Origin: Fibrobacter succinogenes
GTDB lineage: Bacteria; Fibrobacterota; Fibrobacteria; Fibrobacterales; Fibrobacteraceae
Length of the DNA stretch: 64,000 bases
Direction of reading: 5' to 3'
NCBI GenBank assembly: GCA_902756345.1
Contig: CACVQR010000003.1
Span: forward strand, 62,001 to 126,000
Part shown: positions 1 to 64,000 of the stretch, in pieces
Numbering within the stretch: the stretch's first letter is position 1
Layout of the letters: each line of letters opens with the position of its first letter
Position numbers and translations under genes: made by a program
The notes under the pieces: generated by a model
The model's input: the letters and a program-made list of their open reading frames with translations, nothing else
Databases searched by the model: none
Told to the model about the DNA's origin: nothing

Positions 1-958
1 GAACGGTCGGGGCGACCTTGCAGATGCACGGCGTGTTGCGGGAAAGGCGGTCGATGTCCTTCATGGTGAAGTCGACCCCGGCTTCCTGAGCCACAGCGAG
101 CAAGTGGAGCACGGTGTTGGAGGAACCGCCCATGGCGATGTCGAGGCGCATGGCGTTTTCGAAGGCGTCCTTCGTGGCGATGCTGCGCGGGAGGATGCTT
201 TCGTCGTTCAAATCGTAATACTGGTGGCAGAGTTCCACGATGCGCTTACCGGCGGCTTCGAAGAGCTTCTTACGTTCGGCGTGCGTTGCAACGATGGTGC
301 CGTTACCCGGGAGGCTAAGGCCCAAAGCTTCGGTAAGGGAGTTCATGGAGTTTGCGGTGAACATGCCGGAGCAGGAACCGCAAGTCGGGCAAGCGTTCGC
401 TTCGATGGCCGCCACTTCTTCGTCGCTGATGGTGTTGTCGGCGGAATCGATCATGGCGTCGATCAAGTCAAGAGCGCGGTCCTTGCCGTCCTTCGTGGTG
501 ACGTGGCCAGCTTCCATCGGGCCGCCAGAAACGAAGATTGCCGGAATGTTGAGACGCATGGCAGCCATGAGCATACCCGGAGTCACCTTGTCGCAGTTAG
601 AGATGCAAACGAGGGCATCGGCGCGGTGGGCGTTTGCCATGTATTCAGTAGAGTCTGCGATGAGGTCGCGAGAGGGCAAGCTGTAGAGCATGCCGTCGTG
701 GCCCATAGCGATACCGTCATCAACGGCGATGGTGTTCATTTCCTTCGCGACACCGCCGGCGGCTTCAATCGCGCGGGCGACCACCTGGCCCAAGTCCTTC
801 AGGTGAACGTGGCCCGGAACAAACTGGGTGTAGCTGTTCACCACGCAAATCACCGGCTTGCCAAAGTCTTCCACCTTGGTTCCAGTTGCGTGCCACAGGG
901 CGCGTGCACCGGCCATTTCGCGGCCTTCCATAGTCTTGAGCGAACGAAGTTTCGGCAT
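1..958 (-). CDS. ilvD: Dihydroxy-acid dehydratase, N-terminal part (gene runs off the window)
   Basis: Dehydrates 2,3-dihydroxy-isovalerate and its methylvalerate analogue in valine, leucine and isoleucine synthesis, in the cytoplasm. About 319 residues are visible, starting [20 protein letters not shown]. The family iron-sulfur cysteine motifs CISNCDK and [11 protein letters not shown] are intact, and the sequence matches the E. coli IlvD type along its length. The ATG is preceded by a GAGGATTATT ribosome-binding region. The C-terminal half lies beyond position 1. It is transcribed divergently from the large surface-protein gene. No other branched-chain gene is in the window. Confidence 0.96.
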
Positions 959-1316
959 AATAATCCTCTTTTTGTGTCTTTAAATTCTGCGGCGTTACTC
1001 GTAAAAAATTGCGGGTTTAAAAACGCCAAATTTCGGGCTAAAATGTAGAAAAATTGCGTGTTGACGCGCAAAATGGCGCCGAAATAGGGGTAAATCTGCA
1101 AAAATGACCCCAAAATTGACGTTTTTGAGCTAAAAACGCAAGCTTACAAATGTAGTATCTTTCTTACGGAGTTCTTAAAATAATGTTATAAATGGCGATT
1201 TTGGGCGAATTTCGCGGTTGTTGTATTTTGGTCAAACGGGGTGTGATGTAAATCCCTTTGAATTTTGTGGGGATAAGTCTATATTATGCGCGTCAATAAA
1301 AACGAGGTTGGTTTTG
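959..1316. other. Divergent intergenic region between ilvD and the InlB-repeat protein
   Basis: This 358-base AT-rich stretch holds no credible gene. For the rightward gene it shows TTTG at 1257-1260, then 19 nt, then TATATTATG at 1280-1288, a near match to the FCB-type -33/-7 promoter, followed by a GAGG Shine-Dalgarno at about 1302. For ilvD only the ribosome-binding site is clear. No riboswitch, attenuator or T-box-like structure was recognised. Confidence 0.5.
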
Positions 1317-4300
1317 ATGGACAAGAATATTCTCACGAATAGATTTTGTGGTGTACTTGTATGCACCATTATGTTGTTTGTAGCACAGGCTTTCGCTGCC
1401 GCCTGGGACGGATCTGCGACTCAACAGGCTACGAAAGAAGGTGATTACTACATCATCGATACCGAAGCAAAGCTTGCTTGGTATGCTAAGAACTATAATA
1501 GTGGCAACGCGAAGTTGACTGCCGATATTGATTTGGGCGGGCATCTTTGGATTCCGATTGCGCCTGGAGATGGTAATGCGAAATACAGTAAAACTTTTGA
1601 TGGTAATGGTCATGTGATCAAGAACATGTACATCAACGGATCGGAACTTGCTCAAATAGACAAAAAGTACGCTCAAAATCTTGGTTTTATCGCTGTGCTT
1701 GGAGGCGGAACAGTCAAGAATTTAATTCTCGAGAACGTTGATATTCAGGCTGCGACTAATGCTGGCGATATTTTGGGAAGGGAAGATAGCCAGATTTCTG
1801 TGGGACCTTTTGTCGGCTGGATGAATGAAAATGGAGCCAATAAAATTCTGGATTGTGTAGCGGCTTCAGGAACCATCAGGACAACAGGTAAAGGTCAAGG
1901 TGTTGGCGGTATAGTAGGTAATGCCAAAAATGGTACGATATCCAACTGCCTGAGCCTCGTGGAAATTCATACAAGTGGTGCAGATGCCTATATTGGGGGG
2001 ATTATCGGCATCACTAAGACTGATGTTACGGTTTCTTCTTGTGTGTATGCTGGTCCCGGTCTTGTGAATACTGGAACAAACGGTCTTACTGGGGGTGTTG
2101 TTGGAAACGTTTACACAGGGAAAATCACTACAGAAAATAATTATTTTGAAGGAGGCGGCAGTGCTGGTGTTGGTGGTTCAATCTGCACAAAGAATTGTAA
2201 TAAACCACCTCTTGATAGTGCTTCATTTAACAAAGCAAATACGAATGCACAAAAGGCCGATGTCACGAATATTGAAAAAGTTGTTTGTGCCATGAATGGC
2301 AAGAATGCTGATGGCTCCTGTAAAGAAGAACCTTGGTCCTTAGGTCAAACTGGACTTTCCTTGAACGGTTATGGTGCAGACGGCTACAAGATTATTTTCA
2401 ATGCAAATGGTGGTGCTTTTGCCGGTTCTGCAGTAACCAAGAATATTTACTTGGCTAGTGGAATGGCGATTACCGATAACGAAGTCGGCAAACCGTCACG
2501 AAATGGATTCTCTTTTGAAGGTTGGGCTGCAACTGCCGATGCTACAGAATCACTCGAAAATTTGGGGACTGTTTCCAAATCAACAAAGTTCTATGCTGTT
2601 TGGGCGCCTCTCAATACAATCATTTTCAATGTTGCTCCGGGATCTTTCTCGTTGGGAGAACAGTCCAAAACCAAGCAAGTGGCTAATGGCGAAGTTATCA
2701 CAGTGGAAGGTCTAGGAGCTTTACCTACAACTCGCTGCAAAAAATATGTGTCAGGAACAGAAGATGAATGTGAAACATGGTCCTACTTTACCGGTTGGGC
2801 ATTGACTGAAGGGGCTCTCGAAAGCGACTCGGTTTCTTTGGATACAGTGACCGCATCTGATAGTCTTGTTTTGTACGCTGTATGGACTGATGTGGAAACC
2901 TATACGGTGACTTATAACGCCAATCAACATGGTCGGACAACTGTGGATTATGTCCGCGTAGGTGCCGGCGATACGGTTTCAGCTCCGACTGATCCGATTG
3001 CAGATAGTGGTTATGAATTTGCCGGATGGTTTACGGATGCAGAAGGCGAGAATCCTTATCAGTTTGCAGCGCAAATTCACGAGAGCATTATCCTGTATGC
3101 AAAATGGGCTCTCGATACGTTCACGGTTGCTTACGAAATGAATGGTGTGTCAAATGCGGGTGAAAATCCAGTTTTCTATACCATTGAAACGCCGACATTT
3201 GCCTTGGCTGCTCCGGCCGATTCTGAAGGCTATGTGTTTGAGGGCTGGTTCTACGATGCCAATTTCACCAACCCGGCTTCCCAGTTGATTCAGGGAACGA
3301 CTGGCGACAAGACTTTCTATGCCAAGTGGACCAAGAAAACCTACAGAATCATGTATCTTGCAGATAACAGTTCCCAGGGGTCTGTCACGGACCAGTTCAA
3401 GGAACATGGAACGCCCCTTACGCTCGAATCCGCGGGCTATTTCAATCGCAAGGGATATGCCCAGACTGGTTGGGCGACCGTTGCGAACGGAGAAAAGGTG
3501 TATGAATTTGGTGCAACCTATGAAGAAAATGCTGCATTGACTCTGTACCCGTCGTGGAGCGATCCAATCGTATACACGATTACTTATGTGTGTGATGGCT
3601 GTACAAATAATGCTCAGAATCCGGAAACATATACGGTTCTCACGAGTACGGGAATAAAGTATGCTTCGTCTGTTCCTGAAGGTTATAGATTTGGCGGATG
3701 GTTCAGTGATAAAAAGTATACGAAACAAGTGACTCAAATTGTTGCTGGAACAATTGGAAATATGACTTTATATGGTAAATTGAACAAGATATACAAGATT
3801 ACTTATGTAGGAACGGATAAACCTTATTGTGATGCTTTGTATACTGTTGATGATGCTATTACATTAAGGAATCCTGCAGATAGCGCTGGTTACACCTTCG
3901 GCGGCTGGTTCACTAACGCCAACTTCGAAGGCGATGCCGTGACAGGTATTGCCAAGGGCTCTACAGGCGATACGACCTTCTACGCCAAGTGGATTCCGGA
4001 ATCTGTCGAAACGCAGTATGGCGCTATCACCATCACGGAATCTAACACCAAAGTGGACGGCGAAATCGTGACCACTCGTGCTGCGGTCATCGATGGCAAT
4101 TACACGGGTGAAGATGCTGTCGAAATCACTTCCGACATCGTGGTCAACAGCGTGACCTTGGACCGCACGTTCAACGTGAACAAGATTTCTACGCTGTATG
4201 TTCCGTTTGAAATTGATACGGCCAATGTTATGAATGCGACTGTATACAAGTTCAAGAAGGTTGTGAAAGAAGATAATCGCTGGAAATTCAAGGTGGCTAA

Positions 4301-4832
4301 AGCGGGAAAAGTCATGCCTAATACGCCTTATGTAGTCTTGCCTTCGGCTTCTCAGGTGACTTTTGACATTGCTGAGTCTGTAACCTTGAACACGACGACT
4401 GAGGGTGAAGAAACTACTTCGGGTGCATGGGAATTCAAGGGACTCTATAATTATACCAAGTTTGTAATGGACGACGAAAACCCCATCTATGTCTTTGCAA
4501 ACCAGGAATGCAGTGGGGCGAAGTTGGGCGAATTCGTGATGACAACTGAAGGTGCCTGGAGCAATCCGATGCGTGCCTACCTCGTTTATCATAAGGGAAC
4601 TGCCTTGGCTAAGTCTGCTCTCGGCGACCAGAATAGCTTCCTTCTTCCGAGCGAACTTGATATTGAAATCGAAGATGAGAATGGTGTTGTTGTCCAGACG
4701 GGCAAACTCAACACGGTTACGGGCGAGGTCCGCATGGACCGCTGGTTCGACTTGAAGGGCAGAAGCCTGAATTCCAAGCCGACCGCGAAGGGAACCTACT
4801 ACAAGAACGGGAAAAAAACTATTATTAGGTAA
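1317..4832 (+). CDS. Large secreted protein with GLUG-like and InlB B-type repeats
   Basis: Predicted 1171-residue secreted or surface protein. The chosen ATG gives a clean signal peptide (MDKNILTNRF start, hydrophobic core, cleavage after VAQAFA); the frame extends 33 codons further upstream without a better start. Residues of roughly 30-330 carry GLUG-like beta-helix motifs such as GGIVGNAKNGTISNC. A central region has about seven InlB B-repeat units (GYEFAGWFTDAEG, GYVFEGWFYDAN, GYTFGGWFTNAN), each followed by YAKW-like strands. The last 30 residues (FDLKGRSLNSKPTAKGTYY) look like a short C-terminal sorting or anchoring tail. Such proteins usually mediate adhesion or binding, but the ligand is unknown. 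It ends 17 nt before the first precursor-like peptide gene, with the same AAAAACGAGGT ribosome-binding sequence before both. Confidence 0.8.
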   Translation: MDKNILTNRFCGVLVCTIMLFVAQAFAAAWDGSATQQATKEGDYYIIDTEAKLAWYAKNYNSGNAKLTADIDLGGHLWIPIAPGDGNAKYSKTFDGNGHVIKNMYINGSELAQIDKKYAQNLGFIAVLGGGTVKNLILENVDIQAATNAGDILGREDSQISVGPFVGWMNENGANKILDCVAASGTIRTTGKGQGVGGIVGNAKNGTISNCLSLVEIHTSGADAYIGGIIGITKTDVTVSSCVYAGPGLVNTGTNGLTGGVVGNVYTGKITTENNYFEGGGSAGVGGSICTKNCNKPPLDSASFNKANTNAQKADVTNIEKVVCAMNGKNADGSCKEEPWSLGQTGLSLNGYGADGYKIIFNANGGAFAGSAVTKNIYLASGMAITDNEVGKPSRNGFSFEGWAATADATESLENLGTVSKSTKFYAVWAPLNTIIFNVAPGSFSLGEQSKTKQVANGEVITVEGLGALPTTRCKKYVSGTEDECETWSYFTGWALTEGALESDSVSLDTVTASDSLVLYAVWTDVETYTVTYNANQHGRTTVDYVRVGAGDTVSAPTDPIADSGYEFAGWFTDAEGENPYQFAAQIHESIILYAKWALDTFTVAYEMNGVSNAGENPVFYTIETPTFALAAPADSEGYVFEGWFYDANFTNPASQLIQGTTGDKTFYAKWTKKTYRIMYLADNSSQGSVTDQFKEHGTPLTLESAGYFNRKGYAQTGWATVANGEKVYEFGATYEENAALTLYPSWSDPIVYTITYVCDGCTNNAQNPETYTVLTSTGIKYASSVPEGYRFGGWFSDKKYTKQVTQIVAGTIGNMTLYGKLNKIYKITYVGTDKPYCDALYTVDDAITLRNPADSAGYTFGGWFTNANFEGDAVTGIAKGSTGDTTFYAKWIPESVETQYGAITITESNTKVDGEIVTTRAAVIDGNYTGEDAVEITSDIVVNSVTLDRTFNVNKISTLYVPFEIDTANVMNATVYKFKKVVKEDNRWKFKVAKAGKVMPNTPYVVLPSASQVTFDIAESVTLNTTTEGEETTSGAWEFKGLYNYTKFVMDDENPIYVFANQECSGAKLGEFVMTTEGAWSNPMRAYLVYHKGTALAKSALGDQNSFLLPSELDIEIEDENGVVVQTGKLNTVTGEVRMDRWFDLKGRSLNSKPTAKGTYYKNGKKTIIR

Positions 4833-4849
4833 AAACGAGGTGCGTGAAA

Positions 4850-4987
4850 ATGAAAATTGCTGAAAAAAAGAGTTCTAAGAAAGAATACGAAGCGCCGCAG
4901 ATGGATGTCATTGCTTTTGACGTCCAGGGAACTTTACTTAATTGTAGCGGTGGTGACGTTGAAGAATGTACTGACTGTGATGACTAG
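4850..4987 (+). CDS. RiPP-like precursor peptide 1 (45 aa)
   Basis: A 45-codon gene beginning MKIAEKKSSKKEYEAPQM, with a good Shine-Dalgarno (GAGGTG, 10 nt upstream). The lysine-rich N-terminus and YEAPQM fit the YxxPxL leader motif that lasso-type B1/PqqD proteins bind, with Met replacing Leu. The leader-like part ends LLNCSGG and is followed by the acidic, two-cysteine tail DVEECTDCDD. The next peptide gene shares the Lys-rich YExPQM start and the LL-x-x-SGG block while the tails differ, as expected for a conserved leader and a variable core. Seen: the sequence pattern and its neighbours. Inferred: that it is a modified and exported peptide. No cyclase gene is present. Confidence 0.7.
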   Translation: MKIAEKKSSKKEYEAPQMDVIAFDVQGTLLNCSGGDVEECTDCDD

Positions 4988-5029
4988 AATTCGTCTTTTA
5001 ACGAAGCTTTACTGATGGTGAAGATCTGT

Positions 5030-5158
5030 ATGAAAACGAAAAAGAAATATGAAAAGCCTCAGATGGAAATCTATAATGTTCGCCGCACCAAGGCCGCGCT
5101 GCTGTTGTATTCTGGTGGCGCAGCGTATCTTGGTAATGAGTGCAATCCCGTTGTTTGA
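5030..5158 (+). CDS. RiPP-like precursor peptide 2 (42 aa)
   Basis: A 42-codon gene starting MKTKKKYEKPQMEIYNV; an in-frame ATG at 5015 would add five residues. GGTGA at about 5017-5021 is a plausible ribosome-binding site for the later ATG, which also best matches peptide 1. It shares KYExPQM and LLLYSGG with its neighbour, followed by a different tail, AAYLGNECNPVV. Counting from the first Gly of SGG, position 9 is acidic in both peptides (Asp in peptide 1, Glu here), the spacing used in some lasso rings. This may be chance because no lasso cyclase is encoded nearby. A terminator follows immediately. Confidence 0.68.
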   Translation: MKTKKKYEKPQMEIYNVRRTKAALLLYSGGAAYLGNECNPVV

Positions 5159-5180
5159 TATAAATGTTTAGTGCTGTTTC

Positions 5181-5206
5181 AGGGACCGATTCCGGTCCCT
5201 TTTTTC
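5181..5206 (+). terminator. Rho-independent terminator after the precursor peptides
   Basis: An 8-bp stem AGGGACCG/CGGTCCCT with a short ATTC loop runs into a T-run. It separates the two peptide genes from the enzyme genes, so partial read-through plus the promoter just downstream could let peptide mRNA exceed enzyme mRNA. Confidence 0.85.
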
Positions 5207-5214
5207 TATCTTTG
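5207..5214 (+). promoter_or_regulatory. TAnnTTTG promoter box of the maturation operon
   Basis: TATCTTTG lies 5 nt before the ATG at 5220, and no Shine-Dalgarno is possible in the gap. Initiation about 5-7 nt after the box would give a leaderless mRNA. The box overlaps the terminator T-run. Confidence 0.6.
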
Positions 5215-5219
5215 CGGCC

Positions 5220-6338
5220 ATGGGTTTAATTCTGAAGAAAACAGACAAGCTCTTGTTTAAACTGTTGCAGCTTGCGCTTGATACGACGGGCGCTTTGCAG
5301 GGGCTTGAGGAGGCGCCTTCCGAAGAAGACTGGAAGGCTATTTATAAGCTGGCGAAGCGCCAGAGCGTTTTGGGCGTCGTTTTTAACGCGGTCAAGAAAC
5401 TTCCGGAAAATTTCAGGCCTGCAAGGGCTCTTTTGTTGCGCTGGTCCATGGATGCCGAGGGCACCGCGGGCATGAACAAACTGTTGAACCTCGAGGCGGT
5501 ACGCTTGACTCGGGTTTTCATGGACGCGGGTCGCAAAAATGCAATTTTGAAGGGCCCCGCCAACGCCAGACTTTATCCGGATCCGCTGAGTAGGCAGTGT
5601 GGCGATATCGATATTTGGGTCGAGGGCGGCCGCAAGGGTGTAACCGAATTGCTTTATAAGTTGAATTTGTTGAATGCGGAAAACGATGACCATGCCTATT
5701 CGCGGCACCATATTCACTTGCCCCAAAATAAGGATGGAGTCACGGTGGAGGTGCATTTCAAGCCTGCATCGGGAATCCCGTTCCGCAATGGGGCGCTTCA
5801 AAAATTCTTGAATGAAGAAATTCGTAAAGCGGAACTTACGCCCGAGGGTTTTTATTCGCCGTCGATCAAATTTGCACTCGTGATGCAGCTTGCGCATTTG
5901 CAGCAACATTTTTATTCGGGCGGCCTCGGATTCAGGCAGTACACCGACTACTTGATGCTGCTCAGGCATTCTACCGAGGGCGACCGGAATGCGGCTGTCG
6001 GTGTCATGAAAAATTTAAGCATGATGCGTGCTTGCGGTGCTGTAATGTGGGTGTTGCAAGAGGTGTTCGGGCTTGAACGTGAATTGATGCTTTGTGCGCC
6101 GGACCGCAAACGTGGCGAGCGACTTTTGAAACTCGCTCTTGCGGGCGGTAATTTTGGACAACATAAAGAAGTTCCTAAACCCAAGAATGTTTTTGTTCGC
6201 TGGTTCAAGGATCGTTTGCAAGCCCTTTCGTGGCTGACGTTTGATCCGGTGAATGCGGTTTTCAAGGAACTCAAATACTGGCGTGCGACTATTTCGTTGA
6301 TTCCAAAGCGCATTAAGCGCAGGAGGATTGCCCTATGA
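5220..6338 (+). CDS. NTP_transf_5-type nucleotidyltransferase of the RiPP-like cluster
   Basis: A 372-residue protein of the uncharacterised nucleotidyltransferase family (PF14907 type). The diagnostic block is ILKGPANARLYPDPLSRQ followed by GDIDIWVEGG, where the two Asp of GDID should bind metal and nucleotide. Downstream, TVEVHFKP and SPSIKFALVMQLAHLQQHF are conserved in the second copy at 52642-53757. This family occurs in lasso-peptide and related RiPP loci as a putative tailoring enzyme, although the chemistry here is unknown. The ATG follows the TATCTTTG box by 5 nt. The stop overlaps the next start by 4 nt (ATGA), suggesting translational coupling. Confidence 0.82.
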   Translation: MGLILKKTDKLLFKLLQLALDTTGALQGLEEAPSEEDWKAIYKLAKRQSVLGVVFNAVKKLPENFRPARALLLRWSMDAEGTAGMNKLLNLEAVRLTRVFMDAGRKNAILKGPANARLYPDPLSRQCGDIDIWVEGGRKGVTELLYKLNLLNAENDDHAYSRHHIHLPQNKDGVTVEVHFKPASGIPFRNGALQKFLNEEIRKAELTPEGFYSPSIKFALVMQLAHLQQHFYSGGLGFRQYTDYLMLLRHSTEGDRNAAVGVMKNLSMMRACGAVMWVLQEVFGLERELMLCAPDRKRGERLLKLALAGGNFGQHKEVPKPKNVFVRWFKDRLQALSWLTFDPVNAVFKELKYWRATISLIPKRIKRRRIAL

Positions 6339-7234
6339 TTTCTGCCGGAAACGCACGCCGTTATCAGGTGGCGCTTCATTTGTTTGAAGTTTCTCAAAAT
6401 ATTAGCGAGAATTTTTTTGCTGACTGCATGGACAATTATGCTCCGTTTGCTACCGAAAAAGCGGGTGAAGGGCTTTTTTTAATGCGTGTGGAATATGGCG
6501 AATCTCCTGCATATACCGAAGAACTTTGCCAAGATGAAGAGGGCCAGCAGATTGTTTGCGGACTTACCGCCGGGCAAAATTCGGTGTTTGATTTTCGTTT
6601 GCAAAAGAAAAAAACGGGTGTGCTAGTTTGTTCAAAAGACTACAAGACGGCAACCCTGTTTATACCGCAAGGTACGGCTGCGGCCTTGCTCAAGTTTGCC
6701 GTGAACAATGCGCTTATGGTGCTTTACGCGATTGCATCGGCGCCTTATAATACGGCGCTGTTCCATGCGGCTGTCGTAAATTACGAGGGTAAGGGTTACA
6801 TGTTCCTGGGCAAGAGCGGTACGGGTAAGAGCACGCATGCAAGGCTATGGCTCAAGTACAACGAGGGCTCGGAACTTTTGAACGACGACAATCCCGTGGT
6901 GCGTATTGAAAAAGATGCGGACGGGAACAGCGTTACGCGCGTTTACGGGTCGCCTTGGAGCGGAAAGACGCCTTGCTACAAGAATGAGGTTTATCCGTTG
7001 GGCGGCTTCGTGATGCTTTCGCAGGCTCCGTACAACAAGATTGAACGTTTGCGCGGCGTGCGGGCGTACGCTGCTTTGGTCCCTTGTATTTCGGGCAAAC
7101 GCTGGGAATCGGTTATTGCCGACGGCTTGCATAAGACAGAAAACGCTTTGGCGATGAATGTGCCGGTGTGGTACCTGGAATGCTTGCCCGACGAAAATGC
7201 GGCAAAGCTGTGCTGCGAGACGATTTCGGGCTAA
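6335..7234 (+). CDS. HPr-kinase-like serine kinase of the RiPP-like cluster
   Basis: A 299-residue protein. Residues 1-130 form a variable N-terminal domain. An HprK-type P-loop follows at about 159-167 (GKSGTGKST, with HARLW after it), then LLNDDNPVVR and GSPWSGKTPCY, which resemble the HprK active-site and phosphate-binding region. It lacks the N-terminal domain of true HPr kinases. Proteins of this kind in lasso clusters phosphorylate a serine of the peptide. That this one acts on the 4850/5030 peptides is inferred from position only. It overlaps the nucleotidyltransferase by 4 nt. Confidence 0.85.
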   Translation: MISAGNARRYQVALHLFEVSQNISENFFADCMDNYAPFATEKAGEGLFLMRVEYGESPAYTEELCQDEEGQQIVCGLTAGQNSVFDFRLQKKKTGVLVCSKDYKTATLFIPQGTAAALLKFAVNNALMVLYAIASAPYNTALFHAAVVNYEGKGYMFLGKSGTGKSTHARLWLKYNEGSELLNDDNPVVRIEKDADGNSVTRVYGSPWSGKTPCYKNEVYPLGGFVMLSQAPYNKIERLRGVRAYAALVPCISGKRWESVIADGLHKTENALAMNVPVWYLECLPDENAAKLCCETISG

Positions 7235-7245
7235 CGGGAAATGAA

Positions 7246-7698
7246 ATGCAAAAGAAAGATGATTCGATGATTCTTTCCGAGGCAATTCGCCTTGTGGGCG
7301 AAGGGCTCGAGGTGATTTTCCCGGTGAACGGAAAAAGCATGAGGCCTTTTATTGAAGGTGGCCGCGACAGTGTAGCGCTTGTTCGTCCGGAAAACGTGAA
7401 ACCGATGGATGTGGTGCTTGCGAAGACAGACGACAACCGGTATGTGATTCACCGTGTTATGGAAATGGCGGGCGACCGTGTGACTTTGATGGGGGACGGC
7501 AATTTACAGGGCCGTGAACATGCTGAACGTAAACAAATTTATGCTAAAGTAACGCATGTTGTGCATCCAAATGGTTACAAAAGATCTCTTTACACGCCTT
7601 TTATACAATTTGTCCAAAAATTGTGGGTCAATTTTTTACCTTTGCGTCGTTATTTGCTTAAATTATATAGAGTCTACATTCGAATCCGGAATTTCTAG
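7246..7698 (+). CDS. S24/S26-family peptidase-like protein (SipW/archaeal-type Ser-His)
   Basis: About 150 residues from the ATG at 7246, 12 nt after the kinase stop; an in-frame ATG at 7267 (MILSEAIRLV) is an alternative. Ser31 lies in NGKSMRPFI and His69 in YVIHRVMEMAGD, followed by LMGDGN. This is the signal-peptidase fold with the His replacing the bacterial Lys, as in SipW and archaeal or ER signal peptidases. The C-terminal 40 residues are basic and aromatic and may lie on the membrane. Since the exporter has no C39 domain, this protein is the best candidate for leader removal, but that is an inference. Confidence 0.78.
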   Translation: MQKKDDSMILSEAIRLVGEGLEVIFPVNGKSMRPFIEGGRDSVALVRPENVKPMDVVLAKTDDNRYVIHRVMEMAGDRVTLMGDGNLQGREHAERKQIYAKVTHVVHPNGYKRSLYTPFIQFVQKLWVNFLPLRRYLLKLYRVYIRIRNF

Positions 7699-7712
7699 AA
7701 GGAGAGTACACC

Positions 7713-7982
7713 ATGCACATCAAAAAAGGATTTGTTCTGCGCGAAGTTTGCGGTGAACAGGTGATTATGGGCGAAGGCGTTGGCGCTCTCGATTTCGGGA
7801 AGCTCCTTTGCCTAAACGAAACGGCTTCTTGGCTGTGGCAACGCGCGAGTGAACTCGGCGAATTTACGGTCGAGGCGCTTGCCGATGCGCTCTGTAGCGA
7901 ATACGACGTTGCCGCCGACGATGCCTTGAACGATGTCAAGGGCATTGTTTCGCAGTGGCAAAACGTGAACGTAGTCGAATGA
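7713..7982 (+). CDS. PqqD-like RiPP recognition protein
   Basis: An 89-residue stand-alone PqqD-family protein, the winged-helix fold that serves as RiPP recognition element and hands the leader peptide to modifying enzymes. Family features are the hydrophobic N-terminal strands (FVLREVCGEQVIM), the LCLNETASWLWQ segment and a C-terminal helix. A strong AGAAGGAG ribosome-binding site precedes the ATG. Its stop overlaps the exporter start (ATGA). The tyrosine-proline motif in both upstream peptides is the expected ligand type. Confidence 0.85.
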   Translation: MHIKKGFVLREVCGEQVIMGEGVGALDFGKLLCLNETASWLWQRASELGEFTVEALADALCSEYDVAADDALNDVKGIVSQWQNVNVVE

Positions 7983-9601
7983 AATACCTTTCGTGGTTAT
8001 GGAATAGGACGGATGGATTCCGCCTGAACATTGCGCTCCGCATTGTATTTGGCGTGGGGCGAATCTCGCTTGGGCTGTTAATGGTATGGCTCAGCAAGCG
8101 TTTTATAGATGAAACAATTCGCACGGGTAGTCAAGACGACATCGTGCAAATGATTGCACTGCTTGTGGTAACGGTCGTGGGCGCGATTGTTTTGCGTATC
8201 CTGTTTTATTATATGACGAATGTGGCGATGGTTCGTCAGTCGAATTGCTTGCGCCTGCAGGTCTTTGAAGGTTTGTTCTTGCGCAAGCTTTACGCGGGGG
8301 CAGAACTGCATTCGGGTGATGTGGCGTCTAGGCTTTCGAAAGATATCGAGTCGGTGTCGACCACGACCATGGAAACTTTGCCGCAAATGATTGTGACGAC
8401 GCTACAGCTGGTGGGCGCATTCCTTTTGATGCGCTGGTTTGACCCGCGGCTCGCTTGGGCGTTGCTGTTGCTTACGCCGGTGGCGATTGTGCTCGGCAAA
8501 CTGGTGTCTCGCAAGCTCAGGAACATGACGCTTGCGATTCGTGAACGCGAATCCAAAATCCAGATGCAGGTGCAAGAAGGCGTGGAACACAATGTGCTCA
8601 TGCGTTCGCTCGAAAGCGAAAGCTGGGTGGCGGGCCGCTTGGGTGACATGCAACAACATTTGGAAAGCGACGTGTTGCGCCGTACGCGGTTTACCACGCT
8701 TTCCCGTTTTGCGCTCGGGTCTGCCTTTGGGCTGGGTTATTTGCTCGCCTTTATTTGGGGCGGCCTCGGGCTTCGCGATGGAGCAATCACCTTCGGTATG
8801 ATGACTTCGTTCTTGCAACTGGTGGGCCAGATTCAGCACCCGATTCTTTCGATTTTGAACATGGTGCCGCAAGTGGTGCATACGACGGCAAGCATTGACC
8901 GCTTGGAAGATCTTGAAAAATCCAAGGAACCCGAAGTGGACGGAACGCCTGTGGCGCTTGAAGGCTCGCTCGGGGTTCGACTCGAGAACCTGCATTTTGG
9001 CTATGCGGCGGGAAGGCACGAGGTTTTGGAAGGATTCAGTCACGATTTTGAGCCTGGCTCCAAAACGGCGATTATGGGCAAGACTGGTGCCGGAAAGACG
9101 ACTTTGTTCCGGCTGCTGCTCGGCTTTGTAAGGCCTGATAGCGGGCAAATGTTAATTTATTCAAATTCCGAGGTGTGCGCGATTGGCAAAGAGACCCGCA
9201 CGAATTTTGTGTATGTGCCGCAGGGCAATACTTTGTTGAGCGGGAGTGTTCGCCTAAATTTGCAGTTGGCTAAGCCCGATGCGAGCGAACAAGAAATGAT
9301 GCAGGCGTTGCACGCGGCGTGCGCTGACTTTGTGCTTGATTTGCCCGAAGGCTTGGATACAGAAATCGGCGAGCGCGGTCGCGGCTTGAGTGAGGGCCAG
9401 GCGCAGCGAATAGGAATTGCCCGCGGGCTTTTGCGGCCCGGGAACGTATGGTTGTTTGACGAGGTGAGTTCTTCGCTCGATGAATCGACGGAGCGCGAAT
9501 TGTTCGAAAGACTGTTTGCAACTTACCCCGACAAGACCATGATTTTTGTGACGCACCGTTCGGCAATGTCAGAAATTTGCGACGAAGTCGTCCGACTGTG
9601 A
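7979..9601 (+). CDS. ABC exporter (fused membrane and ATPase domains, no peptidase domain)
   Basis: A 540-residue half-transporter. It starts at ATG 7979, overlapping the PqqD stop. The N-terminal 320 residues hold six predicted membrane helices (for example IVQMIALLVVTVVGAIVLRI). The ATPase domain has Walker A GKTGAGKTT, Q-loop VPQGN, signature LSEGQAQRIGIARG, Walker B VWLFDEVSSSLDE and the H-loop THR. The first helix begins within about 20 residues, so there is no N-terminal C39 protease. Likely role: dimeric export of the cluster peptide, comparable to the D transporters of lasso loci. Confidence 0.9.
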   Translation: MKYLSWLWNRTDGFRLNIALRIVFGVGRISLGLLMVWLSKRFIDETIRTGSQDDIVQMIALLVVTVVGAIVLRILFYYMTNVAMVRQSNCLRLQVFEGLFLRKLYAGAELHSGDVASRLSKDIESVSTTTMETLPQMIVTTLQLVGAFLLMRWFDPRLAWALLLLTPVAIVLGKLVSRKLRNMTLAIRERESKIQMQVQEGVEHNVLMRSLESESWVAGRLGDMQQHLESDVLRRTRFTTLSRFALGSAFGLGYLLAFIWGGLGLRDGAITFGMMTSFLQLVGQIQHPILSILNMVPQVVHTTASIDRLEDLEKSKEPEVDGTPVALEGSLGVRLENLHFGYAAGRHEVLEGFSHDFEPGSKTAIMGKTGAGKTTLFRLLLGFVRPDSGQMLIYSNSEVCAIGKETRTNFVYVPQGNTLLSGSVRLNLQLAKPDASEQEMMQALHAACADFVLDLPEGLDTEIGERGRGLSEGQAQRIGIARGLLRPGNVWLFDEVSSSLDESTERELFERLFATYPDKTMIFVTHRSAMSEICDEVVRL

Positions 9602-9618
9602 AAAACATGTGAGCGAAA

Positions 9619-10158
9619 ATGCATCCGCTTAAACACTTTATAACGATTACGAAACACCGAAACGAGGTGATTCGGCTTTGCTTTAGGGCTGGAATCGGGT
9701 TCCAGGGATTGTTTCACGATTTGTCGAAGTACAGCCCGACTGAATTTATTCCGGGAGCCAAGTACTACATGGGTGACCAGTCTCCCAACAACGGGGAGCG
9801 CAACGACAAGGGCTATAGCTTGGCTTGGATGCATCATAAGGGCCGGAACAAACATCATTTTGAATTCTGGTATGACTATGAAATGGCGACCAAGAAGCTT
9901 GTGCCGATTGATATGCCGGACCGCTACATTAAAGAGATGTTCTGCGATCGTGTGGCCGCATCCAAGACATACAACAAGGCGGGCTATACGCAAGAATCGC
10001 CGCTTTTGTATTTGACTAAAAGTACGGCTTGCGAAAAGATGACCGAAAAAACTTACCGCAAGTTGCTTTACTTGCTCAAGATGCTTGCCGAAAAAGGTGA
10101 AAAAGAAACGCTTGCCTTTATGCGCCGCACGAAGGTGCTGCCCGAAGCAGAAGTTTAA
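9619..10158 (+). CDS. DUF5662 family protein
   Basis: A 179-residue protein matching the DUF5662 pattern: an N-terminal HxxxVxxLCFxxG helix, FHDLSKYSPTEF with an HD-like pair, and SLAWMHHKGRNKHH. The His/Asp-rich arrangement suggests a metal-binding or HD-like hydrolase, but no function is established. It starts 17 nt after the exporter stop, so it may be co-transcribed, although there is no clear link to the cluster. Its stop codon overlaps that of the convergent RNA methyltransferase by 3 bp (TTTAAA). Confidence 0.72.
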   Translation: MHPLKHFITITKHRNEVIRLCFRAGIGFQGLFHDLSKYSPTEFIPGAKYYMGDQSPNNGERNDKGYSLAWMHHKGRNKHHFEFWYDYEMATKKLVPIDMPDRYIKEMFCDRVAASKTYNKAGYTQESPLLYLTKSTACEKMTEKTYRKLLYLLKMLAEKGEKETLAFMRRTKVLPEAEV

Positions 10159-11567
10159 ATCTTTGCGATAAACACGTTCAGGCTGAAACCGCCGTGGCTG
10201 GTGGCGATGCATTTTGCGACCGGATTTTGTTGCGGGGCGAGCGCAGGGCATTCGTGCAATAAGTTTGCGGTGCAAGTGTATTTGGAGCCTGGGCGGTTGT
10301 CGTCTTTGGGAGCAAGGATTGCTACTGTGAGTTGCTTGCCGAAGGGCGTTAGGTCGCGCGAAAGTTCGGCGAGTCGGCGGCCAATTTGCGTATAGAGCTT
10401 GGGTGCGTCAAAATCAAGGCGCTTGCCGTAGGGCGGGTTCAACACGATAACGGGCGAGGCTTCGCCCGAGTTCGAATTGCAGGAACATGCGTCGGCAATT
10501 TCTTTTGCGGTGTAGCTGAAAAAGTCGCGAAGTTGGGGGGTGATTGTCGGTGTGGCGTCGTTTGGAGCGATGTCTGCGAGCGGACCGCTTTCCACATTGT
10601 GCTTGATGATTTCGACGGCCTTAGGCGAAATGTCGCTGGTGAGGATGCGCGTGATTGGATTCTTCGACTCCACGCCGTTCGGCGTTTCGCTCAGAATGAC
10701 ACGCTCTTGTTTGACGATGTGGTTCCAGGTAGCGGGTTTGAATGCGGGCTGGTGCTTGAGTGCGAAATCGCGGCTTTTCCCTGGAATGAGTCCGTTTGCC
10801 ATGTAGGCAGCTTCGAGGCTGAACGTGCCGCTGCCAGCCATTAAATCAAGTAGGCAGTAGGAAGTAGGAAGTGGACAGGCAGGTGATGGTAATGAACAGG
10901 TTTCGAAAATCATCGCGGCGGCTATGGTTTCTTTGAGGGGGGCGTCGTTCACGAACCGCTCGTGACCGCGCTTGTAAAGTTCCTCGCCGGCAAGGTCTAG
11001 CCAAATGGTGCAGCGGTCATTGATAAGGGTGACGTAGAGGTTTTGAGGGGGTGGGGTATGGGGTCGGGCTTCACCCTTTGAGCTCGCTTCGCTTTGGGCC
11101 ATGTGAAATTGCGTGATTACGTTGTTCAGGCGTTCTGCGATGGCGTCGCTATGGTACAGTCGAGAATGCTTGCAGGTGACATGTATGTTCAGTAATCTTT
11201 CGTCTTTCGTCTGTAGCGAGTTATCGAGCGTTCTTTCGTCTAAATAAAGTTCCCAGGGAATTTCGGCGGCTTTCTTTTCGAGGTCACGGAAGTTTTCTGC
11301 CTTAAAATCGGCAATGTGCATCAGCACGCGGTTTGCAATGCGGCTGTAGGCCACAGCTTTCCAAGCTTCGGTGATTTTCGCGGTGAATTCAACCTTGCCG
11401 TCTCCTGCAATAGCAGGGGCGCCTTGGGCATCGGTAAATTCTAGCCCGTAACCTTGCAGTTCGCGAACAAGAGTCTGTTCAAAACCGAGAGGGGCAATCG
11501 CCAAAAACCGGTGCGGTTTTCCGATAATTTGCCGTTTAAGCCTTTTTTCGAGGTTATTGGTAATCAA
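10155..11567 (-). CDS. RlmL/THUMP-type RNA guanine-N2 methyltransferase with in-frame repeat insertions
   Basis: About 470 residues resembling the N-terminal half of RlmL, the 23S rRNA G2445 methyltransferase. It has a THUMP-containing N-terminus (FLAIAPLGFEQTLVRELQGY), SAM motif I LLDLMAGSGTF and catalytic NPPYGKR. No ATG fits the N-terminus. TTG at 11567 (14-nt overlap with dnaG) or the TTG of FLAI are the candidate starts, and the longer open frame to 11846 only reads dnaG codons in another frame. Between conserved motifs lie odd segments: [12 protein letters not shown] (a heptad repeat), VILSETPNGVESKNP (a palindromic repeat also at 40372) and the unexplained SSKGEARPHTPPP. These look like tolerated repeat insertions in surface loops. 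Confidence 0.8.
   Translation of the reverse strand: MITNNLEKRLKRQIIGKPHRFLAIAPLGFEQTLVRELQGYGLEFTDAQGAPAIAGDGKVEFTAKITEAWKAVAYSRIANRVLMHIADFKAENFRDLEKKAAEIPWELYLDERTLDNSLQTKDERLLNIHVTCKHSRLYHSDAIAERLNNVITQFHMAQSEASSKGEARPHTPPPQNLYVTLINDRCTIWLDLAGEELYKRGHERFVNDAPLKETIAAAMIFETCSLPSPACPLPTSYCLLDLMAGSGTFSLEAAYMANGLIPGKSRDFALKHQPAFKPATWNHIVKQERVILSETPNGVESKNPITRILTSDISPKAVEIIKHNVESGPLADIAPNDATPTITPQLRDFFSYTAKEIADACSCNSNSGEASPVIVLNPPYGKRLDFDAPKLYTQIGRRLAELSRDLTPFGKQLTVAILAPKDDNRPGSKYTCTANLLHECPALAPQQNPVAKCIATSHGGFSLNVFIAKI
10655..10703 (-). repeat. GTCATYCTGAGCGAAACG palindromic repeat inside a coding region
   Basis: Read on the minus strand, the segment GTGTCATTCTGAGCGAAACG to GGCGTGGAGTCGAAGAATCC matches the intergenic copy at 40372-40418 with only a few differences. 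A diverged relative lies at 48269-48307. Here it is in frame and encodes VILSETPNGVESKNP in the RNA methyltransferase. Confidence 0.85.
10850..10884 (+). repeat. Heptad repeat family A inside a coding region
   Basis: GTAGGCAGTAGGAAGTAGGA and the following bases are five degenerate 7-bp units of the same family as the arrays at 17569, 40345, 49676 and 55233. The methyltransferase gene reads the CTTCCTA strand, which is free of stops, giving [12 protein letters not shown] directly before SAM motif I. Confidence 0.85.
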
Positions 11568-13749
11568 AATCGTTCGACTCGCTGTAATCGTCGTTGCCGT
11601 AAGAGTATTCTTCGTCGTCTTCGGGTGGCGGGGGCTCAAAACCTTCGGGCGGTTCGTCGCTAGACATTTGCTCGTCGGCGAATTCATCCGGAGCTTGTGA
11701 CGGTGCCTTTGCAACAGGTTGAGTGCTCGGTGCCGGGATTGTCTGTGCAAGCATCGCGGACTCGGCTTGGACTGGTGCGGGGGCTGCGGCGACGCTCGGC
11801 GTAGAAATTGGAATGGGCGTCGTCGGAGCCGCAGGCATCGGAGCACCCTGAATCACCGACTGGAACAGTATCAGTTGCGCCTTGCTGCGGACCACTTGGT
11901 CGGCGAACGCGTCGATGGTGATTTTTTCGGCGTTGAACAGGGCGTTCAACTTTTGCATGCCCTGCGTGAACTTGGACATCTGCATGCGCGTTTCGACCGC
12001 TTCGTTGCTGGTCAGCGGAATCATGTGCTTTTGTCTGTCGCAGAGCTTGGTCGAAAACACGGTCAGCGTCTGGTAAAACTCAATGATTTCTTGCGGAGTT
12101 TTCCATTGTTCCTCGGGCAAGCCTTCCAAAAAGAGCCTGAGCGTGGGCGACACGTTTTCGTACATCAACTGCGGCGAAACGGCGCCAGTCTCGGCGTAGA
12201 GTGCAATGGCGGAATTCACGAATTCTTCGACCACCGGAGATTCAAACATGCGGACTCCGCTTGCGGCCCAGTCCATGTCAAAATATTCCAGCGCGCGGTC
12301 CATCAGCGTCGGGTTTCGAAGCACCAAGTTTGCAAATCGGATTTCCATCGGCGGAATGCTAGCCCAATCGAGTGAGGCTGCTTGCTCCAATTGCGGAATC
12401 ACTTCAGGTGCTTCGGGGGTGGCTGCGTTTGCCGCTATCGGGCGGTGTTCTTCGGGGCCTTTTTGCGGCTTCAGACTTTTCACTTGGGCCAAGGAGCGGC
12501 TCGTGTTGAATCGTTCCGCAATCAGTTTTACATACTGGTTTTGAAGTTCGCGGTCGGTAATGCTTTTTACGAGTGACTTGGTGTAAGTCACAAAACGGGC
12601 GCGCTCTTCAGGGCTTTGCATGTCGTGTTGGCGGGCCAAATAAGAAAGCCAGTCTTCGGATTCGCGCAAAGCGGCTCGGAATGCGTCTGCACCGCGTTCG
12701 TTTACAAAGTTGTCGGGGTCGATTTTAGTGCCATCGGGGCGCGAAAGTGCAAACACGCGGGGCGCAATTCCCTTGGGCAATACGATTTCCAAACTTCGGA
12801 GGGTTGCCTTTTGACCAGCGGCATCGCCGTCGAATACCAAGTAGGCGGTATTTGCGTATCGGGCAAGAATGCTTGCGTGTGTTTCGGTCAAAGCTGTTCC
12901 CGAAGCAGCCACTACGTTTGTGACACCGCCTTGATACAGGCTGATCATGTCAAAGTAGCCTTCCACGATAATCACCGCATTTTCTTTCGCGATGCTTTGA
13001 CGGCTTTGATGCAAACCGAATAGAATATCGCTCTTGTGGTACAGCGCCGATTCCGGGCTGTTCATGTACTTGGCGTGGCTTTTTCCAGAGAGGTCACGGC
13101 CACCGAAGGCGACAATCACGCCCGAAAGGTTCTGGATGGCGATCATCAGTCGGTCGCGGAATTTGTCCGAGATTCCGCCGTTTTCCTTTTGGATGGCAAG
13201 TCCCGCCTTGACGCAGTCTAGTGGCGAAAATCCATTCTTGGCTGCATGGCCGATAAAGCCTTCGCGTCCATCCGGGGCGTAACCGATATGGAACAGCTTG
13301 CGGGTCTCGTCGGTAATATGGCGGCTTGAAAGGTATTGTAGCGCTTTGGGCGAAAGGGCAAGTTGCTGTTCAAACCATTCGCAGGCCAGTTCGTTCAGTC
13401 TGCGGACCATGGCGCGTTCTTCGGTCTTTTCGCTATCTTCGGGGGCGCCTAGCTGGGGGAGTGCAAAACCGGTAAAGTTTGCGACCCATTCCACGGCCCC
13501 CTTAAAATCCATTTTTTCGTGTTCTTGGACGAACTTGAACACGTCTCCGCCCGCGCCACAGGCAAAGCATTTATAGATGCCCAGGCTCGGGTTTACATTC
13601 ATCGAAGGGCTTCTGTCATCGTGGAAGGGGCAGACGCCCAAGTAGCGGCCATTTCCGGAACGTTTCAGCGGTACAAAGTTTTCAATCACCAACGCAATGT
13701 CTGCGTGGGCTTTGAGTTGCTGAATGATTTCGTTAGAGTAAAATGCCAC
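11554..13749 (-). CDS. dnaG: DNA primase
   Basis: A 731-residue primase that makes RNA primers at the replication fork. Residues of about 1-100 carry the CHC2-type zinc finger (VCPFHDDRSPSMNVNP, KCFACGAGGDVFKF). The TOPRIM domain follows, with EGYFDMISLYQGG and VFDGDAAGQKA. The C-terminal helicase-interaction part is poorly conserved and ends in an alanine/proline linker and an acidic aromatic tail (EGFEPPPPEDDEEYSYG). The start is GTG at 13749, only 4 nt after a TAAATTTG box, so the mRNA is probably leaderless. It is followed by the overlapping RNA methyltransferase gene. At 731 aa it is longer than E. coli DnaG (581 aa) because of the tail. Confidence 0.95.
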   Translation of the reverse strand: MAFYSNEIIQQLKAHADIALVIENFVPLKRSGNGRYLGVCPFHDDRSPSMNVNPSLGIYKCFACGAGGDVFKFVQEHEKMDFKGAVEWVANFTGFALPQLGAPEDSEKTEERAMVRRLNELACEWFEQQLALSPKALQYLSSRHITDETRKLFHIGYAPDGREGFIGHAAKNGFSPLDCVKAGLAIQKENGGISDKFRDRLMIAIQNLSGVIVAFGGRDLSGKSHAKYMNSPESALYHKSDILFGLHQSRQSIAKENAVIIVEGYFDMISLYQGGVTNVVAASGTALTETHASILARYANTAYLVFDGDAAGQKATLRSLEIVLPKGIAPRVFALSRPDGTKIDPDNFVNERGADAFRAALRESEDWLSYLARQHDMQSPEERARFVTYTKSLVKSITDRELQNQYVKLIAERFNTSRSLAQVKSLKPQKGPEEHRPIAANAATPEAPEVIPQLEQAASLDWASIPPMEIRFANLVLRNPTLMDRALEYFDMDWAASGVRMFESPVVEEFVNSAIALYAETGAVSPQLMYENVSPTLRLFLEGLPEEQWKTPQEIIEFYQTLTVFSTKLCDRQKHMIPLTSNEAVETRMQMSKFTQGMQKLNALFNAEKITIDAFADQVVRSKAQLILFQSVIQGAPMPAAPTTPIPISTPSVAAAPAPVQAESAMLAQTIPAPSTQPVAKAPSQAPDEFADEQMSSDEPPEGFEPPPPEDDEEYSYGNDDYSESNDFDYQ

Positions 13750-13753
13750 GGCT

Positions 13754-13761
13754 CAAATTTA
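13754..13761 (-). promoter_or_regulatory. TAnnTTTG promoter box of dnaG
   Basis: TAAATTTG on the minus strand, 4 nt before the GTG start of dnaG. No Shine-Dalgarno lies between, consistent with a leaderless GTG-initiated mRNA. Confidence 0.6.
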
Positions 13762-13796
13762 GCAAGAATGCGCCTTCAAAATTATGACAGGAATAA

Positions 13797-13834
13797 AAAA
13801 AAGAATCCGTTCTTGAAGAATCGGATTCTTTTTT
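13797..13834 (-). terminator. Terminator after the initiator tRNA
   Basis: Stem AAGAATCCG/CGGATTCTT with an AT-rich loop, flanked by an A-run and a T-run, so it could work in both directions. It lies directly 3' of the tRNA on the minus strand and isolates it from dnaG. Confidence 0.8.
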
Positions 13835-13836
13835 AG

Positions 13837-13910
<74 letters not shown>

Positions 13911-13960
13911 TCGAGGTTGCACCATATATAGTAAATTTTTATAGCCTTGTCAAGGGTTTT

Positions 13961-15118
13961 TTACACGAATTTTTTCAGGATATGCTTGCTGGCGACGAAA
14001 TAATCAATACCGCTAATAATGGTAATTGCGGTGATGACGCCCATCACAGCTTGCGGGAAAATGGCCCAAAATGCTTGATAATTGGGAATAATCGTTTCCA
14101 TGGGGTCGAGGGCGCCGAGCAAAATGGCGACAATTCCGATACCCTGGAGCGCAGTTTTCCACTTGCCGCTGCGGCGAGCGGGCATAATCAGTCCTTCGCT
14201 TGCGGCGAGAGTACGGAGTGTCTCGACGCTTGATTCGCGGAAGTAAATGAGGGCGACCATCCACACCGGGGCATACCCCGTAGCGATAAAGCACATGAAG
14301 ATTGTCATGTTCGAAATTTTGTCGCTGAACGGATCCAGGTACTTGCCGAGAGTGCTCACTTCGCCGAGTTTGCGGGCGAGGTAACCATCCAAAAAGTCGG
14401 TCAGCATAAAGCCGAGCACCATCACCAGCGAAAGGCTCTTGAAAACGAGGCTGTTGTTGCTGTAATCCAGGTCGTTGTCGTAAAAGAAAACCCAAAGGAA
14501 GAACGGGGTCAGCACAATGCGGCTCATGGTGAGCTGGCTTGCAATCGAAAGCGGCTTTCTGTGAGCCGGGTCGCGGTAATACCAGTAGGCGTATGCAACG
14601 GTCGAAGCGATAATCAAGAGAATCGACGTCACCATGCAAATTTGCTGGTAATCTTCGAGATTCAACAAGTACACGCCCATCGTTACTGTAATCGCAATGT
14701 TTGACAATTTACTCCAGCGACGCTTGCGGGGGAGCGACTTGCCTTCGCGAAGCACGCCGAGGCTAAATAGCGTGTGCGCGACAAGACGGGCCAACAGGAA
14801 TACGCAACCGACGGCGAGCAATTTTTCGGCTTGGTCATTTTGCAATAAATCGCGCACAAAAATGCTGGTCATCACCGCAAACGAAAGGAATCCGTCAATC
14901 ACGTTCAGCCAAAGTCTATAATAGGGCTTTTCGATTTCTTGCGAACGGAGTTGGTACAAATTAACCCAGCCCATAATCAGGGCGATTGCAACCAGGGCGG
15001 TGGCGGTTTTTGCCATTCCCATCCAGATAAAGACAATGACGGCTATAAAAACCATAGCCCTTAAAACGCTCCAAATACGCGAGCGCAGTCTAATATCGGA
15101 TGTTTGTTCTTGTGTCAT
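13961..15118 (-). CDS. CDP-alcohol phosphatidyltransferase with extra N-terminal membrane domain (PgsA-like)
   Basis: A 385-residue membrane enzyme. The CDP-alcohol phosphotransferase signature is complete at about residues 240-265 (DFLDGYLARKLGEVSTLGKY then LDPFSDK). This suggests CDP-diacylglycerol-glycerol-3-phosphate phosphatidyltransferase, the first step to phosphatidylglycerol. The usual enzyme is about 180-200 aa, but here about 190 residues with at least four hydrophobic helices precede the catalytic domain. Another CDP-alcohol transferase specificity cannot be excluded. It starts 12 nt after recN, probably in one transcript with trmB and recN. Confidence 0.82.
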   Translation of the reverse strand: MTQEQTSDIRLRSRIWSVLRAMVFIAVIVFIWMGMAKTATALVAIALIMGWVNLYQLRSQEIEKPYYRLWLNVIDGFLSFAVMTSIFVRDLLQNDQAEKLLAVGCVFLLARLVAHTLFSLGVLREGKSLPRKRRWSKLSNIAITVTMGVYLLNLEDYQQICMVTSILLIIASTVAYAYWYYRDPAHRKPLSIASQLTMSRIVLTPFFLWVFFYDNDLDYSNNSLVFKSLSLVMVLGFMLTDFLDGYLARKLGEVSTLGKYLDPFSDKISNMTIFMCFIATGYAPVWMVALIYFRESSVETLRTLAASEGLIMPARRSGKWKTALQGIGIVAILLGALDPMETIIPNYQAFWAIFPQAVMGVITAITIISGIDYFVASKHILKKFV

Positions 15119-15130
15119 TTAATGCCTCTG

Positions 15131-16774
15131 TCAAACTTCTAAAAGTTGTCTTGCGTGCTCACGAATCGTGTCGGATTCGCCACCTAGCATGCGAGATAGT
15201 TCCTTGATACGACCTTCGTGGTCCAGTTCGACCACATGCGTATACGTGCGGCCATCGATTTCTTCTTTGCTGACCGCGAGCTGGTTCTTGGCGCGGCTTG
15301 CTACCTGGTGCAAGTGCGTAATCGTGAGCACTTGGTGGTGTTGGCCTAAATTCTTTAAAGCTTCGCCGATGCTGTTGCCGACTTCGCCGCTGATTCCGGA
15401 ATCCACTTCGTCGAAAATCAAGAGGGGTACGCGGTCGAGGTCGGCCATCACGCTCTTGATTGAAAGCAGCACACGACTGAGTTCGCCGCCCGAAACCGCC
15501 TTTTGCAGGCTCTTGAAGCCTTCACCGGGGTTTGGGGCGAGCGTGAATTCAATCTTGTCGGCTCCGTTCGGCGACAAGGACTGCATGGTAATCGATGTCG
15601 CAAAAATCGCCTTCGGCATGCCGAGCGTATTCAGGATGTCGCTTACGGCCTTGTCGTAGCGGGCGGCGGCTTCCTGGCGAGATTTCGTGAGCTTGAGGGC
15701 GGTCGCCTGCAATGCTTCCAACGCCTTCTTAGACTGCCTGGAAAGTTCTTCCAAGTCCGCATCCAAGTTCTCGAGGCTCGAAAGTTCTTCCTTGCGTTGT
15801 TCAGTCAAGGCAATCAGGCCCGCGACATCGGTGCGGTACTTACGCTTGAGTTTCTGAATCGCCGCGATGCGGGCGTTCGCGCGGTCAATGTCTGCGGCAC
15901 TCATGGCTGCTGCCGGGCGGAGTCTCAGCAAGTCCTTGCAAACGCTTTCGTAAGGGTCAGTCACTTCGTCAAGCGACTTCAGGTAATCTTCGTAGTCCGG
16001 GAGCTTTGCTGCAAGTGAACGCAACTTGGACTGCAAAATCTGCACTTGGTCCAAGAGGCCGTTCTCGCCACCCAGCATTCCCTGGATGTCGTTCAGGTAG
16101 CGGGTTTCGGCTTCCTGCTTGCTTGCGCTGTTCACCTTTTCTTCAAGGGCTTCTTCTTCGCCTTCTTTGAGGGCGGCTTTCGAAAGTTCATCAAACTGGA
16201 ACTTCAAAAAGTCCTTTTGGGCCGCCAAGTTCTTTGCGCGTTCTTCGGTAGCGCGGATTTCGTCTTGAATCTTGTTCCAGGTTGACCATTCGCTAGAATA
16301 TTCGGCAAGCAGTTCGCCATTTCCGGCAAAGTCGTCGAGCATTTGCGTATGCGTGCGGATGTCGCGCAGCAAGAGCTGTTCGCTCTGGCCGTGCATCTGG
16401 ATCAGTTCTTCGCCCAGACGTTGCAAATCGGGGAGTGCCACCACAGCGCCGTTCACGCGGGCGCGGCTCTTGCCGTTCTCCTGGATTTCACGGCGGATAA
16501 TCAGTTCGTCGTCGCTGTCGAGCTCCAGTTCTTCAAGAACCTTCTTCACTTGCGGTTCGTTAGTGATATCGAATGTGGCTTCGACCACGGCCTTTTCTTC
16601 GCCGGTACGCACCATGGTTGCTTGCGCCTTGTCGCCGCATACAATGCGGAGGGACTTCAAGAGTACAGATTTCCCTGCGCCGGTTTCGCCGGTAATTGCA
16701 GTAAAACCATCGCGGAACGGAACTTCCGCATTCGCAATCAAAGTAAATCCACTAATCGACAGGTGCTTTAACAT
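15131..16774 (-). CDS. recN: DNA repair protein RecN
   Basis: A 547-residue SMC-like ATPase that acts early in double-strand-break repair. It has Walker A GETGAGKSV near residue 33, a long central coiled coil rich in Glu, Ala and Lys, then the ABC signature region AVSGGELSRVLLSIK and Walker B LLIFDEVDSGISGEVG. The length matches the family. A TTTATTTG box, one mismatch from TAnnTTTG, lies 5 nt before the ATG, so this gene too may have a very short leader. Genes trmB and pgsA flank it on the same strand. Confidence 0.95.
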   Translation of the reverse strand: MLKHLSISGFTLIANAEVPFRDGFTAITGETGAGKSVLLKSLRIVCGDKAQATMVRTGEEKAVVEATFDITNEPQVKKVLEELELDSDDELIIRREIQENGKSRARVNGAVVALPDLQRLGEELIQMHGQSEQLLLRDIRTHTQMLDDFAGNGELLAEYSSEWSTWNKIQDEIRATEERAKNLAAQKDFLKFQFDELSKAALKEGEEEALEEKVNSASKQEAETRYLNDIQGMLGGENGLLDQVQILQSKLRSLAAKLPDYEDYLKSLDEVTDPYESVCKDLLRLRPAAAMSAADIDRANARIAAIQKLKRKYRTDVAGLIALTEQRKEELSSLENLDADLEELSRQSKKALEALQATALKLTKSRQEAAARYDKAVSDILNTLGMPKAIFATSITMQSLSPNGADKIEFTLAPNPGEGFKSLQKAVSGGELSRVLLSIKSVMADLDRVPLLIFDEVDSGISGEVGNSIGEALKNLGQHHQVLTITHLHQVASRAKNQLAVSKEEIDGRTYTHVVELDHEGRIKELSRMLGGESDTIREHARQLLEV

Positions 16775-16812
16775 ACGGCAAATAAATTAGCAATTTAGCT
16801 TGACACTAAGTG

Positions 16813-17544
16813 TCATTTTTCGAATTCCACTACGCTACGGTAGATGGGGCGACCTTCCTTGCGGTACTTCTTTTCGAAGCCGGTCATAATCCCTTCGGTA
16901 GGTTCTGCGGTATTTCGTTCCAGAATTTTGCAACCCTTGAAGTTGTCGAAAACTTCAAGCGCGACTTCGTTGTATTCCTGGTGATCGGTACCCCAGTAGA
17001 AAATGCGCTTGCCAGGCTTTAATACGCGGGCGACTTCAACCAGGAAGTCCGGGCGCAAAAGGCGGTTCTTGTGGTGGCGTTCTTTTGGCCACGGGTCCGG
17101 GAAATACATGTGGAATGCGTCCACCGTATTGTCCTTCACGCAGTCTCGCAAAAAGAAGAATACGTCGCCGCGGAGCATGGTGGCATTGGCCAGAGCGCCG
17201 GCCTTGTCCATCTTGCGCTGGGCGAACTTTGCCCAGGTGTAATCCCATTCGCTACCCATAATGACGGTATCGGGGTGCTTGGGCGCATATTCCGAAAGGA
17301 ATCCGCCCTTGCCGCTTCCGATTTCGACTTCTACACGGTCGCCCATGTTCGGGAACATGTCTTTCCAGTTAAAATCCAGCTTGTGGGGGAGTCCGTCGGG
17401 GGTTGCAATCGGCTTGCGGTCGCCGTGAGTACGGAACACGTAATGCCACAGTCCCTTCGATTCCGGATCTTCTTTCAAATCGCGGTAAAATTCTGGGATT
17501 ACGACTTCCTTTTCAACTTCTTCAATGTTTTCGATATCGCTCAT
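16813..17544 (-). CDS. trmB: tRNA (guanine-N7)-methyltransferase
   Basis: A 243-residue SAM-dependent enzyme that makes m7G46 in tRNA. Motif I is VEIGSGKGGFLSEYA; the family blocks MYFPDPWPKERHHKNRL and RPIYRSVVEFEK follow. The N-terminus has an extra acidic stretch (about 40 residues). It lies upstream of recN on the same strand, 38 nt apart, with a family A repeat array upstream. Confidence 0.94.
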   Translation of the reverse strand: MSDIENIEEVEKEVVIPEFYRDLKEDPESKGLWHYVFRTHGDRKPIATPDGLPHKLDFNWKDMFPNMGDRVEVEIGSGKGGFLSEYAPKHPDTVIMGSEWDYTWAKFAQRKMDKAGALANATMLRGDVFFFLRDCVKDNTVDAFHMYFPDPWPKERHHKNRLLRPDFLVEVARVLKPGKRIFYWGTDHQEYNEVALEVFDNFKGCKILERNTAEPTEGIMTGFEKKYRKEGRPIYRSVVEFEK

Positions 17545-17568
17545 ATTCTTTATTAAAACCTCACGCTC

Positions 17569-17634
17569 CTAACCACTCTCAACTTCCAACTTCCAACTTC
17601 CTACTGTCTACTTCCTACTTCCTACTTCCTACTA
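17569..17634. repeat. Heptad repeat family A array
   Basis: About nine 7-bp units, CTTCCAA and then CTTCCTA with one CTGTCTA variant, fill the gap between trmB and the RNase Z-like gene. The last CTA is the TAG stop codon of the RNase Z-like gene on the minus strand, so the array abuts or supplies that stop. Read from that gene the unit is TAGGAAG. Confidence 0.85.
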
Positions 17635-18519
17635 AATAAACGCAACTACTCTATCCAAAAATTTCTCCGGGATTTCCTTTGCAATCATTTCGCGAATGTA
17701 TTTTTCGGAATACTTCATCGAAAAATGCGCGAGGATAATCTTTTCGCATTTCACCTGGTCGCCCATGCGGTTCAACGCATCTGCAATTTGGCTAATGTGC
17801 GTGTGTCCCTTTTTGTGGCTCATTTCGTAGTCTTCGGGGGCAAGGAACGTACATTCCGTAATCAGCACCTTCGACTGGAATACGCGCTGGTTTTCCAGCA
17901 GGCTTTCGCCCATGCAGTCTCCCATAAAGCTCACCAGCGGATCATACACTTCTCGCGTAATTTCGGTGCCGCTTTCGCGCAGCTTGATGATTTCGTCGGG
18001 AGTCTTTCCCAAGAATTCATCCTTGAGTTTTTTCTTGTAATGATACAGGGTTCCGCCCATGGCATAAATGGAATGCCTGACTTCGAACGCTTCAAATGCC
18101 AAGTCCTTGCGGTGTTCCAAAAACAGCAGGTCGCCACTATTGACGGGTACAATTTCGGGGTAACGGAACTTGGTGTCAGGCACGCCTTCGAACATGGCCT
18201 CGGCATGAATCCAGTTACGGGCTCCTTCGCAAATGCGTTCGGGCATGTAATAGGTGCTTTCGCGTTCAACACCCATCATCTTGCGCAAACTGTAATGACG
18301 CATCAGGCAACGGGCGTGATCCCCGTGGGCATGAGTCAAGAAAACGTGATTCAACGAGGTCGCCGAAAGCGGGCATTCGCCCATATCAATACAAAAATCC
18401 AGTTCCGGGAGCTGGATATAGGTCGCAAGCCCCGAAATCGAAAATCCGACAACGGACGTACACGAGGTATTCACGTGCACTTGCTTTAGGGCGTTATGAA
18501 TGTATCTGCTTTCAGCCAT
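17632..18519 (-). CDS. RNase Z-like metallo-beta-lactamase hydrolase
   Basis: A 295-residue MBL-fold protein. The metal motif THAHGDHARC lies near residue 62, with later His residues at EVRHSIYAMGG, a conserved Asp in SFMGDCMGE, and LAHFSMKYS near the C-terminus. It resembles ElaC/RNase Z (tRNA 3' processing) but is shorter and lacks a clear flexible arm, so another MBL phosphodiesterase is possible. TACATTTG lies 10 nt before the ATG. The stop codon coincides with the start of a family A repeat. Confidence 0.75.
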   Translation of the reverse strand: MAESRYIHNALKQVHVNTSCTSVVGFSISGLATYIQLPELDFCIDMGECPLSATSLNHVFLTHAHGDHARCLMRHYSLRKMMGVERESTYYMPERICEGARNWIHAEAMFEGVPDTKFRYPEIVPVNSGDLLFLEHRKDLAFEAFEVRHSIYAMGGTLYHYKKKLKDEFLGKTPDEIIKLRESGTEITREVYDPLVSFMGDCMGESLLENQRVFQSKVLITECTFLAPEDYEMSHKKGHTHISQIADALNRMGDQVKCEKIILAHFSMKYSEKYIREMIAKEIPEKFLDRVVAFI

Positions 18520-18529
18520 GACGTGGGAA

Positions 18530-18537
18530 CAAATGTA
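18530..18537 (-). promoter_or_regulatory. TAnnTTTG promoter box of the RNase Z-like gene
   Basis: TACATTTG on the minus strand, 10 nt upstream of the ATG at 18519. There is no Shine-Dalgarno in the gap, so the leader would be at most a few nucleotides. Confidence 0.55.
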
Positions 18538-18554
18538 GCAAAAGAACTTGGGTA

Positions 18555-18690
18555 GTTCGGAATTCGGAATTCGGAAATCCGATTTTAATCAAAAAAAATC
18601 GTCTAATTTTATTTAGACGAAATAGGAATATTTTGATATGAAATACGCCGTAGGCGTCAATTCCGAAATCTGAACTCCGAAATCTGAAAT
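18555..18690. repeat. Heptad repeat family C, inverted arms
   Basis: The left arm (TTCGGAATTCGGAATTCGG, 18556-18586) and right arm (TTCCGAAATCTGAACTCCGA, 18659-18690) are inverted relative to each other and built of 7-bp GGAATTC-like units. Between them is a perfect hairpin TCGTCTAA/TTAGACGA. The right arm ends on the TAA stop of the minus-strand lipoprotein gene. Confidence 0.75.
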
Positions 18691-19274
18691 TACTTCGTCT
18701 TCGCGTTTTCAGCGACAAGTTTATCGAAGTCTTCGCAGCTTAACGTTTCGATATGGTTACCCATGGCGACACTACGAGTACGGGCATTACCCTTCTTTTC
18801 GGGAACGCGGAAGCAGAAATTGTAGACATTGCCCTTGTCGGTCGGGATTCCCATCTTGAAAATACGGATACGCTGGGCGCCCTTATTGTAAATTTCGTGA
18901 TAATCGTAGGAATTCTTAATCTTTTCGAGGCGCTTCTGTTGGGAAAATTCAATTTCTTCAGTAATGGGGCCTTCCAAAAGGAGTGGCAGGGAGTTCTGGA
19001 AACGGAGCTCGAGTTTTCCGCCGGATCTTACGATTGAAGTTTCTTGCGGTTTAATCAGGTAACGCTGTTGCGGAATGTTCTTATAGGCCAGGGTGTGAAC
19101 CGTGCGGACACCGCACATTTCTCGCATATCGGGTTGCTCAACAAAGTCAATATCGCGGCAGATAGGGGGAAGGTTCGTCGGAACTTCCAGATTATCGCCA
19201 GAGTTTGAACCGGCACAGGCGGAAAGGAGAATAGCTATAGCGAAACCAGAGAATAGCAAGATTGTAGATTTCAT
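18690..19274 (-). CDS. Small lipoprotein of unknown function
   Basis: A 194-residue predicted lipoprotein: a hydrophobic signal with lipobox LLSAC at residues 16-20, then a soluble domain rich in charged residues and no recognised motif. Its Cys residues (CRDID, MCGVRT, FCFRV, LSCEDF) might form disulfides. A near-match promoter TATATTTA lies 4 nt before the ATG. It stands alone between an inverted repeat pair and the divergent xthA gene. No function can be assigned. Confidence 0.75.
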   Translation of the reverse strand: MKSTILLFSGFAIAILLSACAGSNSGDNLEVPTNLPPICRDIDFVEQPDMREMCGVRTVHTLAYKNIPQQRYLIKPQETSIVRSGGKLELRFQNSLPLLLEGPITEEIEFSQQKRLEKIKNSYDYHEIYNKGAQRIRIFKMGIPTDKGNVYNFCFRVPEKKGNARTRSVAMGNHIETLSCEDFDKLVAENAKTK

Positions 19275-19442
19275 GCCTTAAATATAATTTTATTATTTCG
19301 TTTTGCATTTATTTTCTTTAGAAAGTTTATTTTTTTAATCGGCGAGTGTAAACTTTTTGTTTCCTTAATTGGTTTTTGGGCTGAAAAGTCGGAGTTTCGG
19401 GGGATAAAATCATCTTTACTCCCTAGTGCTGTCAAAAAAATG

Positions 19443-19450
19443 TATTTTTG
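19443..19450 (+). promoter_or_regulatory. TAnnTTTG promoter box of xthA
   Basis: TATTTTTG, 25 nt before the ATG at 19476. This is the one exact protein-gene box in the window that leaves room for a short leader of about 20 nt. Confidence 0.5.
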
Positions 19451-19475
19451 CCGCGGATTAAGAATTGGGTATAAC

Positions 19476-20288
19476 ATGAATATTTATAGCTGGAACGTGA
19501 ACGGGCTTCGCTCCGCCCTCAAAAAGGGATTTACGGACTGGTTTGCAGCAACAAAGCCGGATATCTTGTGCTTGCAAGAAGTCCGCGCCGAGGTGGACCA
19601 GATTCCCGAAGAGGTTGCGAATCCTGACGGCTACTTTGCCTACTGGAACCCTTGCCGTCGCAAGAAGGGGTATAGCGGTGTAGGCATCTATACCCAAATC
19701 GAACCTGACCGTGTAAACTATGGCTTTGACATCGAGGAATTCGATGAAGAAGGCCGTGTGCTCCAGCTTGTGTTCCCGGACTGGGTTCTCAATAGCATTT
19801 ATTTCCCGAATGGTGGACAGGGCGATGATCGCCTGGACTACAAGCTGCGCTTTTACGATGCCTTCCTCGAAAACAGCAAACGCTGGATTAGCGACGGAAA
19901 GCATGTGGTAACGCTCGGCGATTACAATACTTGCCATAAGGAAATCGATATCGCTCGCCCCAAGGAAAACGAAAACATCAGCGGTTTCCTGCCGATTGAA
20001 CGTGCGTGGATGGACAAGTATGTCGAAAACGGCTTTGTAGACTCGTTCCGTCTGTTGCACCCTGAAGAACGCGACCGCTATTCCTGGTGGTCGAACCGTT
20101 TCGGGGCCCGCAAGCGCAATGTGGGTTGGCGTATCGACTATGCTTTCGTAGATGAAGGCCTTGTTCCCAATATTATCAATGCCGAAATTTATCCGGATGT
20201 AATGGGCTCGGACCATTGCCCAATCAGCATTGAACTCGAGCCCCCGTTTGCACCGTTGCCAATCGCGGCTCCTGCATACGAACAATAA
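19476..20288 (+). CDS. xthA: Exodeoxyribonuclease III (AP endonuclease)
   Basis: A 270-residue base-excision-repair nuclease of the endonuclease/exonuclease/phosphatase fold. Start MNIYSWNVNGLRSALKKGF is the canonical N-terminus. Catalytic motifs are LCLQEVRAE, the GDYNTCHKEIDIARP block and SDHCPISIEL at the C-terminus. An upstream in-frame codon at 19440 is not used, because it would precede the promoter box. A bidirectional terminator follows, shared with the convergent potD-like gene. Confidence 0.95.
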   Translation: MNIYSWNVNGLRSALKKGFTDWFAATKPDILCLQEVRAEVDQIPEEVANPDGYFAYWNPCRRKKGYSGVGIYTQIEPDRVNYGFDIEEFDEEGRVLQLVFPDWVLNSIYFPNGGQGDDRLDYKLRFYDAFLENSKRWISDGKHVVTLGDYNTCHKEIDIARPKENENISGFLPIERAWMDKYVENGFVDSFRLLHPEERDRYSWWSNRFGARKRNVGWRIDYAFVDEGLVPNIINAEIYPDVMGSDHCPISIELEPPFAPLPIAAPAYEQ

Positions 20289-20289
20289 A

Positions 20290-20321
20290 AAAACGCTCCT
20301 TTTGAGGAGCGTTCGTTTTTT
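20290..20321. terminator. Bidirectional terminator between xthA and the PotD-like gene
   Basis: Stem ACGCTCC/GGAGCGT with a TTTTGA loop, an A-run on the left and a T-run on the right, between two convergent genes. Confidence 0.88.
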
Positions 20322-20326
20322 AGAAC

Positions 20327-21394
20327 TTATCTTCCCTTGACGTTTTTCCAGGCGTCGTCAAAAAGCTTGACTGCGTCGCCGGGGTAGCGTAAGAAAACCA
20401 TGCGGTCGATTTCTTCGCGGGTTGGGTTAATTACCCGATTGTTCTTGAACTTTTCGTCAATGAGCTTGAGTGATGCGCTGTTCGGAGAGGCGTAGTTGAT
20501 TGTGGTTGCCAGCTTCGCTCCGTTCTGCGCATCAAGAATGTAGTTCATGAAGGCATATGCGCCTTCGACATTCTGCGCGCGACTGCTGAGAGTCATTGCG
20601 TCTACCCACATGAAACTGCCTTCAACGGGAATGGCGTAGCGTAGTGTCGGGTCTTCAGAAATGGCGGCCATGGCTTCGCCGTTGAATACAATAGCTGCCC
20701 AGTACTCGTTTGCAAGAATCTTGTTCTTGGCGCTTACGGATCCTTCAAAACCGGCAAAATTTGGGTCGCGCTTGATTTCGTTGATCCACTCGACGGCCTT
20801 GTCGATGTCTTCGGGCCTGAAGCTGTTGGCGTTTATGCCTTTCGCTTGCATTGCAATAGAAAGCATGGAGCGGGATTCATCAAGCAGGCAGAACTTGCCT
20901 TTGATCTGCATGGGGTTGAAAAGAGTGTTGTAGCTTACACCGCTTGGATTAAGCGTCGTGTCGCGGTAAAGAATCCCGGTGGTTCCCCATTGGTAAGGAA
21001 GCGTGTACATGTTGTTCGGGTCGTAAACAGGATTCTTGAATTGATCCGCAATGTTTACTTTGTTTGGAATCTTGTCCATGTCGATGGGCTTGATCAGTCC
21101 CAAGTGGATCATTTGCTGGATCATCACGTCCGATGCAATAATCACGTCGTATTGTTTTTCCATTGCGGCTTGCAACTTGACGATCATTTCATCTTGAGCT
21201 TCGTATTCGACCAGCTGTAGCTTGTAACCGCTTTTCATTTGAAAATCGGTAAGCATTTCAGGATCCATGTATTCGCTATAAGTAAGGACGGTGACTGTCA
21301 CGGGGTACTGTTGCGACTTCTTGTCGCAACCACAAAGAATTCCTGTCGCAAGGAGGACCGTTGCAACAGCGATGTGAAAAAACAATTTTTTCAT
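20327..21394 (-). CDS. Spermidine/putrescine-type ABC transporter substrate-binding lipoprotein
   Basis: A 355-residue PotD/PotF-like protein. The signal sequence ends in a lipobox (GILCGC), and the mature part begins with VTVLTYSEYMDPEM, as in polyamine-binding proteins. It also has YDVIIASDVMIQQMI and LPYQWGTTGILYRD, all typical of the family. AAGGAGAGGGT precedes the ATG. No permease or ATPase gene is adjacent, so the rest of the transporter must lie elsewhere or use other subunits. The substrate is probably a polyamine but is not proven by sequence alone. Confidence 0.85.
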   Translation of the reverse strand: MKKLFFHIAVATVLLATGILCGCDKKSQQYPVTVTVLTYSEYMDPEMLTDFQMKSGYKLQLVEYEAQDEMIVKLQAAMEKQYDVIIASDVMIQQMIHLGLIKPIDMDKIPNKVNIADQFKNPVYDPNNMYTLPYQWGTTGILYRDTTLNPSGVSYNTLFNPMQIKGKFCLLDESRSMLSIAMQAKGINANSFRPEDIDKAVEWINEIKRDPNFAGFEGSVSAKNKILANEYWAAIVFNGEAMAAISEDPTLRYAIPVEGSFMWVDAMTLSSRAQNVEGAYAFMNYILDAQNGAKLATTINYASPNSASLKLIDEKFKNNRVINPTREEIDRMVFLRYPGDAVKLFDDAWKNVKGR

Positions 21395-21444
21395 ACCCTC
21401 TCCTTCAGTCTTTGACAGTCCTCCTAATCCTCGTTAGGTGTAGA

Positions 21445-22746
21445 CTAGCTATGCAGGTATTCTATGATTGCGTCGTGGATAGTGGTGAACACGCTGCGCA
21501 GTTCGTCTTCGTCTTCTTCCAGGAGTGTCACGCGGAATCCCTTCAAATCCGTGCAGAAACTTGTACTTGGCACAACGCAGATACCCTTTGCGCCAAGCAG
21601 GTAGTACACAAAGCGATAGTCCAGGTTCGTAGTCTTGCTGCACCATTCTTCCACCTTTTTCTTGATAATCGGATTGTCGATCTTCAAGGTCTGGTGGCTG
21701 TTCAGCGTGCCTTCGCGGAAGATGATTGTGTTGTAGAATGCGCCGTAGGTCGGGTTGAAATACAGTTCCGGAATGTCGGAAAGGATTTCGTTGATGATGG
21801 CGCTTCTGCGGCCAATCTTTTCGTTCAAGGCGTCGCGGTGTTCCTTGAAGCGCTTGTCGCCAAGCACGCGGGGAATCGTCATCTGCGGGAGCGTGGTCGA
21901 GCAGACTTCCACCATCTTCGCGTTATCCAAAGCGCGGCAGAAGGCGTCGAACTGTTCATCCTTGTCGCGGTTGTAGTATTCGGCCCAGCCGCAGCGAGCG
22001 CCCGGCCACGGGTATTCCTTGGAAATGCCCTTGAGTGCGATACCCGGGACATCGCCGATGTATTCGGCGAGCGCGTAAGCGTGGGCGCCATTGTACGTAA
22101 TCTTGTTGTAAATTTCGTCGCAAATAATGAACAGGTTGTAGCGCTTGGCAATGTCCACGATTTTCTGGAGGATTTCAAGCGGATAGACCATGCCTGTCGG
22201 ATTATCCGGGTTCAAGATCAGAATGCCCGCGATGCTCGGGTTGTACTTTACCTTGTTTTCGAGCTCTTCCAAATCCGGATACCAGTGGTTTTCCGGCTGC
22301 AAACGGTAGGTAATCGGGGCCGTGTGGGCGTGAGCCGCTTCAGCAGAACTATGGGTCGAATAGGCGGGGGCAGGTCCAATAATACGGGTCGTCATCGAAA
22401 GTAGACCGTAAATCGTAGCGATTGCGTCGCCGAGGCCATTGAAGAACAGAATGTCGTCTACGCTAATCTGGGCGCCGCCGAGCTTGTTGTTTTCCTTGAC
22501 CAGGAATTCGCGGGTCTCGAGCATGCCCTTGGAGGGGCAGTAGCCGTAGCTGCGGTTAGTCTTGACGAGGTCCACCACGATGTCCTTGATCCAGTCGGGA
22601 ATCTGGCACTTCTTTTCAATCGGGTCACCGATGTTTTCCCAGTGGATGGGGAGGCCGAGTGCCTTGAGCTGGTTTGCCTTCTTCACGATCTCGCGGATTT
22701 CGTAAGAGAGTTCCTTGGCACCTTCGCTCAAAAGTCTTCTGCGCAT
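21445..22746 (-). CDS. PLP-dependent class I/II aminotransferase (alanine-aminotransferase-like)
   Basis: A 433-residue fold-type I aminotransferase. Visible motifs are ENIGDPIEKKCQIPDW near the N-terminus, the cofactor site ILNPDNPTGMVYP and CDEIYNKITY, the PLP lysine in ALKGISKEYPWPGARCGW, and the Arg of FRVTLLEEDEDE that binds the substrate carboxylate. It resembles the AlaA/AlaT-like group that makes alanine from pyruvate and glutamate; substrate choice is inferred. AGGAG precedes the ATG. The 3' neighbour PotD-like gene is 50 nt away. Confidence 0.85.
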   Translation of the reverse strand: MRRRLLSEGAKELSYEIREIVKKANQLKALGLPIHWENIGDPIEKKCQIPDWIKDIVVDLVKTNRSYGYCPSKGMLETREFLVKENNKLGGAQISVDDILFFNGLGDAIATIYGLLSMTTRIIGPAPAYSTHSSAEAAHAHTAPITYRLQPENHWYPDLEELENKVKYNPSIAGILILNPDNPTGMVYPLEILQKIVDIAKRYNLFIICDEIYNKITYNGAHAYALAEYIGDVPGIALKGISKEYPWPGARCGWAEYYNRDKDEQFDAFCRALDNAKMVEVCSTTLPQMTIPRVLGDKRFKEHRDALNEKIGRRSAIINEILSDIPELYFNPTYGAFYNTIIFREGTLNSHQTLKIDNPIIKKKVEEWCSKTTNLDYRFVYYLLGAKGICVVPSTSFCTDLKGFRVTLLEEDEDELRSVFTTIHDAIIEYLHS

Positions 22747-22881
22747 TTTATGCTCCTATGGAGTTGTCGAAAAATCACTTGTTTTACGGCGTAATTATAG
22801 AATAATAAAACAATGAAATTTCTTTAAGTTAATGGTTTTAGTTGTGTTTTGGGTACAAATTTGATGTAACGAACGAGCTGT

Positions 22882-22914
22882 AAAAAAATAGGGCAGCCGT
22901 TTACGGGGCTGCCC
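22882..22914 (-). terminator. Terminator of the 36-codon gene
   Basis: On the minus strand, stem GGGCAGCC/GGCTGCCC with a central CCGTAAAC loop followed by a run of T. It lies 28 nt after the small reading frame and before the aminotransferase, so the small gene forms its own transcript. Confidence 0.85.
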
Positions 22915-22941
22915 TTGAAACTTGTTGTCTGGATTTAAGCG

Positions 22942-23052
22942 TTATGCTTTACAGATTTTGGTTTCTCTGGACAGCCCCATAATAGCTCGGGCTGCTGCCG
23001 GGCTTGCTGCCATTGCCGCTACTGCGGTGTTCTGTCCAAAGATTTTATTCAT
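22942..23052 (-). CDS. Small Ala-rich protein (36 aa) with its own promoter and terminator
   Basis: A 36-codon gene starting MNKIFGQNT, continuing AVAAMAASPAAARAIMG and ending in a basic tail (LSRETKICKA). A strong promoter stands directly upstream: TTGACA, an 18-nt spacer and TATATTTG, with the ATG only 5 nt after the box. A terminator closes the unit. The alanine helix could be amphipathic or membrane-active. No family is recognised. The transcript could alternatively be a small RNA with an incidental frame. Confidence 0.6.
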   Translation of the reverse strand: MNKIFGQNTAVAAMAASPAAARAIMGLSRETKICKA

Positions 23053-23057
23053 ATAAT

Positions 23058-23089
23058 CAAATATAGTTTGAAGATTGGGAAATTGTCAA
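23058..23089 (-). promoter_or_regulatory. Promoter of the 36-codon gene
   Basis: On the minus strand TTGACA (23089-23084), an 18-nt spacer and TATATTTG (23065-23058). This is the only box in the window with a consensus -35. Transcription should start within a few bases of the ATG at 23052. Confidence 0.75.
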
Positions 23090-23122
23090 GTCTATAGGAA
23101 TTTTTTATTTTACTGAAAAAAA

Positions 23123-23172
23123 AACACATCCCACCTCTCATCACACACTTCACATTCCACACCCCACATTCT
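23123..23172. repeat. Heptad repeat family B, single arm
   Basis: About seven degenerate 7-bp units of ACACATT/TTCACAT type (for example TCACACACTTCACATTCCAC) directly before the GTG of the HsdR-N-like gene. No inverted partner arm is visible here. Confidence 0.65.
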
Positions 23173-23181
23173 TTCCCCAAA

Positions 23182-23607
23182 GTGAACGACCTCAAGCATC
23201 AAACCTTATTCGACCCTATTCGCCAAAAAGAGGTGCCTGCCACGCCCGAGGAGCGCGTGCGTCAGGCGACAATCCGTTTCTTGATAGACGAGGTTAAGGT
23301 CCCTCAGAACTTGATTGCGGTAGAGTTTGCGCTTTCGACGGTGGAGCCCAAGACCGATGACCGAGTGGATTTGTTGGTGCAAGATTTCAAGGTTTCCGGT
23401 AATTTAAAGCGCCCGTGGCTCCTTGTAGAATGCAAGGCTCCCGGCGAATACACTTGGCAAGCACTACAAGTGCAGCTGAACAAGTATTTGCAGATTCTGA
23501 CTCCCAAGTACGTGATGTTGTCGCTTGGCGATGCGGTGCGCTATTTTGCGTTGGATGCCGCAACCAAGCGCTTCCTGAAGATTGATTCGCTTCCTGAATT
23601 TGAATAA
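23182..23607 (+). CDS. Small HsdR-N / PD-(D/E)XK-type protein
   Basis: A 141-residue protein resembling the N-terminal nuclease domain of type I restriction R subunits (HSDR_N_2 group). The nuclease-fold signature is visible as RVDLLV, then PWLLVECKAPGE (E-x-K), then QVQLNKYLQIL. There is no helicase domain and no hsdM or hsdS nearby. Stand-alone versions are common in the FCB group and of unknown role. The start is GTG with no good Shine-Dalgarno. Its TAA stop is the first base triplet of a family B repeat. Confidence 0.75.
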   Translation: MNDLKHQTLFDPIRQKEVPATPEERVRQATIRFLIDEVKVPQNLIAVEFALSTVEPKTDDRVDLLVQDFKVSGNLKRPWLLVECKAPGEYTWQALQVQLNKYLQILTPKYVMLSLGDAVRYFALDAATKRFLKIDSLPEFE

Positions 23608-23661
23608 TGTGTAATGAGTAATGTGTGATGAGTAATTATACATTGCACATCTCACATTACT
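23605..23661. repeat. Heptad repeat family B, inverted arms between convergent genes
   Basis: Left arm TAATGTGTAATGAGTAATGT begins exactly on the TAA stop of the HsdR-N-like gene. The right arm, read on the minus strand as TAATGTGAGATGTGC, begins exactly on the TAA stop of xseA. Both flanking stops are therefore part of the element, which can fold into a hairpin. Confidence 0.8.
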
Positions 23662-24955
23662 TTACAACTGACTGTACGCTGCCGTCTTTAAACCTTGTGG
23701 TCAGCGTATCGCCGGGCTTTAGCTGGCTTTTATTTCGTACAAATTTACCATTTGCATCTAGCGTAAGCGTGTAACCCTTTGCAAGCGTTGTCTCGGGGTC
23801 GGCGCTTTTCACGCGGAGTTCGATGAGGTTGAACTTTGATTTTTCTAGGTCCAGAATTTTTCGGGAACCCTGGTGCAGACCTTCGCTGTCGCGGGCGATG
23901 CGTTCTTTCTCTCCTCTGAAAATAAACTGCAAGTCTTTTTGCATGTTGCTTCTGTAGAGTGAAAGTTTCAGGGCTTCTTTCTGAATCAGGGCATTTACTT
24001 TTTGCTGCAGGCGATTGCCCGTATTCGAAAGTTCTTGTTTATAGTCGTGAAGGGCTTCTTTTGTCTGCCCTGCAATTTCTTGTGCCGTCGAAAGCATTTT
24101 TTTCCAGCTGTCCGCTACGCGGTCTATCAAGCGCTTGGCGGTATCGGTCGGTGTAATGCAGGACTGGTAGGCGACTTCATCCAAAAGGCTTCGGTCAATT
24201 TCATGACCTATTCCGGTAAATACCGGTAGCGGGTAATTGGCGACGGCGCGGCACAAGGCTTCGCTATCGAAAAAGTTCAAGTCTGTCTTGCTTCCGCCAC
24301 CGCGGATAATGCACACTACGTCCAGTTCCGTATCCTTGGCGAGTTCCTCGAGGGCGGCGAGTACGGTCGGTTCTGTGTCTGAGCCTTGCATTTTTGCGTA
24401 AGCAGTTTTCACCTTGAAGTTAAATGGCGATTCTGCAAGCTTAGTCGTAAAGTCCTTGTAGGCGGCTGTTCCTTCGCCGGTAATAAGTCCCACGCGTATT
24501 GGTACATCGGCGAGTGTCAAAGCCTTGTTTTTTTCGAGCAAGCCGTCTAGCGCAAGCCTCTTTAAAATCGCACTCTTGGTAAGCGCAAGTTCACCTAGAG
24601 TGTAAACGGGGTCAATATCCAGAATCTGCGCCTGCAACTTGCCGTAAGGCACATACAGGTCGGCCTTAATCAAAAAGCTGACTTTGAGCTGTTCTTTAAG
24701 TTCAAACGGTTGCGGGTAATTTTCAACTTTGGCGCGAATGGCTGCAAATTTGGCCGCAAAGCAGTACAACGGTACTGTCGCGAGCGGATTTACGTTCCCT
24801 TCTTCAAAGTCCGCAATACTCAGGTAAACGATTTTTGATTTTTCGTTAATCTGGGTAATCACGCCACGCACCCATACGGCAGGGGTTGATTCCACCTTCT
24901 GCTTCAAGGCTTTCATGTATTGCGTAACGGTGTAGGACTTGTTTTCGGTTTCCAT
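23657..24955 (-). CDS. xseA: Exodeoxyribonuclease VII large subunit
   Basis: A 432-residue catalytic subunit that degrades single-stranded DNA. It has an N-terminal OB domain (VWVRGVITQINEKSKIVYLS), the central catalytic region RVGLITGEGTAAYKDF, IRGGGSKTDLNFFD and ITGIGHEIDRSLLDEVA-like motifs (TGIGHEIDRSLLDEVAY), then a coiled coil and a C-terminal LAKGYTLTLDANGKFV domain. No xseB gene is in the window. Only 25 bp separate its ATG from the divergent antitoxin gene. Its stop lies in a family B repeat. Confidence 0.94.
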   Translation of the reverse strand: METENKSYTVTQYMKALKQKVESTPAVWVRGVITQINEKSKIVYLSIADFEEGNVNPLATVPLYCFAAKFAAIRAKVENYPQPFELKEQLKVSFLIKADLYVPYGKLQAQILDIDPVYTLGELALTKSAILKRLALDGLLEKNKALTLADVPIRVGLITGEGTAAYKDFTTKLAESPFNFKVKTAYAKMQGSDTEPTVLAALEELAKDTELDVVCIIRGGGSKTDLNFFDSEALCRAVANYPLPVFTGIGHEIDRSLLDEVAYQSCITPTDTAKRLIDRVADSWKKMLSTAQEIAGQTKEALHDYKQELSNTGNRLQQKVNALIQKEALKLSLYRSNMQKDLQFIFRGEKERIARDSEGLHQGSRKILDLEKSKFNLIELRVKSADPETTLAKGYTLTLDANGKFVRNKSQLKPGDTLTTRFKDGSVQSVVK

Positions 24956-24980
24956 GCGCAGAATATACTATTTTTAGGGC

Positions 24981-25181
24981 ATGTCTAAAGTAGTTTCAGC
25001 CATGGAAGTCCGCCAGAATTTTGGCTCGATGTTGAATCAGGTTTCGCTCAAGGACGAAGAAATCGTCATTGAACGCGCCGGTAAGCCCCTGGCTCGTCTT
25101 GTAAGCGTTGACGCTCCGACGGCAGGGCTCTTGGATTTTCGCGATATCGGTAAACTGCCGAACCAAATCTGGGAAGATTAG
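24981..25181 (+). CDS. Orphan Phd/YefM-type antitoxin
   Basis: A 66-residue protein of the Phd/YefM fold: start MSKVVSAMEVRQNFGSMLNQ, then EEIVIERAGKPLARLVSVD, the typical DNA-binding and dimerisation unit. The C-terminal toxin-binding tail is short. No toxin gene follows; instead the stop overlaps by 4 nt the stop of a convergent lipoprotein gene. TATTTTTA, one mismatch from the promoter box, lies 4 nt before the ATG. It may be a solitary regulator or the remnant of a lost toxin-antitoxin pair. Confidence 0.85.
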   Translation: MSKVVSAMEVRQNFGSMLNQVSLKDEEIVIERAGKPLARLVSVDAPTAGLLDFRDIGKLPNQIWED

Positions 25182-26896
25182 TCCGCTTTTGCAATAATCG
25201 TGATGGTAAGCGTGTCGCGCATAGAGGGGTCGGCAACGCTTTGGGCAATCAGTTCAGCCTTTTCTCCAATTCCGTCTTCGAGTGCAATCAAGTAATTCGA
25301 CGAAATTTCCTGCTCCTCATCGCAAGTTTCTGACTTGTAGTTACTGCTATTGTTCAGGTAGTCAAGCGTTTTGCAAGGCACGAACCAGGCAATGTCAGAA
25401 CCGATAACCTTCCAAGAAGTCTTGGAATGGGCGGTCATCGTAAAGTCAAAGTCTTCGAAGCGCATGGTGTCGCCTACGGCAAGAACCTTTTCTTTCAACG
25501 TGGCGTCTTTTTCGGAATCGTAGAACTTCATTTCTTTCAAGAGACCGGGTTGCTGGACCATGGTGTAGAGCTGCAGCACATAGCGCAGGCTGTCAGGAAT
25601 GCCCTGGTCAAGCGGGTCGGAATTCAAACGAAGATAATGCAGGTAATACGGGCCTTCGGGCATGTCTTCGTTCACAGTGAAGCTTCCGCCGTATGCACTA
25701 CTGATTGTTGCTTGCGATTTCTTTTTCTTGTCTAGAATTTCAATAGATACGTTCTGGAAGTTTTCGTCGTTGTAGTTCTGGATCCAGTGTTTGACGATTA
25801 CGGAATCACCCTTCTTGTAGTCGCCAATCCACACGAACTGTTCTTGACGCAAGTTGTATTTGTAAGTTCCGATGTCGTCTTTGGGACGAGTGCGTTCGTA
25901 AGCTTCGCCGGGGTACATGATTGAATCCGGATTCGAGAAGTATTCGCCCTGTTCCAGTTCGCGAGCCTTGGTAATGGTTTCGAAGAATGCGTACGGGCCG
26001 GTCCAAATGCTTGAGAAAGATTCGGGCTTGATCTTGATGGACCAGTTCACGGAATCGTTCGGTACCAGCATGGTGTCGAGATTCGTTTTCGAAGAACCGA
26101 GTTCCTTGTCGCCATCGGTAAGCTTGTAGAGAATGATATTTTCGCCAACGGTGGTGAGGTTTACGCTGTAGCCTTCACTAGCGGAGAATGCGATGGACAC
26201 TTCCTTGGGGGCGTTGTCAATCAAAAGAATGCCGCGCAAGGTGTCGTTCATCTTCATGGAAATCTTTTCGTCTTCGCCGGTGTACTTGTAGTAAGACGTG
26301 TCGACGAGTACTTTGAGTTTCATGCTGGACTCGTCGCTGAATTCGCCTTCGACTTCAAGGAAGTAGTGGCTGTCGTTAAAGGTAACGAAGGTGTTGGAAT
26401 CCCTGAAGGTGGCAGAAGAGTCTGCGCCAAAGCTAGGAATCAAGGAATTCCTGTAAACGGAGTCCTTGCGTGCAGCCGTCTTAGGGGCAGCCTTGATTGC
26501 CTGCAGGTAGTCGCCGTATTCGCTCTTGATGCGAATCTGTTCGCTCTCGATGTTTGATGTGCTTGCGAATACCTTGATGCGGCTTCCCTTAGGGAATTCG
26601 CCCAGGTACATCGGCAAAGTCGTTGCCATGCTGTCAAGGTAGATTTCGCTTTCGTCCATCTTGGAGGAATCGCCCTTGAACAGTTCCAGGTAAATGCGGA
26701 GCGTGTCGCCGAGATTGACTGTATCCTTGTAGTCAATGTCTGCGCGAGTGCTCAGGGAACTGCTCGACTTGAACGAAGGTACCGAGGAACTGGATTCTTC
26801 GTCTGAGGCAGAAGAACTGGAGTCGTCGCCGCATGCGGTCAAGGCGACGGTTATGAATAATGCTGCACTAAGGCTTGATAATTTCTTGAACTGCAT
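25178..26896 (-). CDS. Large lipoprotein with Ser-rich linker, unknown function
   Basis: A 572-residue predicted lipoprotein. The signal ends in the lipobox VALTACGDDSSSS; a Ser-rich linker (SSSSASDEESSSS and SSSSLS) joins it to about 500 residues of beta-rich sequence with repeated DSVNW, DTLRI and DTLTI strands that suggest Ig-like or jelly-roll modules. No catalytic motif was recognised. An AGGAG site precedes the ATG. It is 10 nt downstream of the secreted pectate-lyase-fold gene on the same strand, which suggests an operon and a joint role at the cell surface. Confidence 0.75.
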   Translation of the reverse strand: MQFKKLSSLSAALFITVALTACGDDSSSSASDEESSSSVPSFKSSSSLSTRADIDYKDTVNLGDTLRIYLELFKGDSSKMDESEIYLDSMATTLPMYLGEFPKGSRIKVFASTSNIESEQIRIKSEYGDYLQAIKAAPKTAARKDSVYRNSLIPSFGADSSATFRDSNTFVTFNDSHYFLEVEGEFSDESSMKLKVLVDTSYYKYTGEDEKISMKMNDTLRGILLIDNAPKEVSIAFSASEGYSVNLTTVGENIILYKLTDGDKELGSSKTNLDTMLVPNDSVNWSIKIKPESFSSIWTGPYAFFETITKARELEQGEYFSNPDSIMYPGEAYERTRPKDDIGTYKYNLRQEQFVWIGDYKKGDSVIVKHWIQNYNDENFQNVSIEILDKKKKSQATISSAYGGSFTVNEDMPEGPYYLHYLRLNSDPLDQGIPDSLRYVLQLYTMVQQPGLLKEMKFYDSEKDATLKEKVLAVGDTMRFEDFDFTMTAHSKTSWKVIGSDIAWFVPCKTLDYLNNSSNYKSETCDEEQEISSNYLIALEDGIGEKAELIAQSVADPSMRDTLTITIIAKAD

Positions 26897-26906
26897 TTGG
26901 TTTCTC

Positions 26907-29900
26907 CTAGTTCAGGATATAGAATTGCTGCTCGGCGGTGAATGCTTCACCAATCACGCGAAGAATGTACTTGCCGGTGGGGAAGGCCATAGCCTTAAAT
27001 TTGAAGTGAGTCTTCTTTTCGCCGGCGAGGTCGCGGGCGGCAACCGTTAGCATTCGCTTGCCGAATTCGTTCACGATTTCGATTTGCACGAATTGCGGGT
27101 AGCCGACGGTCAGGTCGAAGTCGCATTCCAAACTGTATATGTCGATGTTTACCTTGGTAAGCGTATAACCGCCGTCCATGGCTTCGCCGCCTACAGAGCG
27201 AGAGTTGTCGAAGTAGCCGACATAGAGCGATGGCGCGAATTCCTTGCCTGCGGCAGCGCTTGCCAAAACAGTTTCGCCCGGTTCTACAGCGGTCAAAATC
27301 AGAGTGTAAAGCTGAGAAGGATGCTTGCGCTTAAAGAATTCGGTGAAGGTCGGCGTGCGTAGGAATGCGCCGAGAGGAGCCTTCGGGTTAATGGTGATAA
27401 TGCCCAAGAAATCTGCGTACTTGGTGTCCACGCCGCCACCCGAGTTCTTACGGATATTGAACTGGCCGCCCTTTTGCTGCGGGAGGTTTGCCGGAGCGTT
27501 TTCCCAGGTGAGTTCGTAGTCAACCCAGTCAACGCCCAACTTCTGGTCGCCAAAGTTCATGTCTTTGCCTGTTTCCTTAAGGCCAAAGATGTTCAGCTGT
27601 ACGGGTTTCTTGATAGAATCCTTGTTGAATTCCAGCTTGAGTGCTGCATCAAACAACGGACCCGGCAATGCGGACAAGTCGAATCGCAGATAGATCTTTC
27701 CAGCGTTTCCGGTCGTCACGTTTGCAACATGCAATTCGTGGTCGGAGTTGTGCGGGCTGAAGTTGTCGAATTCCGAAATCCAGGTGGCGGCACCCTTACC
27801 GCTCGGGAATCCGTCGCCGGTGTTGTCGAGCGTGGTGTAGTGCAAGTCGAACACGTAAACCTTACCGGTGTCAGAGCCCGTCTGGTATCCGTCGTCGGCG
27901 GAAAAGATGATGTTGTAGCGGCCGCTTGCCGTAAATGAAACGTCGGTCTCGTAAGCCATGCTGTCCGAGAACACGACCTTTCCGGGGCCAAGTCCCTTCG
28001 TCCAGCGTACGGGGTCTTCGCAAAGACCGTCGCCACGACCGTCATCGACCACGGAACCCTTCATTCTTAGGAGATTCGGCTGCACAATCACCATTTCGTC
28101 GGGAATGAACGCCTGTGGTTTTTCGTTTGCGCCAAGTTTCGGAGCGTAACCCGTAAACAGCGGAATCATTACGCCGCCGTTGGGAGTGTGCTTCAGGTCT
28201 TTCCCGTACAGCGACTTGATTTTGGATCCCTTTCTGGATTCTTCGACAATGGTGGGGTAGGCGTTTCCGCGGGTAAGCGTTTCACGGAGGCCCGTCACCG
28301 AAAGTCCGGAGTTGTCGTTAATGAACATCGGGCGGTCTTTTGCCTTGTCGCTTGCAACGATTTCGACACCGATGAGTTCGGCATGAGCCTTGTTGAAGTT
28401 CTGGAGAATGGTGTTGCCCTTCTTGGCGGTAAGGCCGAGAATCCAAATAGAACCGCCGTTATTGGTAATCTTCGGACCCTTCGTGTCGCCAATCAAGGCG
28501 ACCTGGCGTCCCCACAGCTTCTGGTAGTTCAGTTGGAGGGTTCCAAGCGTCACGTCTTCGAGGTAAATGTCTCCGCCGCCGACTTCGGCAGTTTCGAGCG
28601 AACGCACCATCATGTTTTTCAATAGCAGGTTGCGCTTTGCCTTCAAGATAATTCCGCTACCGAATTCCGAGAAACGTTCAATCGTGAGTTCGTTGAATGC
28701 TCCGGCTTCAATAATGAACTTGCCTTTACCGTCAATGCGGCCTTCGATACCGATAATCTGGCGAATGCGGTTGCGAATGTAGATGTCGCGGTTGATCGTC
28801 CAGCGGCCTCCCGGCGGGAAGTACAGCGTTTCGGCACCGTCATCAATAGCGTCTTGAATTGCCTTCGAGTCGTCGGATCCCGTGTTCGATTTTCCGCCGT
28901 AGTCGCCGGCAATGGTAATCCAGTTGTCGGGCTTCTGTTCCGGGAATGCCGGAGTTTCTGCAACGGCTAAGCGCATCGACTGCTTGGGGCTGTGGCAAAG
29001 CTGCTTGGTCTCTTGTGTCGAGAATTCAATGATTTCGCCCTGGATCATTTCCTCGTTGTAGCCTTTCTTCTTGGAATTGATCATGGTCTTGTAGCGCGAA
29101 ACCTTCATGGATCTAGCAAACAGGTGGCTTTCGTTCAAAATGGCTGTAGTGGGCTTGACTTTTTTATTGCCGTTGTCGAATTCAAGCAGACCGTCAAGCA
29201 AACTCATGATGGCAAAATCGCCGTGATTGTAAACAGCAGGAACGCTACCCTTGAATCTCAGGGCGCGAACAGCAAGGTTCATGTTGTCGTTTTCAAGGCC
29301 GTATTTTCTCTGGCCGCCCATGGTTACATGTTCGAGCGTTGCCGTTCCCGTTTCGCCCTTGGCGTAAATGCCGATGTTAAAGCCGTTGATTTCGACATTC
29401 TTGATTAAAAGCGGACCAATACCTTCGGTAAAGCCGAGGTCAATGCCGTACACACCCAGGGAGTCGCCGGAATGGATCTTGACATTGTGGATTGTACCTT
29501 GGTTCGATGCGTTAAATTGGATGCCGATTGCGCCCGGGTTTCCTTTACCGGTACGGATAGTCATGTCGCGGACGGCATTTCTGTACTTGGGGCCGGGCCC
29601 TTCGCCTGTGAAAATGACTGCTTTGGGAAATTCAGGGTTGTCGAAACCGTAGGTGTTGTCTGCAAGTTGCAGAATTGTCCCGCCAATGCTTTGACCTTGC
29701 AAAATAGTACGTCGGCTCGAGGATTCCGGTTTTTTGGTAACAGGCCAAGTCAATCCATCGGTAATCTTGTAGATGCCGTGGGGTAAATAAATAATATAGT
29801 CGCCATCGGGATGGTCGTTCAACGCCCTCTGAATAGCTTCGGTGTCATCGGTTTTGCCGTCACCCTTAGCGTAGTATGGGTCTTTTGTGACATTAATAAT

Positions 29901-29981
29901 CTTGGACGCCATGGGGAATTCCACCTGGGCGCACACAGAAACTGCAAAAAAGACAATAAAAAAGAATAGGGTCCTGTACAT
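26907..29981 (-). CDS. Secreted pectate-lyase-fold (GH55-like) protein with DNRLRE-like and sorting domains
   Basis: A 1024-residue secreted protein. A signal peptide (residues 1-18) is followed by two Pectate_lyase_3-type modules, each opened by a DGKTDDTEAIQRAL-like motif (second copy SDDSKAIQDAI with TLYFPPGGRW), as in GH55 glucanases and phage-type lyases. Around residues 740-890 a DNRLRE-like beta domain is seen (KIYLRFDLSALP, VDYELTWENAPAN). The C-terminus (GKRMLTVAARDLAGEKKTHF to the end) resembles a Por/T9SS type A sorting domain. The substrate is not predictable, but a plant-wall or beta-glucan polysaccharide is plausible in this lineage. Confidence 0.78.
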   Translation of the reverse strand: MYRTLFFFIVFFAVSVCAQVEFPMASKIINVTKDPYYAKGDGKTDDTEAIQRALNDHPDGDYIIYLPHGIYKITDGLTWPVTKKPESSSRRTILQGQSIGGTILQLADNTYGFDNPEFPKAVIFTGEGPGPKYRNAVRDMTIRTGKGNPGAIGIQFNASNQGTIHNVKIHSGDSLGVYGIDLGFTEGIGPLLIKNVEINGFNIGIYAKGETGTATLEHVTMGGQRKYGLENDNMNLAVRALRFKGSVPAVYNHGDFAIMSLLDGLLEFDNGNKKVKPTTAILNESHLFARSMKVSRYKTMINSKKKGYNEEMIQGEIIEFSTQETKQLCHSPKQSMRLAVAETPAFPEQKPDNWITIAGDYGGKSNTGSDDSKAIQDAIDDGAETLYFPPGGRWTINRDIYIRNRIRQIIGIEGRIDGKGKFIIEAGAFNELTIERFSEFGSGIILKAKRNLLLKNMMVRSLETAEVGGGDIYLEDVTLGTLQLNYQKLWGRQVALIGDTKGPKITNNGGSIWILGLTAKKGNTILQNFNKAHAELIGVEIVASDKAKDRPMFINDNSGLSVTGLRETLTRGNAYPTIVEESRKGSKIKSLYGKDLKHTPNGGVMIPLFTGYAPKLGANEKPQAFIPDEMVIVQPNLLRMKGSVVDDGRGDGLCEDPVRWTKGLGPGKVVFSDSMAYETDVSFTASGRYNIIFSADDGYQTGSDTGKVYVFDLHYTTLDNTGDGFPSGKGAATWISEFDNFSPHNSDHELHVANVTTGNAGKIYLRFDLSALPGPLFDAALKLEFNKDSIKKPVQLNIFGLKETGKDMNFGDQKLGVDWVDYELTWENAPANLPQQKGGQFNIRKNSGGGVDTKYADFLGIITINPKAPLGAFLRTPTFTEFFKRKHPSQLYTLILTAVEPGETVLASAAAGKEFAPSLYVGYFDNSRSVGGEAMDGGYTLTKVNIDIYSLECDFDLTVGYPQFVQIEIVNEFGKRMLTVAARDLAGEKKTHFKFKAMAFPTGKYILRVIGEAFTAEQQFYILN

Positions 29982-30011
29982 ACTAACCTCATGTATAAAT
30001 ATAATTACAAT

Positions 30012-30117
30012 TTCCGAAATCGGAATTCGGAAATGAGAAAAATTTGCTATGAATAAACTCGAAAATGTCTATTATGAGATCAAAAACTCCGAAATCATAA
30101 CTCTGAAATCAGAATTT
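30012..30117. repeat. Heptad repeat family C, inverted arms
   Basis: Left arm TTCCGAAATCGGAATTCGGA (30012 onward); right arm ACTCCGAAATCATAACTCTG running to 30117, where its last bases form the TAA stop of endonuclease I on the minus strand. The centre is AT-rich without a gene. Confidence 0.7.
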
Positions 30118-30838
30118 ACTTGCATTTTTCGTACACAAAGGGGTTGTGGTCGCCCTGCACCTTGAAAATACGGCGGTCCCGTTCGCATTCTTTGTCTGTA
30201 ACGGGGTACATCTTGTCCCAGGCTTCAAATAGTTTCCGGTCTTGTTTGGACAAATTAACGCCGTAGGTCTTTTCCATGTAAAGGCTTGCTCGGGCGATAA
30301 TTCCGCGGGCTTCTTCGCGTGGCTGAGCTTTTTTTAGTTTGAAATCTACGATGGTCTTGCAGCCGCCATACATGGGCTCGGGGTCGTTTGTCCACTGGCT
30401 GTACATAAAGTTGTTGCGGTCTCCGTTGACTTCGCCAATGGCGGGGTACAGGTTGTGCATGTCGCCTTCCATAATCTTGAAGGTCGTGTCGTTGGCGCTA
30501 CAGTTCTTGCGGCCTCCGTCGCGCCAGCAGGGGAGGTGCTGGCCCATGTTGTGGGCGGTGACCATGTGTTCCCACTCGATGCGTTCGGCGCGCTTAAAGC
30601 TCTTGCGGTTTGGATTTTCGCGCGGCTTGAAGTTACAGCTTGAAAAGTCGACGTTCTTCTTGTCGTCGTATCGGCATCCGCAGTAAAGGGTTTCTTGCAG
30701 TTCGCCGTAGTACACGCGCCTTAGCTGCTTGCTCGCGTCGCGGTAGTTGTAATGCTGCGGGGCGGCTGTAGGGTCTACGCGCGACCATGCGATAGCGATA
30801 AAAACCGCCAGAAGCAGTATTATTCCAAAACTTTTCAT
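30116..30838 (-). CDS. Secreted endonuclease I (EndA/Dns-type)
   Basis: A 240-residue secreted nuclease: signal peptide MKSFGIILLLAVFIAIAWS, then the endonuclease I signature RIEWEHMVTAHNMG (catalytic His in WEH), the metal-site region GDMHNLYPAIGEVNGDRNN and the conserved YGGC. Several Cys pairs suggest disulfides outside the cytoplasm. Such enzymes degrade extracellular DNA for nutrients or phosphate. It stands alone, with repeats on both sides and a near-match box TATATTTC upstream. Confidence 0.9.
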   Translation of the reverse strand: MKSFGIILLLAVFIAIAWSRVDPTAAPQHYNYRDASKQLRRVYYGELQETLYCGCRYDDKKNVDFSSCNFKPRENPNRKSFKRAERIEWEHMVTAHNMGQHLPCWRDGGRKNCSANDTTFKIMEGDMHNLYPAIGEVNGDRNNFMYSQWTNDPEPMYGGCKTIVDFKLKKAQPREEARGIIARASLYMEKTYGVNLSKQDRKLFEAWDKMYPVTDKECERDRRIFKVQGDHNPFVYEKCK

Positions 30839-30879
30839 ATAAAAACCGTGTAGTAACGAAAAGAAATATAGATAACTAT

Positions 30880-30981
30880 TCTAATGTGTAATGTGAGGTG
30901 TGAAATGAATTGTAGACAGTAGGAAGTTGACCGTTGGCAGTGGTTTTGCCATTACACATTACACATTACACATTACACATT
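30880..30981. repeat. Nested heptad repeats: family A inside family B inverted arms
   Basis: The left B arm (TAATGTGTAATGTGAGGTGT, from about 30883) and right B arm (four perfect ATTACAC units, 30951-30980) are inverted and enclose a family A segment TGTAGACAGTAGGAAGTTGA at 30911-30938. It lies between divergent genes and touches the folC promoter box, so it is not merely a 3' element. Confidence 0.8.
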
Positions 30982-30984
30982 TTT

Positions 30985-30992
30985 TAAATTTG
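30985..30992 (+). promoter_or_regulatory. TAnnTTTG promoter box of folC
   Basis: TAAATTTG, 4 nt before the ATG at 30997. The preceding bases are the right arm of a family B repeat, so any upstream promoter element would lie inside the repeat. Confidence 0.6.
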
Positions 30993-30996
30993 GCAC

Positions 30997-32292
30997 ATGC
31001 AATCACCTGGTATGGATTATTTGAATTCTCGGCTCATGTTCGGTATGGTTCCGGGGCTTGAATCGACTCGAAAACTTTGCAACGCTCTCGGAAATCCTGA
31101 ACGCTCTTTCAAGACCATCCATATCGTCGGTACTAACGGCAAGGGCTCTACTAGCTACTACCTCGCAGGCATCTTGCAGGCCCATGGCTTTAAAACGGGG
31201 CTTTTTACGAGCCCGCATCTGGTAAGCCTTCGCGAGCGCATTCGTGTAAACGACATTCCCATTAGCGATGCGGATTTGGACCGCTTGCTTCTCCAGGTGA
31301 AGGCTGCCGCCGAGCAGCTACAGGTGGAGCCGACCTTCTTTGAAGTCTTGACGCTCGTCTCGTTCCTTTATTATGCCGAACAAGGTGTCGATGTGGTTTC
31401 GATGGAAGCGGGCATGGGTGGCCGCTTGGACAGCACGGCGGTTGCATGCGGCAACATCGTGGTGCTCACGAGTATCGGACTTGAACACACCGAAGTTCTG
31501 GGCCCCACCGAAAGCGCCATTCTTAAAGAAAAGATGGCTGTTGTCGAAGCGGACCATCGCCGCAATAAGACTTTTGTCGTTGGAGGCCTTTCCGAAGAAT
31601 TGTTGGCCGAAGCCCGTGCTTATGCAGGCGAACTTGGTGCAGAATGTTTCGTTCCTGCGATTCGGACCGACATCAAACTCCCGAATCTGGGCCACCATTA
31701 CATTGAAAACGCAAGCCTTTCTTTGGCTGCCGCCGAAAGCTTTGTTTACAGTGCGGGTCGCGTTTTTGACGATTCTCTCGCCTTAAAAACGCTTGAAACC
31801 CGTTCCTGGGCTGGCCGCATGCAGCAGCTGACCGATAAAAATGGGGTGGTTCGCTACATTTTGGATGGGGCGCATAATTCTCATGCGGTGCGCCGCTTGG
31901 TCGAAACCTTGGCGGAATATTACCCCGGTACCAAGTTCCACTGCGTTTTCGGAGCCCTTAAAGATAAAGATGTGGGCGAAATGCTCAAGTTGATGGCTCC
32001 ATTTGTAAGTCACTGGCATATAACCAAGACTCCTTACCCGCGTTTCCGCGAACTGGACGATTTGCGCTCGGAACTCTCGAATTTGGGCTTGAAAGTTGCT
32101 AGCGAAGGCGTACTCAGCCGAAAATTTTTGGACCAAGTTGCCGAGATTGCCTCTGCAGATAACGAAAATATTCCTGTTTTAGTGACCGGCAGCCTCTATA
32201 TGATCGGTGAAACGGTGCAGGCCCTCAAGGACGATTTTGACGGTTTGGCTTTTTTCCGTGGCCTTGAACCCTCGACAAACGAACACCGCTAA
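30997..32292 (+). CDS. folC: Folylpolyglutamate synthase / dihydrofolate synthase
   Basis: A 431-residue Mur-ligase-like enzyme adding glutamate to folates. Walker A is VGTNGKGSTSYYLAGIL; FTSPHLVSLRERIRVN and MEAGMGGRLDSTAV are the family hallmarks, and DGAHNSHAV marks the C-terminal domain. Length is normal. The start is 4 nt after TAAATTTG with no ribosome-binding site, suggesting a leaderless mRNA. A TAAATTTG sequence also overlaps its stop codon (32290-32297), far upstream of the ATPase operon; whether it is used is unknown. Confidence 0.94.
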   Translation: MQSPGMDYLNSRLMFGMVPGLESTRKLCNALGNPERSFKTIHIVGTNGKGSTSYYLAGILQAHGFKTGLFTSPHLVSLRERIRVNDIPISDADLDRLLLQVKAAAEQLQVEPTFFEVLTLVSFLYYAEQGVDVVSMEAGMGGRLDSTAVACGNIVVLTSIGLEHTEVLGPTESAILKEKMAVVEADHRRNKTFVVGGLSEELLAEARAYAGELGAECFVPAIRTDIKLPNLGHHYIENASLSLAAAESFVYSAGRVFDDSLALKTLETRSWAGRMQQLTDKNGVVRYILDGAHNSHAVRRLVETLAEYYPGTKFHCVFGALKDKDVGEMLKLMAPFVSHWHITKTPYPRFRELDDLRSELSNLGLKVASEGVLSRKFLDQVAEIASADNENIPVLVTGSLYMIGETVQALKDDFDGLAFFRGLEPSTNEHR

Positions 32293-32562
32293 ATTTGCGT
32301 AGAAAACAAATTCTGTAAACTGTTTTGGCTCCAAAGCAAATCCTGTAAATCCAAAAAATTTTCTTGTAAACTTTAGTTTTCGTAAATTTTGCGTTTTTAT
32401 CGCCAAAAACGTGGTTTTTATCCATTATTTCAAAAAATTTGCCGTTTTTTTCGACTTTTTGTCAAAATTACTTGTATATTACTATCGAAATTTTTCCGAA
32501 AAGGGCTATTCGGGCGTTTTTTGCCTGTTGGTTTCGTCGGATTAGTATTGGAGATGATATAT

Positions 32563-33165
32563 ATGGCAGAAGACTTGCAATACCTTATGGAACGCATCCA
32601 GAAAGATGCTGTCGATAAAGCAGAAAACGAGGCGGCGGCTATCATTGCCAAGGCCAAGGAAAAGGCGGCCGATATCGTGAAGGCTGCCGAGGCCGAAGCG
32701 TCCGCCCGTCTGGAAAAGGCCGACAAGGACGCCGAAGCGTTCACGGAACGTAGCGAACGCACTCTTGAACAGTCCGCCCGCGACCTTTTGCTTTCGGTAG
32801 GCAAGAATCTCGAAAAGATGATTATGGACCTGTTGAACCTCGAGGTGGAGAAGTCCTTGGACGAATCTACGGTCAAGGCCATGCTCTTGGCAGTCGCCAA
32901 GTCCTATACCTCCGACATCGAGGTGGATTTCTCCGATGCCGACGCCCGTAAGCTCAGCTCCTTTGTGATGGGCGAGTTCAAGAAGCAGCTTTCCGCCGGC
33001 GTGAAGGTCGAAAGCGACAAGGGCGTCAAGTTCGGCTTCCGCATCAAGCTCGATGGCGGCAAGGTCACCCACGAATTTACAGAAGCAGCAATGGCCGACG
33101 CTCTTTCGGCCCTGCTCCGTCCGCAACTTGCCAGAGTGGTAAACGCTGCCGCACAGGCGAAGTAA
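32563..33165 (+). CDS. atpE: V-type ATP synthase subunit E (stalk)
   Basis: A 200-residue peripheral-stalk subunit, first gene of the operon. The N-terminal 100 residues form an Ala/Glu/Lys-rich helix (NEAAAIIAKAKEKAADIVKA), the C-terminal part a globular domain. The ATG at 32563 has GGAG 9 nt upstream; the open frame to 32389 is not used. The 270-nt upstream gap is AT-rich, with four GTAAA-centred repeats at 32315-32386 and a long T-rich leader, but no definite promoter was found. Confidence 0.85.
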   Translation: MAEDLQYLMERIQKDAVDKAENEAAAIIAKAKEKAADIVKAAEAEASARLEKADKDAEAFTERSERTLEQSARDLLLSVGKNLEKMIMDLLNLEVEKSLDESTVKAMLLAVAKSYTSDIEVDFSDADARKLSSFVMGEFKKQLSAGVKVESDKGVKFGFRIKLDGGKVTHEFTEAAMADALSALLRPQLARVVNAAAQAK

Positions 33166-33177
33166 CGCGGGTACTTG

Positions 33178-33735
33178 ATGAGCAGTCCTTCTTACTTGAT
33201 GGCATCTCTTCCGATGATTGAGTTCGGCGATCCGGCCCCGCTCAGTATGGAAGATTTTCGCCACCGCTGCATCGGCGTGCTGTCCGAGCCGGAACTTGCG
33301 GCTCTGGACGCGCTTTTGGATGACGGTGAATGCGAAGAGTGCGATGACGAGTTCGTGCGCGCCTACAAGGCCCACGAAATCCAGATGAAGAACGTTTCGG
33401 GTAGGCTCCGTGCAAGCGCATGGGGGCCCGATATCCGTTTTACGGAAAAGTCCTTCCCGGGTTACGATGTCGCCTTTGCCAAGATGATTCAAGATGCGTT
33501 TGCCAAGTCGAATCCTATGGAAAAAGAGCAGGATATCGACAAGGCCCGTTTCTGGCTTGTGGACTCGCTCGCGGGAGTGGGCGAGGGTACCGTCAAGCAT
33601 GTTTACGCTTATGCGATCAAACTGAAGATTTGTGAACGTTGGGCGCGCCTCTCCGAACAAGCGGGCGACGCTGCCGTGTTGAATGTTATTAATGCAAACG
33701 ATCCTGCATACGCCCCTGCGGCGGCACAGGAATGA
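33178..33735 (+). CDS. DUF2764 protein of the V-type ATPase operon
   Basis: About 185 residues beginning MSSPSYLMASLPMIEFG, matching the DUF2764 family found between E and A genes in bacterial V-type ATPase operons of Bacteroidota, Chlamydiota and spirochaetes. It probably occupies the role of subunit C or another central-stalk part, as no separate C or F gene is present. The start is ATG 33178. Its stop lies before the ribosome-binding GGAGG of subunit A. Confidence 0.8.
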   Translation: MSSPSYLMASLPMIEFGDPAPLSMEDFRHRCIGVLSEPELAALDALLDDGECEECDDEFVRAYKAHEIQMKNVSGRLRASAWGPDIRFTEKSFPGYDVAFAKMIQDAFAKSNPMEKEQDIDKARFWLVDSLAGVGEGTVKHVYAYAIKLKICERWARLSEQAGDAAVLNVINANDPAYAPAAAQE

Positions 33736-33752
33736 CCGGAGGTCCATTTTCA

Positions 33753-35510
33753 ATGGCTAGTATCGGAAAAATCATCGGCGTCAACGGTAACCTGATTCGC
33801 GTCAAGTTCGAAAGCGCCGTGTCCCAGAACGAAGTGGCGTATGCCAAGCTTACTCAGAAAAACAAGGACGGCAAGTCCGAAGTCATCCCCCTCAAGAGCG
33901 AAGTCATCCGTATCCGCGGCGACTACGCCGAACTCCAGGTGTTCGAAGACACCACGGGTTTAAAGACGGGTGACGAGGTGGATTTCACCGGCGAACTTTT
34001 GTCCGTAGAACTTGGCCCCGGCCTCTTGACCCAGGTCTTTGACGGTCTGCAGAACCCGCTCCCGAAGCTTGCCGAAGAATGCGGCTTCTTCCTGCAGCGC
34101 GGTAAATACTTGAAGGCGCTCCCCCGCGACAAGAAGTGGGCGTTTACCCCGGTCGCGAAGGCGGGCGATGTGGTGGTCGCGGGCGATACGCTCGGCACCG
34201 TTCCCGAAGGCGTGTTCACGCACCGCATTATGGTGCCGTTCCGCCTGCTCGGCAAGTGGACCGTGGAATCGGTCTCTGCCGCTGGCGAATTCACTGTAGA
34301 AACTGTTGTTGCTAAACTCAAGAACGCTCACGGCGAAACCCAGGACGTGACCATGGTGCAGACTTGGCCGGTGAAGATGCCGATCAAGGCCTATGAAGAA
34401 CGCCTGCGCCCGAGCAAGCCTTTGACCATGCAGCAGCGCATTATCGATACGTTCTTCCCCGTGATGCAGGGCGGTACGTTCTGTACGCCGGGCCCCTTCG
34501 GTGCCGGCAAGACGGTGCTCCAGCAGCTTATGAGCCGCTACGCCGACGTGGATATCGTGATTTTGGCCGCTTGCGGTGAACGTGCAGGTGAAGTGGTGGA
34601 AACCCTCCGCGAATTCCCTGAACTGATTGACCCGCGTACCGGCAAGTCCCTCATGGAACGTACGCTGATTATTTGTAACACGTCTTCGATGCCGGTGGCT
34701 GCCCGTGAAGCTTCCGTGTACACGGGCGTGACTCTCGCCGAATACTACCGCCAGATGGGCCTGAACGTGCTCCTCTTGGCTGACTCGACTTCCCGTTGGG
34801 CACAGGCTCTGCGTGAAATGAGCGGCCGCTTGGAAGAAATTCCGGGCGAAGAAGCCTTCCCGGCCTACCTCGAATCCGTGATTGCCGCCTTCTATGAACG
34901 CGGTGGCGTGGTTCGCCTGAAGGACGGCTCTACCGGTTCCGTGACGATTTGCGGTTCCGTATCGCCTGCAGGTGGTAACTTCGAAGAGCCGGTGACCCAG
35001 GCTACCTTGAAGGTGGTGGGCGCATTCCTCGGCCTTTCCCGTGAACGTTCCGACCAGCGCCGCTTCCCGGCAATCCACCCGTTGGATTCCTGGTCCAAGT
35101 ACGAAGGCATTATCGATTCCAAGAAGGTTGACGAAGCCCGTCACATCCTCGCAAGCGGCGTGGACGTGAACAACATGATGAAGGTGGTGGGCGAAGAAGG
35201 TACCTCTATCGACGACTTCGTGATTTACCTGAAGTCCGAATACCTCGATGCCGTTTACCTGCAGCAGGACGCCTATAACGAAATTGACGCCGCCTGCTCC
35301 GCAGAACGCCAGAAGTACGTGTTCGACAAGGTTTACACCATCCTCAAGACCCCGATGAAGTTCAGCGAGAAGGACGTCGCCCGTACGTTCTTCCTCAAGC
35401 TTACTCAATCGACGAAGGACTGGAACCGCGTCAAGTTCGATTCCCAGGAATTCAAGGACCTTGAACAAAGTATTTTCGCTTCCGTGAAGGAGGTTTCCGC
35501 TAATGCATAA
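33753..35510 (+). CDS. atpA: V-type ATP synthase catalytic subunit A
   Basis: A 585-residue catalytic subunit. The P-loop is [20 protein letters not shown]; the non-homologous insertion domain precedes it and [15 protein letters not shown] follows, with catalytic Glu in the [10 protein letters not shown] region. The chosen ATG at 33753 has GGAGG 10 nt upstream, giving [12 protein letters not shown]; an in-frame upstream ATG at 33732 lacks a site. It overlaps subunit B by 8 nt. Codon use is strongly biased, as for a highly expressed operon. Confidence 0.95.
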
Positions 35511-36804
35511 TGTGGCATACCATCGTATTGAACGCATCGCCGGTTCCGTGATTACGCTCCGTGCCGAAGGTGTAGCAAACCAGGAACTTGCCCAGGTGAC
35601 AAGCTCGTTCGGAACATCCCTTGCCCGCGTGATCCGCATTGACGGCGACATGGTGGACTTGCAGGTGTTCGCAGGTGCCCGCGGTATTTCCACCGACTCC
35701 GAAGTGCGCTTCCTCGGTGAACCGATGAAGGTCCCGTACAGCGAAGCCTTGCTTGGCCGCGTGTTTAACGGTGCTGGTAAGCCCCGCGATAATGGCCCCG
35801 AAGTGGACGGCGAACGCATTACCATCGGCGGCCCCTCCGTGAACCCCGCCAAGCGTATCATCCCGAAGACGATGGTGCGTACGGGTATCCCGATGATCGA
35901 CGTGTTCAACACGCTCGTGGTTTCGCAGAAGCTCCCGATTTTCTCTATCGCCGGTGAACCGTACAACGAACTCCTGGCCCGCATTGCCTTGCAGGCCGAA
36001 GTGGACGTGATTGTTCTCGGCGGTATGGGCCTGAAGCACGATGACTACCTGTACCTGAAGGACTTCCTCGAAAAGAACGGTGCCCTTAGCCGTACGGTGA
36101 TGTTCATGCACACCGCCTCTGACCCGATCGTGGAATGCTTGCTCGTGCCGGATGCATCCCTTGCCGTGGCTGAAAAGTTCGCCACCGAAGGCAAAAACGT
36201 GCTCGTGCTCCTTACCGACATGACGAACTTTGCCGACGCCATGAAGGAAATCGCCATTACGATGGAACAGATTCCGTCGAACCGCGGTTACCCTGGCGAC
36301 CTTTACTCTCAGCTTGCTAGCCGTTACGAAAAGGCTGTGGACTTTGAAGGCTCGGGCTCCATCACTATCCTTGCTGTTACGACCATGCCTGGTGACGACG
36401 TGACCCACCCGGTTCCGGACAACACCGGTTACATTACCGAAGGTCAGTTCTACCTGCGCAAGGGCCGTATCGAACCGTTCGGTTCTCTGTCTCGTTTGAA
36501 ACAGCAGGTGAACGGTAAGACCCGTAGCGACCACCGTACCATCATGAACACCATGATCCAGCTGTACGCAAGTTACAAGGAAACTTTGGAAAAGCAGTCC
36601 ATGGGCTTCAACATGAGTAACTGGGACCAGAAGCTGTTGAAGTATGGCCAGCGCTTCGAAAAGGAAATGATGGACCTGTCCGTCAACATTCCGCTCGAAA
36701 AGGCTTTGGACCTTGGCTGGGAAATCCTTGCTGACTGTTTCGCACCCGAAGAAACGGGTATTCCGACCAAGATGATCAACGAATATTGGCCCAAGAAGGG
36801 GTAA
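35503..36804 (+). CDS. atpB: V-type ATP synthase regulatory subunit B
   Basis: A 433-residue non-catalytic subunit, normal for the family. As usual the P-loop is degenerate ([16 protein letters not shown]), and the conserved motifs [17 protein letters not shown] and [20 protein letters not shown] are present. It starts within the end of subunit A, and AAGGAGG lies upstream. The stop is separated by a single base from the start of subunit D. Confidence 0.95.
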
Positions 36805-36805
36805 T

Positions 36806-37438
36806 ATGGCGAAGGTCAAGTTAACTAAAAACGCCCTCAAGGCGGAACGCGACGCATTGAAGCGCTTCCAGCGCTATCTGCCGACGTTGCTGTTGAAAAA
36901 GCAGCAGTTGCAGATGGAAATGCGCACGCTCCAGGAGAGGGTGATGGCTAAGCGAGAAGAGGAGGACAAGCTCCGCAAGAGCATGGCCTCCTGGATTTCG
37001 CTGTTTGCCGAACCCATCGAATGGTCAAAGTACCTGTCGGTGAAGGAAGTGCGCCAGGGCGAAGGTAACATTGCCGGCGTGAAGATTCCGACATACGACG
37101 GGGTAGACTTTAATATCTCGATTCCGGATTTCTTTACCACGCCCGTGTGGCTGGACGACGGTATCAGAAGCCTTCAGGGCCTGATTTCGCTGCGTCTGGA
37201 ACGCCGTGTGCTTGAAAAGCAGTACGAACTCCTCTCGAAGGAACTGCGTACCACGAGCCAGCGCGTGAACCTGTTCGAAAAGGTGAAGATTCCGGAAGCG
37301 AAGGAAAATATCCGCGTCATCAACATCTTCCTGGGCGACCAGCAGACGTCCGGCGTTGCCCGCAGCAAGCTTGCTAAGGGTAAGGCTACCGCTCGTACCG
37401 CTGCTCAGGATGCACTCGCGAAGGAGGCCGCCGCATGA
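36806..37438 (+). CDS. atpD: V-type ATP synthase subunit D (central rotor stalk)
   Basis: A 210-residue subunit with long N- and C-terminal helices that form the rotor coiled coil. It begins MAKVKLTKNALKAERDALKR, and the C-terminal helix includes QRVNLFEKVKIPEAKENIR, the family signature. An extended Ala-rich tail follows. It overlaps the subunit I gene by 4 nt (ATGATT). Confidence 0.93.
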   Translation: MAKVKLTKNALKAERDALKRFQRYLPTLLLKKQQLQMEMRTLQERVMAKREEEDKLRKSMASWISLFAEPIEWSKYLSVKEVRQGEGNIAGVKIPTYDGVDFNISIPDFFTTPVWLDDGIRSLQGLISLRLERRVLEKQYELLSKELRTTSQRVNLFEKVKIPEAKENIRVINIFLGDQQTSGVARSKLAKGKATARTAAQDALAKEAAA

Positions 37439-39375
37439 TTACTCCTATGAAGAAAGTGACGGTGCTGACGGTTGCAGGTGCGGTTGAAGAGACGCTCCAG
37501 GCGCTCCGTACGCTTGAAATTTTGCACCTCACGCCCCTCAAGGCGGCTGCAGGCGCCAAGCTGAACCATGCCCGCGGTGAAGTAAACCGCGTGCAGAAGG
37601 CCTTGGAAGTGGTGCCCGAAAAAGCCCCGAAGGGTGTGACTCCCGTGAACCCTTCGGCAAGCTCAGGGACCTCTGCAGCGAGCCTTATCGATGAAATCCA
37701 GCAACTGGTTGCCGAAAGCAAGCAGGCGGAAATCGACAAGGAACAGGCTGAAGAGGAACTCACCAAACTTTCCATGTTCAAGAACCTGGACCCCGCAACG
37801 GCAGCAGCCCTGCAGGCGAAGGGTATCTTTGTCAAACTGTACCAGCTCCATGACGGTAAAGTCCCGTTCGAACTCGAGGGCGAAGGTTCTATCGAGGAAT
37901 TCGGCCAGGATGAAAACGGCAAGTACGTGGCTGTCGTGAGCAGGGGAGATGCCCCTGTGGCCGTGAAGGGTAACTTCACCGAACTCACGATGCCGCAGAA
38001 GTCGCTTGCCGAATACCGCGAAATGGAAGCGAAAGCCAAGGAAACGCTTGCCCGCGTCGAAAAACGCCTGGGTGAACTTTCGGGTGCGCGCGAATCTATC
38101 GAAGACAAACTCCTCGAAGTGGGTGACGACTACCGCATGGTCGAAGCCGAAGCCTCGATGGTAGGCGACAAGAACGTCGCCGCCGTGCAGGGCTTCTGCC
38201 CCGCACCGCGCGTAGGCGAACTCGAAAAGGCCGCCCGCGAGCACGGCTGGGGCCTCCTGGTGGACGACCCAGCCGACGACGACGACATCCCGACGCTGTT
38301 GACCTATAGCAAGCTCAGCCGCCCCATGCAGTTCCTGTACGATATCATCGGCATTTCGCCGGGGTACAAGGAAGTGGACGTGTCGGCCGTGTTCCTTTGC
38401 TTCTTCAGCATCTTCTTTGCGATGATCGTGGGGGATACCGCTTACGGGTTGCTCTTCCTCGGTTTGGCGCTTTTTGCACGCAAGAAAATGCCGAAAGCGA
38501 ACCCTGCTGGTTTCCACTTTATCTACCTCATGAGCATCGCCACCATCGTGTGGGGTGTTATCAACGCAAGCTTCTTGGGACTTAGCCCAGCGCTTGCGGG
38601 GTGGACGTATTACCTGGATATCACCAACTACGGCTGGTTGCCTGAACCGCTGAAGAACGCGATGCTCTGGATCCGCACGAGCGCCCCGACTGACCCTGCG
38701 AAGTTTGAAGCCTACAAGGCTTTCGCCCAGTCGATCACGATTCTGCCCGATAGCTTCGTGCCGAAGGCGGCGGGTGCCTCCCAGATGCAGCATATCCAGC
38801 TGTTCTGCTTCTGCATCGCCGTGGTCCACCTGAGTATCGCCCACGTGTGGAACGTGTGCGTGCGCATCAAGCGCAAGGATTCCACGTTCATGGCGCAGGT
38901 GGGCTGGCTCATCGGCTGCTGGGTGATGTTCTTCCTGGCGTGCCAGATGGTGCTCGGTATCGACATGCCGAAGTTCGTCATCCCGATGTTCATCGTGGAA
39001 GCGGTACTCCTGGTGCTCTTTACCGTGCCGCCCAAGAGGCTCAAGCAGGACTTCATCAGCATCCCGATGCTCGTCTTGGACGTGGTGAACAGCTTTACCG
39101 ACGTGATCAGCTACATCCGTCTGTTTGCCGTGGGCATGTCCGGCGCGGCCATTGCCGAGGCGTTCAACGACATGCTTTCGCCGCTGTTCGGCTCCGCTGT
39201 CGGTATCGCCGGTGCTGCATTCCTGCTGCTCTTTGTGCATGGCCTGAACATCGCGCTTGCGGTCATGGGCGTCGCCGTCCACGCCGTACGTCTGAATACA
39301 CTCGAATTTTCAAATGGACTTGGCCAGGAATGGAGCGGATTCGCATTCGCCCCCTTCGCCAAGCAGAAAAATTAA
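37435..39375 (+). CDS. atpI: V-type ATP synthase membrane subunit I (a)
   Basis: A 646-residue stator subunit: a cytoplasmic N-terminal half with coiled coils (residues about 1-290), then about seven membrane helices. YIRLFAVGMSGAAIAEAFN contains the key Arg opposite the proton or sodium site of subunit K. The cytoplasmic part is somewhat short and includes an acidic loop (DDPADDDDIPT). It is translationally coupled to subunit D. Confidence 0.93.
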   Translation: MITPMKKVTVLTVAGAVEETLQALRTLEILHLTPLKAAAGAKLNHARGEVNRVQKALEVVPEKAPKGVTPVNPSASSGTSAASLIDEIQQLVAESKQAEIDKEQAEEELTKLSMFKNLDPATAAALQAKGIFVKLYQLHDGKVPFELEGEGSIEEFGQDENGKYVAVVSRGDAPVAVKGNFTELTMPQKSLAEYREMEAKAKETLARVEKRLGELSGARESIEDKLLEVGDDYRMVEAEASMVGDKNVAAVQGFCPAPRVGELEKAAREHGWGLLVDDPADDDDIPTLLTYSKLSRPMQFLYDIIGISPGYKEVDVSAVFLCFFSIFFAMIVGDTAYGLLFLGLALFARKKMPKANPAGFHFIYLMSIATIVWGVINASFLGLSPALAGWTYYLDITNYGWLPEPLKNAMLWIRTSAPTDPAKFEAYKAFAQSITILPDSFVPKAAGASQMQHIQLFCFCIAVVHLSIAHVWNVCVRIKRKDSTFMAQVGWLIGCWVMFFLACQMVLGIDMPKFVIPMFIVEAVLLVLFTVPPKRLKQDFISIPMLVLDVVNSFTDVISYIRLFAVGMSGAAIAEAFNDMLSPLFGSAVGIAGAAFLLLFVHGLNIALAVMGVAVHAVRLNTLEFSNGLGQEWSGFAFAPFAKQKN

Positions 39376-39414
39376 ACCAAGGGATGATTCCCGCTACTTA
39401 ATGAGGAAAAAACA

Positions 39415-39870
39415 ATGGAACCGAATACAATGGTTACTCTCGCTAAAATGGGTGCTGCTGCCGCTCTCGGCATTTCGGCAATGGGCTCCGCCCTTGGTTG
39501 CGGAACGGCTGGTATGTCCGCCATCACCATGTGGAAGAAGGCTTATGCCCAGGGCAAGTCGGCACTCTTCACCTTGCTGGTGTTCGTGGGTGCCCCGATT
39601 TCCCAGACGATTTACGGCATGTTGCTCATGAACTTCATCCTGAGCAAGGCTGCTGAAAACGGCTTTACCAACTGGGGCGGCTGCCTCGGTGCCGGTATCT
39701 TCGGTGGCCTCGGCATGATGGCTTCTGCCTGGTACCAGGGCAAGTCCGCGGCCGTGGCTTGCGACGCCCTTGGTGAAACTGGCAAGGGCATGGTGAACTA
39801 CCTGATGGTGCTCGGTATCGTGGAAACCGTGGCCCTGTTCGTTCTCGTGTTCTCCATGATGGTGCTCTAA
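39415..39870 (+). CDS. atpK: V-type ATP synthase rotor subunit K, copy 1
   Basis: A 151-residue four-helix proteolipid made of two hairpins. The first hairpin has FVGAPISQTIYGMLLM, and the second carries the ion-binding Glu in VLGIVETVALFVL. The SQTIYG motif resembles the helix-2 ligands of Na+-binding rotors (Thr-Gln), but the first hairpin has no Glu, so ion choice is uncertain. A tandem paralogue follows after 18 nt. Confidence 0.92.
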   Translation: MEPNTMVTLAKMGAAAALGISAMGSALGCGTAGMSAITMWKKAYAQGKSALFTLLVFVGAPISQTIYGMLLMNFILSKAAENGFTNWGGCLGAGIFGGLGMMASAWYQGKSAAVACDALGETGKGMVNYLMVLGIVETVALFVLVFSMMVL

Positions 39871-39888
39871 TCCAGCGAGGTAACACGT

Positions 39889-40344
39889 ATGGATCAAGCT
39901 CAACTTTTAACGCTCGCGAAACTCGGCGCGGTGGCGGCCCTGGGCCTTGCCGCGGTGGGTTCTGCGCTGGGCTGCGGGACTGCCGGCATGGCGGCCATCG
40001 GGGCCTGGAAGAAGGCGTATCTCAAGGGTAAGAACGCGCTGTTTACGCTGCTCATCTTCGTGGGCGCGCCGATTGCGCAGACAATCTACGGCATGTTGCT
40101 GATGATGTACATCCTGAACAAGTCCCAGGCGGCTCCGGCCAACTGGGCGGCGTATCTCGGTGTGGGCATCTTCGGTGGCATCGGCATGATGGCCTCTGCC
40201 TGGTACGTGGGCAAGTCGGCGGCAGACGCCTGCAACGCCCTCGGCGAAACCGGCAAGGGCCTCGTGAACTACCTGATGGTCTTGGGCGTCGGTGAAACCG
40301 TCGCGCTGTTCGTCATGGTGTTCTCGATGATGCTCGTGAGCTAG
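39889..40344 (+). CDS. V-type ATP synthase rotor subunit K, copy 2 (tandem paralogue)
   Basis: A 151-residue paralogue of the preceding proteolipid, most similar in the two QTIYG and ETGKG regions. The ion-binding Glu is retained (GVGETVALFVMV), so it should be functional and could form mixed rotor rings with copy 1. The TAG stop is followed at once by a family A heptad repeat (TAGACAGTAGG). Confidence 0.92.
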   Translation: MDQAQLLTLAKLGAVAALGLAAVGSALGCGTAGMAAIGAWKKAYLKGKNALFTLLIFVGAPIAQTIYGMLLMMYILNKSQAAPANWAAYLGVGIFGGIGMMASAWYVGKSAADACNALGETGKGLVNYLMVLGVGETVALFVMVFSMMLVS

Positions 40345-40418
40345 TAGACAGTAGGAAGTAGACCGTAGGAAGTGTCATCCTGAGCGAAACGCCGTGAGGC
40401 GTGGAGTCGAAGGATCTC
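40345..40418. repeat. Heptad family A segment fused to a GTCATCCTGAGCG palindromic repeat
   Basis: TAGACAGTAGGAAGTAGACC (from 40345) starts directly after the TAG stop of the second K gene. At 40372 it passes into GTGTCATCCTGAGCGAAACG and ends CGAAGGATCT at 40418, the same repeat found inside the RNA methyltransferase gene. Confidence 0.85.
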
Positions 40419-40425
40419 CTATTAC

Positions 40426-40463
40426 AAAAAGACGAGTGATATTCAATCACCCGTCTTTTTGTT
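40426..40463. terminator. Bidirectional terminator after the V-type ATPase operon
   Basis: Stem AAAAAGACGAGTGAT/ATCACCCGTCTTTTT with one mismatch, flanked by A- and T-runs. Confidence 0.85.
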
Positions 40464-40554
40464 TACTATGACTTGACTATCCGAAAATTTGGGTAGTTTA
40501 AATTATTTAGCAATACAATAATGCCTCAATAATTACATTATGAGGTAATAAGGC

Positions 40555-42708
40555 TTACTTGAGCGTCACGCTACGGCTTATTCCATTCATTCGGACGATG
40601 TAGTTGCCCGGGGTTTGCAGGGTGATGCTTGTCGTTGTTCCGGCAAGCGGCTTCGCAACAACCAAGTGACCGAGCGCATCGAAGATGCGGACATTCCCGC
40701 CCTGAGTATTGGAGAGCGTAATCGTCATGCCATTCACCGCAAGGTTGAATGTTTTTTGCGGGGGTGCCATCACGAAATCCGACTTCTCCGACGAACTGCT
40801 ATTTGCCTTTGACGACGAAGACTTCGCTTCGCTTGAAGAAGATTCCTGCTTTGCAGAAGAACTACTCGGCACAACGCTAGACGAACTCTGTTCTTCAGAA
40901 GAATTCGAAGGCGGAGCCACAGAACTAGAGGAATCTTCCTTTGAAGAACTAGACGATTTCTCAGAGCTGCTGCTTGGAGCCTGCGACGAGCTAGATTCAA
41001 CAGACGATGACGAAATTGATGAAGACGATTCCGTGCTAGAACTATTCGACTGCGAGCTGCTGGACAGACCAAACTTCGAATAGAATTCTTCACAGGTTCC
41101 CTCGCTTACGAGAATCGGATAATTGCCCTCGCAGTATTGCCAGACGCCGCTATCGTCATCAAGGCCTGCATTCGTGTTGAGAGTTTCAACAAAAGCCGGC
41201 GACTGCATGACCGCGGTCGTTTTGCCAAGGACATTTGTCTGTGTTGAATTTCCATCAAGTTTTCCAACAGCGTGCATTGTGTCAGGGATAGAAATGGCTT
41301 TGTCATAGTAAACGTTGCTTAAACGGCTATATGACGCTTCAAAAGTAACACCACCATACCTGTGATTTTTTGCATTTTTTTTAGTTTTTAGAACTCCATA
41401 CGATGCACTTATTTGAGAATTGTTATAAGACGCGCCCTGTATACTAGCCACAAGAGATGATGCATAGAAGAAATTTTTACTTCCAATATTTACTCCTTCT
41501 CCTATGATTAGGTTCGATCGAGAATTATTCAAATCACATAGATTTGCTTCACCAGCAATTCCACCAACATAAACATTATAATAGGTTCCGCTATTACTAT
41601 TATTGGGTGAAACGAGCGAATCTATTTGTATGTTTGCATATGAACCAGAAACAATTCCTCCTAGATCTGCAGAACCAGAAGTATAACCATCCATATCCCC
41701 TACGATCCCTCCTATACTCCCATCGCCAACACCATTTACAATTAGCGATTCAACAAAAGCGATACTATTGAGAATTTGGGTATTTTCACTAGTACTTGCG
41801 ACAATTCCACCAAAAACCATATGAATGGGACTTGATTCTTTGTTCTGTAATTTTATTTTCCCATTAAACAGACAGTTTTCTACAATACCATTTTTTCCTG
41901 AATATACGGAAATCCCACCAAAATACCCATTAGTTACAACCACCTTATTTATTGGTTCAAAAGCGCAATTTTTTATTTTCCCATAATTACTTATAGCGAT
42001 TCCAGCCCTATCAGCACTCTGTTCTATTTTATTAAATGCACCACCTGAATAGTAGCTAGAATAAAAAGCTCCAATTGCTCCCTTACTATTACAATTTTCT
42101 ATCAACCCCCTATTTGTATATGCTATACCAAAATTTTTTGCGAAACAATTTTTTATAGTACCATAATTTGTGTACGCAAAACCAGCAATTTGTTTCGCAC
42201 CATCATTCTCTTCAATAGAATTTTCAATCAATCCATGGTTTAATGCCACCCATGTAACAACATTACTTTTCTTTACAGAAAAATTCCTGAGGATAAAATT
42301 TTCACCTGTATAACCAAATATTGCGCCATTGGAGAACAACCCAAAGATTGTAAAACCAGCTCCATCAAAAATGCCGTCGTATACACTTGAATTAGAAACT
42401 CCAATGGTTGATGATGAAATTTTGCTAGTTAGAGAATCATTGTCCATAAAATGGATGTCATTCCCAAGAATTGCATTTATCTTACTTTCACCATTTTCAT
42501 TCACCTGATACGCAAACCAAGCAAGTTCACTCGGACTTGTGATAACGTAATATTCAACGCCATCTATTTCTTTGGAAGATGGTTTTGATGTTGAGCCATC
42601 CCAGTCTTCGGCAAAAGCCATGCTGAATACCCCCGCCAAAAGGCTGAGGACGATTGCTTTGATAGCCGAAAAACGACTCGGACAGGAGGGGCGGGTCTGG
42701 GTGGTCAT
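40555..42708 (-). CDS. Secreted GLUG-like surface protein with Ser-rich linker and sorting domain
   Basis: A 717-residue secreted protein. The signal peptide ends at FSMAFA, the same A(E)DWDGS mature start as the 1317-4832 protein. Residues of about 40-540 show GLUG-like beta-helix repeats with many GIVGD and IENC-like motifs. An approximately 90-residue Ser/Glu-rich linker (SSSQSNSSSTESSSSISS) follows, then a C-terminal Por/T9SS-like domain with VNGMTITLSNTQGGNVRIFD. The central part, about 41300-42500, is clearly more AT-rich than its surroundings, suggesting acquisition or relaxed selection. AAGGAGCCGCCT precedes the ATG. Confidence 0.78.
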   Translation of the reverse strand: MTTQTRPSCPSRFSAIKAIVLSLLAGVFSMAFAEDWDGSTSKPSSKEIDGVEYYVITSPSELAWFAYQVNENGESKINAILGNDIHFMDNDSLTSKISSSTIGVSNSSVYDGIFDGAGFTIFGLFSNGAIFGYTGENFILRNFSVKKSNVVTWVALNHGLIENSIEENDGAKQIAGFAYTNYGTIKNCFAKNFGIAYTNRGLIENCNSKGAIGAFYSSYYSGGAFNKIEQSADRAGIAISNYGKIKNCAFEPINKVVVTNGYFGGISVYSGKNGIVENCLFNGKIKLQNKESSPIHMVFGGIVASTSENTQILNSIAFVESLIVNGVGDGSIGGIVGDMDGYTSGSADLGGIVSGSYANIQIDSLVSPNNSNSGTYYNVYVGGIAGEANLCDLNNSRSNLIIGEGVNIGSKNFFYASSLVASIQGASYNNSQISASYGVLKTKKNAKNHRYGGVTFEASYSRLSNVYYDKAISIPDTMHAVGKLDGNSTQTNVLGKTTAVMQSPAFVETLNTNAGLDDDSGVWQYCEGNYPILVSEGTCEEFYSKFGLSSSSQSNSSSTESSSSISSSSVESSSSQAPSSSSEKSSSSSKEDSSSSVAPPSNSSEEQSSSSVVPSSSSAKQESSSSEAKSSSSKANSSSSEKSDFVMAPPQKTFNLAVNGMTITLSNTQGGNVRIFDALGHLVVAKPLAGTTTSITLQTPGNYIVRMNGISRSVTLK

Positions 42709-42982
42709 AGGCGGCTCCTTGGAAAGATTATTCCTAAATATATATTATCGCAGTCGGCTTTGCAAAGAAAACGATACATTTTGGGGCTTTCTGCGGTTAT
42801 TCCAGGTTTAATACTCAAAAGACCATTCTAACAGCATGGTTGAAATGCTGAAATTATTTAGCAGAAATAATATTTCTTATTAAGTATTTATTCAAAATAA
42901 AACTTTTTTGCAATAGCCAAGGTGCCATGAGTTAGGCTTGCCTTTCCCGTAAAAAAAATATATATTGATGGTGGAGGCCCCT

Positions 42983-43270
42983 ATGGAAATGACAACAGTG
43001 CAGCTAAAAGTTCCTGTGGCTATGGAACCGTATATTGCGACGAAGCCCGATGGCGAACTTGTCCAGTTGGCCCTGTTGTTGCATCCGTTCGTGAAGAACG
43101 AGACCATTTCGCATGGTCGTGCCGCAGAAATCCTCGGCATCACGAAGTGGCAACTTATCGAACTTTACGCCAAAGAGGGTTTTGCCTATTTCGACATGGA
43201 TTGGAGCGAGGTGGAAGAGGATGTGGCGACTTATGAACGCCTGAAAGCCAAAGAGGCCGCACAGGTATGA
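42983..43270 (+). CDS. UPF0175 family antitoxin-like protein
   Basis: A 95-residue protein with an N-terminal beta segment (VQLKVPVAMEPYI), then a helix-turn-helix region HGRAAEILGITKWQLIELYA, the UPF0175 signature. The ATG at 42983 follows GGAGG; upstream in-frame codons are discounted. Its stop overlaps the ATG of a truncated PIN-domain gene (ATGA), the usual antitoxin-toxin order, but the partner is broken. Confidence 0.85.
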   Translation: MEMTTVQLKVPVAMEPYIATKPDGELVQLALLLHPFVKNETISHGRAAEILGITKWQLIELYAKEGFAYFDMDWSEVEEDVATYERLKAKEAAQV

Positions 43271-43434
43271 TTGTCGTCTCCGATACCACGCCGCTAATTT
43301 CCCTCCTAAAAATTCGACGCCTTGATTTGCTGGAAAGCCTCCATATGGCTCTTGATGCGAAAATAAATTATATTAATGATGTAAAAAGGGAAAAATATGG
43401 TGTTCGCCGAAAACATACTACGGATATTCCGTGA
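43267..43434 (+). pseudogene. Truncated DUF3368-type PIN toxin
   Basis: 55 codons starting MIVVSDTTPLISLLKIRRLD, the conserved N-terminus of DUF3368 PIN-domain toxins with the first catalytic Asp. Similarity ends near residue 26 (LLESLH), after which the frame reads into the mntA upstream region and stops at 43434, overlapping mntA by 38 nt. The remaining three or so acidic catalytic residues and most of the usual 150-residue domain are missing, so the toxin is dead. Confidence 0.75.
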
Positions 43435-43675
43435 AAACAAGCTTCTTGCAAAGTATCGCTTGAAGGATGTCTTTGTATTCGGCTCGTCTGTCCGGACGGC
43501 GACTCCCAATGACATTGACCTGCTGGTTCGTGATTACCAGGACTACAATGACCTGTTGTCTTTGCGAAAGGAACTTTCTGAAAAGACTGGCAAGTCCGTG
43601 GATGTCGTCATAGAGAAATTTGCAAACCCCATTATTTTGTATCGAGCAAACAAGGAGTCCATCCGTGTCGAATGA
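43397..43675 (+). CDS. mntA: MntA-like minimal nucleotidyltransferase antitoxin
   Basis: A 92-residue nucleotidyltransferase with the minimal GS-x-DxD site: VFGSSVRTATPNDIDLLV. In MntA/HepT pairs this protein adds AMP to the toxin HepT and silences it. It starts MVFAENILRIFREN after AAAGGG, inside the remnant of the PIN gene. It overlaps hepT by 11 nt. Confidence 0.85.
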   Translation: MVFAENILRIFRENKLLAKYRLKDVFVFGSSVRTATPNDIDLLVRDYQDYNDLLSLRKELSEKTGKSVDVVIEKFANPIILYRANKESIRVE

Positions 43676-44105
43676 CCCAAAGAACGACCTTTTCCATTTA
43701 TTGGGAATGCTCGAATCCCTCTTGAAAATTCAAAAATATACACAGGATATTCATTCCACCGAGGAACTTCTTGAAAAAGAAGATCAGATGGTTTTCAATG
43801 CGTGCTTGACATTGCTTGCAAACATCGGCGAATCCATCAATAAGCTCTCGGACACAGCCAAAGCGGGAATTGCAAGTGAAAACATTCAGGCAATTCGTGG
43901 AATGCGAAACAGGATTGTTCACGATTATGCGGGGCTTGACTCGTTTATCGTTTACAATACTATAAAAAACGATCTTGATCCGTTAAAAGAAACCTTTATT
44001 AAAATCATTCATGAAGGTCTAGTAAACAAGTCCTTTGACGAAGGTGAATTTGAAGCGGCGAAAAACGCCGGCTTTTACAAGTTCATTGATTTCAATTTAT
44101 TTTAA
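43665..44105 (+). CDS. hepT: HepT-like toxin ribonuclease
   Basis: About 146 residues from the GTG at 43665, which follows AAGGAG; the upstream frame overlaps mntA. It is all-helical, with the HepT catalytic motif RGMRNRIVHDYAG (R-x-x-x-x-H-x-Y; the Tyr is the AMPylation site in studied HepT). The C-terminal 45 residues extend a typical HepT. MntA and HepT form an apparently intact system with overlapping genes. A terminator follows. Confidence 0.87.
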   Translation: MSNDPKNDLFHLLGMLESLLKIQKYTQDIHSTEELLEKEDQMVFNACLTLLANIGESINKLSDTAKAGIASENIQAIRGMRNRIVHDYAGLDSFIVYNTIKNDLDPLKETFIKIIHEGLVNKSFDEGEFEAAKNAGFYKFIDFNLF

Positions 44106-44125
44106 AATTTTATCTCTAGAAATGA

Positions 44126-44161
44126 AAACGGCACCTCGCTTTGAGCGGGGTGCCTGTTTTA
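44126..44161. terminator. Terminator shared by hepT and metG
   Basis: Stem GGCACC/GGTGCC extended by CGCT/AGCG, with A-rich and T-rich flanks. It lies between the convergent hepT and metG genes. Confidence 0.75.
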
Positions 44162-44177
44162 AATTTGTTTTTTTTGA

Positions 44178-46247
44178 TTAATGCACGCCGTTGCCGTCGG
44201 CCACGTCGCAGGTCACCGGCTTCCCGTTCACCTCGAGAGCGAGAGCGTCGCAGAACACGGCGCCACCCTTCACGGAGAGCGCAATCTTCTCGAAGTCCTT
44301 CACCTTGAGTTCGCGCGGTTCGCTCGGGGCGACACCCTTGAAGAGGGCGCGGTCACCGGGCTTAGCGTCTTCGGGCACGGAGACGAGGCGGCAAGTGTGT
44401 GCTTCGTTGTCGAGGTCGCCCGCAAAGAGCATGCCCTGGCTCATGATGCCGCGCAGGGCGCTCGGCTTCAGGTTTGCGAACAGCAAAATCTTGCGATCCT
44501 GGAGTTCTTCGGCCTTGTAGCTGCTCTTGAGGCCGCTGCAGATGGTGCGGAGTTCGCCTTCGCCGGCGTCCACCTTGAGCACGTAGAGGCTCGTGGCATC
44601 CGGATGGTCGGCCACTTCCTTAATCTGGGCTACGCGCATATCCATGGCGGCAGGCACGTCGGCAGCCATCAGCGGCTTGTTCTGCTTGGGCTTCTGCTGC
44701 GGTTCCTGCTTCTTGACTTCTTCTTCGATACGCGGGAAGAGCGGTTTGCCTTCGCCGAATGCTTCTCCACCCTTGAGGATACCCCAAGCGAGGTCGTCGG
44801 CACTCTGAAACTTGCAGCCAATCATGGCGAGGCCTTCTTCCGCCTTGCCCGGAATTACCGGCCATAGCAGGCAGAGCGAGAGACGTACGGCTTCTGCAGA
44901 AACATAGAGCACGGTCGCGAGTTCGTCCTTGAGGGCGGGGTCCTTGGCGAGCTTCCACGGGGCCTTGACTTCAAGGTAGCGGTTGATGCTGCGCACGAGC
45001 TGCATGATAGTTTCGATGGACTGGGAGAGGCGGGCCTGCGGCAGGCCTTCCTTGATTTCGGCAATCACCTTGTTCGCAAGGTCGATGACTTCATTTTCGG
45101 CATCGCCGATGGAGGTTGCGGCGGGGAGCTTGCCTTCGAAGTTCGTGATGACCAGGCGGTGCACGCGGTTCAGTACGTTACCGAGGTCGTTGGCGAGGTC
45201 GCTGTTGATGCGGCGCACGAAGGCGTCGTGCGTGAAGTTCGCGTCCTGGCCCACCACCATTTCGCGGGCGAGGAAGTAGCGGAACGCATCGATGCCGTAT
45301 TTTTCCATGTAGTCCATCGGGTTCACCACGTTGCCTGCGGACTTGCTCATCTTTTCGCCGCCGTTCACGAGCCACCAGCCGTGGGCGAGGATGTGCTGCG
45401 GGAGCGGAATGTCGAGGGCCATGAGCATGGTCGGCCAGTACACACTATGCGTGGTGAGGATGTCCTTGCCGATGAGGTGGTAGGTGGCAGGCCAGATCGG
45501 CGTGCCGTCGGCATAAGTCTTGTGGAAGGCGGTGGAGGCGCTCACGTAGTTGAGCAGGGCGTCGAACCACACGTAGGTCACGTAGTCGGTGTCGAACGGC
45601 AGCGGAATGCCCCAGCTGAGGCGTGCCTTCGGGCGGCTGATGCACAGGTCGTTCAGCGGCTGGCGCAGGAATCCGCGGATTTCGTTCCAACGGTAGTCCG
45701 GCACGATCCAGTCCTTGTGGCTTTCCAAGAAGTCAATCAGCTTCTGCTGGTAAGAACCCATCTTGAAGAAATAGTTCTTTTCTTTGAGCCATTCCACCGG
45801 ACGGTGGCTAATGGGGTCGCACTTGTTTTCGTCCAGTTCGTCTTCGCTGAAGAAGCGTTCTTCGCCGACGGAGTACCAACCTTCGTATTCCTTCGAGTAA
45901 ATTTCACCCTTGTCCCAGAGCTTCTGCAGGCATTCCTGCACAAAAGCCTTGTGTTCGGGCATCGTGGTGCGGATAAAGAAGTCGTTACCGATACCCATCT
46001 TCTTCCACAGGTCTTCGAAACGGTGGTAGTATTCATCCACGTGTTCCTGCGGGGTCACGCCGCGCTTTTCGGCGGCGCGCTGCACCTTCTGGCCGTGTTC
46101 GTCGGTACCGGTCAAGAAGAACGTCTGGTAGCCCAGGATCTTGTGGAAACGGGTGAGGATGTCCGCGAGGACGGTGGTGTAGGAGTGCCCGATATGCGGG
46201 GCGTCGTTAACGTAATAAATCGGCGTTGTAACGTAAAAATTTTTCAT
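44178..46247 (-). CDS. metG: Methionyl-tRNA synthetase with C-terminal tRNA-binding domain
   Basis: A 689-residue class I synthetase. The HIGH motif is DAPHIGHSYTTVLADIL near residue 15, and KMSKS appears as GGEKMSKSAGN. After the anticodon-binding helices, a linker leads to an EMAP/Trbp111-type domain (DMRVAQIKEVADHPDATSLY). It lacks the four-Cys zinc knuckle of the E. coli type, as in shorter bacterial enzymes. The ATG is 5 nt after TACATTTG, so its mRNA is probably leaderless. It is divergent from tRNA-Arg. Confidence 0.95.
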   Translation of the reverse strand: MKNFYVTTPIYYVNDAPHIGHSYTTVLADILTRFHKILGYQTFFLTGTDEHGQKVQRAAEKRGVTPQEHVDEYYHRFEDLWKKMGIGNDFFIRTTMPEHKAFVQECLQKLWDKGEIYSKEYEGWYSVGEERFFSEDELDENKCDPISHRPVEWLKEKNYFFKMGSYQQKLIDFLESHKDWIVPDYRWNEIRGFLRQPLNDLCISRPKARLSWGIPLPFDTDYVTYVWFDALLNYVSASTAFHKTYADGTPIWPATYHLIGKDILTTHSVYWPTMLMALDIPLPQHILAHGWWLVNGGEKMSKSAGNVVNPMDYMEKYGIDAFRYFLAREMVVGQDANFTHDAFVRRINSDLANDLGNVLNRVHRLVITNFEGKLPAATSIGDAENEVIDLANKVIAEIKEGLPQARLSQSIETIMQLVRSINRYLEVKAPWKLAKDPALKDELATVLYVSAEAVRLSLCLLWPVIPGKAEEGLAMIGCKFQSADDLAWGILKGGEAFGEGKPLFPRIEEEVKKQEPQQKPKQNKPLMAADVPAAMDMRVAQIKEVADHPDATSLYVLKVDAGEGELRTICSGLKSSYKAEELQDRKILLFANLKPSALRGIMSQGMLFAGDLDNEAHTCRLVSVPEDAKPGDRALFKGVAPSEPRELKVKDFEKIALSVKGGAVFCDALALEVNGKPVTCDVADGNGVH

Positions 46248-46252
46248 GGCTC

Positions 46253-46260
46253 CAAATGTA
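46253..46260 (-). promoter_or_regulatory. TAnnTTTG promoter box of metG
   Basis: TACATTTG on the minus strand, 5 nt before the ATG of metG. Its neighbour at 46273 faces the other way, so the two boxes are only 12 bp apart. Confidence 0.6.
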
Positions 46261-46272
46261 GAAATTTTTTGT

Positions 46273-46280
46273 TATATTTG
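46273..46280 (+). promoter_or_regulatory. TAnnTTTG promoter box of tRNA-Arg
   Basis: TATATTTG, 11 nt before the 5' end of the tRNA, consistent with a short 5' leader. It supports the view that the box works at stable-RNA genes as well as protein genes. Confidence 0.65.
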
Positions 46281-46291
46281 CCACCGAATTT

Positions 46292-46364
46292 GCCTGGATA
46301 GTTCAGTTGGATAGAACGGGTCCCTCCTAAGGATCAGACTCGCGTTCGAATCGCGATCCGGGTA
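46292..46364 (+). tRNA. tRNA-Arg (CCU)
   Basis: A cloverleaf starting GCCTGGATAGTTCAGTTGGA, with anticodon loop CTCCTAA, anticodon CCU reading AGG, and acceptor arm GCCTGGA/TCCGGGT ending in A without encoded CCA. It stands alone as a single-gene unit with its own promoter box and terminator. Confidence 0.93.
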
Positions 46365-46368
46365 TTTT

Positions 46369-46399
46369 GCTGGTAGTTTCGGCTACCAGCTCTTTTTTT
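46369..46399 (+). terminator. Terminator of tRNA-Arg
   Basis: Perfect 8-bp stem GCTGGTAG/CTACCAGC with a TTTCGG loop and a T-run, directly after the tRNA. Confidence 0.9.
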
Positions 46400-46400
46400 A

Positions 46401-46428
46401 TGTCATCCCCGCGTAGGCGGGGATCCCC
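46401..46428. repeat. GTCATCCCCGCG palindromic repeat
   Basis: GTCATCCCCGCGTAGGCGGG followed by GATCCC. The palindrome CCCCGC/GCGGGG is a short interspersed element seen here once, between the tRNA terminator and the AlgX-like gene. Confidence 0.5.
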
Positions 46429-46458
46429 TTTTCAAGCTGAAATTTTTATTTTTCTAGT

Positions 46459-48024
46459 GTGAAGAAACTCTATATAGCCTTTATTGTTGTTTTCGCGATT
46501 CTGTTGCTGTTGCCGTTTACGGTACAGACGGTGGCAGATTTGCGCGGTGAGAAGCGCTTTGTTAGTCTAGATATTTTCAAGGATGTCGTTTATACGCCGT
46601 TTAAGCGCGAATCCAAGATAGCGGAATCGGCGGCCAAGTTGAACGAAGCCTGGTTTGCGGCGCGTGAATCGATTGCCGGTGGTGCCGAAGTGGGCGAATC
46701 ACTTGAAGGCGTGGTCAGTGCCCTTTCGGATTTGGAAGCGGTTGCGCTTACGGTGAACAGCTATGCCGAACTGGATACGGCCGAGGCGGACTACAAGTTG
46801 CTGAAACATGCGGATACCTTGGTGGCTGCTCTGGAAGACGAACCTGAAACCTTCAAAGCGGTAGATTCAACGCTGAAGGCGGTGGTGGCCGAATTTGGGC
46901 AATTCTCGCTTTGGCGTGCGCTTTGTGGCATTAAGCATTATGGCGTGTGGACGAGCCGCTACCTGCGTGCGTTCGAAAACAAGGTCGAAGACGAAAACGC
47001 GCTCGTGCTTGCATTCCGCCCCAAGTACCAGCTTGCGGTGTGGAATATCTTCAATGATCCGGGCGAAAAGGTGGTGCTCGGTTCCGGGGCGGGCCGTTGG
47101 CTTTTCTATCGTCAAGATGTCGAATTCCTGGTGCAGCCATCTCCGCTGGATGTGCGTAGCGCAAAACTCGATAACCCGATTCAGGCGATTCTCAAGTTCC
47201 GCGAACAGCTCAAGGCGAAGGGCGTTGAACTCCTGGTGGTAATTACTCCGGGTAAGCCGAGTATTTATCCGGAACGTTTGACCGGCGTCGATGGCTTGAA
47301 GCTTGCTGGACATGGCAAGGCGATTCTGGATTCCCTGACAAAACTCGGGCTGAATACGGTGGACCTGTATATGCCACTCCTTGCCGCGAAGGTTGATGAT
47401 GCTAGCTTGGGAGCTCTTTATCTGGACGACGATACACACTGGACTCCCAGGGGTGCGGAACTTGCCGCGGGAGAAATAGCGAAAAAGGTAAACGCGATGG
47501 TCGATGCGGGTATGATCGATATCGGGGAACCATCCATGAATTATGTTGTGTCCGATTCTTTGGCGGACCGCATGGGTGACATTGGCGAAATGAGCGGCCT
47601 TAACAAGTTTAACGTGTTCAAGGCGCAACAGGTGACAGGCCATGTGATTTACCAGCAAGAAATTTCGGAACGCACGGAAGAAGCTCCGGCAGATTCGCTT
47701 TCGGATTCTACGGTGGTGCGCGATACGGTCAAGACGCCTTTCAAAGACGACTTCCGCAAGTCGAAGATTTTGATTCTCGGCGACAGTTTCAGCCGAATTT
47801 ACCAGACTGATGCTCCTGTGAATGCGGGTTGGATTGCGCATTTTGCAAAGAATATCAGCCGGCCGGTCGCATCTATCGTGAGCGATGGCGGCGCATCAAC
47901 CTTGGTACGCGAAAAGCTTGCCCGTAAGGCCGGCGTGCTTAAAGGCAAGAAATTGTTAATTTGGGAATTTGTGGAACGCGACCTTCGCTTTGGCGCCGAA
48001 GGCTGGAAAACGATTGAATTTTAG
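46459..48024 (+). CDS. AlgX/AlgJ-like SGNH-type membrane-anchored protein
   Basis: A 521-residue protein with one N-terminal membrane anchor (KLYIAFIVVFAILLLLPFTV) and an exported C-terminal SGNH-hydrolase-like domain of the alginate acetylation group. Catalytic features are ILGDSFSRIYQ (GDS) and DDDTHWTPRGAELAA (DxxH). AlgX/AlgJ proteins O-acetylate exported polysaccharides with an MBOAT partner, but no such gene is nearby, so substrate and partner are unknown. The start is GTG at 46459 without a ribosome-binding site. It shares a strand with the short HigA-like gene 9 nt downstream. Confidence 0.75.
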   Translation: MKKLYIAFIVVFAILLLLPFTVQTVADLRGEKRFVSLDIFKDVVYTPFKRESKIAESAAKLNEAWFAARESIAGGAEVGESLEGVVSALSDLEAVALTVNSYAELDTAEADYKLLKHADTLVAALEDEPETFKAVDSTLKAVVAEFGQFSLWRALCGIKHYGVWTSRYLRAFENKVEDENALVLAFRPKYQLAVWNIFNDPGEKVVLGSGAGRWLFYRQDVEFLVQPSPLDVRSAKLDNPIQAILKFREQLKAKGVELLVVITPGKPSIYPERLTGVDGLKLAGHGKAILDSLTKLGLNTVDLYMPLLAAKVDDASLGALYLDDDTHWTPRGAELAAGEIAKKVNAMVDAGMIDIGEPSMNYVVSDSLADRMGDIGEMSGLNKFNVFKAQQVTGHVIYQQEISERTEEAPADSLSDSTVVRDTVKTPFKDDFRKSKILILGDSFSRIYQTDAPVNAGWIAHFAKNISRPVASIVSDGGASTLVREKLARKAGVLKGKKLLIWEFVERDLRFGAEGWKTIEF

Positions 48025-48033
48025 GAACTGATT

Positions 48034-48267
48034 ATGGCAAGGCATGGAACACCCACTCCGGGGCAGGCGATTTTAGAAGGGATTGAATGGCTCAAGATGG
48101 ACAAGGCGGAATTCGCCCGTCGCATCGGCGTCTCGATGGAAACTCTCGAGGGCTTAATTGCGGGAAATGTTGAAATTACTCGCGAACTCGCCGAAGCGCT
48201 TGAATCCGTGACCGGTAGCCCCGCTGCCTACTGGCGCATGCTTGCTAGCAAAGCCAAGAGAGCGTGA
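48034..48267 (+). CDS. HigA-like HTH (XRE) regulator
   Basis: A 77-residue HTH protein beginning MARHGTPTPGQAILEGIEWL; the helix-turn-helix is DKAEFARRIGVSMETLEGLI, followed by the VTGSPAAYWRML signature of HigA-type antitoxins. No HigB toxin gene is next to it, so it is an orphan antitoxin or a regulator. It follows the AlgX-like gene by 9 nt and is followed by a repeat element that begins right after the stop. Confidence 0.82.
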   Translation: MARHGTPTPGQAILEGIEWLKMDKAEFARRIGVSMETLEGLIAGNVEITRELAEALESVTGSPAAYWRMLASKAKRA

Positions 48268-48268
48268 G

Positions 48269-48307
48269 TGTCATCCTGAGCGGAGTGCAACGGAGCCGAA
48301 GGATCTG
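48269..48307. repeat. GTCATCCTGAGCGG palindromic repeat upstream of tldE
   Basis: GTGTCATCCTGAGCGGAGTG to CGGAGCCGAAGGATCTG, related to the copies at 40372 and 10655 but with a different middle. It ends 2 nt before the tldE start, and its AAGGATCT lies at Shine-Dalgarno distance. Confidence 0.75.
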
Positions 48308-48309
48308 TT

Positions 48310-49638
48310 ATGAATATTATTGAAGCAGTAAATTGTATGTGCGACCTCGCGAAGGGCGAGGCGGAACAGTTTGATGTAATTGCCTCGAATTCCCATTCCG
48401 AGGGCTTGTCTGTTTTTCAGGGCCAAGTGCAGAATACCGAAATTTCGGATTCCGTAGGGCTTGGCATTCGCGTGATTAAGGATGGCCGTCCGGGTTACGC
48501 CCATACGGAACGCTTGACGAAGGAAGCGATTGCGCAGACCATCAAGGATGCCGTTTGCCATACGCAGTGGACCGAGAAGGTCAACTTTGAATTGCCTGCA
48601 CCGGCAAAGATTCCGGAAGGGAATCCCAATTACAATCCAGGACTGGAATCGCTCACTCTGGCAGAACTCAAGGACTTTTGCATCGAACTTGAAAAAGAAA
48701 CGTTTGCGCGTTCTGCCGACATCAAGAATATTCCGTACTTGGGCGCCGACTTGAACAGAGACTTTTCGATTGTCGCAAACCACAAGGGTCTTTTCTATAC
48801 CGATAAGGGCAACTCCGTCTCGGTGGGTGCAGGCGCAGTCGCTGTGCGCGATGGCATCAGCAAGCTCGGAAATTTTGTCAAAAGCGAACGTGACTGGAGT
48901 AAGTTCACTGTCGCCGAAATTGCCGACAAGGCTGCAAACTATGCAACCGAGCTTTTCGGCGCCAAGAAAATTGAAGGTGGCAAGATTCCGGTCGTGTTCT
49001 CGGAACGCATTTCGGGCCGATTCATGAGCATGTACGCTTCTCCGTTCATTGCAGAGTCCATGCAAAAAGGCACCTCGCGCCTGGCCGGTAAAGAAGGTCA
49101 GAAAATAGCCTCTGAAAAGCTTTCTCTATGGAGCGATCCAACAGGCGAAGCCTTTAGCACCAAGATGTATTTTGATTCCGAAGGCTGTTTGACTCGACGA
49201 GTCGAAGTCATTAAGGACGGTATCTTTAACGAAGCGCTCTACAATCTGGAAACCGCCACGAAGGCTGGACGAACCACAACGGGTAATGGCGCCCGCGATT
49301 TCGGCTCCAAGATGTCTACCGCATTCTGGAATATGCTTGTTCCGGCGGGCGAGTCCTCGACTGCGGACCTGTTGAAACTGTTCCCTAAGTGCCTTTTGGT
49401 GGTGCGCCTCGAAGGCGGTTCCGGCTGCAGTTCCGTGAGTGGCGAACTCAGCATCGGAGCCCACGGTTTCTGGTGCGAAAATGGCGTGATTCAGCACCCC
49501 GTTGATGGAGTCACCTTGTCGGGCAACTATTTCGACATCATCCAGAATGTGGTCGGTGTCGGCAACGAATACTACAATCCGTTCGCCGGCGTGAAGGTAC
49601 CTGCGCTCGCCATCAGTGAGCTTGCGGTAAGCTGTTAA
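48310..49638 (+). CDS. tldE: TldE/PmbA-type regulatory subunit of the TldD-TldE protease
   Basis: A 442-residue member of the TldD/PmbA family, with the PmbA-type [20 protein letters not shown] and a Gly/Ser-rich C-terminal half. The HExxxH zinc motif of TldD is absent, so this is the non-catalytic partner. The pair degrades unfolded peptides and matures some RiPPs such as microcin B17, which is relevant as a RiPP-like cluster lies 40 kb away, though a link is speculative. No tldD is in the window. Translation probably relies on the repeat-derived AAGGATCT. Confidence 0.88.
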
Positions 49639-49666
49639 AAAAGTCCCCATACGGGGACCCTTTTTT
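49637..49666. terminator. Terminator after tldE
   Basis: Stem AAAAAGTCCCC/GGGGACCCTTTTT with an ATAC loop, immediately after the tldE stop and before the repeat array. Confidence 0.88.
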
Positions 49667-49675
49667 AATAACAGA

Positions 49676-49773
49676 CTTCCTACTGTCTACTTCCTACTTC
49701 CTACTTCCTACTGTCTACTTCCTACTTCCTACTTCCTACTGTCTACTTCCTACTTCCTACTTCCTACTTCCTA
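49676..49773. repeat. Tandem heptad array, family A, with 28-bp super-period
   Basis: Fourteen 7-bp units with no spacers: CTTCCTA throughout, with the CTGTCTA variant at units 2, 6 and 10, every 28 bp (49683, 49711, 49739). The copies are identical, pointing to recent expansion by slippage or recombination. The lgt gene on the minus strand ends inside it at 49757. Confidence 0.93.
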
Positions 49774-50629
49774 CTGCTTTCTTCTGCCTGTAAATCAGTA
49801 CAATTAGCCAGATTAAACCGGTCAGGAACATGACGCTGCAAAGCGTTTGTCCGCGGCTCATGCCGAACAGGTCCACACGGCCGAGGTGCGCATCGGGTCT
49901 GCGGAAGAATTCGATGAAGAATCTAAAGAAGCCGTAGCCCATCAGGTATAGGCAAGGCATCTTGTCGCGCAAGAGCGGAATTCGTCTTAAGTTGTACAAG
50001 ATTGCGAACAAGATAATGCCTTCGAACAGCATTTCGTAAAGCTGGCTCGGGTGGTGTAGAATTGGGTTTTCAATAGGGCTGTCGTGGGCGAGCGGGAACC
50101 ACATGCCAATGCCACTCGTGGTGACTTCGCCAAAAAGTTCGCCGTTAATGAAGTTGCCCCAGCGTCCCCAAGTGTAGGCGAGCGGAGCAAGCATGAAGCA
50201 AAGGTTCAGGCCTTCCCAGACCTTCATCTTGTTGCGCTTCAGGCCAATGTAGGTGAATATCGTTCCGAGAATCATGCCGCCGTGGTAGCTCATGCCTGAG
50301 ATTCCGGCAAAGTGGTAGCCAAGAGCATCGTGAGTCATGGGCAGTATGATTTCGGTCGGGTTTGCAAGGTAGTAGCCCGGTTTGTAGAAGAACACGTAAC
50401 CCAGTCGCGCACCGATGATGATGCCCGCGATAATCCAGGTGAACAGGCTGTCGAACTGGTCCTTGGTGTAGCCCAGCTTTTCTTTCTTGTTCACGTGCAT
50501 CAGCGTCAGGTAGCCTGTCACGAAGGCGAAAATGTACATGATGCCGTACCAGCGCACCGGGAAACTCCCGAGTGTAAAGGCCGTTCCGTCAAAATAAGAA
50601 GGGATTAGATTCCACCATGTCGGTTCCAT
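49757..50629 (-). CDS. lgt: Prolipoprotein diacylglyceryl transferase
   Basis: A 290-residue inner-membrane enzyme that attaches diacylglycerol to lipobox cysteines. About seven membrane helices, with the family signature [16 protein letters not shown] and the conserved HPSQLYE block. The C-terminal tail AVGSRK and its TAG stop are read from the family A repeat array, so the repeat supplies the end of the protein. It follows the penicillin-binding protein gene with a 1-nt gap, so the two are probably co-transcribed. Confidence 0.95.
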
Positions 50630-50630
50630 T

Positions 50631-51980
50631 TTACTTTCCTTTCTTGGGTAAATATTGGTGAGCCCAATAGTTAAACAGCATTCCGGCGACCTGGGTTGCC
50701 GGCTGCGAGCGCATACCTTGTAAATCGTGCACCTGCATAATCACAAGCACTACCGCCTTGTTCGGGTCTGCCTTGGATTGTGCAAAACCCATGAACCATT
50801 CGTAGCGGCCGTACGGGTCGTGCCCGTCGAGCGAGCCCGTCTTTCCGCCGATGTTTAAAGCTTCGTAGTTCTTACGGGCCATGTGCCTGGTCGAAATGTT
50901 TTTACGTGCGGTACCGTGCGTGACAGTACGAATCATCGCTTCGCGCAGGCCATAATAGGTGTTGTCGCTGAACTTGCCTACATCAAGCGCGATGCGGCTC
51001 TTGGGGGCGTAACCGTCCAGGTTTGCGGCCCACGGAATTTCGAGCGGCTTTTTCATGAGAATGGAGCGGACTTGTGCCGCGGCAAGGAGTGGCGTCAAGG
51101 TGGTGGCTTCCGTAAAGCCGCTGCTGACTTCGGCGAGACCGTAACCGGTGTCGGGCGGAGCGTAGTTGGAGCGCGGGGGGAGCGCTCCCGGGAAGTTTGT
51201 GTTGTAGCCAAGTTTCTTGGCGGCGCTGCGCAGGCGTTCGGCACCCACGTTCATGCCCACAATGCCCATGGGCGGGTTTGCGGACCTGGCGTAAGCGTCT
51301 TGCAGTTCAATAAATGGCCCCTTGTAGCCTTCCTTGACGCGCAACTGATTCTTGTAAAGGTGGATGCTAGAACCGATCATCGGAATTTGCGACGTGAGCG
51401 AGTAGCGGTTTGATTCCATGGCTGCCGAAATGGTGACTGTCTTTGCAAGCGATGCTGCGGGGAAGGTATTCTTGATAAAGTAGTCGGGCTTTTCTTGCAC
51501 GTGATCGTTGCGGCGTTCGCCCCAGGCAATGATTTCGTTACTCTGGGGATCTACCATCAGTATCACCGCGTGTTCGGGGCGGAATCGGCGCAGCAGGTTG
51601 TCAATCTTTTCGGCCAGGAAAACGTCTTTCTGAGCCTTGATGTGTGTGCTGTCGATAACGTCTGCTTCGGCGGGGTTCTCGGGAACAACTGCAGCGGCAA
51701 CGGTTGCCTGCATGTTCACCAGGTCTTCTGAATCGGCCTTGGGGAAAATCCCCGTTTCGTTAAGCTGTTCGGTCTGCAGGGGAGCGGCGTTGGCGGCAGT
51801 AGAATCTACCGTTTCTGCATACTCGTCCTCTTCAGCGGGTTTCGGGGGGGCTTTCTCGCCAAAAATGCAAGTGCCCAACAGGGCGCAAAGTCCCATAAAA
51901 ACGGAAAAAACGATAATTCGGTTGCGGATCCTGACTGCGTAGGGGAGTCTTTTTTTCGGAAGGTAATTATTATAGTCCAT
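50631..51980 (-). CDS. Penicillin-binding transpeptidase-like protein
   Basis: A 449-residue protein with one membrane anchor (IVFSVFMGLCALLGTCIFG), a low-complexity linker and a transpeptidase domain. The three active-site motifs are SLAK (SxxK in PAASLAKTV), SAN in ARSANPPMG, and KTG in GGKTGSLDG. It has no glycosyltransferase domain and no N-terminal PBP dimerisation domain, so it resembles a small class B or D,D-transpeptidase rather than FtsI. It follows orn by 15 nt on the same strand. Confidence 0.83.
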   Translation of the reverse strand: MDYNNYLPKKRLPYAVRIRNRIIVFSVFMGLCALLGTCIFGEKAPPKPAEEDEYAETVDSTAANAAPLQTEQLNETGIFPKADSEDLVNMQATVAAAVVPENPAEADVIDSTHIKAQKDVFLAEKIDNLLRRFRPEHAVILMVDPQSNEIIAWGERRNDHVQEKPDYFIKNTFPAASLAKTVTISAAMESNRYSLTSQIPMIGSSIHLYKNQLRVKEGYKGPFIELQDAYARSANPPMGIVGMNVGAERLRSAAKKLGYNTNFPGALPPRSNYAPPDTGYGLAEVSSGFTEATTLTPLLAAAQVRSILMKKPLEIPWAANLDGYAPKSRIALDVGKFSDNTYYGLREAMIRTVTHGTARKNISTRHMARKNYEALNIGGKTGSLDGHDPYGRYEWFMGFAQSKADPNKAVVLVIMQVHDLQGMRSQPATQVAGMLFNYWAHQYLPKKGK

Positions 51981-51995
51981 CTTAAAGTTTAAACT

Positions 51996-52541
51996 TTACT
52001 TGAAAATCGTCTTGCGGTAGTATTCGAGTTCGGCAATGCTTTCGCGGATATCGTCCAGGGCCTGGTGTTTTTCCATCTTCTGGAATTCCGGTAAGTCCGG
52101 GTACCAGCGGAAGGTCAGTTCCTTGATGGAACTCACGTCGATGTTCCTGTAGTTCAGCCAGCCGGTCAAAAGCGGCATGTACTTGTACAGAAAACGCCTG
52201 TCTTGCGTAATAGAATTCCCGCAGAGCACGTTTCCGCGTTCGGTGGTGAAGGGCTTGATAAAGTCGAGGGTCATCTTGTCGGCGTCGGCCATGCTGAGCG
52301 TCGACTTGCGGCAGCGTTCCACGAGTCCGCTTTGGGTGTGGTGACGCTTATTCCAGTCGTCCATGCCTTCAAAAACGTTTTCGGTTTGGTGGATCGCCAA
52401 GACGGGCCCTTCGGCCAAAATATTCAAGTTCGGGTCGGTGACGATTGTCGCGATTTCGAGAATGACGTCCCTCTCCGGCTCGAGACCCGACATTTCAAGG
52501 TCCATCCAGACGAGGTTTGGTGCACTTTTAATTCTTGCCAT
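51996..52541 (-). CDS. orn: Oligoribonuclease
   Basis: A 181-residue DEDDh 3'-5' exonuclease that clears very short RNAs. The motif LVWMDLEMSGLEPERDVILE holds the first DE pair; later AEGPVLAIHQ, FLYKYMPLL and ALDDIRESIAEL complete the active site. Length is normal. TAAATTGT, one mismatch from the promoter box, lies 7 nt before the ATG; a ribosome-binding site is not evident. Confidence 0.95.
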   Translation of the reverse strand: MARIKSAPNLVWMDLEMSGLEPERDVILEIATIVTDPNLNILAEGPVLAIHQTENVFEGMDDWNKRHHTQSGLVERCRKSTLSMADADKMTLDFIKPFTTERGNVLCGNSITQDRRFLYKYMPLLTGWLNYRNIDVSSIKELTFRWYPDLPEFQKMEKHQALDDIRESIAELEYYRKTIFK

Positions 52542-52641
52542 AACGCGGACAATTTAAAAAAAAATGAAGAGCAAAATTGTACAGCCGGATTGTTATGAAT
52601 GCAAATCCGCCTAGCGGCATTGTTTTTTTTATTTTTTGAAT

Positions 52642-53757
52642 ATGGAGCCTCTGTACAAATTGTTGCGAATGGCTGTTTCGCCCAAGTGTGATCCACAGAT
52701 ATTTGATTGTAAATTAAATGAATCTGAATGGGAAGCGGTTCATTTGGATTGCTTGCGCCATTTGGTGGCTGCGGTTGTCTACCGTGCCGTTTGCAATTTA
52801 CCAAAAGAAAAGCGCCCTCCGATAGGATTGATGTTCCAGTGGGCGAGTGAGTCGGAGACAGTCAAGGGACATAATGAGCTTCTGAACGCCGAAGCCGCGA
52901 GGTATACGGAACTGTTTGCTGCGAAAGGGCGCAAGACGGCTGTCTTGAAGGGGGCTGCAAACGCAAGGCTTTACCCGGACCCGTTTATGCGGCATGCGGG
53001 CGATATAGACTTGTGGGTGGAAGGCGGACGAAAAAGCGTTGTCGCCCTTGTGAAAGAGATGGGTTTCGAACTTGACAAAACTGGTGAAAACGCCCCGCAC
53101 CATGTCCATTTGCTCAATACGGGCAAAGTTGCTGTTGAAGTTCATTTCAAGCCGTCTTCTGGCGTCTTGAGTCCGTTTGCGAATGCGCGCCTGCAGCGTT
53201 ATCTGGAACGCGAAATTTTGAATACGGAGCGGGTGCCCGAAGGTTTTTGGTCTCCGTCTATCAAGTTTGCCCTTGTTATGCAATTGGCGCATCTTCAAAG
53301 GCATTTTTTCAATGAGGGGGTCGGACTTAAGCAGTTTGTCGACTACTTTATCTTGTTGCAGCATTCGACAGACGCAGAACGTCGCGAAGTCGCTTCAAAA
53401 TTAGGGAGCTTTGGCCTTAAACGCTTGGGCGGTGCCTTTATGTGGGCTTTGCATGAGGTTTTTGGCCTGGAAAGAGACAAGATGCTTGTGGCGCCCGATG
53501 AAAAAATGGGCAAAAAGGTGCTTGTGGAAGTCTACGATAGCGGAAATTTCGGGCTTAACCGTGTAAATGCCAAAGATTTGCATGGAATGAATTTTGTCCG
53601 TCGCTGGTTTACAAACCGTTGGAAATCGATTCGACTGATGCCCTTTTCTCCGTCCGAGGTTTTTTGGCACGAAATAGAGTATTGGAGAAGCTTTGTTAAA
53701 TCGATTCCCCTTAGAATCAGACACCGACGCGTTTCTATTTGGGATTTGTACCATTAG
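52642..53757 (+). CDS. NTP_transf_5-type nucleotidyltransferase, paralogue of the cluster enzyme
   Basis: A 371-residue paralogue of the 5220-6338 protein, collinear with it along its whole length. The shared blocks include LKGAANARLYPDPFMRH, GDIDLWVEGGRKSV, VEVHFKP and SPSIKFALVMQLAHLQ. An in-frame TTG at 52636 is possible, but ATG 52642 is preferred. No precursor peptide, kinase or exporter stands beside it, only an unconvincing 16-codon frame at 52564. It may be a stray duplicate working with the distant cluster or a separate enzyme. Confidence 0.82.
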   Translation: MEPLYKLLRMAVSPKCDPQIFDCKLNESEWEAVHLDCLRHLVAAVVYRAVCNLPKEKRPPIGLMFQWASESETVKGHNELLNAEAARYTELFAAKGRKTAVLKGAANARLYPDPFMRHAGDIDLWVEGGRKSVVALVKEMGFELDKTGENAPHHVHLLNTGKVAVEVHFKPSSGVLSPFANARLQRYLEREILNTERVPEGFWSPSIKFALVMQLAHLQRHFFNEGVGLKQFVDYFILLQHSTDAERREVASKLGSFGLKRLGGAFMWALHEVFGLERDKMLVAPDEKMGKKVLVEVYDSGNFGLNRVNAKDLHGMNFVRRWFTNRWKSIRLMPFSPSEVFWHEIEYWRSFVKSIPLRIRHRRVSIWDLYH

Positions 53758-53865
53758 TGCTTTTTTTGTACTGAAAAGTTAGCGCCTGTAATAAAAATGT
53801 AAGTATATTGTATTAAATATCTAAAAATTTAAGACAAAATGCTCCCAAGTTACTTTGCTTTTTTC

Positions 53866-53873
53866 TATATTTG
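53866..53873 (+). promoter_or_regulatory. TAnnTTTG promoter box of fabF
   Basis: TATATTTG, 8 nt before the ATG at 53882. The gap CGCGCACT has no ribosome-binding sequence. Confidence 0.6.
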
Positions 53874-53881
53874 CGCGCACT

Positions 53882-55114
53882 ATGGAAGAAGTTGTAATTA
53901 CAGGTATGGGGTGCGTTTCCGCCCTCGGCAATACGCCGGAACTCCTTTGGAACAACCTGCTGGAAGGTAAATCCGGACTCGCAACGATCGATCGCTTCGA
54001 CGTGACCAACTATCCGATCAAGATAGCTGCCGCCGTCAAGGAATTCGATGGTTCTGAATTTATTTCCCCGCGCGATTCGTCCCGTCTGTCCAGGTGCATC
54101 CAGTACGCTGTGTATGCTTCTTTCCAGGCACTCAAGAACGCCGGTATTTCTCCCGAAAACGAAGATCCGACCCGCTCTGGCGTGATTATCGGTTCCGGTA
54201 TCGGCGGTATGCAGATTTATAGCGACTCCGTCGTTTCGCTTTCGAACCGTGGTCCTAGCCGCGTGTCCCCGTTCTTCATTCCGATGTCTATCGTGAACAT
54301 GCCCGCTGGCGAAGTTTCCAACCGCACTGGCTGGATGGGCCCCTGCTACGCAGTGGTTTCCGCTTGCGCTACCTCTAACCATTCTATCGCCGCCGCCTAC
54401 GACCAGATTCGCTTGGGCCGCGCCGATATCATGCTCGCCGGTGGTACCGACGAAACCGTGAACAATGTGGCTCTCGCTGGCTTTACCTCCATGAAGGCCT
54501 TGAGTAAGCGCAACGACGACCCGACGACCGCCTCCCGTCCGTTCGACAAGGACCGCGACGGTTTCGTAATCGGCGAAGGTTCCGGCATTCTCGTTCTCGA
54601 AAGTCTTACGCACGCTAAGAAGCGTGGCGCCAACATTCTCGCTCGCGTGGCCGGCATCGGCATGAGCGCCGACGCTCACCACATGTCCGCCCCGCGTGAA
54701 GACGGCGAAGGCGTGCGCCTCGCTATCGAAATGGCTCTCCGCGAAGCCGGTATTTCCCCGAAGGATGTGGGCTACGTGAATACCCACGGTACTTCGACTC
54801 CGCTCGGCGACGTTGCTGAATGCTCCGCACTCGAAAAGGTCTTTGCCGGCGCCACCGACAGCCTCAAGGTGAACTCTTCCAAGTGCATGATCGGCCACGC
54901 TCTCGGCGCCGCCGGTGCTCTCGAAGCCATCATCACCGTGAAGTCCTTGCAGAATCAGATGATTCACGCGACCACGAACGTGTTCAATCAGGACGAACGC
55001 ATCCACCTCGATGTGTGCGCCAACAAGAACACCAGCCACTCGTTCAACTACGCCATGTCCGACAGCTTCGGCTTCGGTGGCCAGAACAGCGTGCTGCTCC
55101 TCGGCCGCAACTAA
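53882..55114 (+). CDS. fabF: Beta-ketoacyl-ACP synthase II
   Basis: A 410-residue condensing enzyme elongating fatty acids. Start MEEVVITGMGCVSALGNTPE is canonical; an upstream in-frame codon at 53855 would precede the promoter box. The Cys-His-His triad is VSACATSNHS, NTHGTSTPLGD and IGHALGAAGALEA. Length matches the family. No acpP or other fab gene is adjacent. Confidence 0.93.
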   Translation: MEEVVITGMGCVSALGNTPELLWNNLLEGKSGLATIDRFDVTNYPIKIAAAVKEFDGSEFISPRDSSRLSRCIQYAVYASFQALKNAGISPENEDPTRSGVIIGSGIGGMQIYSDSVVSLSNRGPSRVSPFFIPMSIVNMPAGEVSNRTGWMGPCYAVVSACATSNHSIAAAYDQIRLGRADIMLAGGTDETVNNVALAGFTSMKALSKRNDDPTTASRPFDKDRDGFVIGEGSGILVLESLTHAKKRGANILARVAGIGMSADAHHMSAPREDGEGVRLAIEMALREAGISPKDVGYVNTHGTSTPLGDVAECSALEKVFAGATDSLKVNSSKCMIGHALGAAGALEAIITVKSLQNQMIHATTNVFNQDERIHLDVCANKNTSHSFNYAMSDSFGFGGQNSVLLLGRN

Positions 55115-55125
55115 TTCAATGTGAA

Positions 55126-55194
55126 GTGTGAAATGTGTAATGACTAATTAAAAATTATTCATTTCTCATCACACACTACACATTACACATTTAC
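55126..55194. repeat. Heptad repeat family B, inverted arms
   Basis: The left arm AATGTGAAGTGTGAAATGTG starts at 55126, 11 nt after the fabF stop; the right arm CACACTACACATTACACATT is inverted. Between them is AT-rich sequence. A classical terminator follows directly. Confidence 0.75.
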
Positions 55195-55231
55195 AAAAGC
55201 CTTCTGGAGTTCATTCTCCAGGGCTTTTTAT
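55195..55231 (+). terminator. Terminator after fabF
   Basis: Stem AAAAGCC plus CTGGAG pairing with CTCCAG plus GGCTTTTT, loop TTCATT, ending in a T-run. Confidence 0.85.
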
Positions 55232-55232
55232 T

Positions 55233-55328
55233 TAGTAGACAGTAGGAAGTAGACTGTAGACTGTAAAAATTTGTTAGCTATTTCTTCCTACTTCTAACTT
55301 CCTACTTCCTACTTCTAACGTCCTACTT
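55233..55328. repeat. Heptad repeat family A, inverted arms
   Basis: The left arm TAGTAGACAGTAGGAAGTAG (55233-55264) and the right arm CTTCCTACTTCTAACTTCCT (55284-55328) are inverted around an AT-rich loop of about 20 nt. The right arm ends 16 nt before the GTG of the DUF2279 gene, next to a TATAATTG near-match box. Confidence 0.78.
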
Positions 55329-55344
55329 TTCTATAATTGTCTCC

Positions 55345-56277
55345 GTGAAAATTTTTCGTTCCATATCGATTGCTTTGGTGTCGCTCCTGTTTGCAAGCGT
55401 TTCCTTGCTAGCGGCTCCGAGCGATCCGCCGACTTGGCGCGATTCTACTTGGGATTACCGCAGCGAAGACCCTAGTGATACGATTGAATTTTCTGTCGCT
55501 AAAAGTGTCGGTGTTGCATCTACGGTTTTGATTGCTTATGGCGCTGCCTACTGGCTTGTGTTCGATAAAGGCTGGTGGGGCGATCAGGATAGTCATTTCC
55601 ATTTCGAAAACGATTTTGATTACGCCCTGAACCTGGATAAATTTGGGCATTTCGCCTCGGGCGTCATGATGGGCGAGTCCTTTTACGAAGGCTACCGCTG
55701 GGCGGGAATTTCTGAGTTTTATTCGTACTTGTTCGCGGGTTTTTCGGCGATGGCGACTCATATTGCCATCGACGTGAAAGATGGCTATTCGCCGGAGTGG
55801 GGCTTTAGCATTTTTGACGTGCTCTCGGGAACCTTGGGCGGTTTCTTGCCGATGGCGGAACGCTATGTGCCCGTGTTCAAGTACGTGGACCTCAAGTGGA
55901 GCTACTGGATTAACACCAAAGCGTATTACAGACAAAGTAAAACAGGCGTGTTTACCGACGACTATTGCAACCAAACTTTCTGGGCTTCGTTCAAGGTTTA
56001 CCGCATGTTGCCTAAGGCCGCACGCCAGTATTATCCGAGCTGGCTTGCGATTGCTGCGGGCTTAAGTATTGATGAAGGCGTGTTCCTGCACGACAAAGAC
56101 GTAACGCCGCATCGCGAAGTCTACATTGCGCTGGATTACGATCTGGAAGCGTTCCGTCCGCAGAGCCGTATGGCGCGCACTATCGTGAAATACCTGAATT
56201 ACTTCAAGTTGCCGGCCCCCACCGTGCAAGTTTATCCCGAAATCCACTGGTATTTGCTGTACCCGATTAAGTTCTGA
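55345..56277 (+). CDS. DUF2279 family outer protein
   Basis: A 310-residue protein with a signal peptide (residues about 1-23, ending SLLAAP), and then the DUF2279 pattern: a membrane-associated region, NLDKFGHFASGVMMGESFYEG and VKDGYSPEWGFSIFDVLSG. It is an exported, probably outer-membrane-associated, protein of unknown role. The start is GTG at 55345. TATAATTG, one mismatch from TAnnTTTG, lies 5 nt upstream. Its TGA stop is the first triplet of a family C repeat. Confidence 0.72.
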   Translation: MKIFRSISIALVSLLFASVSLLAAPSDPPTWRDSTWDYRSEDPSDTIEFSVAKSVGVASTVLIAYGAAYWLVFDKGWWGDQDSHFHFENDFDYALNLDKFGHFASGVMMGESFYEGYRWAGISEFYSYLFAGFSAMATHIAIDVKDGYSPEWGFSIFDVLSGTLGGFLPMAERYVPVFKYVDLKWSYWINTKAYYRQSKTGVFTDDYCNQTFWASFKVYRMLPKAARQYYPSWLAIAAGLSIDEGVFLHDKDVTPHREVYIALDYDLEAFRPQSRMARTIVKYLNYFKLPAPTVQVYPEIHWYLLYPIKF

Positions 56278-56428
56278 GTTCGGAATTCGGATTTCAGATT
56301 TGTATAAGCTTCAAATGCTTGCCTAAATTATAGGTTCGCAAGTAACTGTACAATGTTCGGCTTACTTATTTGTAGGAGTTTTATCCTACTTATAACACTC
56401 CGAATTCAGAATTCTGAATTCTGAATTT
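56275..56428. repeat. Heptad repeat family C, inverted arms upstream of ribE
   Basis: The left arm TGAGTTCGGAATTCGGATTT begins on the TGA stop of the DUF2279 gene. The right arm ACTCCGAATTCAGAATTCTG (56397-56428) ends 2 nt before the ribE promoter box. The interior holds a GTAGGA/TCCTAC hairpin. No FMN riboswitch pattern was found here. Confidence 0.75.
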
Positions 56429-56429
56429 C

Positions 56430-56437
56430 TATATTTG
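56430..56437 (+). promoter_or_regulatory. TAnnTTTG promoter box of the riboflavin operon
   Basis: TATATTTG, 7 nt before the ATG of ribE. A family C repeat arm occupies the -33 region. The short gap leaves no room for a riboswitch downstream of this promoter. Confidence 0.6.
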
Positions 56438-56444
56438 CCCCCGT

Positions 56445-57044
56445 ATGTTTACGGGTATTATTCAATCTACCGGTGAAATCGTTTCTATCGAAAGTAGGGG
56501 CGATGCGCTTACCATGCGCCTTAAGTCACCGGGCTTTTTTAAGAATTGTAAGTTGGGCGACAGTGTCGCGAACGACGGTGTGTGTCTTTCCATTGAATCT
56601 TGTACCGATGACGAAGCCACTTTTTGCCTGATGCACCAGACGGTGGAAAATACGGGCTTCAAGCAGGCTGCCGTCGGTAAGTTGGTGAATTTGGAACTTC
56701 CGTGTCGTGCAGACAGTTTTATGGGCGGTCACTTTGTGATGGGCCATGTGGACTGCATTACCGAAGTCATCCGGGTGACTCCGCGCGAAACGGGTGTCGA
56801 GGTGGATTTGAAACTCCCGGCAGACCTGCGTCGCTATGTGATTCGCCGCGGTTCTATTTCGCTCAACGGAATCAGCCTGACGGTCGCTGAAAAGTTTGAA
56901 GATTCCATTCGCGTGTGCATTATTCCTGAAACCTTGGCCCGCACGAACCTGCGCAACTGGGTTCCGGGAACGATTGTGAATGTGGAAGTCGACATGCTCG
57001 GCAAGTATATTGAAAATTATCTGAAGGAACGTGACCTTGCTTAA
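56445..57044 (+). CDS. ribE: Riboflavin synthase alpha chain
   Basis: A 199-residue enzyme that converts two lumazine molecules into riboflavin and the pyrimidine precursor. It contains two tandem lumazine-binding repeats; [17 protein letters not shown] starts the first, and [17 protein letters not shown] starts the second. The start is near-leaderless. It overlaps ribBA by 14 nt. Confidence 0.95.
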
Positions 57045-58290
57045 TACCATTGAAGAGGCCATCGAAGATTTTAAGAACGGCAAGTTTTTGATCGTGGTCG
57101 ATGACGAAGACCGTGAAAACGAAGGCGACTTTGTCATTGCCGCCGAAAAGATTACGCCCGAAAAGGTGAACTTCATGCTCCACGAAGGTCGTGGCGTGCT
57201 TTGCGCACCGCTCCCGATCAAGCGTTGCCATGAGTTGAACCTCACGCGGCAGACCGCCGAGAATACCTCGATTTTGGGTACGCCCTTTACCATCATGGTC
57301 GACAAGATTGAAGGCTGCACCACAGGTGTATCCGCTCACGACCGTGCGGCAACGATTCTCGCCCTTTCGGACCCGAATTCCAAGCCCAGCGATTTTGGCA
57401 GGCCGGGGCATATTTCGCCCCTGTACGCCCAAGAAGAAGGCGTGCTCCGCCGCGCAGGCCACACTGAAGCCGCAGTCGATCTCGCAAAGCTTGCTGGACT
57501 AAGACCTGCAGCCGCCCTTATCGAAATCATGAACGAAGACGGCACCATGGCTCGCATGCCGCAACTTCAGGAAGTGGCGAAGAAGTTTAACCTCAAGATT
57601 ATCTCGATCCACGACCTCATCGATTATCGCCTGAAAAACGAGAAGCTCGTGCAACGCGTAGCCGCTCCGCATGTGCAGACGAAGTACGGCAACTTTACCG
57701 CCTACGCTTACAAGAGCAAGACCGATGGCGTGGAACATGTGGCATGGGTCGCGGGTAATCCCGACTTCAGCAAGCCGGTTTACGTGCGCGTGCATAGCGA
57801 ATGCTTGACAGGCGATATCTTTGGCAGCCTCCGCTGCGACTGCGGCGAGCAGCTGGCCGCCGCGATGAAGTTCATCGGTGAACACGGCGGCGTGTTCCTG
57901 TACCTGCGTGGACAGGAAGGTCGTGGCATCGGTCTCTGCAACAAACTCCGCGCCTACGAGTTGCAAGAAAAGGGCTTGGACACGGTTGAGGCGAACTTAC
58001 ACCTCGGGTTCAAGTCGGACCTGCGCCAGTACGGTACGGGCGCCCAGATTTTGGCCGACCTCGGCGTCAAGGAAATGCGACTCTTGACGAACAACCCGAG
58101 CAAGATTTCGGGCATTACGGCTTACGGCCTTAAGATCGTGGAACGCGTGCCGATCGAAATTAAACCGAACAAGGAAAACTTGTTCTACCTGCTCACGAAG
58201 CAGAAGAAGATGGGACACCAGCTGCATGTCGATGAAGCTGCCGGTGCTGCAGGCATTGCGTCCGAAGAAAATTTGAAAGAGGAAAAATAA
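57031..58290 (+). CDS. ribBA: Bifunctional DHBP synthase / GTP cyclohydrolase II
   Basis: A 419-residue fusion. N-terminal half: DHBP synthase, with the acidic loop [20 protein letters not shown] and [12 protein letters not shown]-terminal half: GTP cyclohydrolase II with zinc ligands in [18 protein letters not shown] and GQEGRGIGL. It starts riboflavin synthesis on both branches. It overlaps ribE by 14 nt, and its stop directly abuts ribH (TAAATG). The pathway gene ribD is not in the window. Confidence 0.95.
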
Positions 58291-58755
58291 ATGGTGAACG
58301 AAATCAAGAATTCCCTCAATGGTAGTGGCCTCAAGGTGGCAATCGCCGTTGCCCGTTTTAACGAGGTCGTGACCGACAAGCTCCTGGAAGGGGCTGTGCG
58401 TCAGCTCGAACTTCTCGGTGTTGCCGACAAGGATATTACTGTCGCGCATGTGCCGGGCGCATTCGAACTTCCGGGCGTGTGCCGTCGTCTCGCTGACAGC
58501 GGCAAGTACAGTGCCGTAATGGCGCTGGGTGCGGTAATTCGCGGCGAAACCAGCCACTACGACGTGGTGGTGAATGCTTCTACCGGTGGTATCGCAAACA
58601 TCGCCGCCGAAGGCAAGCTCCCCGTGATTCTTGGAATTTTAACCACCGACACCGTGGACCAGGCAATGAACCGTGCAGGCCTCAAGGCCGGAAACCTCGG
58701 TGCAAGCTGGGCATCTACCGCCGTCGAAATGGCAAACCTTTACAAGGATATCTAG
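58291..58755 (+). CDS. ribH: 6,7-dimethyl-8-ribityllumazine synthase
   Basis: A 154-residue lumazine synthase that joins the two branch products, giving the substrate for RibE. The signatures VAIAVARFNEVVT, VPGAFELPGVC and GAVIRGETSHYDVV are present. The ATG is the next base after the ribBA stop. GAAAGAGG lies upstream for ribosome binding. Confidence 0.96.
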   Translation: MVNEIKNSLNGSGLKVAIAVARFNEVVTDKLLEGAVRQLELLGVADKDITVAHVPGAFELPGVCRRLADSGKYSAVMALGAVIRGETSHYDVVVNASTGGIANIAAEGKLPVILGILTTDTVDQAMNRAGLKAGNLGASWASTAVEMANLYKDI

Positions 58756-58767
58756 AAACGAACTTTT

Positions 58768-58846
58768 GATAATGTGTAATGTGGAATGTGTAATGACAAA
58801 TGCCTAATTACTCACTTCACATTTCACACTTCACATTTCACATCTG
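58768..58846. repeat. Heptad repeat family B, inverted arms upstream of nusB
   Basis: The left arm TAATGTGTAATGTGGAATGT and right arm TTACTCACTTCACATTTCAC, the latter with four nearly perfect YTTCACA units, are inverted and separate ribH from nusB. Confidence 0.78.
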
Positions 58847-58856
58847 AATCTTGATT

Positions 58857-59291
58857 ATGAAAATATCTTACAGACCCGCCCGAGTTTTTGCCATGCAGCT
58901 CTTGTATGCCATGGAAATTACGGGCCAGACCGCAGGGGAGGCTCTTCCGGGAATCCTTGAATCCCAGCCCCTTCACGCTGAACAGAAAAAGTATGGAATG
59001 AAGCTGGTGGACCTGGTGCAGGCCCATCGCGAAGAACTCGACGAAAACATCAAGGCCGCGGCCGCCCACTGGGAACTCGACCGCATGGCAAGCCTTGACC
59101 GCATTGTGCTGCGCATTGCGATGGTCGAACTTTCTTACATCCCCGAAATCCCGATGAAGGTCGCCATTACCGAAGCCGTGCAGATTGCTGCAAAGTACAG
59201 CACTGACAATTCGGACTCTTTCGTGAACGGCCTTTTGACTGGCTTTATGCGTAACCGTGGCATGGTTGTCACCGAACCCAAGGAAAAGTAA
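58857..59291 (+). CDS. nusB: Transcription antitermination factor NusB
   Basis: A 144-residue all-helical protein that joins NusE on boxA RNA of rRNA operons. The motifs PARVFAMQLLYAME and ELDRMASLDRIVLRIAMVEL are family markers, and SFVNGLLTGFM closes the fold. ATG 58857 is chosen over an earlier in-frame codon at 58851. Linkage to ribH is common in many bacteria. Its stop is 1 nt from the next gene. Confidence 0.92.
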   Translation: MKISYRPARVFAMQLLYAMEITGQTAGEALPGILESQPLHAEQKKYGMKLVDLVQAHREELDENIKAAAAHWELDRMASLDRIVLRIAMVELSYIPEIPMKVAITEAVQIAAKYSTDNSDSFVNGLLTGFMRNRGMVVTEPKEK

Positions 59292-59292
59292 A

Positions 59293-62200
59293 ATGCTCAA
59301 GGAAAAATGGATGAAACATATCTTCGCAGGCATTGCGGCATTTGTGGCACTGATTGTGTATGTGCTGACAATGGCTCCTACGGTAAGCTTCTGGGATTGC
59401 GGCGAATTTGTCGCCTGTGCCAATACCTTGGGTATTCCGCACCCTCCTGGAACTCCGTTCTTTGTGTTCCTCGCCCGTGCAGTCATCGTATTGCTCCCGT
59501 TTGTGGGTGAAATCGCAAAGCGAGTGAACTACATCTCGGTGGTGAGTTCTGCCGCGACCGTCTATGTGACGGCTCTCTTTGCCTGGGAACTTTTGGCTAC
59601 CGTTCTCAAGAGCGATGCTCTTGCTGAAAAAATTTCCAGTAAGGTCCGCACGGCAGTGCTTGGCTCTGCCGCTCTCGTGGCAGGCTTCCTCCTGACCTTC
59701 TCCGACACCTTCTGGTTCAACGCTGTCGAAGCCGAAGTCTACGGCATCGCCATGCTCATCTTGATGCTAGTGTCTTACCTCGGTCTCGTTTGGTACAACA
59801 AGCGTAACGAAGATTACAGCGACCGCATTCTCATCTTTATCTGCTACATCGCGTTCCTCGGCGTGGGTGCTCACCTCTACACGATGCTTACCGTGCCTGC
59901 CGTGTTCGTTTTGCTCCTTGTGGCCGAACCCAAGAAGATTGTGGAACGCATTCCTATCTGGATTACGGGTACGCTCCTTTGCTCCGTGATTTACATGGTG
60001 TCCGCTTTTATCGAAATCTCGTTCATTTGCTTGATTGCCCTTTCGATTCTTTGCCTTGCCAAGCCTATCAAGAATAAGGGTGTGCAGCGCAGCATGCGTC
60101 TGTCCCTGGCATTTGCCTTCTTTGCCCTCATTGGCTATAGCACGCACCTCTACATTCCGATCCGTTCGGAACTGAACCCGATTATCGACGAAAACGACCC
60201 CGAAATCAATATCCGCGACGAACAAGGTAACCTCCAGCTCGGAAACCTCTTCAAGGATGAAAACTGGGTCGCCTTCAACAACTTCATTGAACGTAAACAG
60301 TACGGTTCCGAAAGCATGATCAGCCGTGCCTTCTACCGTCGTGCCCGCATTAGTCACCAGTTCCTTTCGTTCCCGCACATGGGTTATGGTGGATACCAGA
60401 TGGCTCAGTACCTGCCGTACAAGGTGGGCGATGTGAATTACGCCAACGGCGTCTATACCTTCGATGCCGCCGACAACCAGCCGGTGGAACGCTTTGGCAT
60501 CAAGTTCCCGACCCAGATGAGTTTCATGGGCGATGCAACACTGCCGCAGTTCATGATGTTCTTGCTCTTTAACGGCCTCCTGGTGATGGTTTGCATATTC
60601 GTCTGGAAGCGCAACCGCAACGTGGGCGTGTTTGTTTCTGTGCTTTATGCCCTTTGCTCTCTTGGCCTGTTGTTCTACATCAACTTCGCCGACGGCACCC
60701 GCATGGAACAGCGCGATCATGACTACTGGGTGTCTATCATGAGCCGTAATGTTCAGGACTTGAACACACGTGGCATGGGTATTTCCGCTTTGCCGGACCC
60801 GAACGAACTCATCGATATGCGCCAGAATATCGAACACGCCAAAATCCGCCTGGAGACACTCAAGGCCCGCGGAGCAAACGATGCACGCCTCGCCGATATC
60901 CAGCGTGAAATCGATGGCTATACCAATTCCGCTGTCTGGCAGAACTGGCAGAAAATTGAAAGCGGCTTTGCCCAGGTGGGTAGCCGTGCTCCGTTCCCCG
61001 ATGCCGTACACCTGGAAGTGCGTGAACGTGACTACTTCTATACTCCGGCATTCATTGTCATGAGCATGATTTACGGTATCGGTGCTGGTATCCTCGTGTT
61101 CCTGGTGGCGACATCCTCCTTTGCCGCCTTTGCAAATCCGGTGGCAGCAGCCTTGGTGGCTGTGTCCTTCCTGGTGCCCTGCATTTCGAACTACAAGGAA
61201 CATGACCGTTCTGGCCTTTGGGTTCCTTGGGATTATGCTTTCAACCTGTTGAATAGCTGCCGCCCGAATGCTATCCTTTTCACCAATGGTGATAACGATA
61301 CCTTCCCGCTGTGGTTTGCTCAGGAAGTGGCCGGTGTGCGTAAGGACGTTCGCGTGGTGAACCTCTCGCTCGGTAATACCGATTGGTACATTAAGCAGAT
61401 GCTCGACAACGAACCGATCCTCAAGCTTAGCTACGACAAGGCTGCCATTGACCGCGACATGGTGCTGGACAACAGCTCTGCCTCTAACCCGAACCATCAG
61501 GTTTCTACTTGGGTCAAGAACGCACAGCGCCTGATGCCGCAGCTCAAGAACCGCATTGACGCCATGGAAGGTCAGGAACTTTCTCCGGCCGATTCTGCAA
61601 AGCTATTGCAGTTCAAGGTGCATTACCAGGTGTGGGACGCCTTTACCGAATGGGCAGCCCGTACCCGTAGTGGCATGATGCTCACGCAGCACAAGTTGGT
61701 GATTGACCTTGCTCTCCAGAATATGGACAAGCCTATTGAAATTTCGACGACCGTCGGTACTTCCAACTTCATGGGTCTCGAAAAGTACATGGTACAAGAA
61801 GGCATGGTATACAATTTCGTGAAGGGTGATTTGACTCCGAAACGTAATTCCTTCGATGCTAAGTATACGGCTGACCTCATTGATTCCGTATTCAAGTTCC
61901 GTGGCCTCGGCGACGGTACGGCCTACATCAACGGAGAAACCGAACGCCTGCTCTCTGGCTACGTGTCGCTCTACCTGCAGATTTCTTTCGATGCTCGCGA
62001 CAAGATTTCTACGCTCCGCAACACGCATCCGTTTACGGCCGAAAGAATGTCCCAGGTGGACAGCATCGCCGCTTCTGCCGGTAAGTACCTCGAGATGGGC
62101 ATGAAGCAGTTCCCGAGCGAATGGCGTAACTATTGGGCTGCCGCATTCGTTTACGAAGCCGCTGGCCAGAAGGCCAAGGCCCAGGATGTGGTAAACCGCG

Positions 62201-62379
62201 GTCTTGAAAATGTCCCGGCTTACGAAGAAGGTGGCCGAGCACGCTTGATGATGGCTGCCCGCCAGATTGAACAGATGTCCGACGAACCTTTGAAGGTTGA
62301 AGAACCTGTGCCGGCCGCTCCGGCCGATTCCCTCCAAAAAGATTCTGCTAACGAACCTGCTGTAGTAGCTGCCAAGTAA
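59293..62379 (+). CDS. DUF2723 multispanning membrane protein, GT-C/mannosyltransferase-like
   Basis: A 1028-residue protein starting [17 protein letters not shown]. About ten membrane helices are interrupted by exported loops. An early acidic motif, [21 protein letters not shown], is the DUF2723 hallmark and resembles the first-loop Asp/Glu site of PMT/GT-C enzymes. The C-terminal third is soluble, helical and possibly TPR-like, ending in a Pro/Ala-rich tail. Its neighbours are two DPM-synthase-like genes, which suggests a protein or lipid glycosylation role using polyprenyl-phosphate sugar; this is an inference from position. Confidence 0.8.
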   Translation: [1028 protein letters not shown]

Positions 62380-62407
62380 TTTTTTGCGATAAGAAGAGAG
62401 GATACGA

Positions 62408-63343
62408 ATGGATTTGAGTCTTGTTATTCCAGTCAAGGAAGAAAGCGAGAACCTTCCGGAGCTTTTTAAGGAAATTGTTGCGGCCATCGAGCCGACTGGC
62501 TTTACCTATGAAGTCATTTTGATCGATGACGGAAGCCGTGACAATACCTGGGAAGTGGTGGAGTCTTTATCCAAGGAGTATTCCTTTATTCGCGCATTCC
62601 GTTTCCAGTTCAACTGCGGAAAGGCAGCTGGGCTTGCTTTCGGATTTTCCAAGGCCCGCGGCAAGTACGTGGCGACTTTGGATGGCGACTTGCAAGACGA
62701 TCCGCTTGAAATCCCGAAGATGATTAAGATTCTGGAAGACGGCTACGACTTGGTTTCTGGTTGGAAGATCCGTCGCCTGGATCCCTGGCATAAGACTTGG
62801 CCCTCCAAGCTATTCAACTTGACGGTTTCGATCGTGTGTGGCCAGCGTCTGCATGACTTCAATTGCGGTATCAAGGCTTACCGCAGTTCCGTGGTGCGGT
62901 TTATTCACCTGTACGGCGACTATCACCGCTTTATTCCCGTGATGGCCAAGTGGCAGGGCTTCCGCATTACCGAAATGCCGGTGGCTCACCGCGCCCGCAT
63001 TCACGGCGTGTCTAAGTACGGCGTGTCTCGCTTGGTGTCGGGGTTCCTGGATTTGGTGTCCCTGATGTTCATGCGCAGCTTTGCTTCGAAGCCGCTTCAT
63101 TTCTTTGGACTTCTGGGCCTCATCTTTATGCTCGTCGGTTTCGGCATTTCGGGCTATTTCGGCTACGAATGGTTCCAGACTGGTGCACTCCACGTGCGTC
63201 CGCTCCTTTTGGCAGGCGGATTCTCGCTCGTGATGGGCGTGCAGTTCATTTCTCTTGGACTTTTGGGCGAAATGATGAACGGAAGCAAAAAACAGAGCTA
63301 TCCGGTGGCCGAATCAATTCACGAAATTGTAGATTTAAGTTAG
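62408..63343 (+). CDS. GT2 glycosyltransferase (polyprenyl-phosphate sugar synthase-like)
   Basis: A 311-residue GT-A enzyme. LVIPVKEESENLPELF opens the fold; nucleotide and metal motifs are LIDDGSRDNTW and LDGDLQDDP, with two predicted C-terminal membrane helices (FFGLLGLIFMLVGFGISGYF). This is the layout of ArnC/GtrB/DPMS-like proteins that load a sugar onto undecaprenyl phosphate. The donor sugar is unknown. AGAGAGGA precedes the ATG. The next gene follows by 13 nt. Confidence 0.9.
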   Translation: MDLSLVIPVKEESENLPELFKEIVAAIEPTGFTYEVILIDDGSRDNTWEVVESLSKEYSFIRAFRFQFNCGKAAGLAFGFSKARGKYVATLDGDLQDDPLEIPKMIKILEDGYDLVSGWKIRRLDPWHKTWPSKLFNLTVSIVCGQRLHDFNCGIKAYRSSVVRFIHLYGDYHRFIPVMAKWQGFRITEMPVAHRARIHGVSKYGVSRLVSGFLDLVSLMFMRSFASKPLHFFGLLGLIFMLVGFGISGYFGYEWFQTGALHVRPLLLAGGFSLVMGVQFISLGLLGEMMNGSKKQSYPVAESIHEIVDLS

Positions 63344-63356
63344 GAGAAGTTGGTTT

Positions 63357-64000
63357 ATGGCGTACCCTAAAAGTCTTGTGATTGTTCCGACTTATAATGA
63401 GAAAGAAAATATCATGCTCATTATGTCGGCTATTCTTGAACAGAATGAATGTCTTGAAATCTTGGTGGTCGACGACGGCAGTCCCGATGGAACGGGCGAC
63501 ATGGTCGAAGAAGAAACCAAGAAGAATCCGCGTGTACACTTGATTCGTCGCAAGGGCAAAATGGGTCTTGGCTCAGCCTATGTGACCGGTTTTAAGTGGG
63601 CTCTCGAGCGAGATTACGAACGCGTGTTTGAAATGGATGCTGACTTTAGCCATGCGCCGACGGACTTGAATCGTTTTTTGGAAACGGCCGAAGATGCCGA
63701 CCTCGTACTCGGCAGCCGCTACCAGAATCACCGCATTAGCGTGGTCAACTGGGACTTGCGTCGCTTGATTCTCAGCTACGGTGCAAATGTTTACACCCGC
63801 ATCGTGACAGGACTTCCGATTAGCGATGCCACGGGCGGCTTCAAGTGCTTCCGTCGCGAAGCTTTGCAGGCGTTGAATCTCGACAAGATGAAGAGTGATG
63901 GTTATTGTTTTCAGATTGAGACAACTTTCAAGATTTGGAAGAAGGGGCTCCGTGTCAAGGAAATCCCGATCATCTTTACGGACCGTACCCGCGGTACTTC
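63357..64000 (+). CDS. DPM1-like polyprenol-phosphate mannosyltransferase (cut by the window end)
   Basis: 214 residues of a GT2 enzyme are visible, beginning MAYPKSLVIVPTYNEKENIM. The motifs are VVDDGSPDGTGDMVEE and EMDADFSHAPTDL, and ISDATGGFKCFRREAL belongs to the dolichol-phosphate-mannose synthase group. The C-terminal part lies outside the window, so the presence of membrane helices cannot be judged. AGGAGAAG precedes the ATG. It may be paired with DUF2723 as the donor-sugar supplier. Confidence 0.9.
   Translation, partial: MAYPKSLVIVPTYNEKENIMLIMSAILEQNECLEILVVDDGSPDGTGDMVEEETKKNPRVHLIRRKGKMGLGSAYVTGFKWALERDYERVFEMDADFSHAPTDLNRFLETAEDADLVLGSRYQNHRISVVNWDLRRLILSYGANVYTRIVTGLPISDATGGFKCFRREALQALNLDKMKSDGYCFQIETTFKIWKKGLRVKEIPIIFTDRTRGT

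Follow-up and report, generated by a model that had tools for sequence, protein, structure and literature searches.

Heptad-repeat arms at stop codons in Fibrobacter mark the edges of paired intergenic elements

Tandem heptanucleotides occur in the intergenic DNA of heterocystous cyanobacteria, where they are known as STRR repeats. Two further sets of heptads are the intergenic repeats GGGAATC and GGGGA(C/T)T of Xanthomonas and Nostoc/Anabaena (Rehm et al. 2015, PMC4692102) and the TAACTGA direct repeats of Beggiatoaceae, Cyanobacteria and Bacteroidetes (MacGregor 2015, PMC4679880). The former combine a constant core with variable positions, prefer four units and differ in sequence between close species; their pairs are always in convergent orientation and are under-represented between divergent genes, and they lie on the coding strand after ORFs (within 50 bp, overlap with the stop codon included) and on the non-coding strand before ORFs (PMC4692102). 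TAACTGA repeats carry stops in all frames on the forward strand, 13 sets overlap the upstream stop codon, intragenic sets mostly take the stop-free orientation, and the same word recurs in distant lineages (PMC4679880). We found no report of such repeats for Fibrobacter in the literature searched, and the Fibrobacter S85 genome paper makes no mention of them.

The heptads described here came to attention in a stretch of 64,000 nucleotides of the Fibrobacter succinogenes genome G000 (3.36 Mb in 27 contigs), at C3:62001-126000, which we call the window. Genome-wide counts rest on sampled stretches of 1.218 Mb, or 36% of G000, where our own home-made dicodon model called genes covering 88-91% of the sequence; gene identities in the window come from Pfam profiles, the DUF2279 match lying below the cut-off. 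Arrays were sought in the same 1.218 Mb by self-similarity at each lag. Lag 7 returned 165 segments, 149 of them intergenic, and lags 5, 6, 8, 9 and 11 returned 0 or 1 intergenic segment each, so that 7 was the sole enriched intergenic period among the lags tested. Lag-7 self-similarity alone placed 33 segments near a stop codon against about 15; because it blurs the ends of arms, we adopted family-specific arm edges instead. For family A a reversed-sequence control carries no information, TAATGTG read backwards being a rotation of the same word.

Each arm is a module of about 31-32 nt, typically made up of five short motifs at 7-nt spacing. The length mode of 31-33 nt (31 nt, n = 29; 32 nt, n = 43; 33 nt, n = 18) corresponds to four units plus a fifth motif. 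The motif is near-invariant and the spacer variable: family A joins AAT to the 4-nt spacers GTGA, GTGT, GTGG or GAGT, family B joins AGT to AGGA, AGAC or AGGC, family C joins AATT to CGG or CAG (its unit, TTCRGAA, lacks TAA and TAG), and family D joins TAGA to ACT or GCT. G000 holds at least six such word families at once; the main words (AATGTGN, AGTAGRM, AATTCRG and TAGAACT) contain no runs of three G, and a C-rich, G-poor strand is confined to families A and B. All 37 of the C arms that could be parsed in register, out of 68, have exactly five motifs, and A and B arms mostly have five, some being longer. Where an arm meets a stop codon, the outer motif opens with the last two bases of the stop, and a T preceding the outer motif is common at the start-facing ends of B and C arms too.

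The earlier note on this DNA had named eight stop codons that coincide with or touch an arm, and indeed all eight lie within a period-7 arm or no more than 2 nt from one. Counted from the stop's first base to the point where the outward arm ends on its outer side, the offset is -4 for the HsdR-N-like gene (PF13588, 23182-23607, plus strand, stop 23605-23607), whose TAA is the first unit of a family A arm of TAATGTG words at 23605-23636 (plus strand, outward unit in sense F). The partner A arm, at 23635-23661 on the minus strand, has its first unit on the TAA stop (23657-23659) of xseA, which encodes the exonuclease VII large subunit (PF02601, 23657-24955, minus strand; offset -2). Family B arms begin in the TAG stops of the Lactamase_B_2/RNase Z-like gene at 17632 (17575-17633, minus strand, AGTAGGA/AGTAGAC; offset +1) and of the second ATP-synt_C/V-ATPase K gene (40343-40373, plus strand, 31 nt; offset +1). 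Family C arms of 32 nt begin in the TAA stops of the gene ending at 18690 (18659-18690, minus strand; offset +2), whose start-facing partner, also 32 nt, lies at 18554-18585 on the plus strand, and of the endonuclease I gene (PF04231; arm 30085-30116, minus strand; offset +2). Another C arm (56270-56301, plus strand) provides the TGA stop of the DUF2279-like gene at 55378-56277 (offset -5), and its partner (56397-56427, minus strand) abuts TCTATATTTG upstream of the next gene. The lgt stop (49757-49759) sits deep within its own arm, at -25 by extended similarity: the long minus-strand B array at 49675-49775 (region 49675-49784) encodes both the stop and the last Lgt residues, at least two heptad units being translated as the C terminus KKAVGSRK.

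Other arms in the window stand apart from stops. The divergent gap between endA and a folC-like Mur-ligase gene, recognized in the earlier note as an exception, does hold A arms with no stop codon at hand: that at 30883-30908 (plus strand) keeps its outward polarity, and its partner at 30950-30981 (minus strand) ends beside TAAATTTG. An A pair at 55118-55191, past a beta-ketoacyl synthase gene, is off the exact stop and is common to the relatives G030, G005 and G003; a B pair at 55234-55329 occupies the same gap. In a comparison of five species, a further A pair, at 58770-58844 (region 58768-58850), was confined to G000. A B arm (10848-10878) and an E array (11196-11212) lie inside an RlmL-like methyltransferase gene (10155-11567, minus strand), the B arm in its stop-free orientation.

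The earlier note had proposed the distribution of stop-to-arm distances as the observation that could overturn its reading. Run on the 1.2-Mb sample with family-specific edges, and with uniform placement within the same gaps as the expectation, this distribution peaked 1-2 nt past the first base of the stop, at which distances we found 37 of 123 stop-facing arms against 9.2 expected (P ~1e-13). The count was 26 at d = 1 (4.9 expected) and 11 at d = 2 (4.3 expected); as the last two bases of TAA match the outer motif AATT, an arm placed directly after the stop also scores d = 1, yet counts pooled over d = 1-3 were still far above expectation. Between -6 and +3 of the stop there were 58 arms against 26.4 expected, and the peak survived where the unfilled gap exceeded 80 nt (29% at d = 1-2). 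Family C carries most of this lock (24/39 against 3.0 expected, P 1e-17), that of families A and B being weak (P 0.03-0.04). We concluded that the placement of arms at stops is real and non-random. The claim that arms begin exactly on stop codons thus stands as a coincidence but not as a rule, since most arms begin elsewhere (for example at 55118 and 58770).

Among neighbouring arms of opposite sense in the 1.218 Mb, 82 were in the order FR (G-rich left and C-rich right on the plus strand) and 3 in the order RF, and 73 of the 85 pairs drew both partners from the same word family. Two arms of one family usually face each other, the word running into the gap from either side irrespective of gene direction. 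The earlier note had attributed the inversion to the convergence of the flanking genes, an idea that the gap types contradict: the outward polarity is the same in tandem (FR:RF 58:3), convergent (17:0) and divergent (7:0) gaps. Inversion is therefore a property of the pair and not of convergent genes. Arm density per kilobase of gap is 1.92 in convergent, 1.23 in tandem and 0.62 in divergent gaps, and many arms have no partner. On one side the outer edge of the element rests on a stop codon, and on the opposite side it meets either a second stop or a TAnnTTT box that looks like part of a promoter; such a box, which resembles the Bacteroidetes -7 box, lies 2-9 nt beyond the start-facing arm end in 21 of 117 cases, against ~3.8 expected from shuffled flanks. 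The interiors between arms often hold a separate GC-rich hairpin or intrinsic terminator, and in the gaps of the G000 sample only a short GC hairpin recurs among them. This short stable hairpin (GCGGCTTCGCCGC-like) is found between arms of differing families in gaps of contigs C1, C3, C4 and C6. A separate dispersed element with CAGGATGACAC or GAAGGATC occurs in several gaps, sometimes beside arms (e.g., C4:4989 and C1:362281).

Do the arms, as the earlier note held, serve as stop cassettes, kept so that every frame is closed after a gene? Its arithmetic is correct, in that three 7-nt units visit all three frames, and TAA or TAG is indeed present inside A and B units, the outward strands of which carry 12-13 stop triplets per 100 nt; in 77% of genes with A arms and 91% of those with B arms the next 12 codons contain an extra stop, the background being 43%. 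However, family C has only 1.6 stop triplets per 100 nt on its outward strand and yet shows the tightest lock, and start-facing arms are as rich in stops as stop-facing ones (A, 11.7 vs 13.1; B, 12.0 vs 12.3 per 100 nt). Nor is the gene's own frame favoured: a second stop within 3 codons is found in 9% of cases in the own frame versus 41% and 36% in the other two for A, in 43% versus 65% and 17% for B, and in 9, 9 and 6% across the frames for C. Where a relative has no arm, an ordinary stop usually closes the protein at the same residue, and a published study reports no sign that eubacteria are selected to carry additional stops (PMC6764699). We give hardly any credence, then, to the idea of fail-safe translation stops. 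Inside genes, arms of families A, B, H and F are mostly reversed (7/9), which is the stop-free orientation, whereas those of the stop-poor families C and E are mostly forward (10/11). Since intragenic A and B arms mostly take the stop-free orientation, any gene whose end is overrun by an A or B arm is bound to stop there, and geometry limits the places in which arms of these two families can persist. The arm is the border of a paired element that seeks out gene boundaries, not a device built to supply stops.

Comparison with relatives showed how quickly these elements come and go. Of 61 related genomes, 20 carry one of the two main words and 11 the other, and every one of these carriers belongs to the genus (36 near genomes are of the same genus as G000); the amplified word differs between species, and matches in a search with the B word were mainly Fibrobacter records. 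Orthologous gaps conserve the end of the protein with or without an arm, and in armless relatives the same stop is joined directly to the same downstream promoter or start. For example, one gap reads TAATACTATATT in G030 and G010, and G000 has a full C pair between the TAA and TACTATATT. The arm at the HsdR-N-like stop is found in G000 only, the gap being armless in seven relatives. At several gaps differing families occupy one conserved stop: following the same residue of the RNase Z-like protein, the arm is of family B in G000, G030 and G004, of family A in G005 and built from a GAATGAAR word in G009, and G003 and G020 are armless. Relatives end the DUF2279-like protein at the same residue with TAG, where G000 uses the arm-derived TGA. 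At lgt the arm has extended into the coding end, the number of units differs among G000, G030, G010 and G003, and near relatives have fewer units and more distant ones none. Turnover is fast, with words swapped between species ~90% identical in the flanking genes. In G009, for which the words of that genome were used in scoring, 5 of the 11 arrays facing a stop lay within -8 to +4 of it against 1.0 expected; G030 and G010 showed a weak excess near stops, measured with blurred lag-7 edges. The G009 sequences L128-L134 hold ten heptad words in 140 kb, TAAAGGA and GAATGAAR types included, in a stop-hugging layout.

AGTAGNN is also dispersed in the Planctomycetota MAG nzgw511 and the Anaerolineae MAG TGS_CHL14, with 53 and 48 matches to AGTAGNNAGTAGNNAGTAG genome-wide and 0 and 15 matches to the reversed-pattern control, respectively. 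These heptads were seen at L182, L214 and L221 of the former and L173 of the latter; at L173, L182 and L221 they form inverted intergenic pairs, and at L182 the stop of ORF 1246-2220 lies inside an arm. Contigs L186 (Treponema MAG) and L188 (Prevotella MAG) carry Fibrobacter-type B arms and are possibly misbinned.

Our best guess, which we consider quite possible rather than probable, is that the arms are the two halves of an intergenic boundary element in the form of an imperfect hairpin. We count in its support the peak at stops, the 82:3 polarity, the shared family of most partners, the fixed length, the five motifs of every parsed C arm, the TAnnTTT ends, the empty sites, the gaps in which one conserved stop has different families in different species, the like anatomy of the Xanthomonas and Nostoc heptads (PMC4692102), the greater density in convergent than in divergent gaps and the predicted RNA folding of five window pairs (z -3.1 to -5.2, with periodic internal loops), of which the arms at 23605-23661 give z -5.2, also with internal loops. 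Genomes as compact as these would leave such an element no free room except from a stop up to the following promoter and, together with the fit of TAA or TAG to the outer motif, this would produce the coincidence with stops; the stop codons inside the units would be a by-product. The least certain steps are that a transcribed pair would fold into a long imperfect hairpin and that the hairpin would act like a 3' boundary of the REP/BIME type, protecting the mRNA end or damping read-through into the next unit. Against such a role, transcription probably begins downstream of a start-facing arm, so that both arms of a divergent gap could go untranscribed. Two other roles were considered. At 23605-23661, the one pair checked for an intrinsic terminator, the predicted hairpin is AU-rich, not a GC-rich hairpin with a U run, and is followed by CTTTACAAC on one strand and by no T run on the other. 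For a Rho rut site, the C-rich exit strand fits families A and B, and families C and D do not fit.

Counted against the hairpin are the unpartnered arms, the separate intrinsic terminators between arms in many gaps and the partners themselves, which are less complementary than random same-family arms, the opposite of selection for a stable stem. Partner similarity was 0.465 versus 0.549 for random same-family arms in A, 0.448 versus 0.565 in B and 0.506 versus 0.576 in C, and in all three families none of 5000 permutations was as low as observed. Compensatory pairing was accordingly rejected, the permuted-partner comparison having given the opposite of covariation. In B pairs one arm has spacers ending in C and the other spacers ending in A (rho -0.84), and B partners are again unlike each other at further named loci of Fibrobacter (P 0.0014 for 9 pairs, the loci having been chosen by a B word). 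Partner dissimilarity possibly reflects avoidance of long perfect palindromes (sensitivity to nuclease or RNase III).

Other origins have to be weighed against the boundary element. The arms might be neutral or selfish filler, functionless arrays born of replication errors and surviving only between stop and promoter; slippage as a source of heptad arrays is a proposal cited in PMC4692102. The rapid turnover and word swapping would suit such filler, as would the lack of any apparent pattern among arm-associated genes and the clear expansion and contraction of some B arrays by whole units, as at lgt. Slippage, however, predicts neighbouring units that are alike, and the identity of adjacent units was at or below the shuffled level within error (A, 0.107 vs 0.089; B, 0.237 vs 0.213; C, 0.063 vs 0.148). 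Filler also sits badly with the 37 parsed C arms of exactly five motifs and with a lock that remains where more than 80 nt of gap is free, and it leaves same-family inverted pairs and partner dissimilarity unpredicted; we regard it as somewhat unlikely. Fixed motif number and spacing, together with single arms, would be expected if a sequence-specific protein bound five motifs per arm in duplex DNA to mark gene boundaries, the words tracking changes in the protein, and gap-edge polarity regardless of transcription and a near-invariant motif with a variable spacer point the same way. Yet at least six word families in one genome would call for as many proteins, for which we identified no candidate, and we think this reading doubtful.

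A MITE-like mobile element, the arms being terminal inverted repeats inserted at or near stop codons, would explain the clean presence and absence at conserved sites, the inverted termini, the fixed outer phase and the T that also commonly precedes the outer motif where B and C arms face a start. We nevertheless consider it decidedly improbable. For A and C, Hamming distances between arms are those expected if units were put together at random, and B shows a small excess of identical arms; the best long copy genome-wide of the G000-specific A pair at ~58768-58850 is only ~80-84% identical, although gene flow from unsampled relatives could also import diverged arms; and interiors are unshared apart from the short hairpin. 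Clean sites are few, and at the one cleanest empty site any target duplication is 1 nt or less; the TA duplication of an IS630/mariner-like element is absent there. No Y1/RAYT transposase (PF01797) was matched in G000, whereas 5 of 14 control genomes were positive. Birth of the arms by slippage or by copy and paste was thus rejected on unit statistics, the small excess of identical B arms apart, and neither simple slippage nor recent arm copying explains the set. It is conceivable, if improbable, that an undescribed process in unrelated phyla builds and maintains five-motif heptad arms between a stop and the next promoter, with a lineage-specific lexicon and with partners kept different, the arms being assembled rather than copied or slipped.

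As short extragenic repeats near gene ends that are capable of forming hairpins, the arms resemble REP/BIME elements, from which they differ in lacking a conserved palindrome sequence, in having an internal period of 7 and in occurring in a genome where no PF01797 gene was matched; an origin of the REP/RAYT kind was rejected for want of that Y1 gene. With STRR repeats, going by their general description, they share tandem heptanucleotides in intergenic DNA. Like TAACTGA repeats, they are intergenic, have period 7, include words with stops in all frames on one strand, overlap stops, mostly take the stop-free orientation when intragenic and have a word that recurs in distant lineages; unlike them (mostly forward and just upstream of starts, with one inverted set), they form inverted pairs at gap edges and use other words. 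The census of Fibrobacter families and the orientation of arm edges showed no pattern of forward TAACTGA words ending at a start codon. The heptads of Rehm et al. share with them a period of exactly 7, intergenic location (149/165 here), a preference for about four units (mode 31-33 nt here), convergent inverted pairs (FR 82, RF 3 here) and a position on the coding strand near or overlapping the stop; a constant core beside variable positions, scarcity in divergent gaps and words that change between close species are common to both as well. The Fibrobacter words, on the other hand, have no runs of three or more G and so could not form the G-quadruplex proposed there, and there are many word families in one genome, five motifs per arm, a sharp stop lock and measurably unlike partners. 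The Fibrobacter arms are therefore best filed among the intergenic heptameric repeats, as a variant without G-quadruplex potential. In Xanthomonas, cyanobacteria and giant sulphur bacteria, the four-unit, inverted, stop-hugging layout of intergenic heptads has been read as quadruplex biology or regulation. Fibrobacter has much the same layout with non-quadruplex words, several of them in one genome, so that it is the layout and not the word that needs explaining; given its dissimilar partners, and close relatives whose sites are empty, the question can be tested in Fibrobacter strains.
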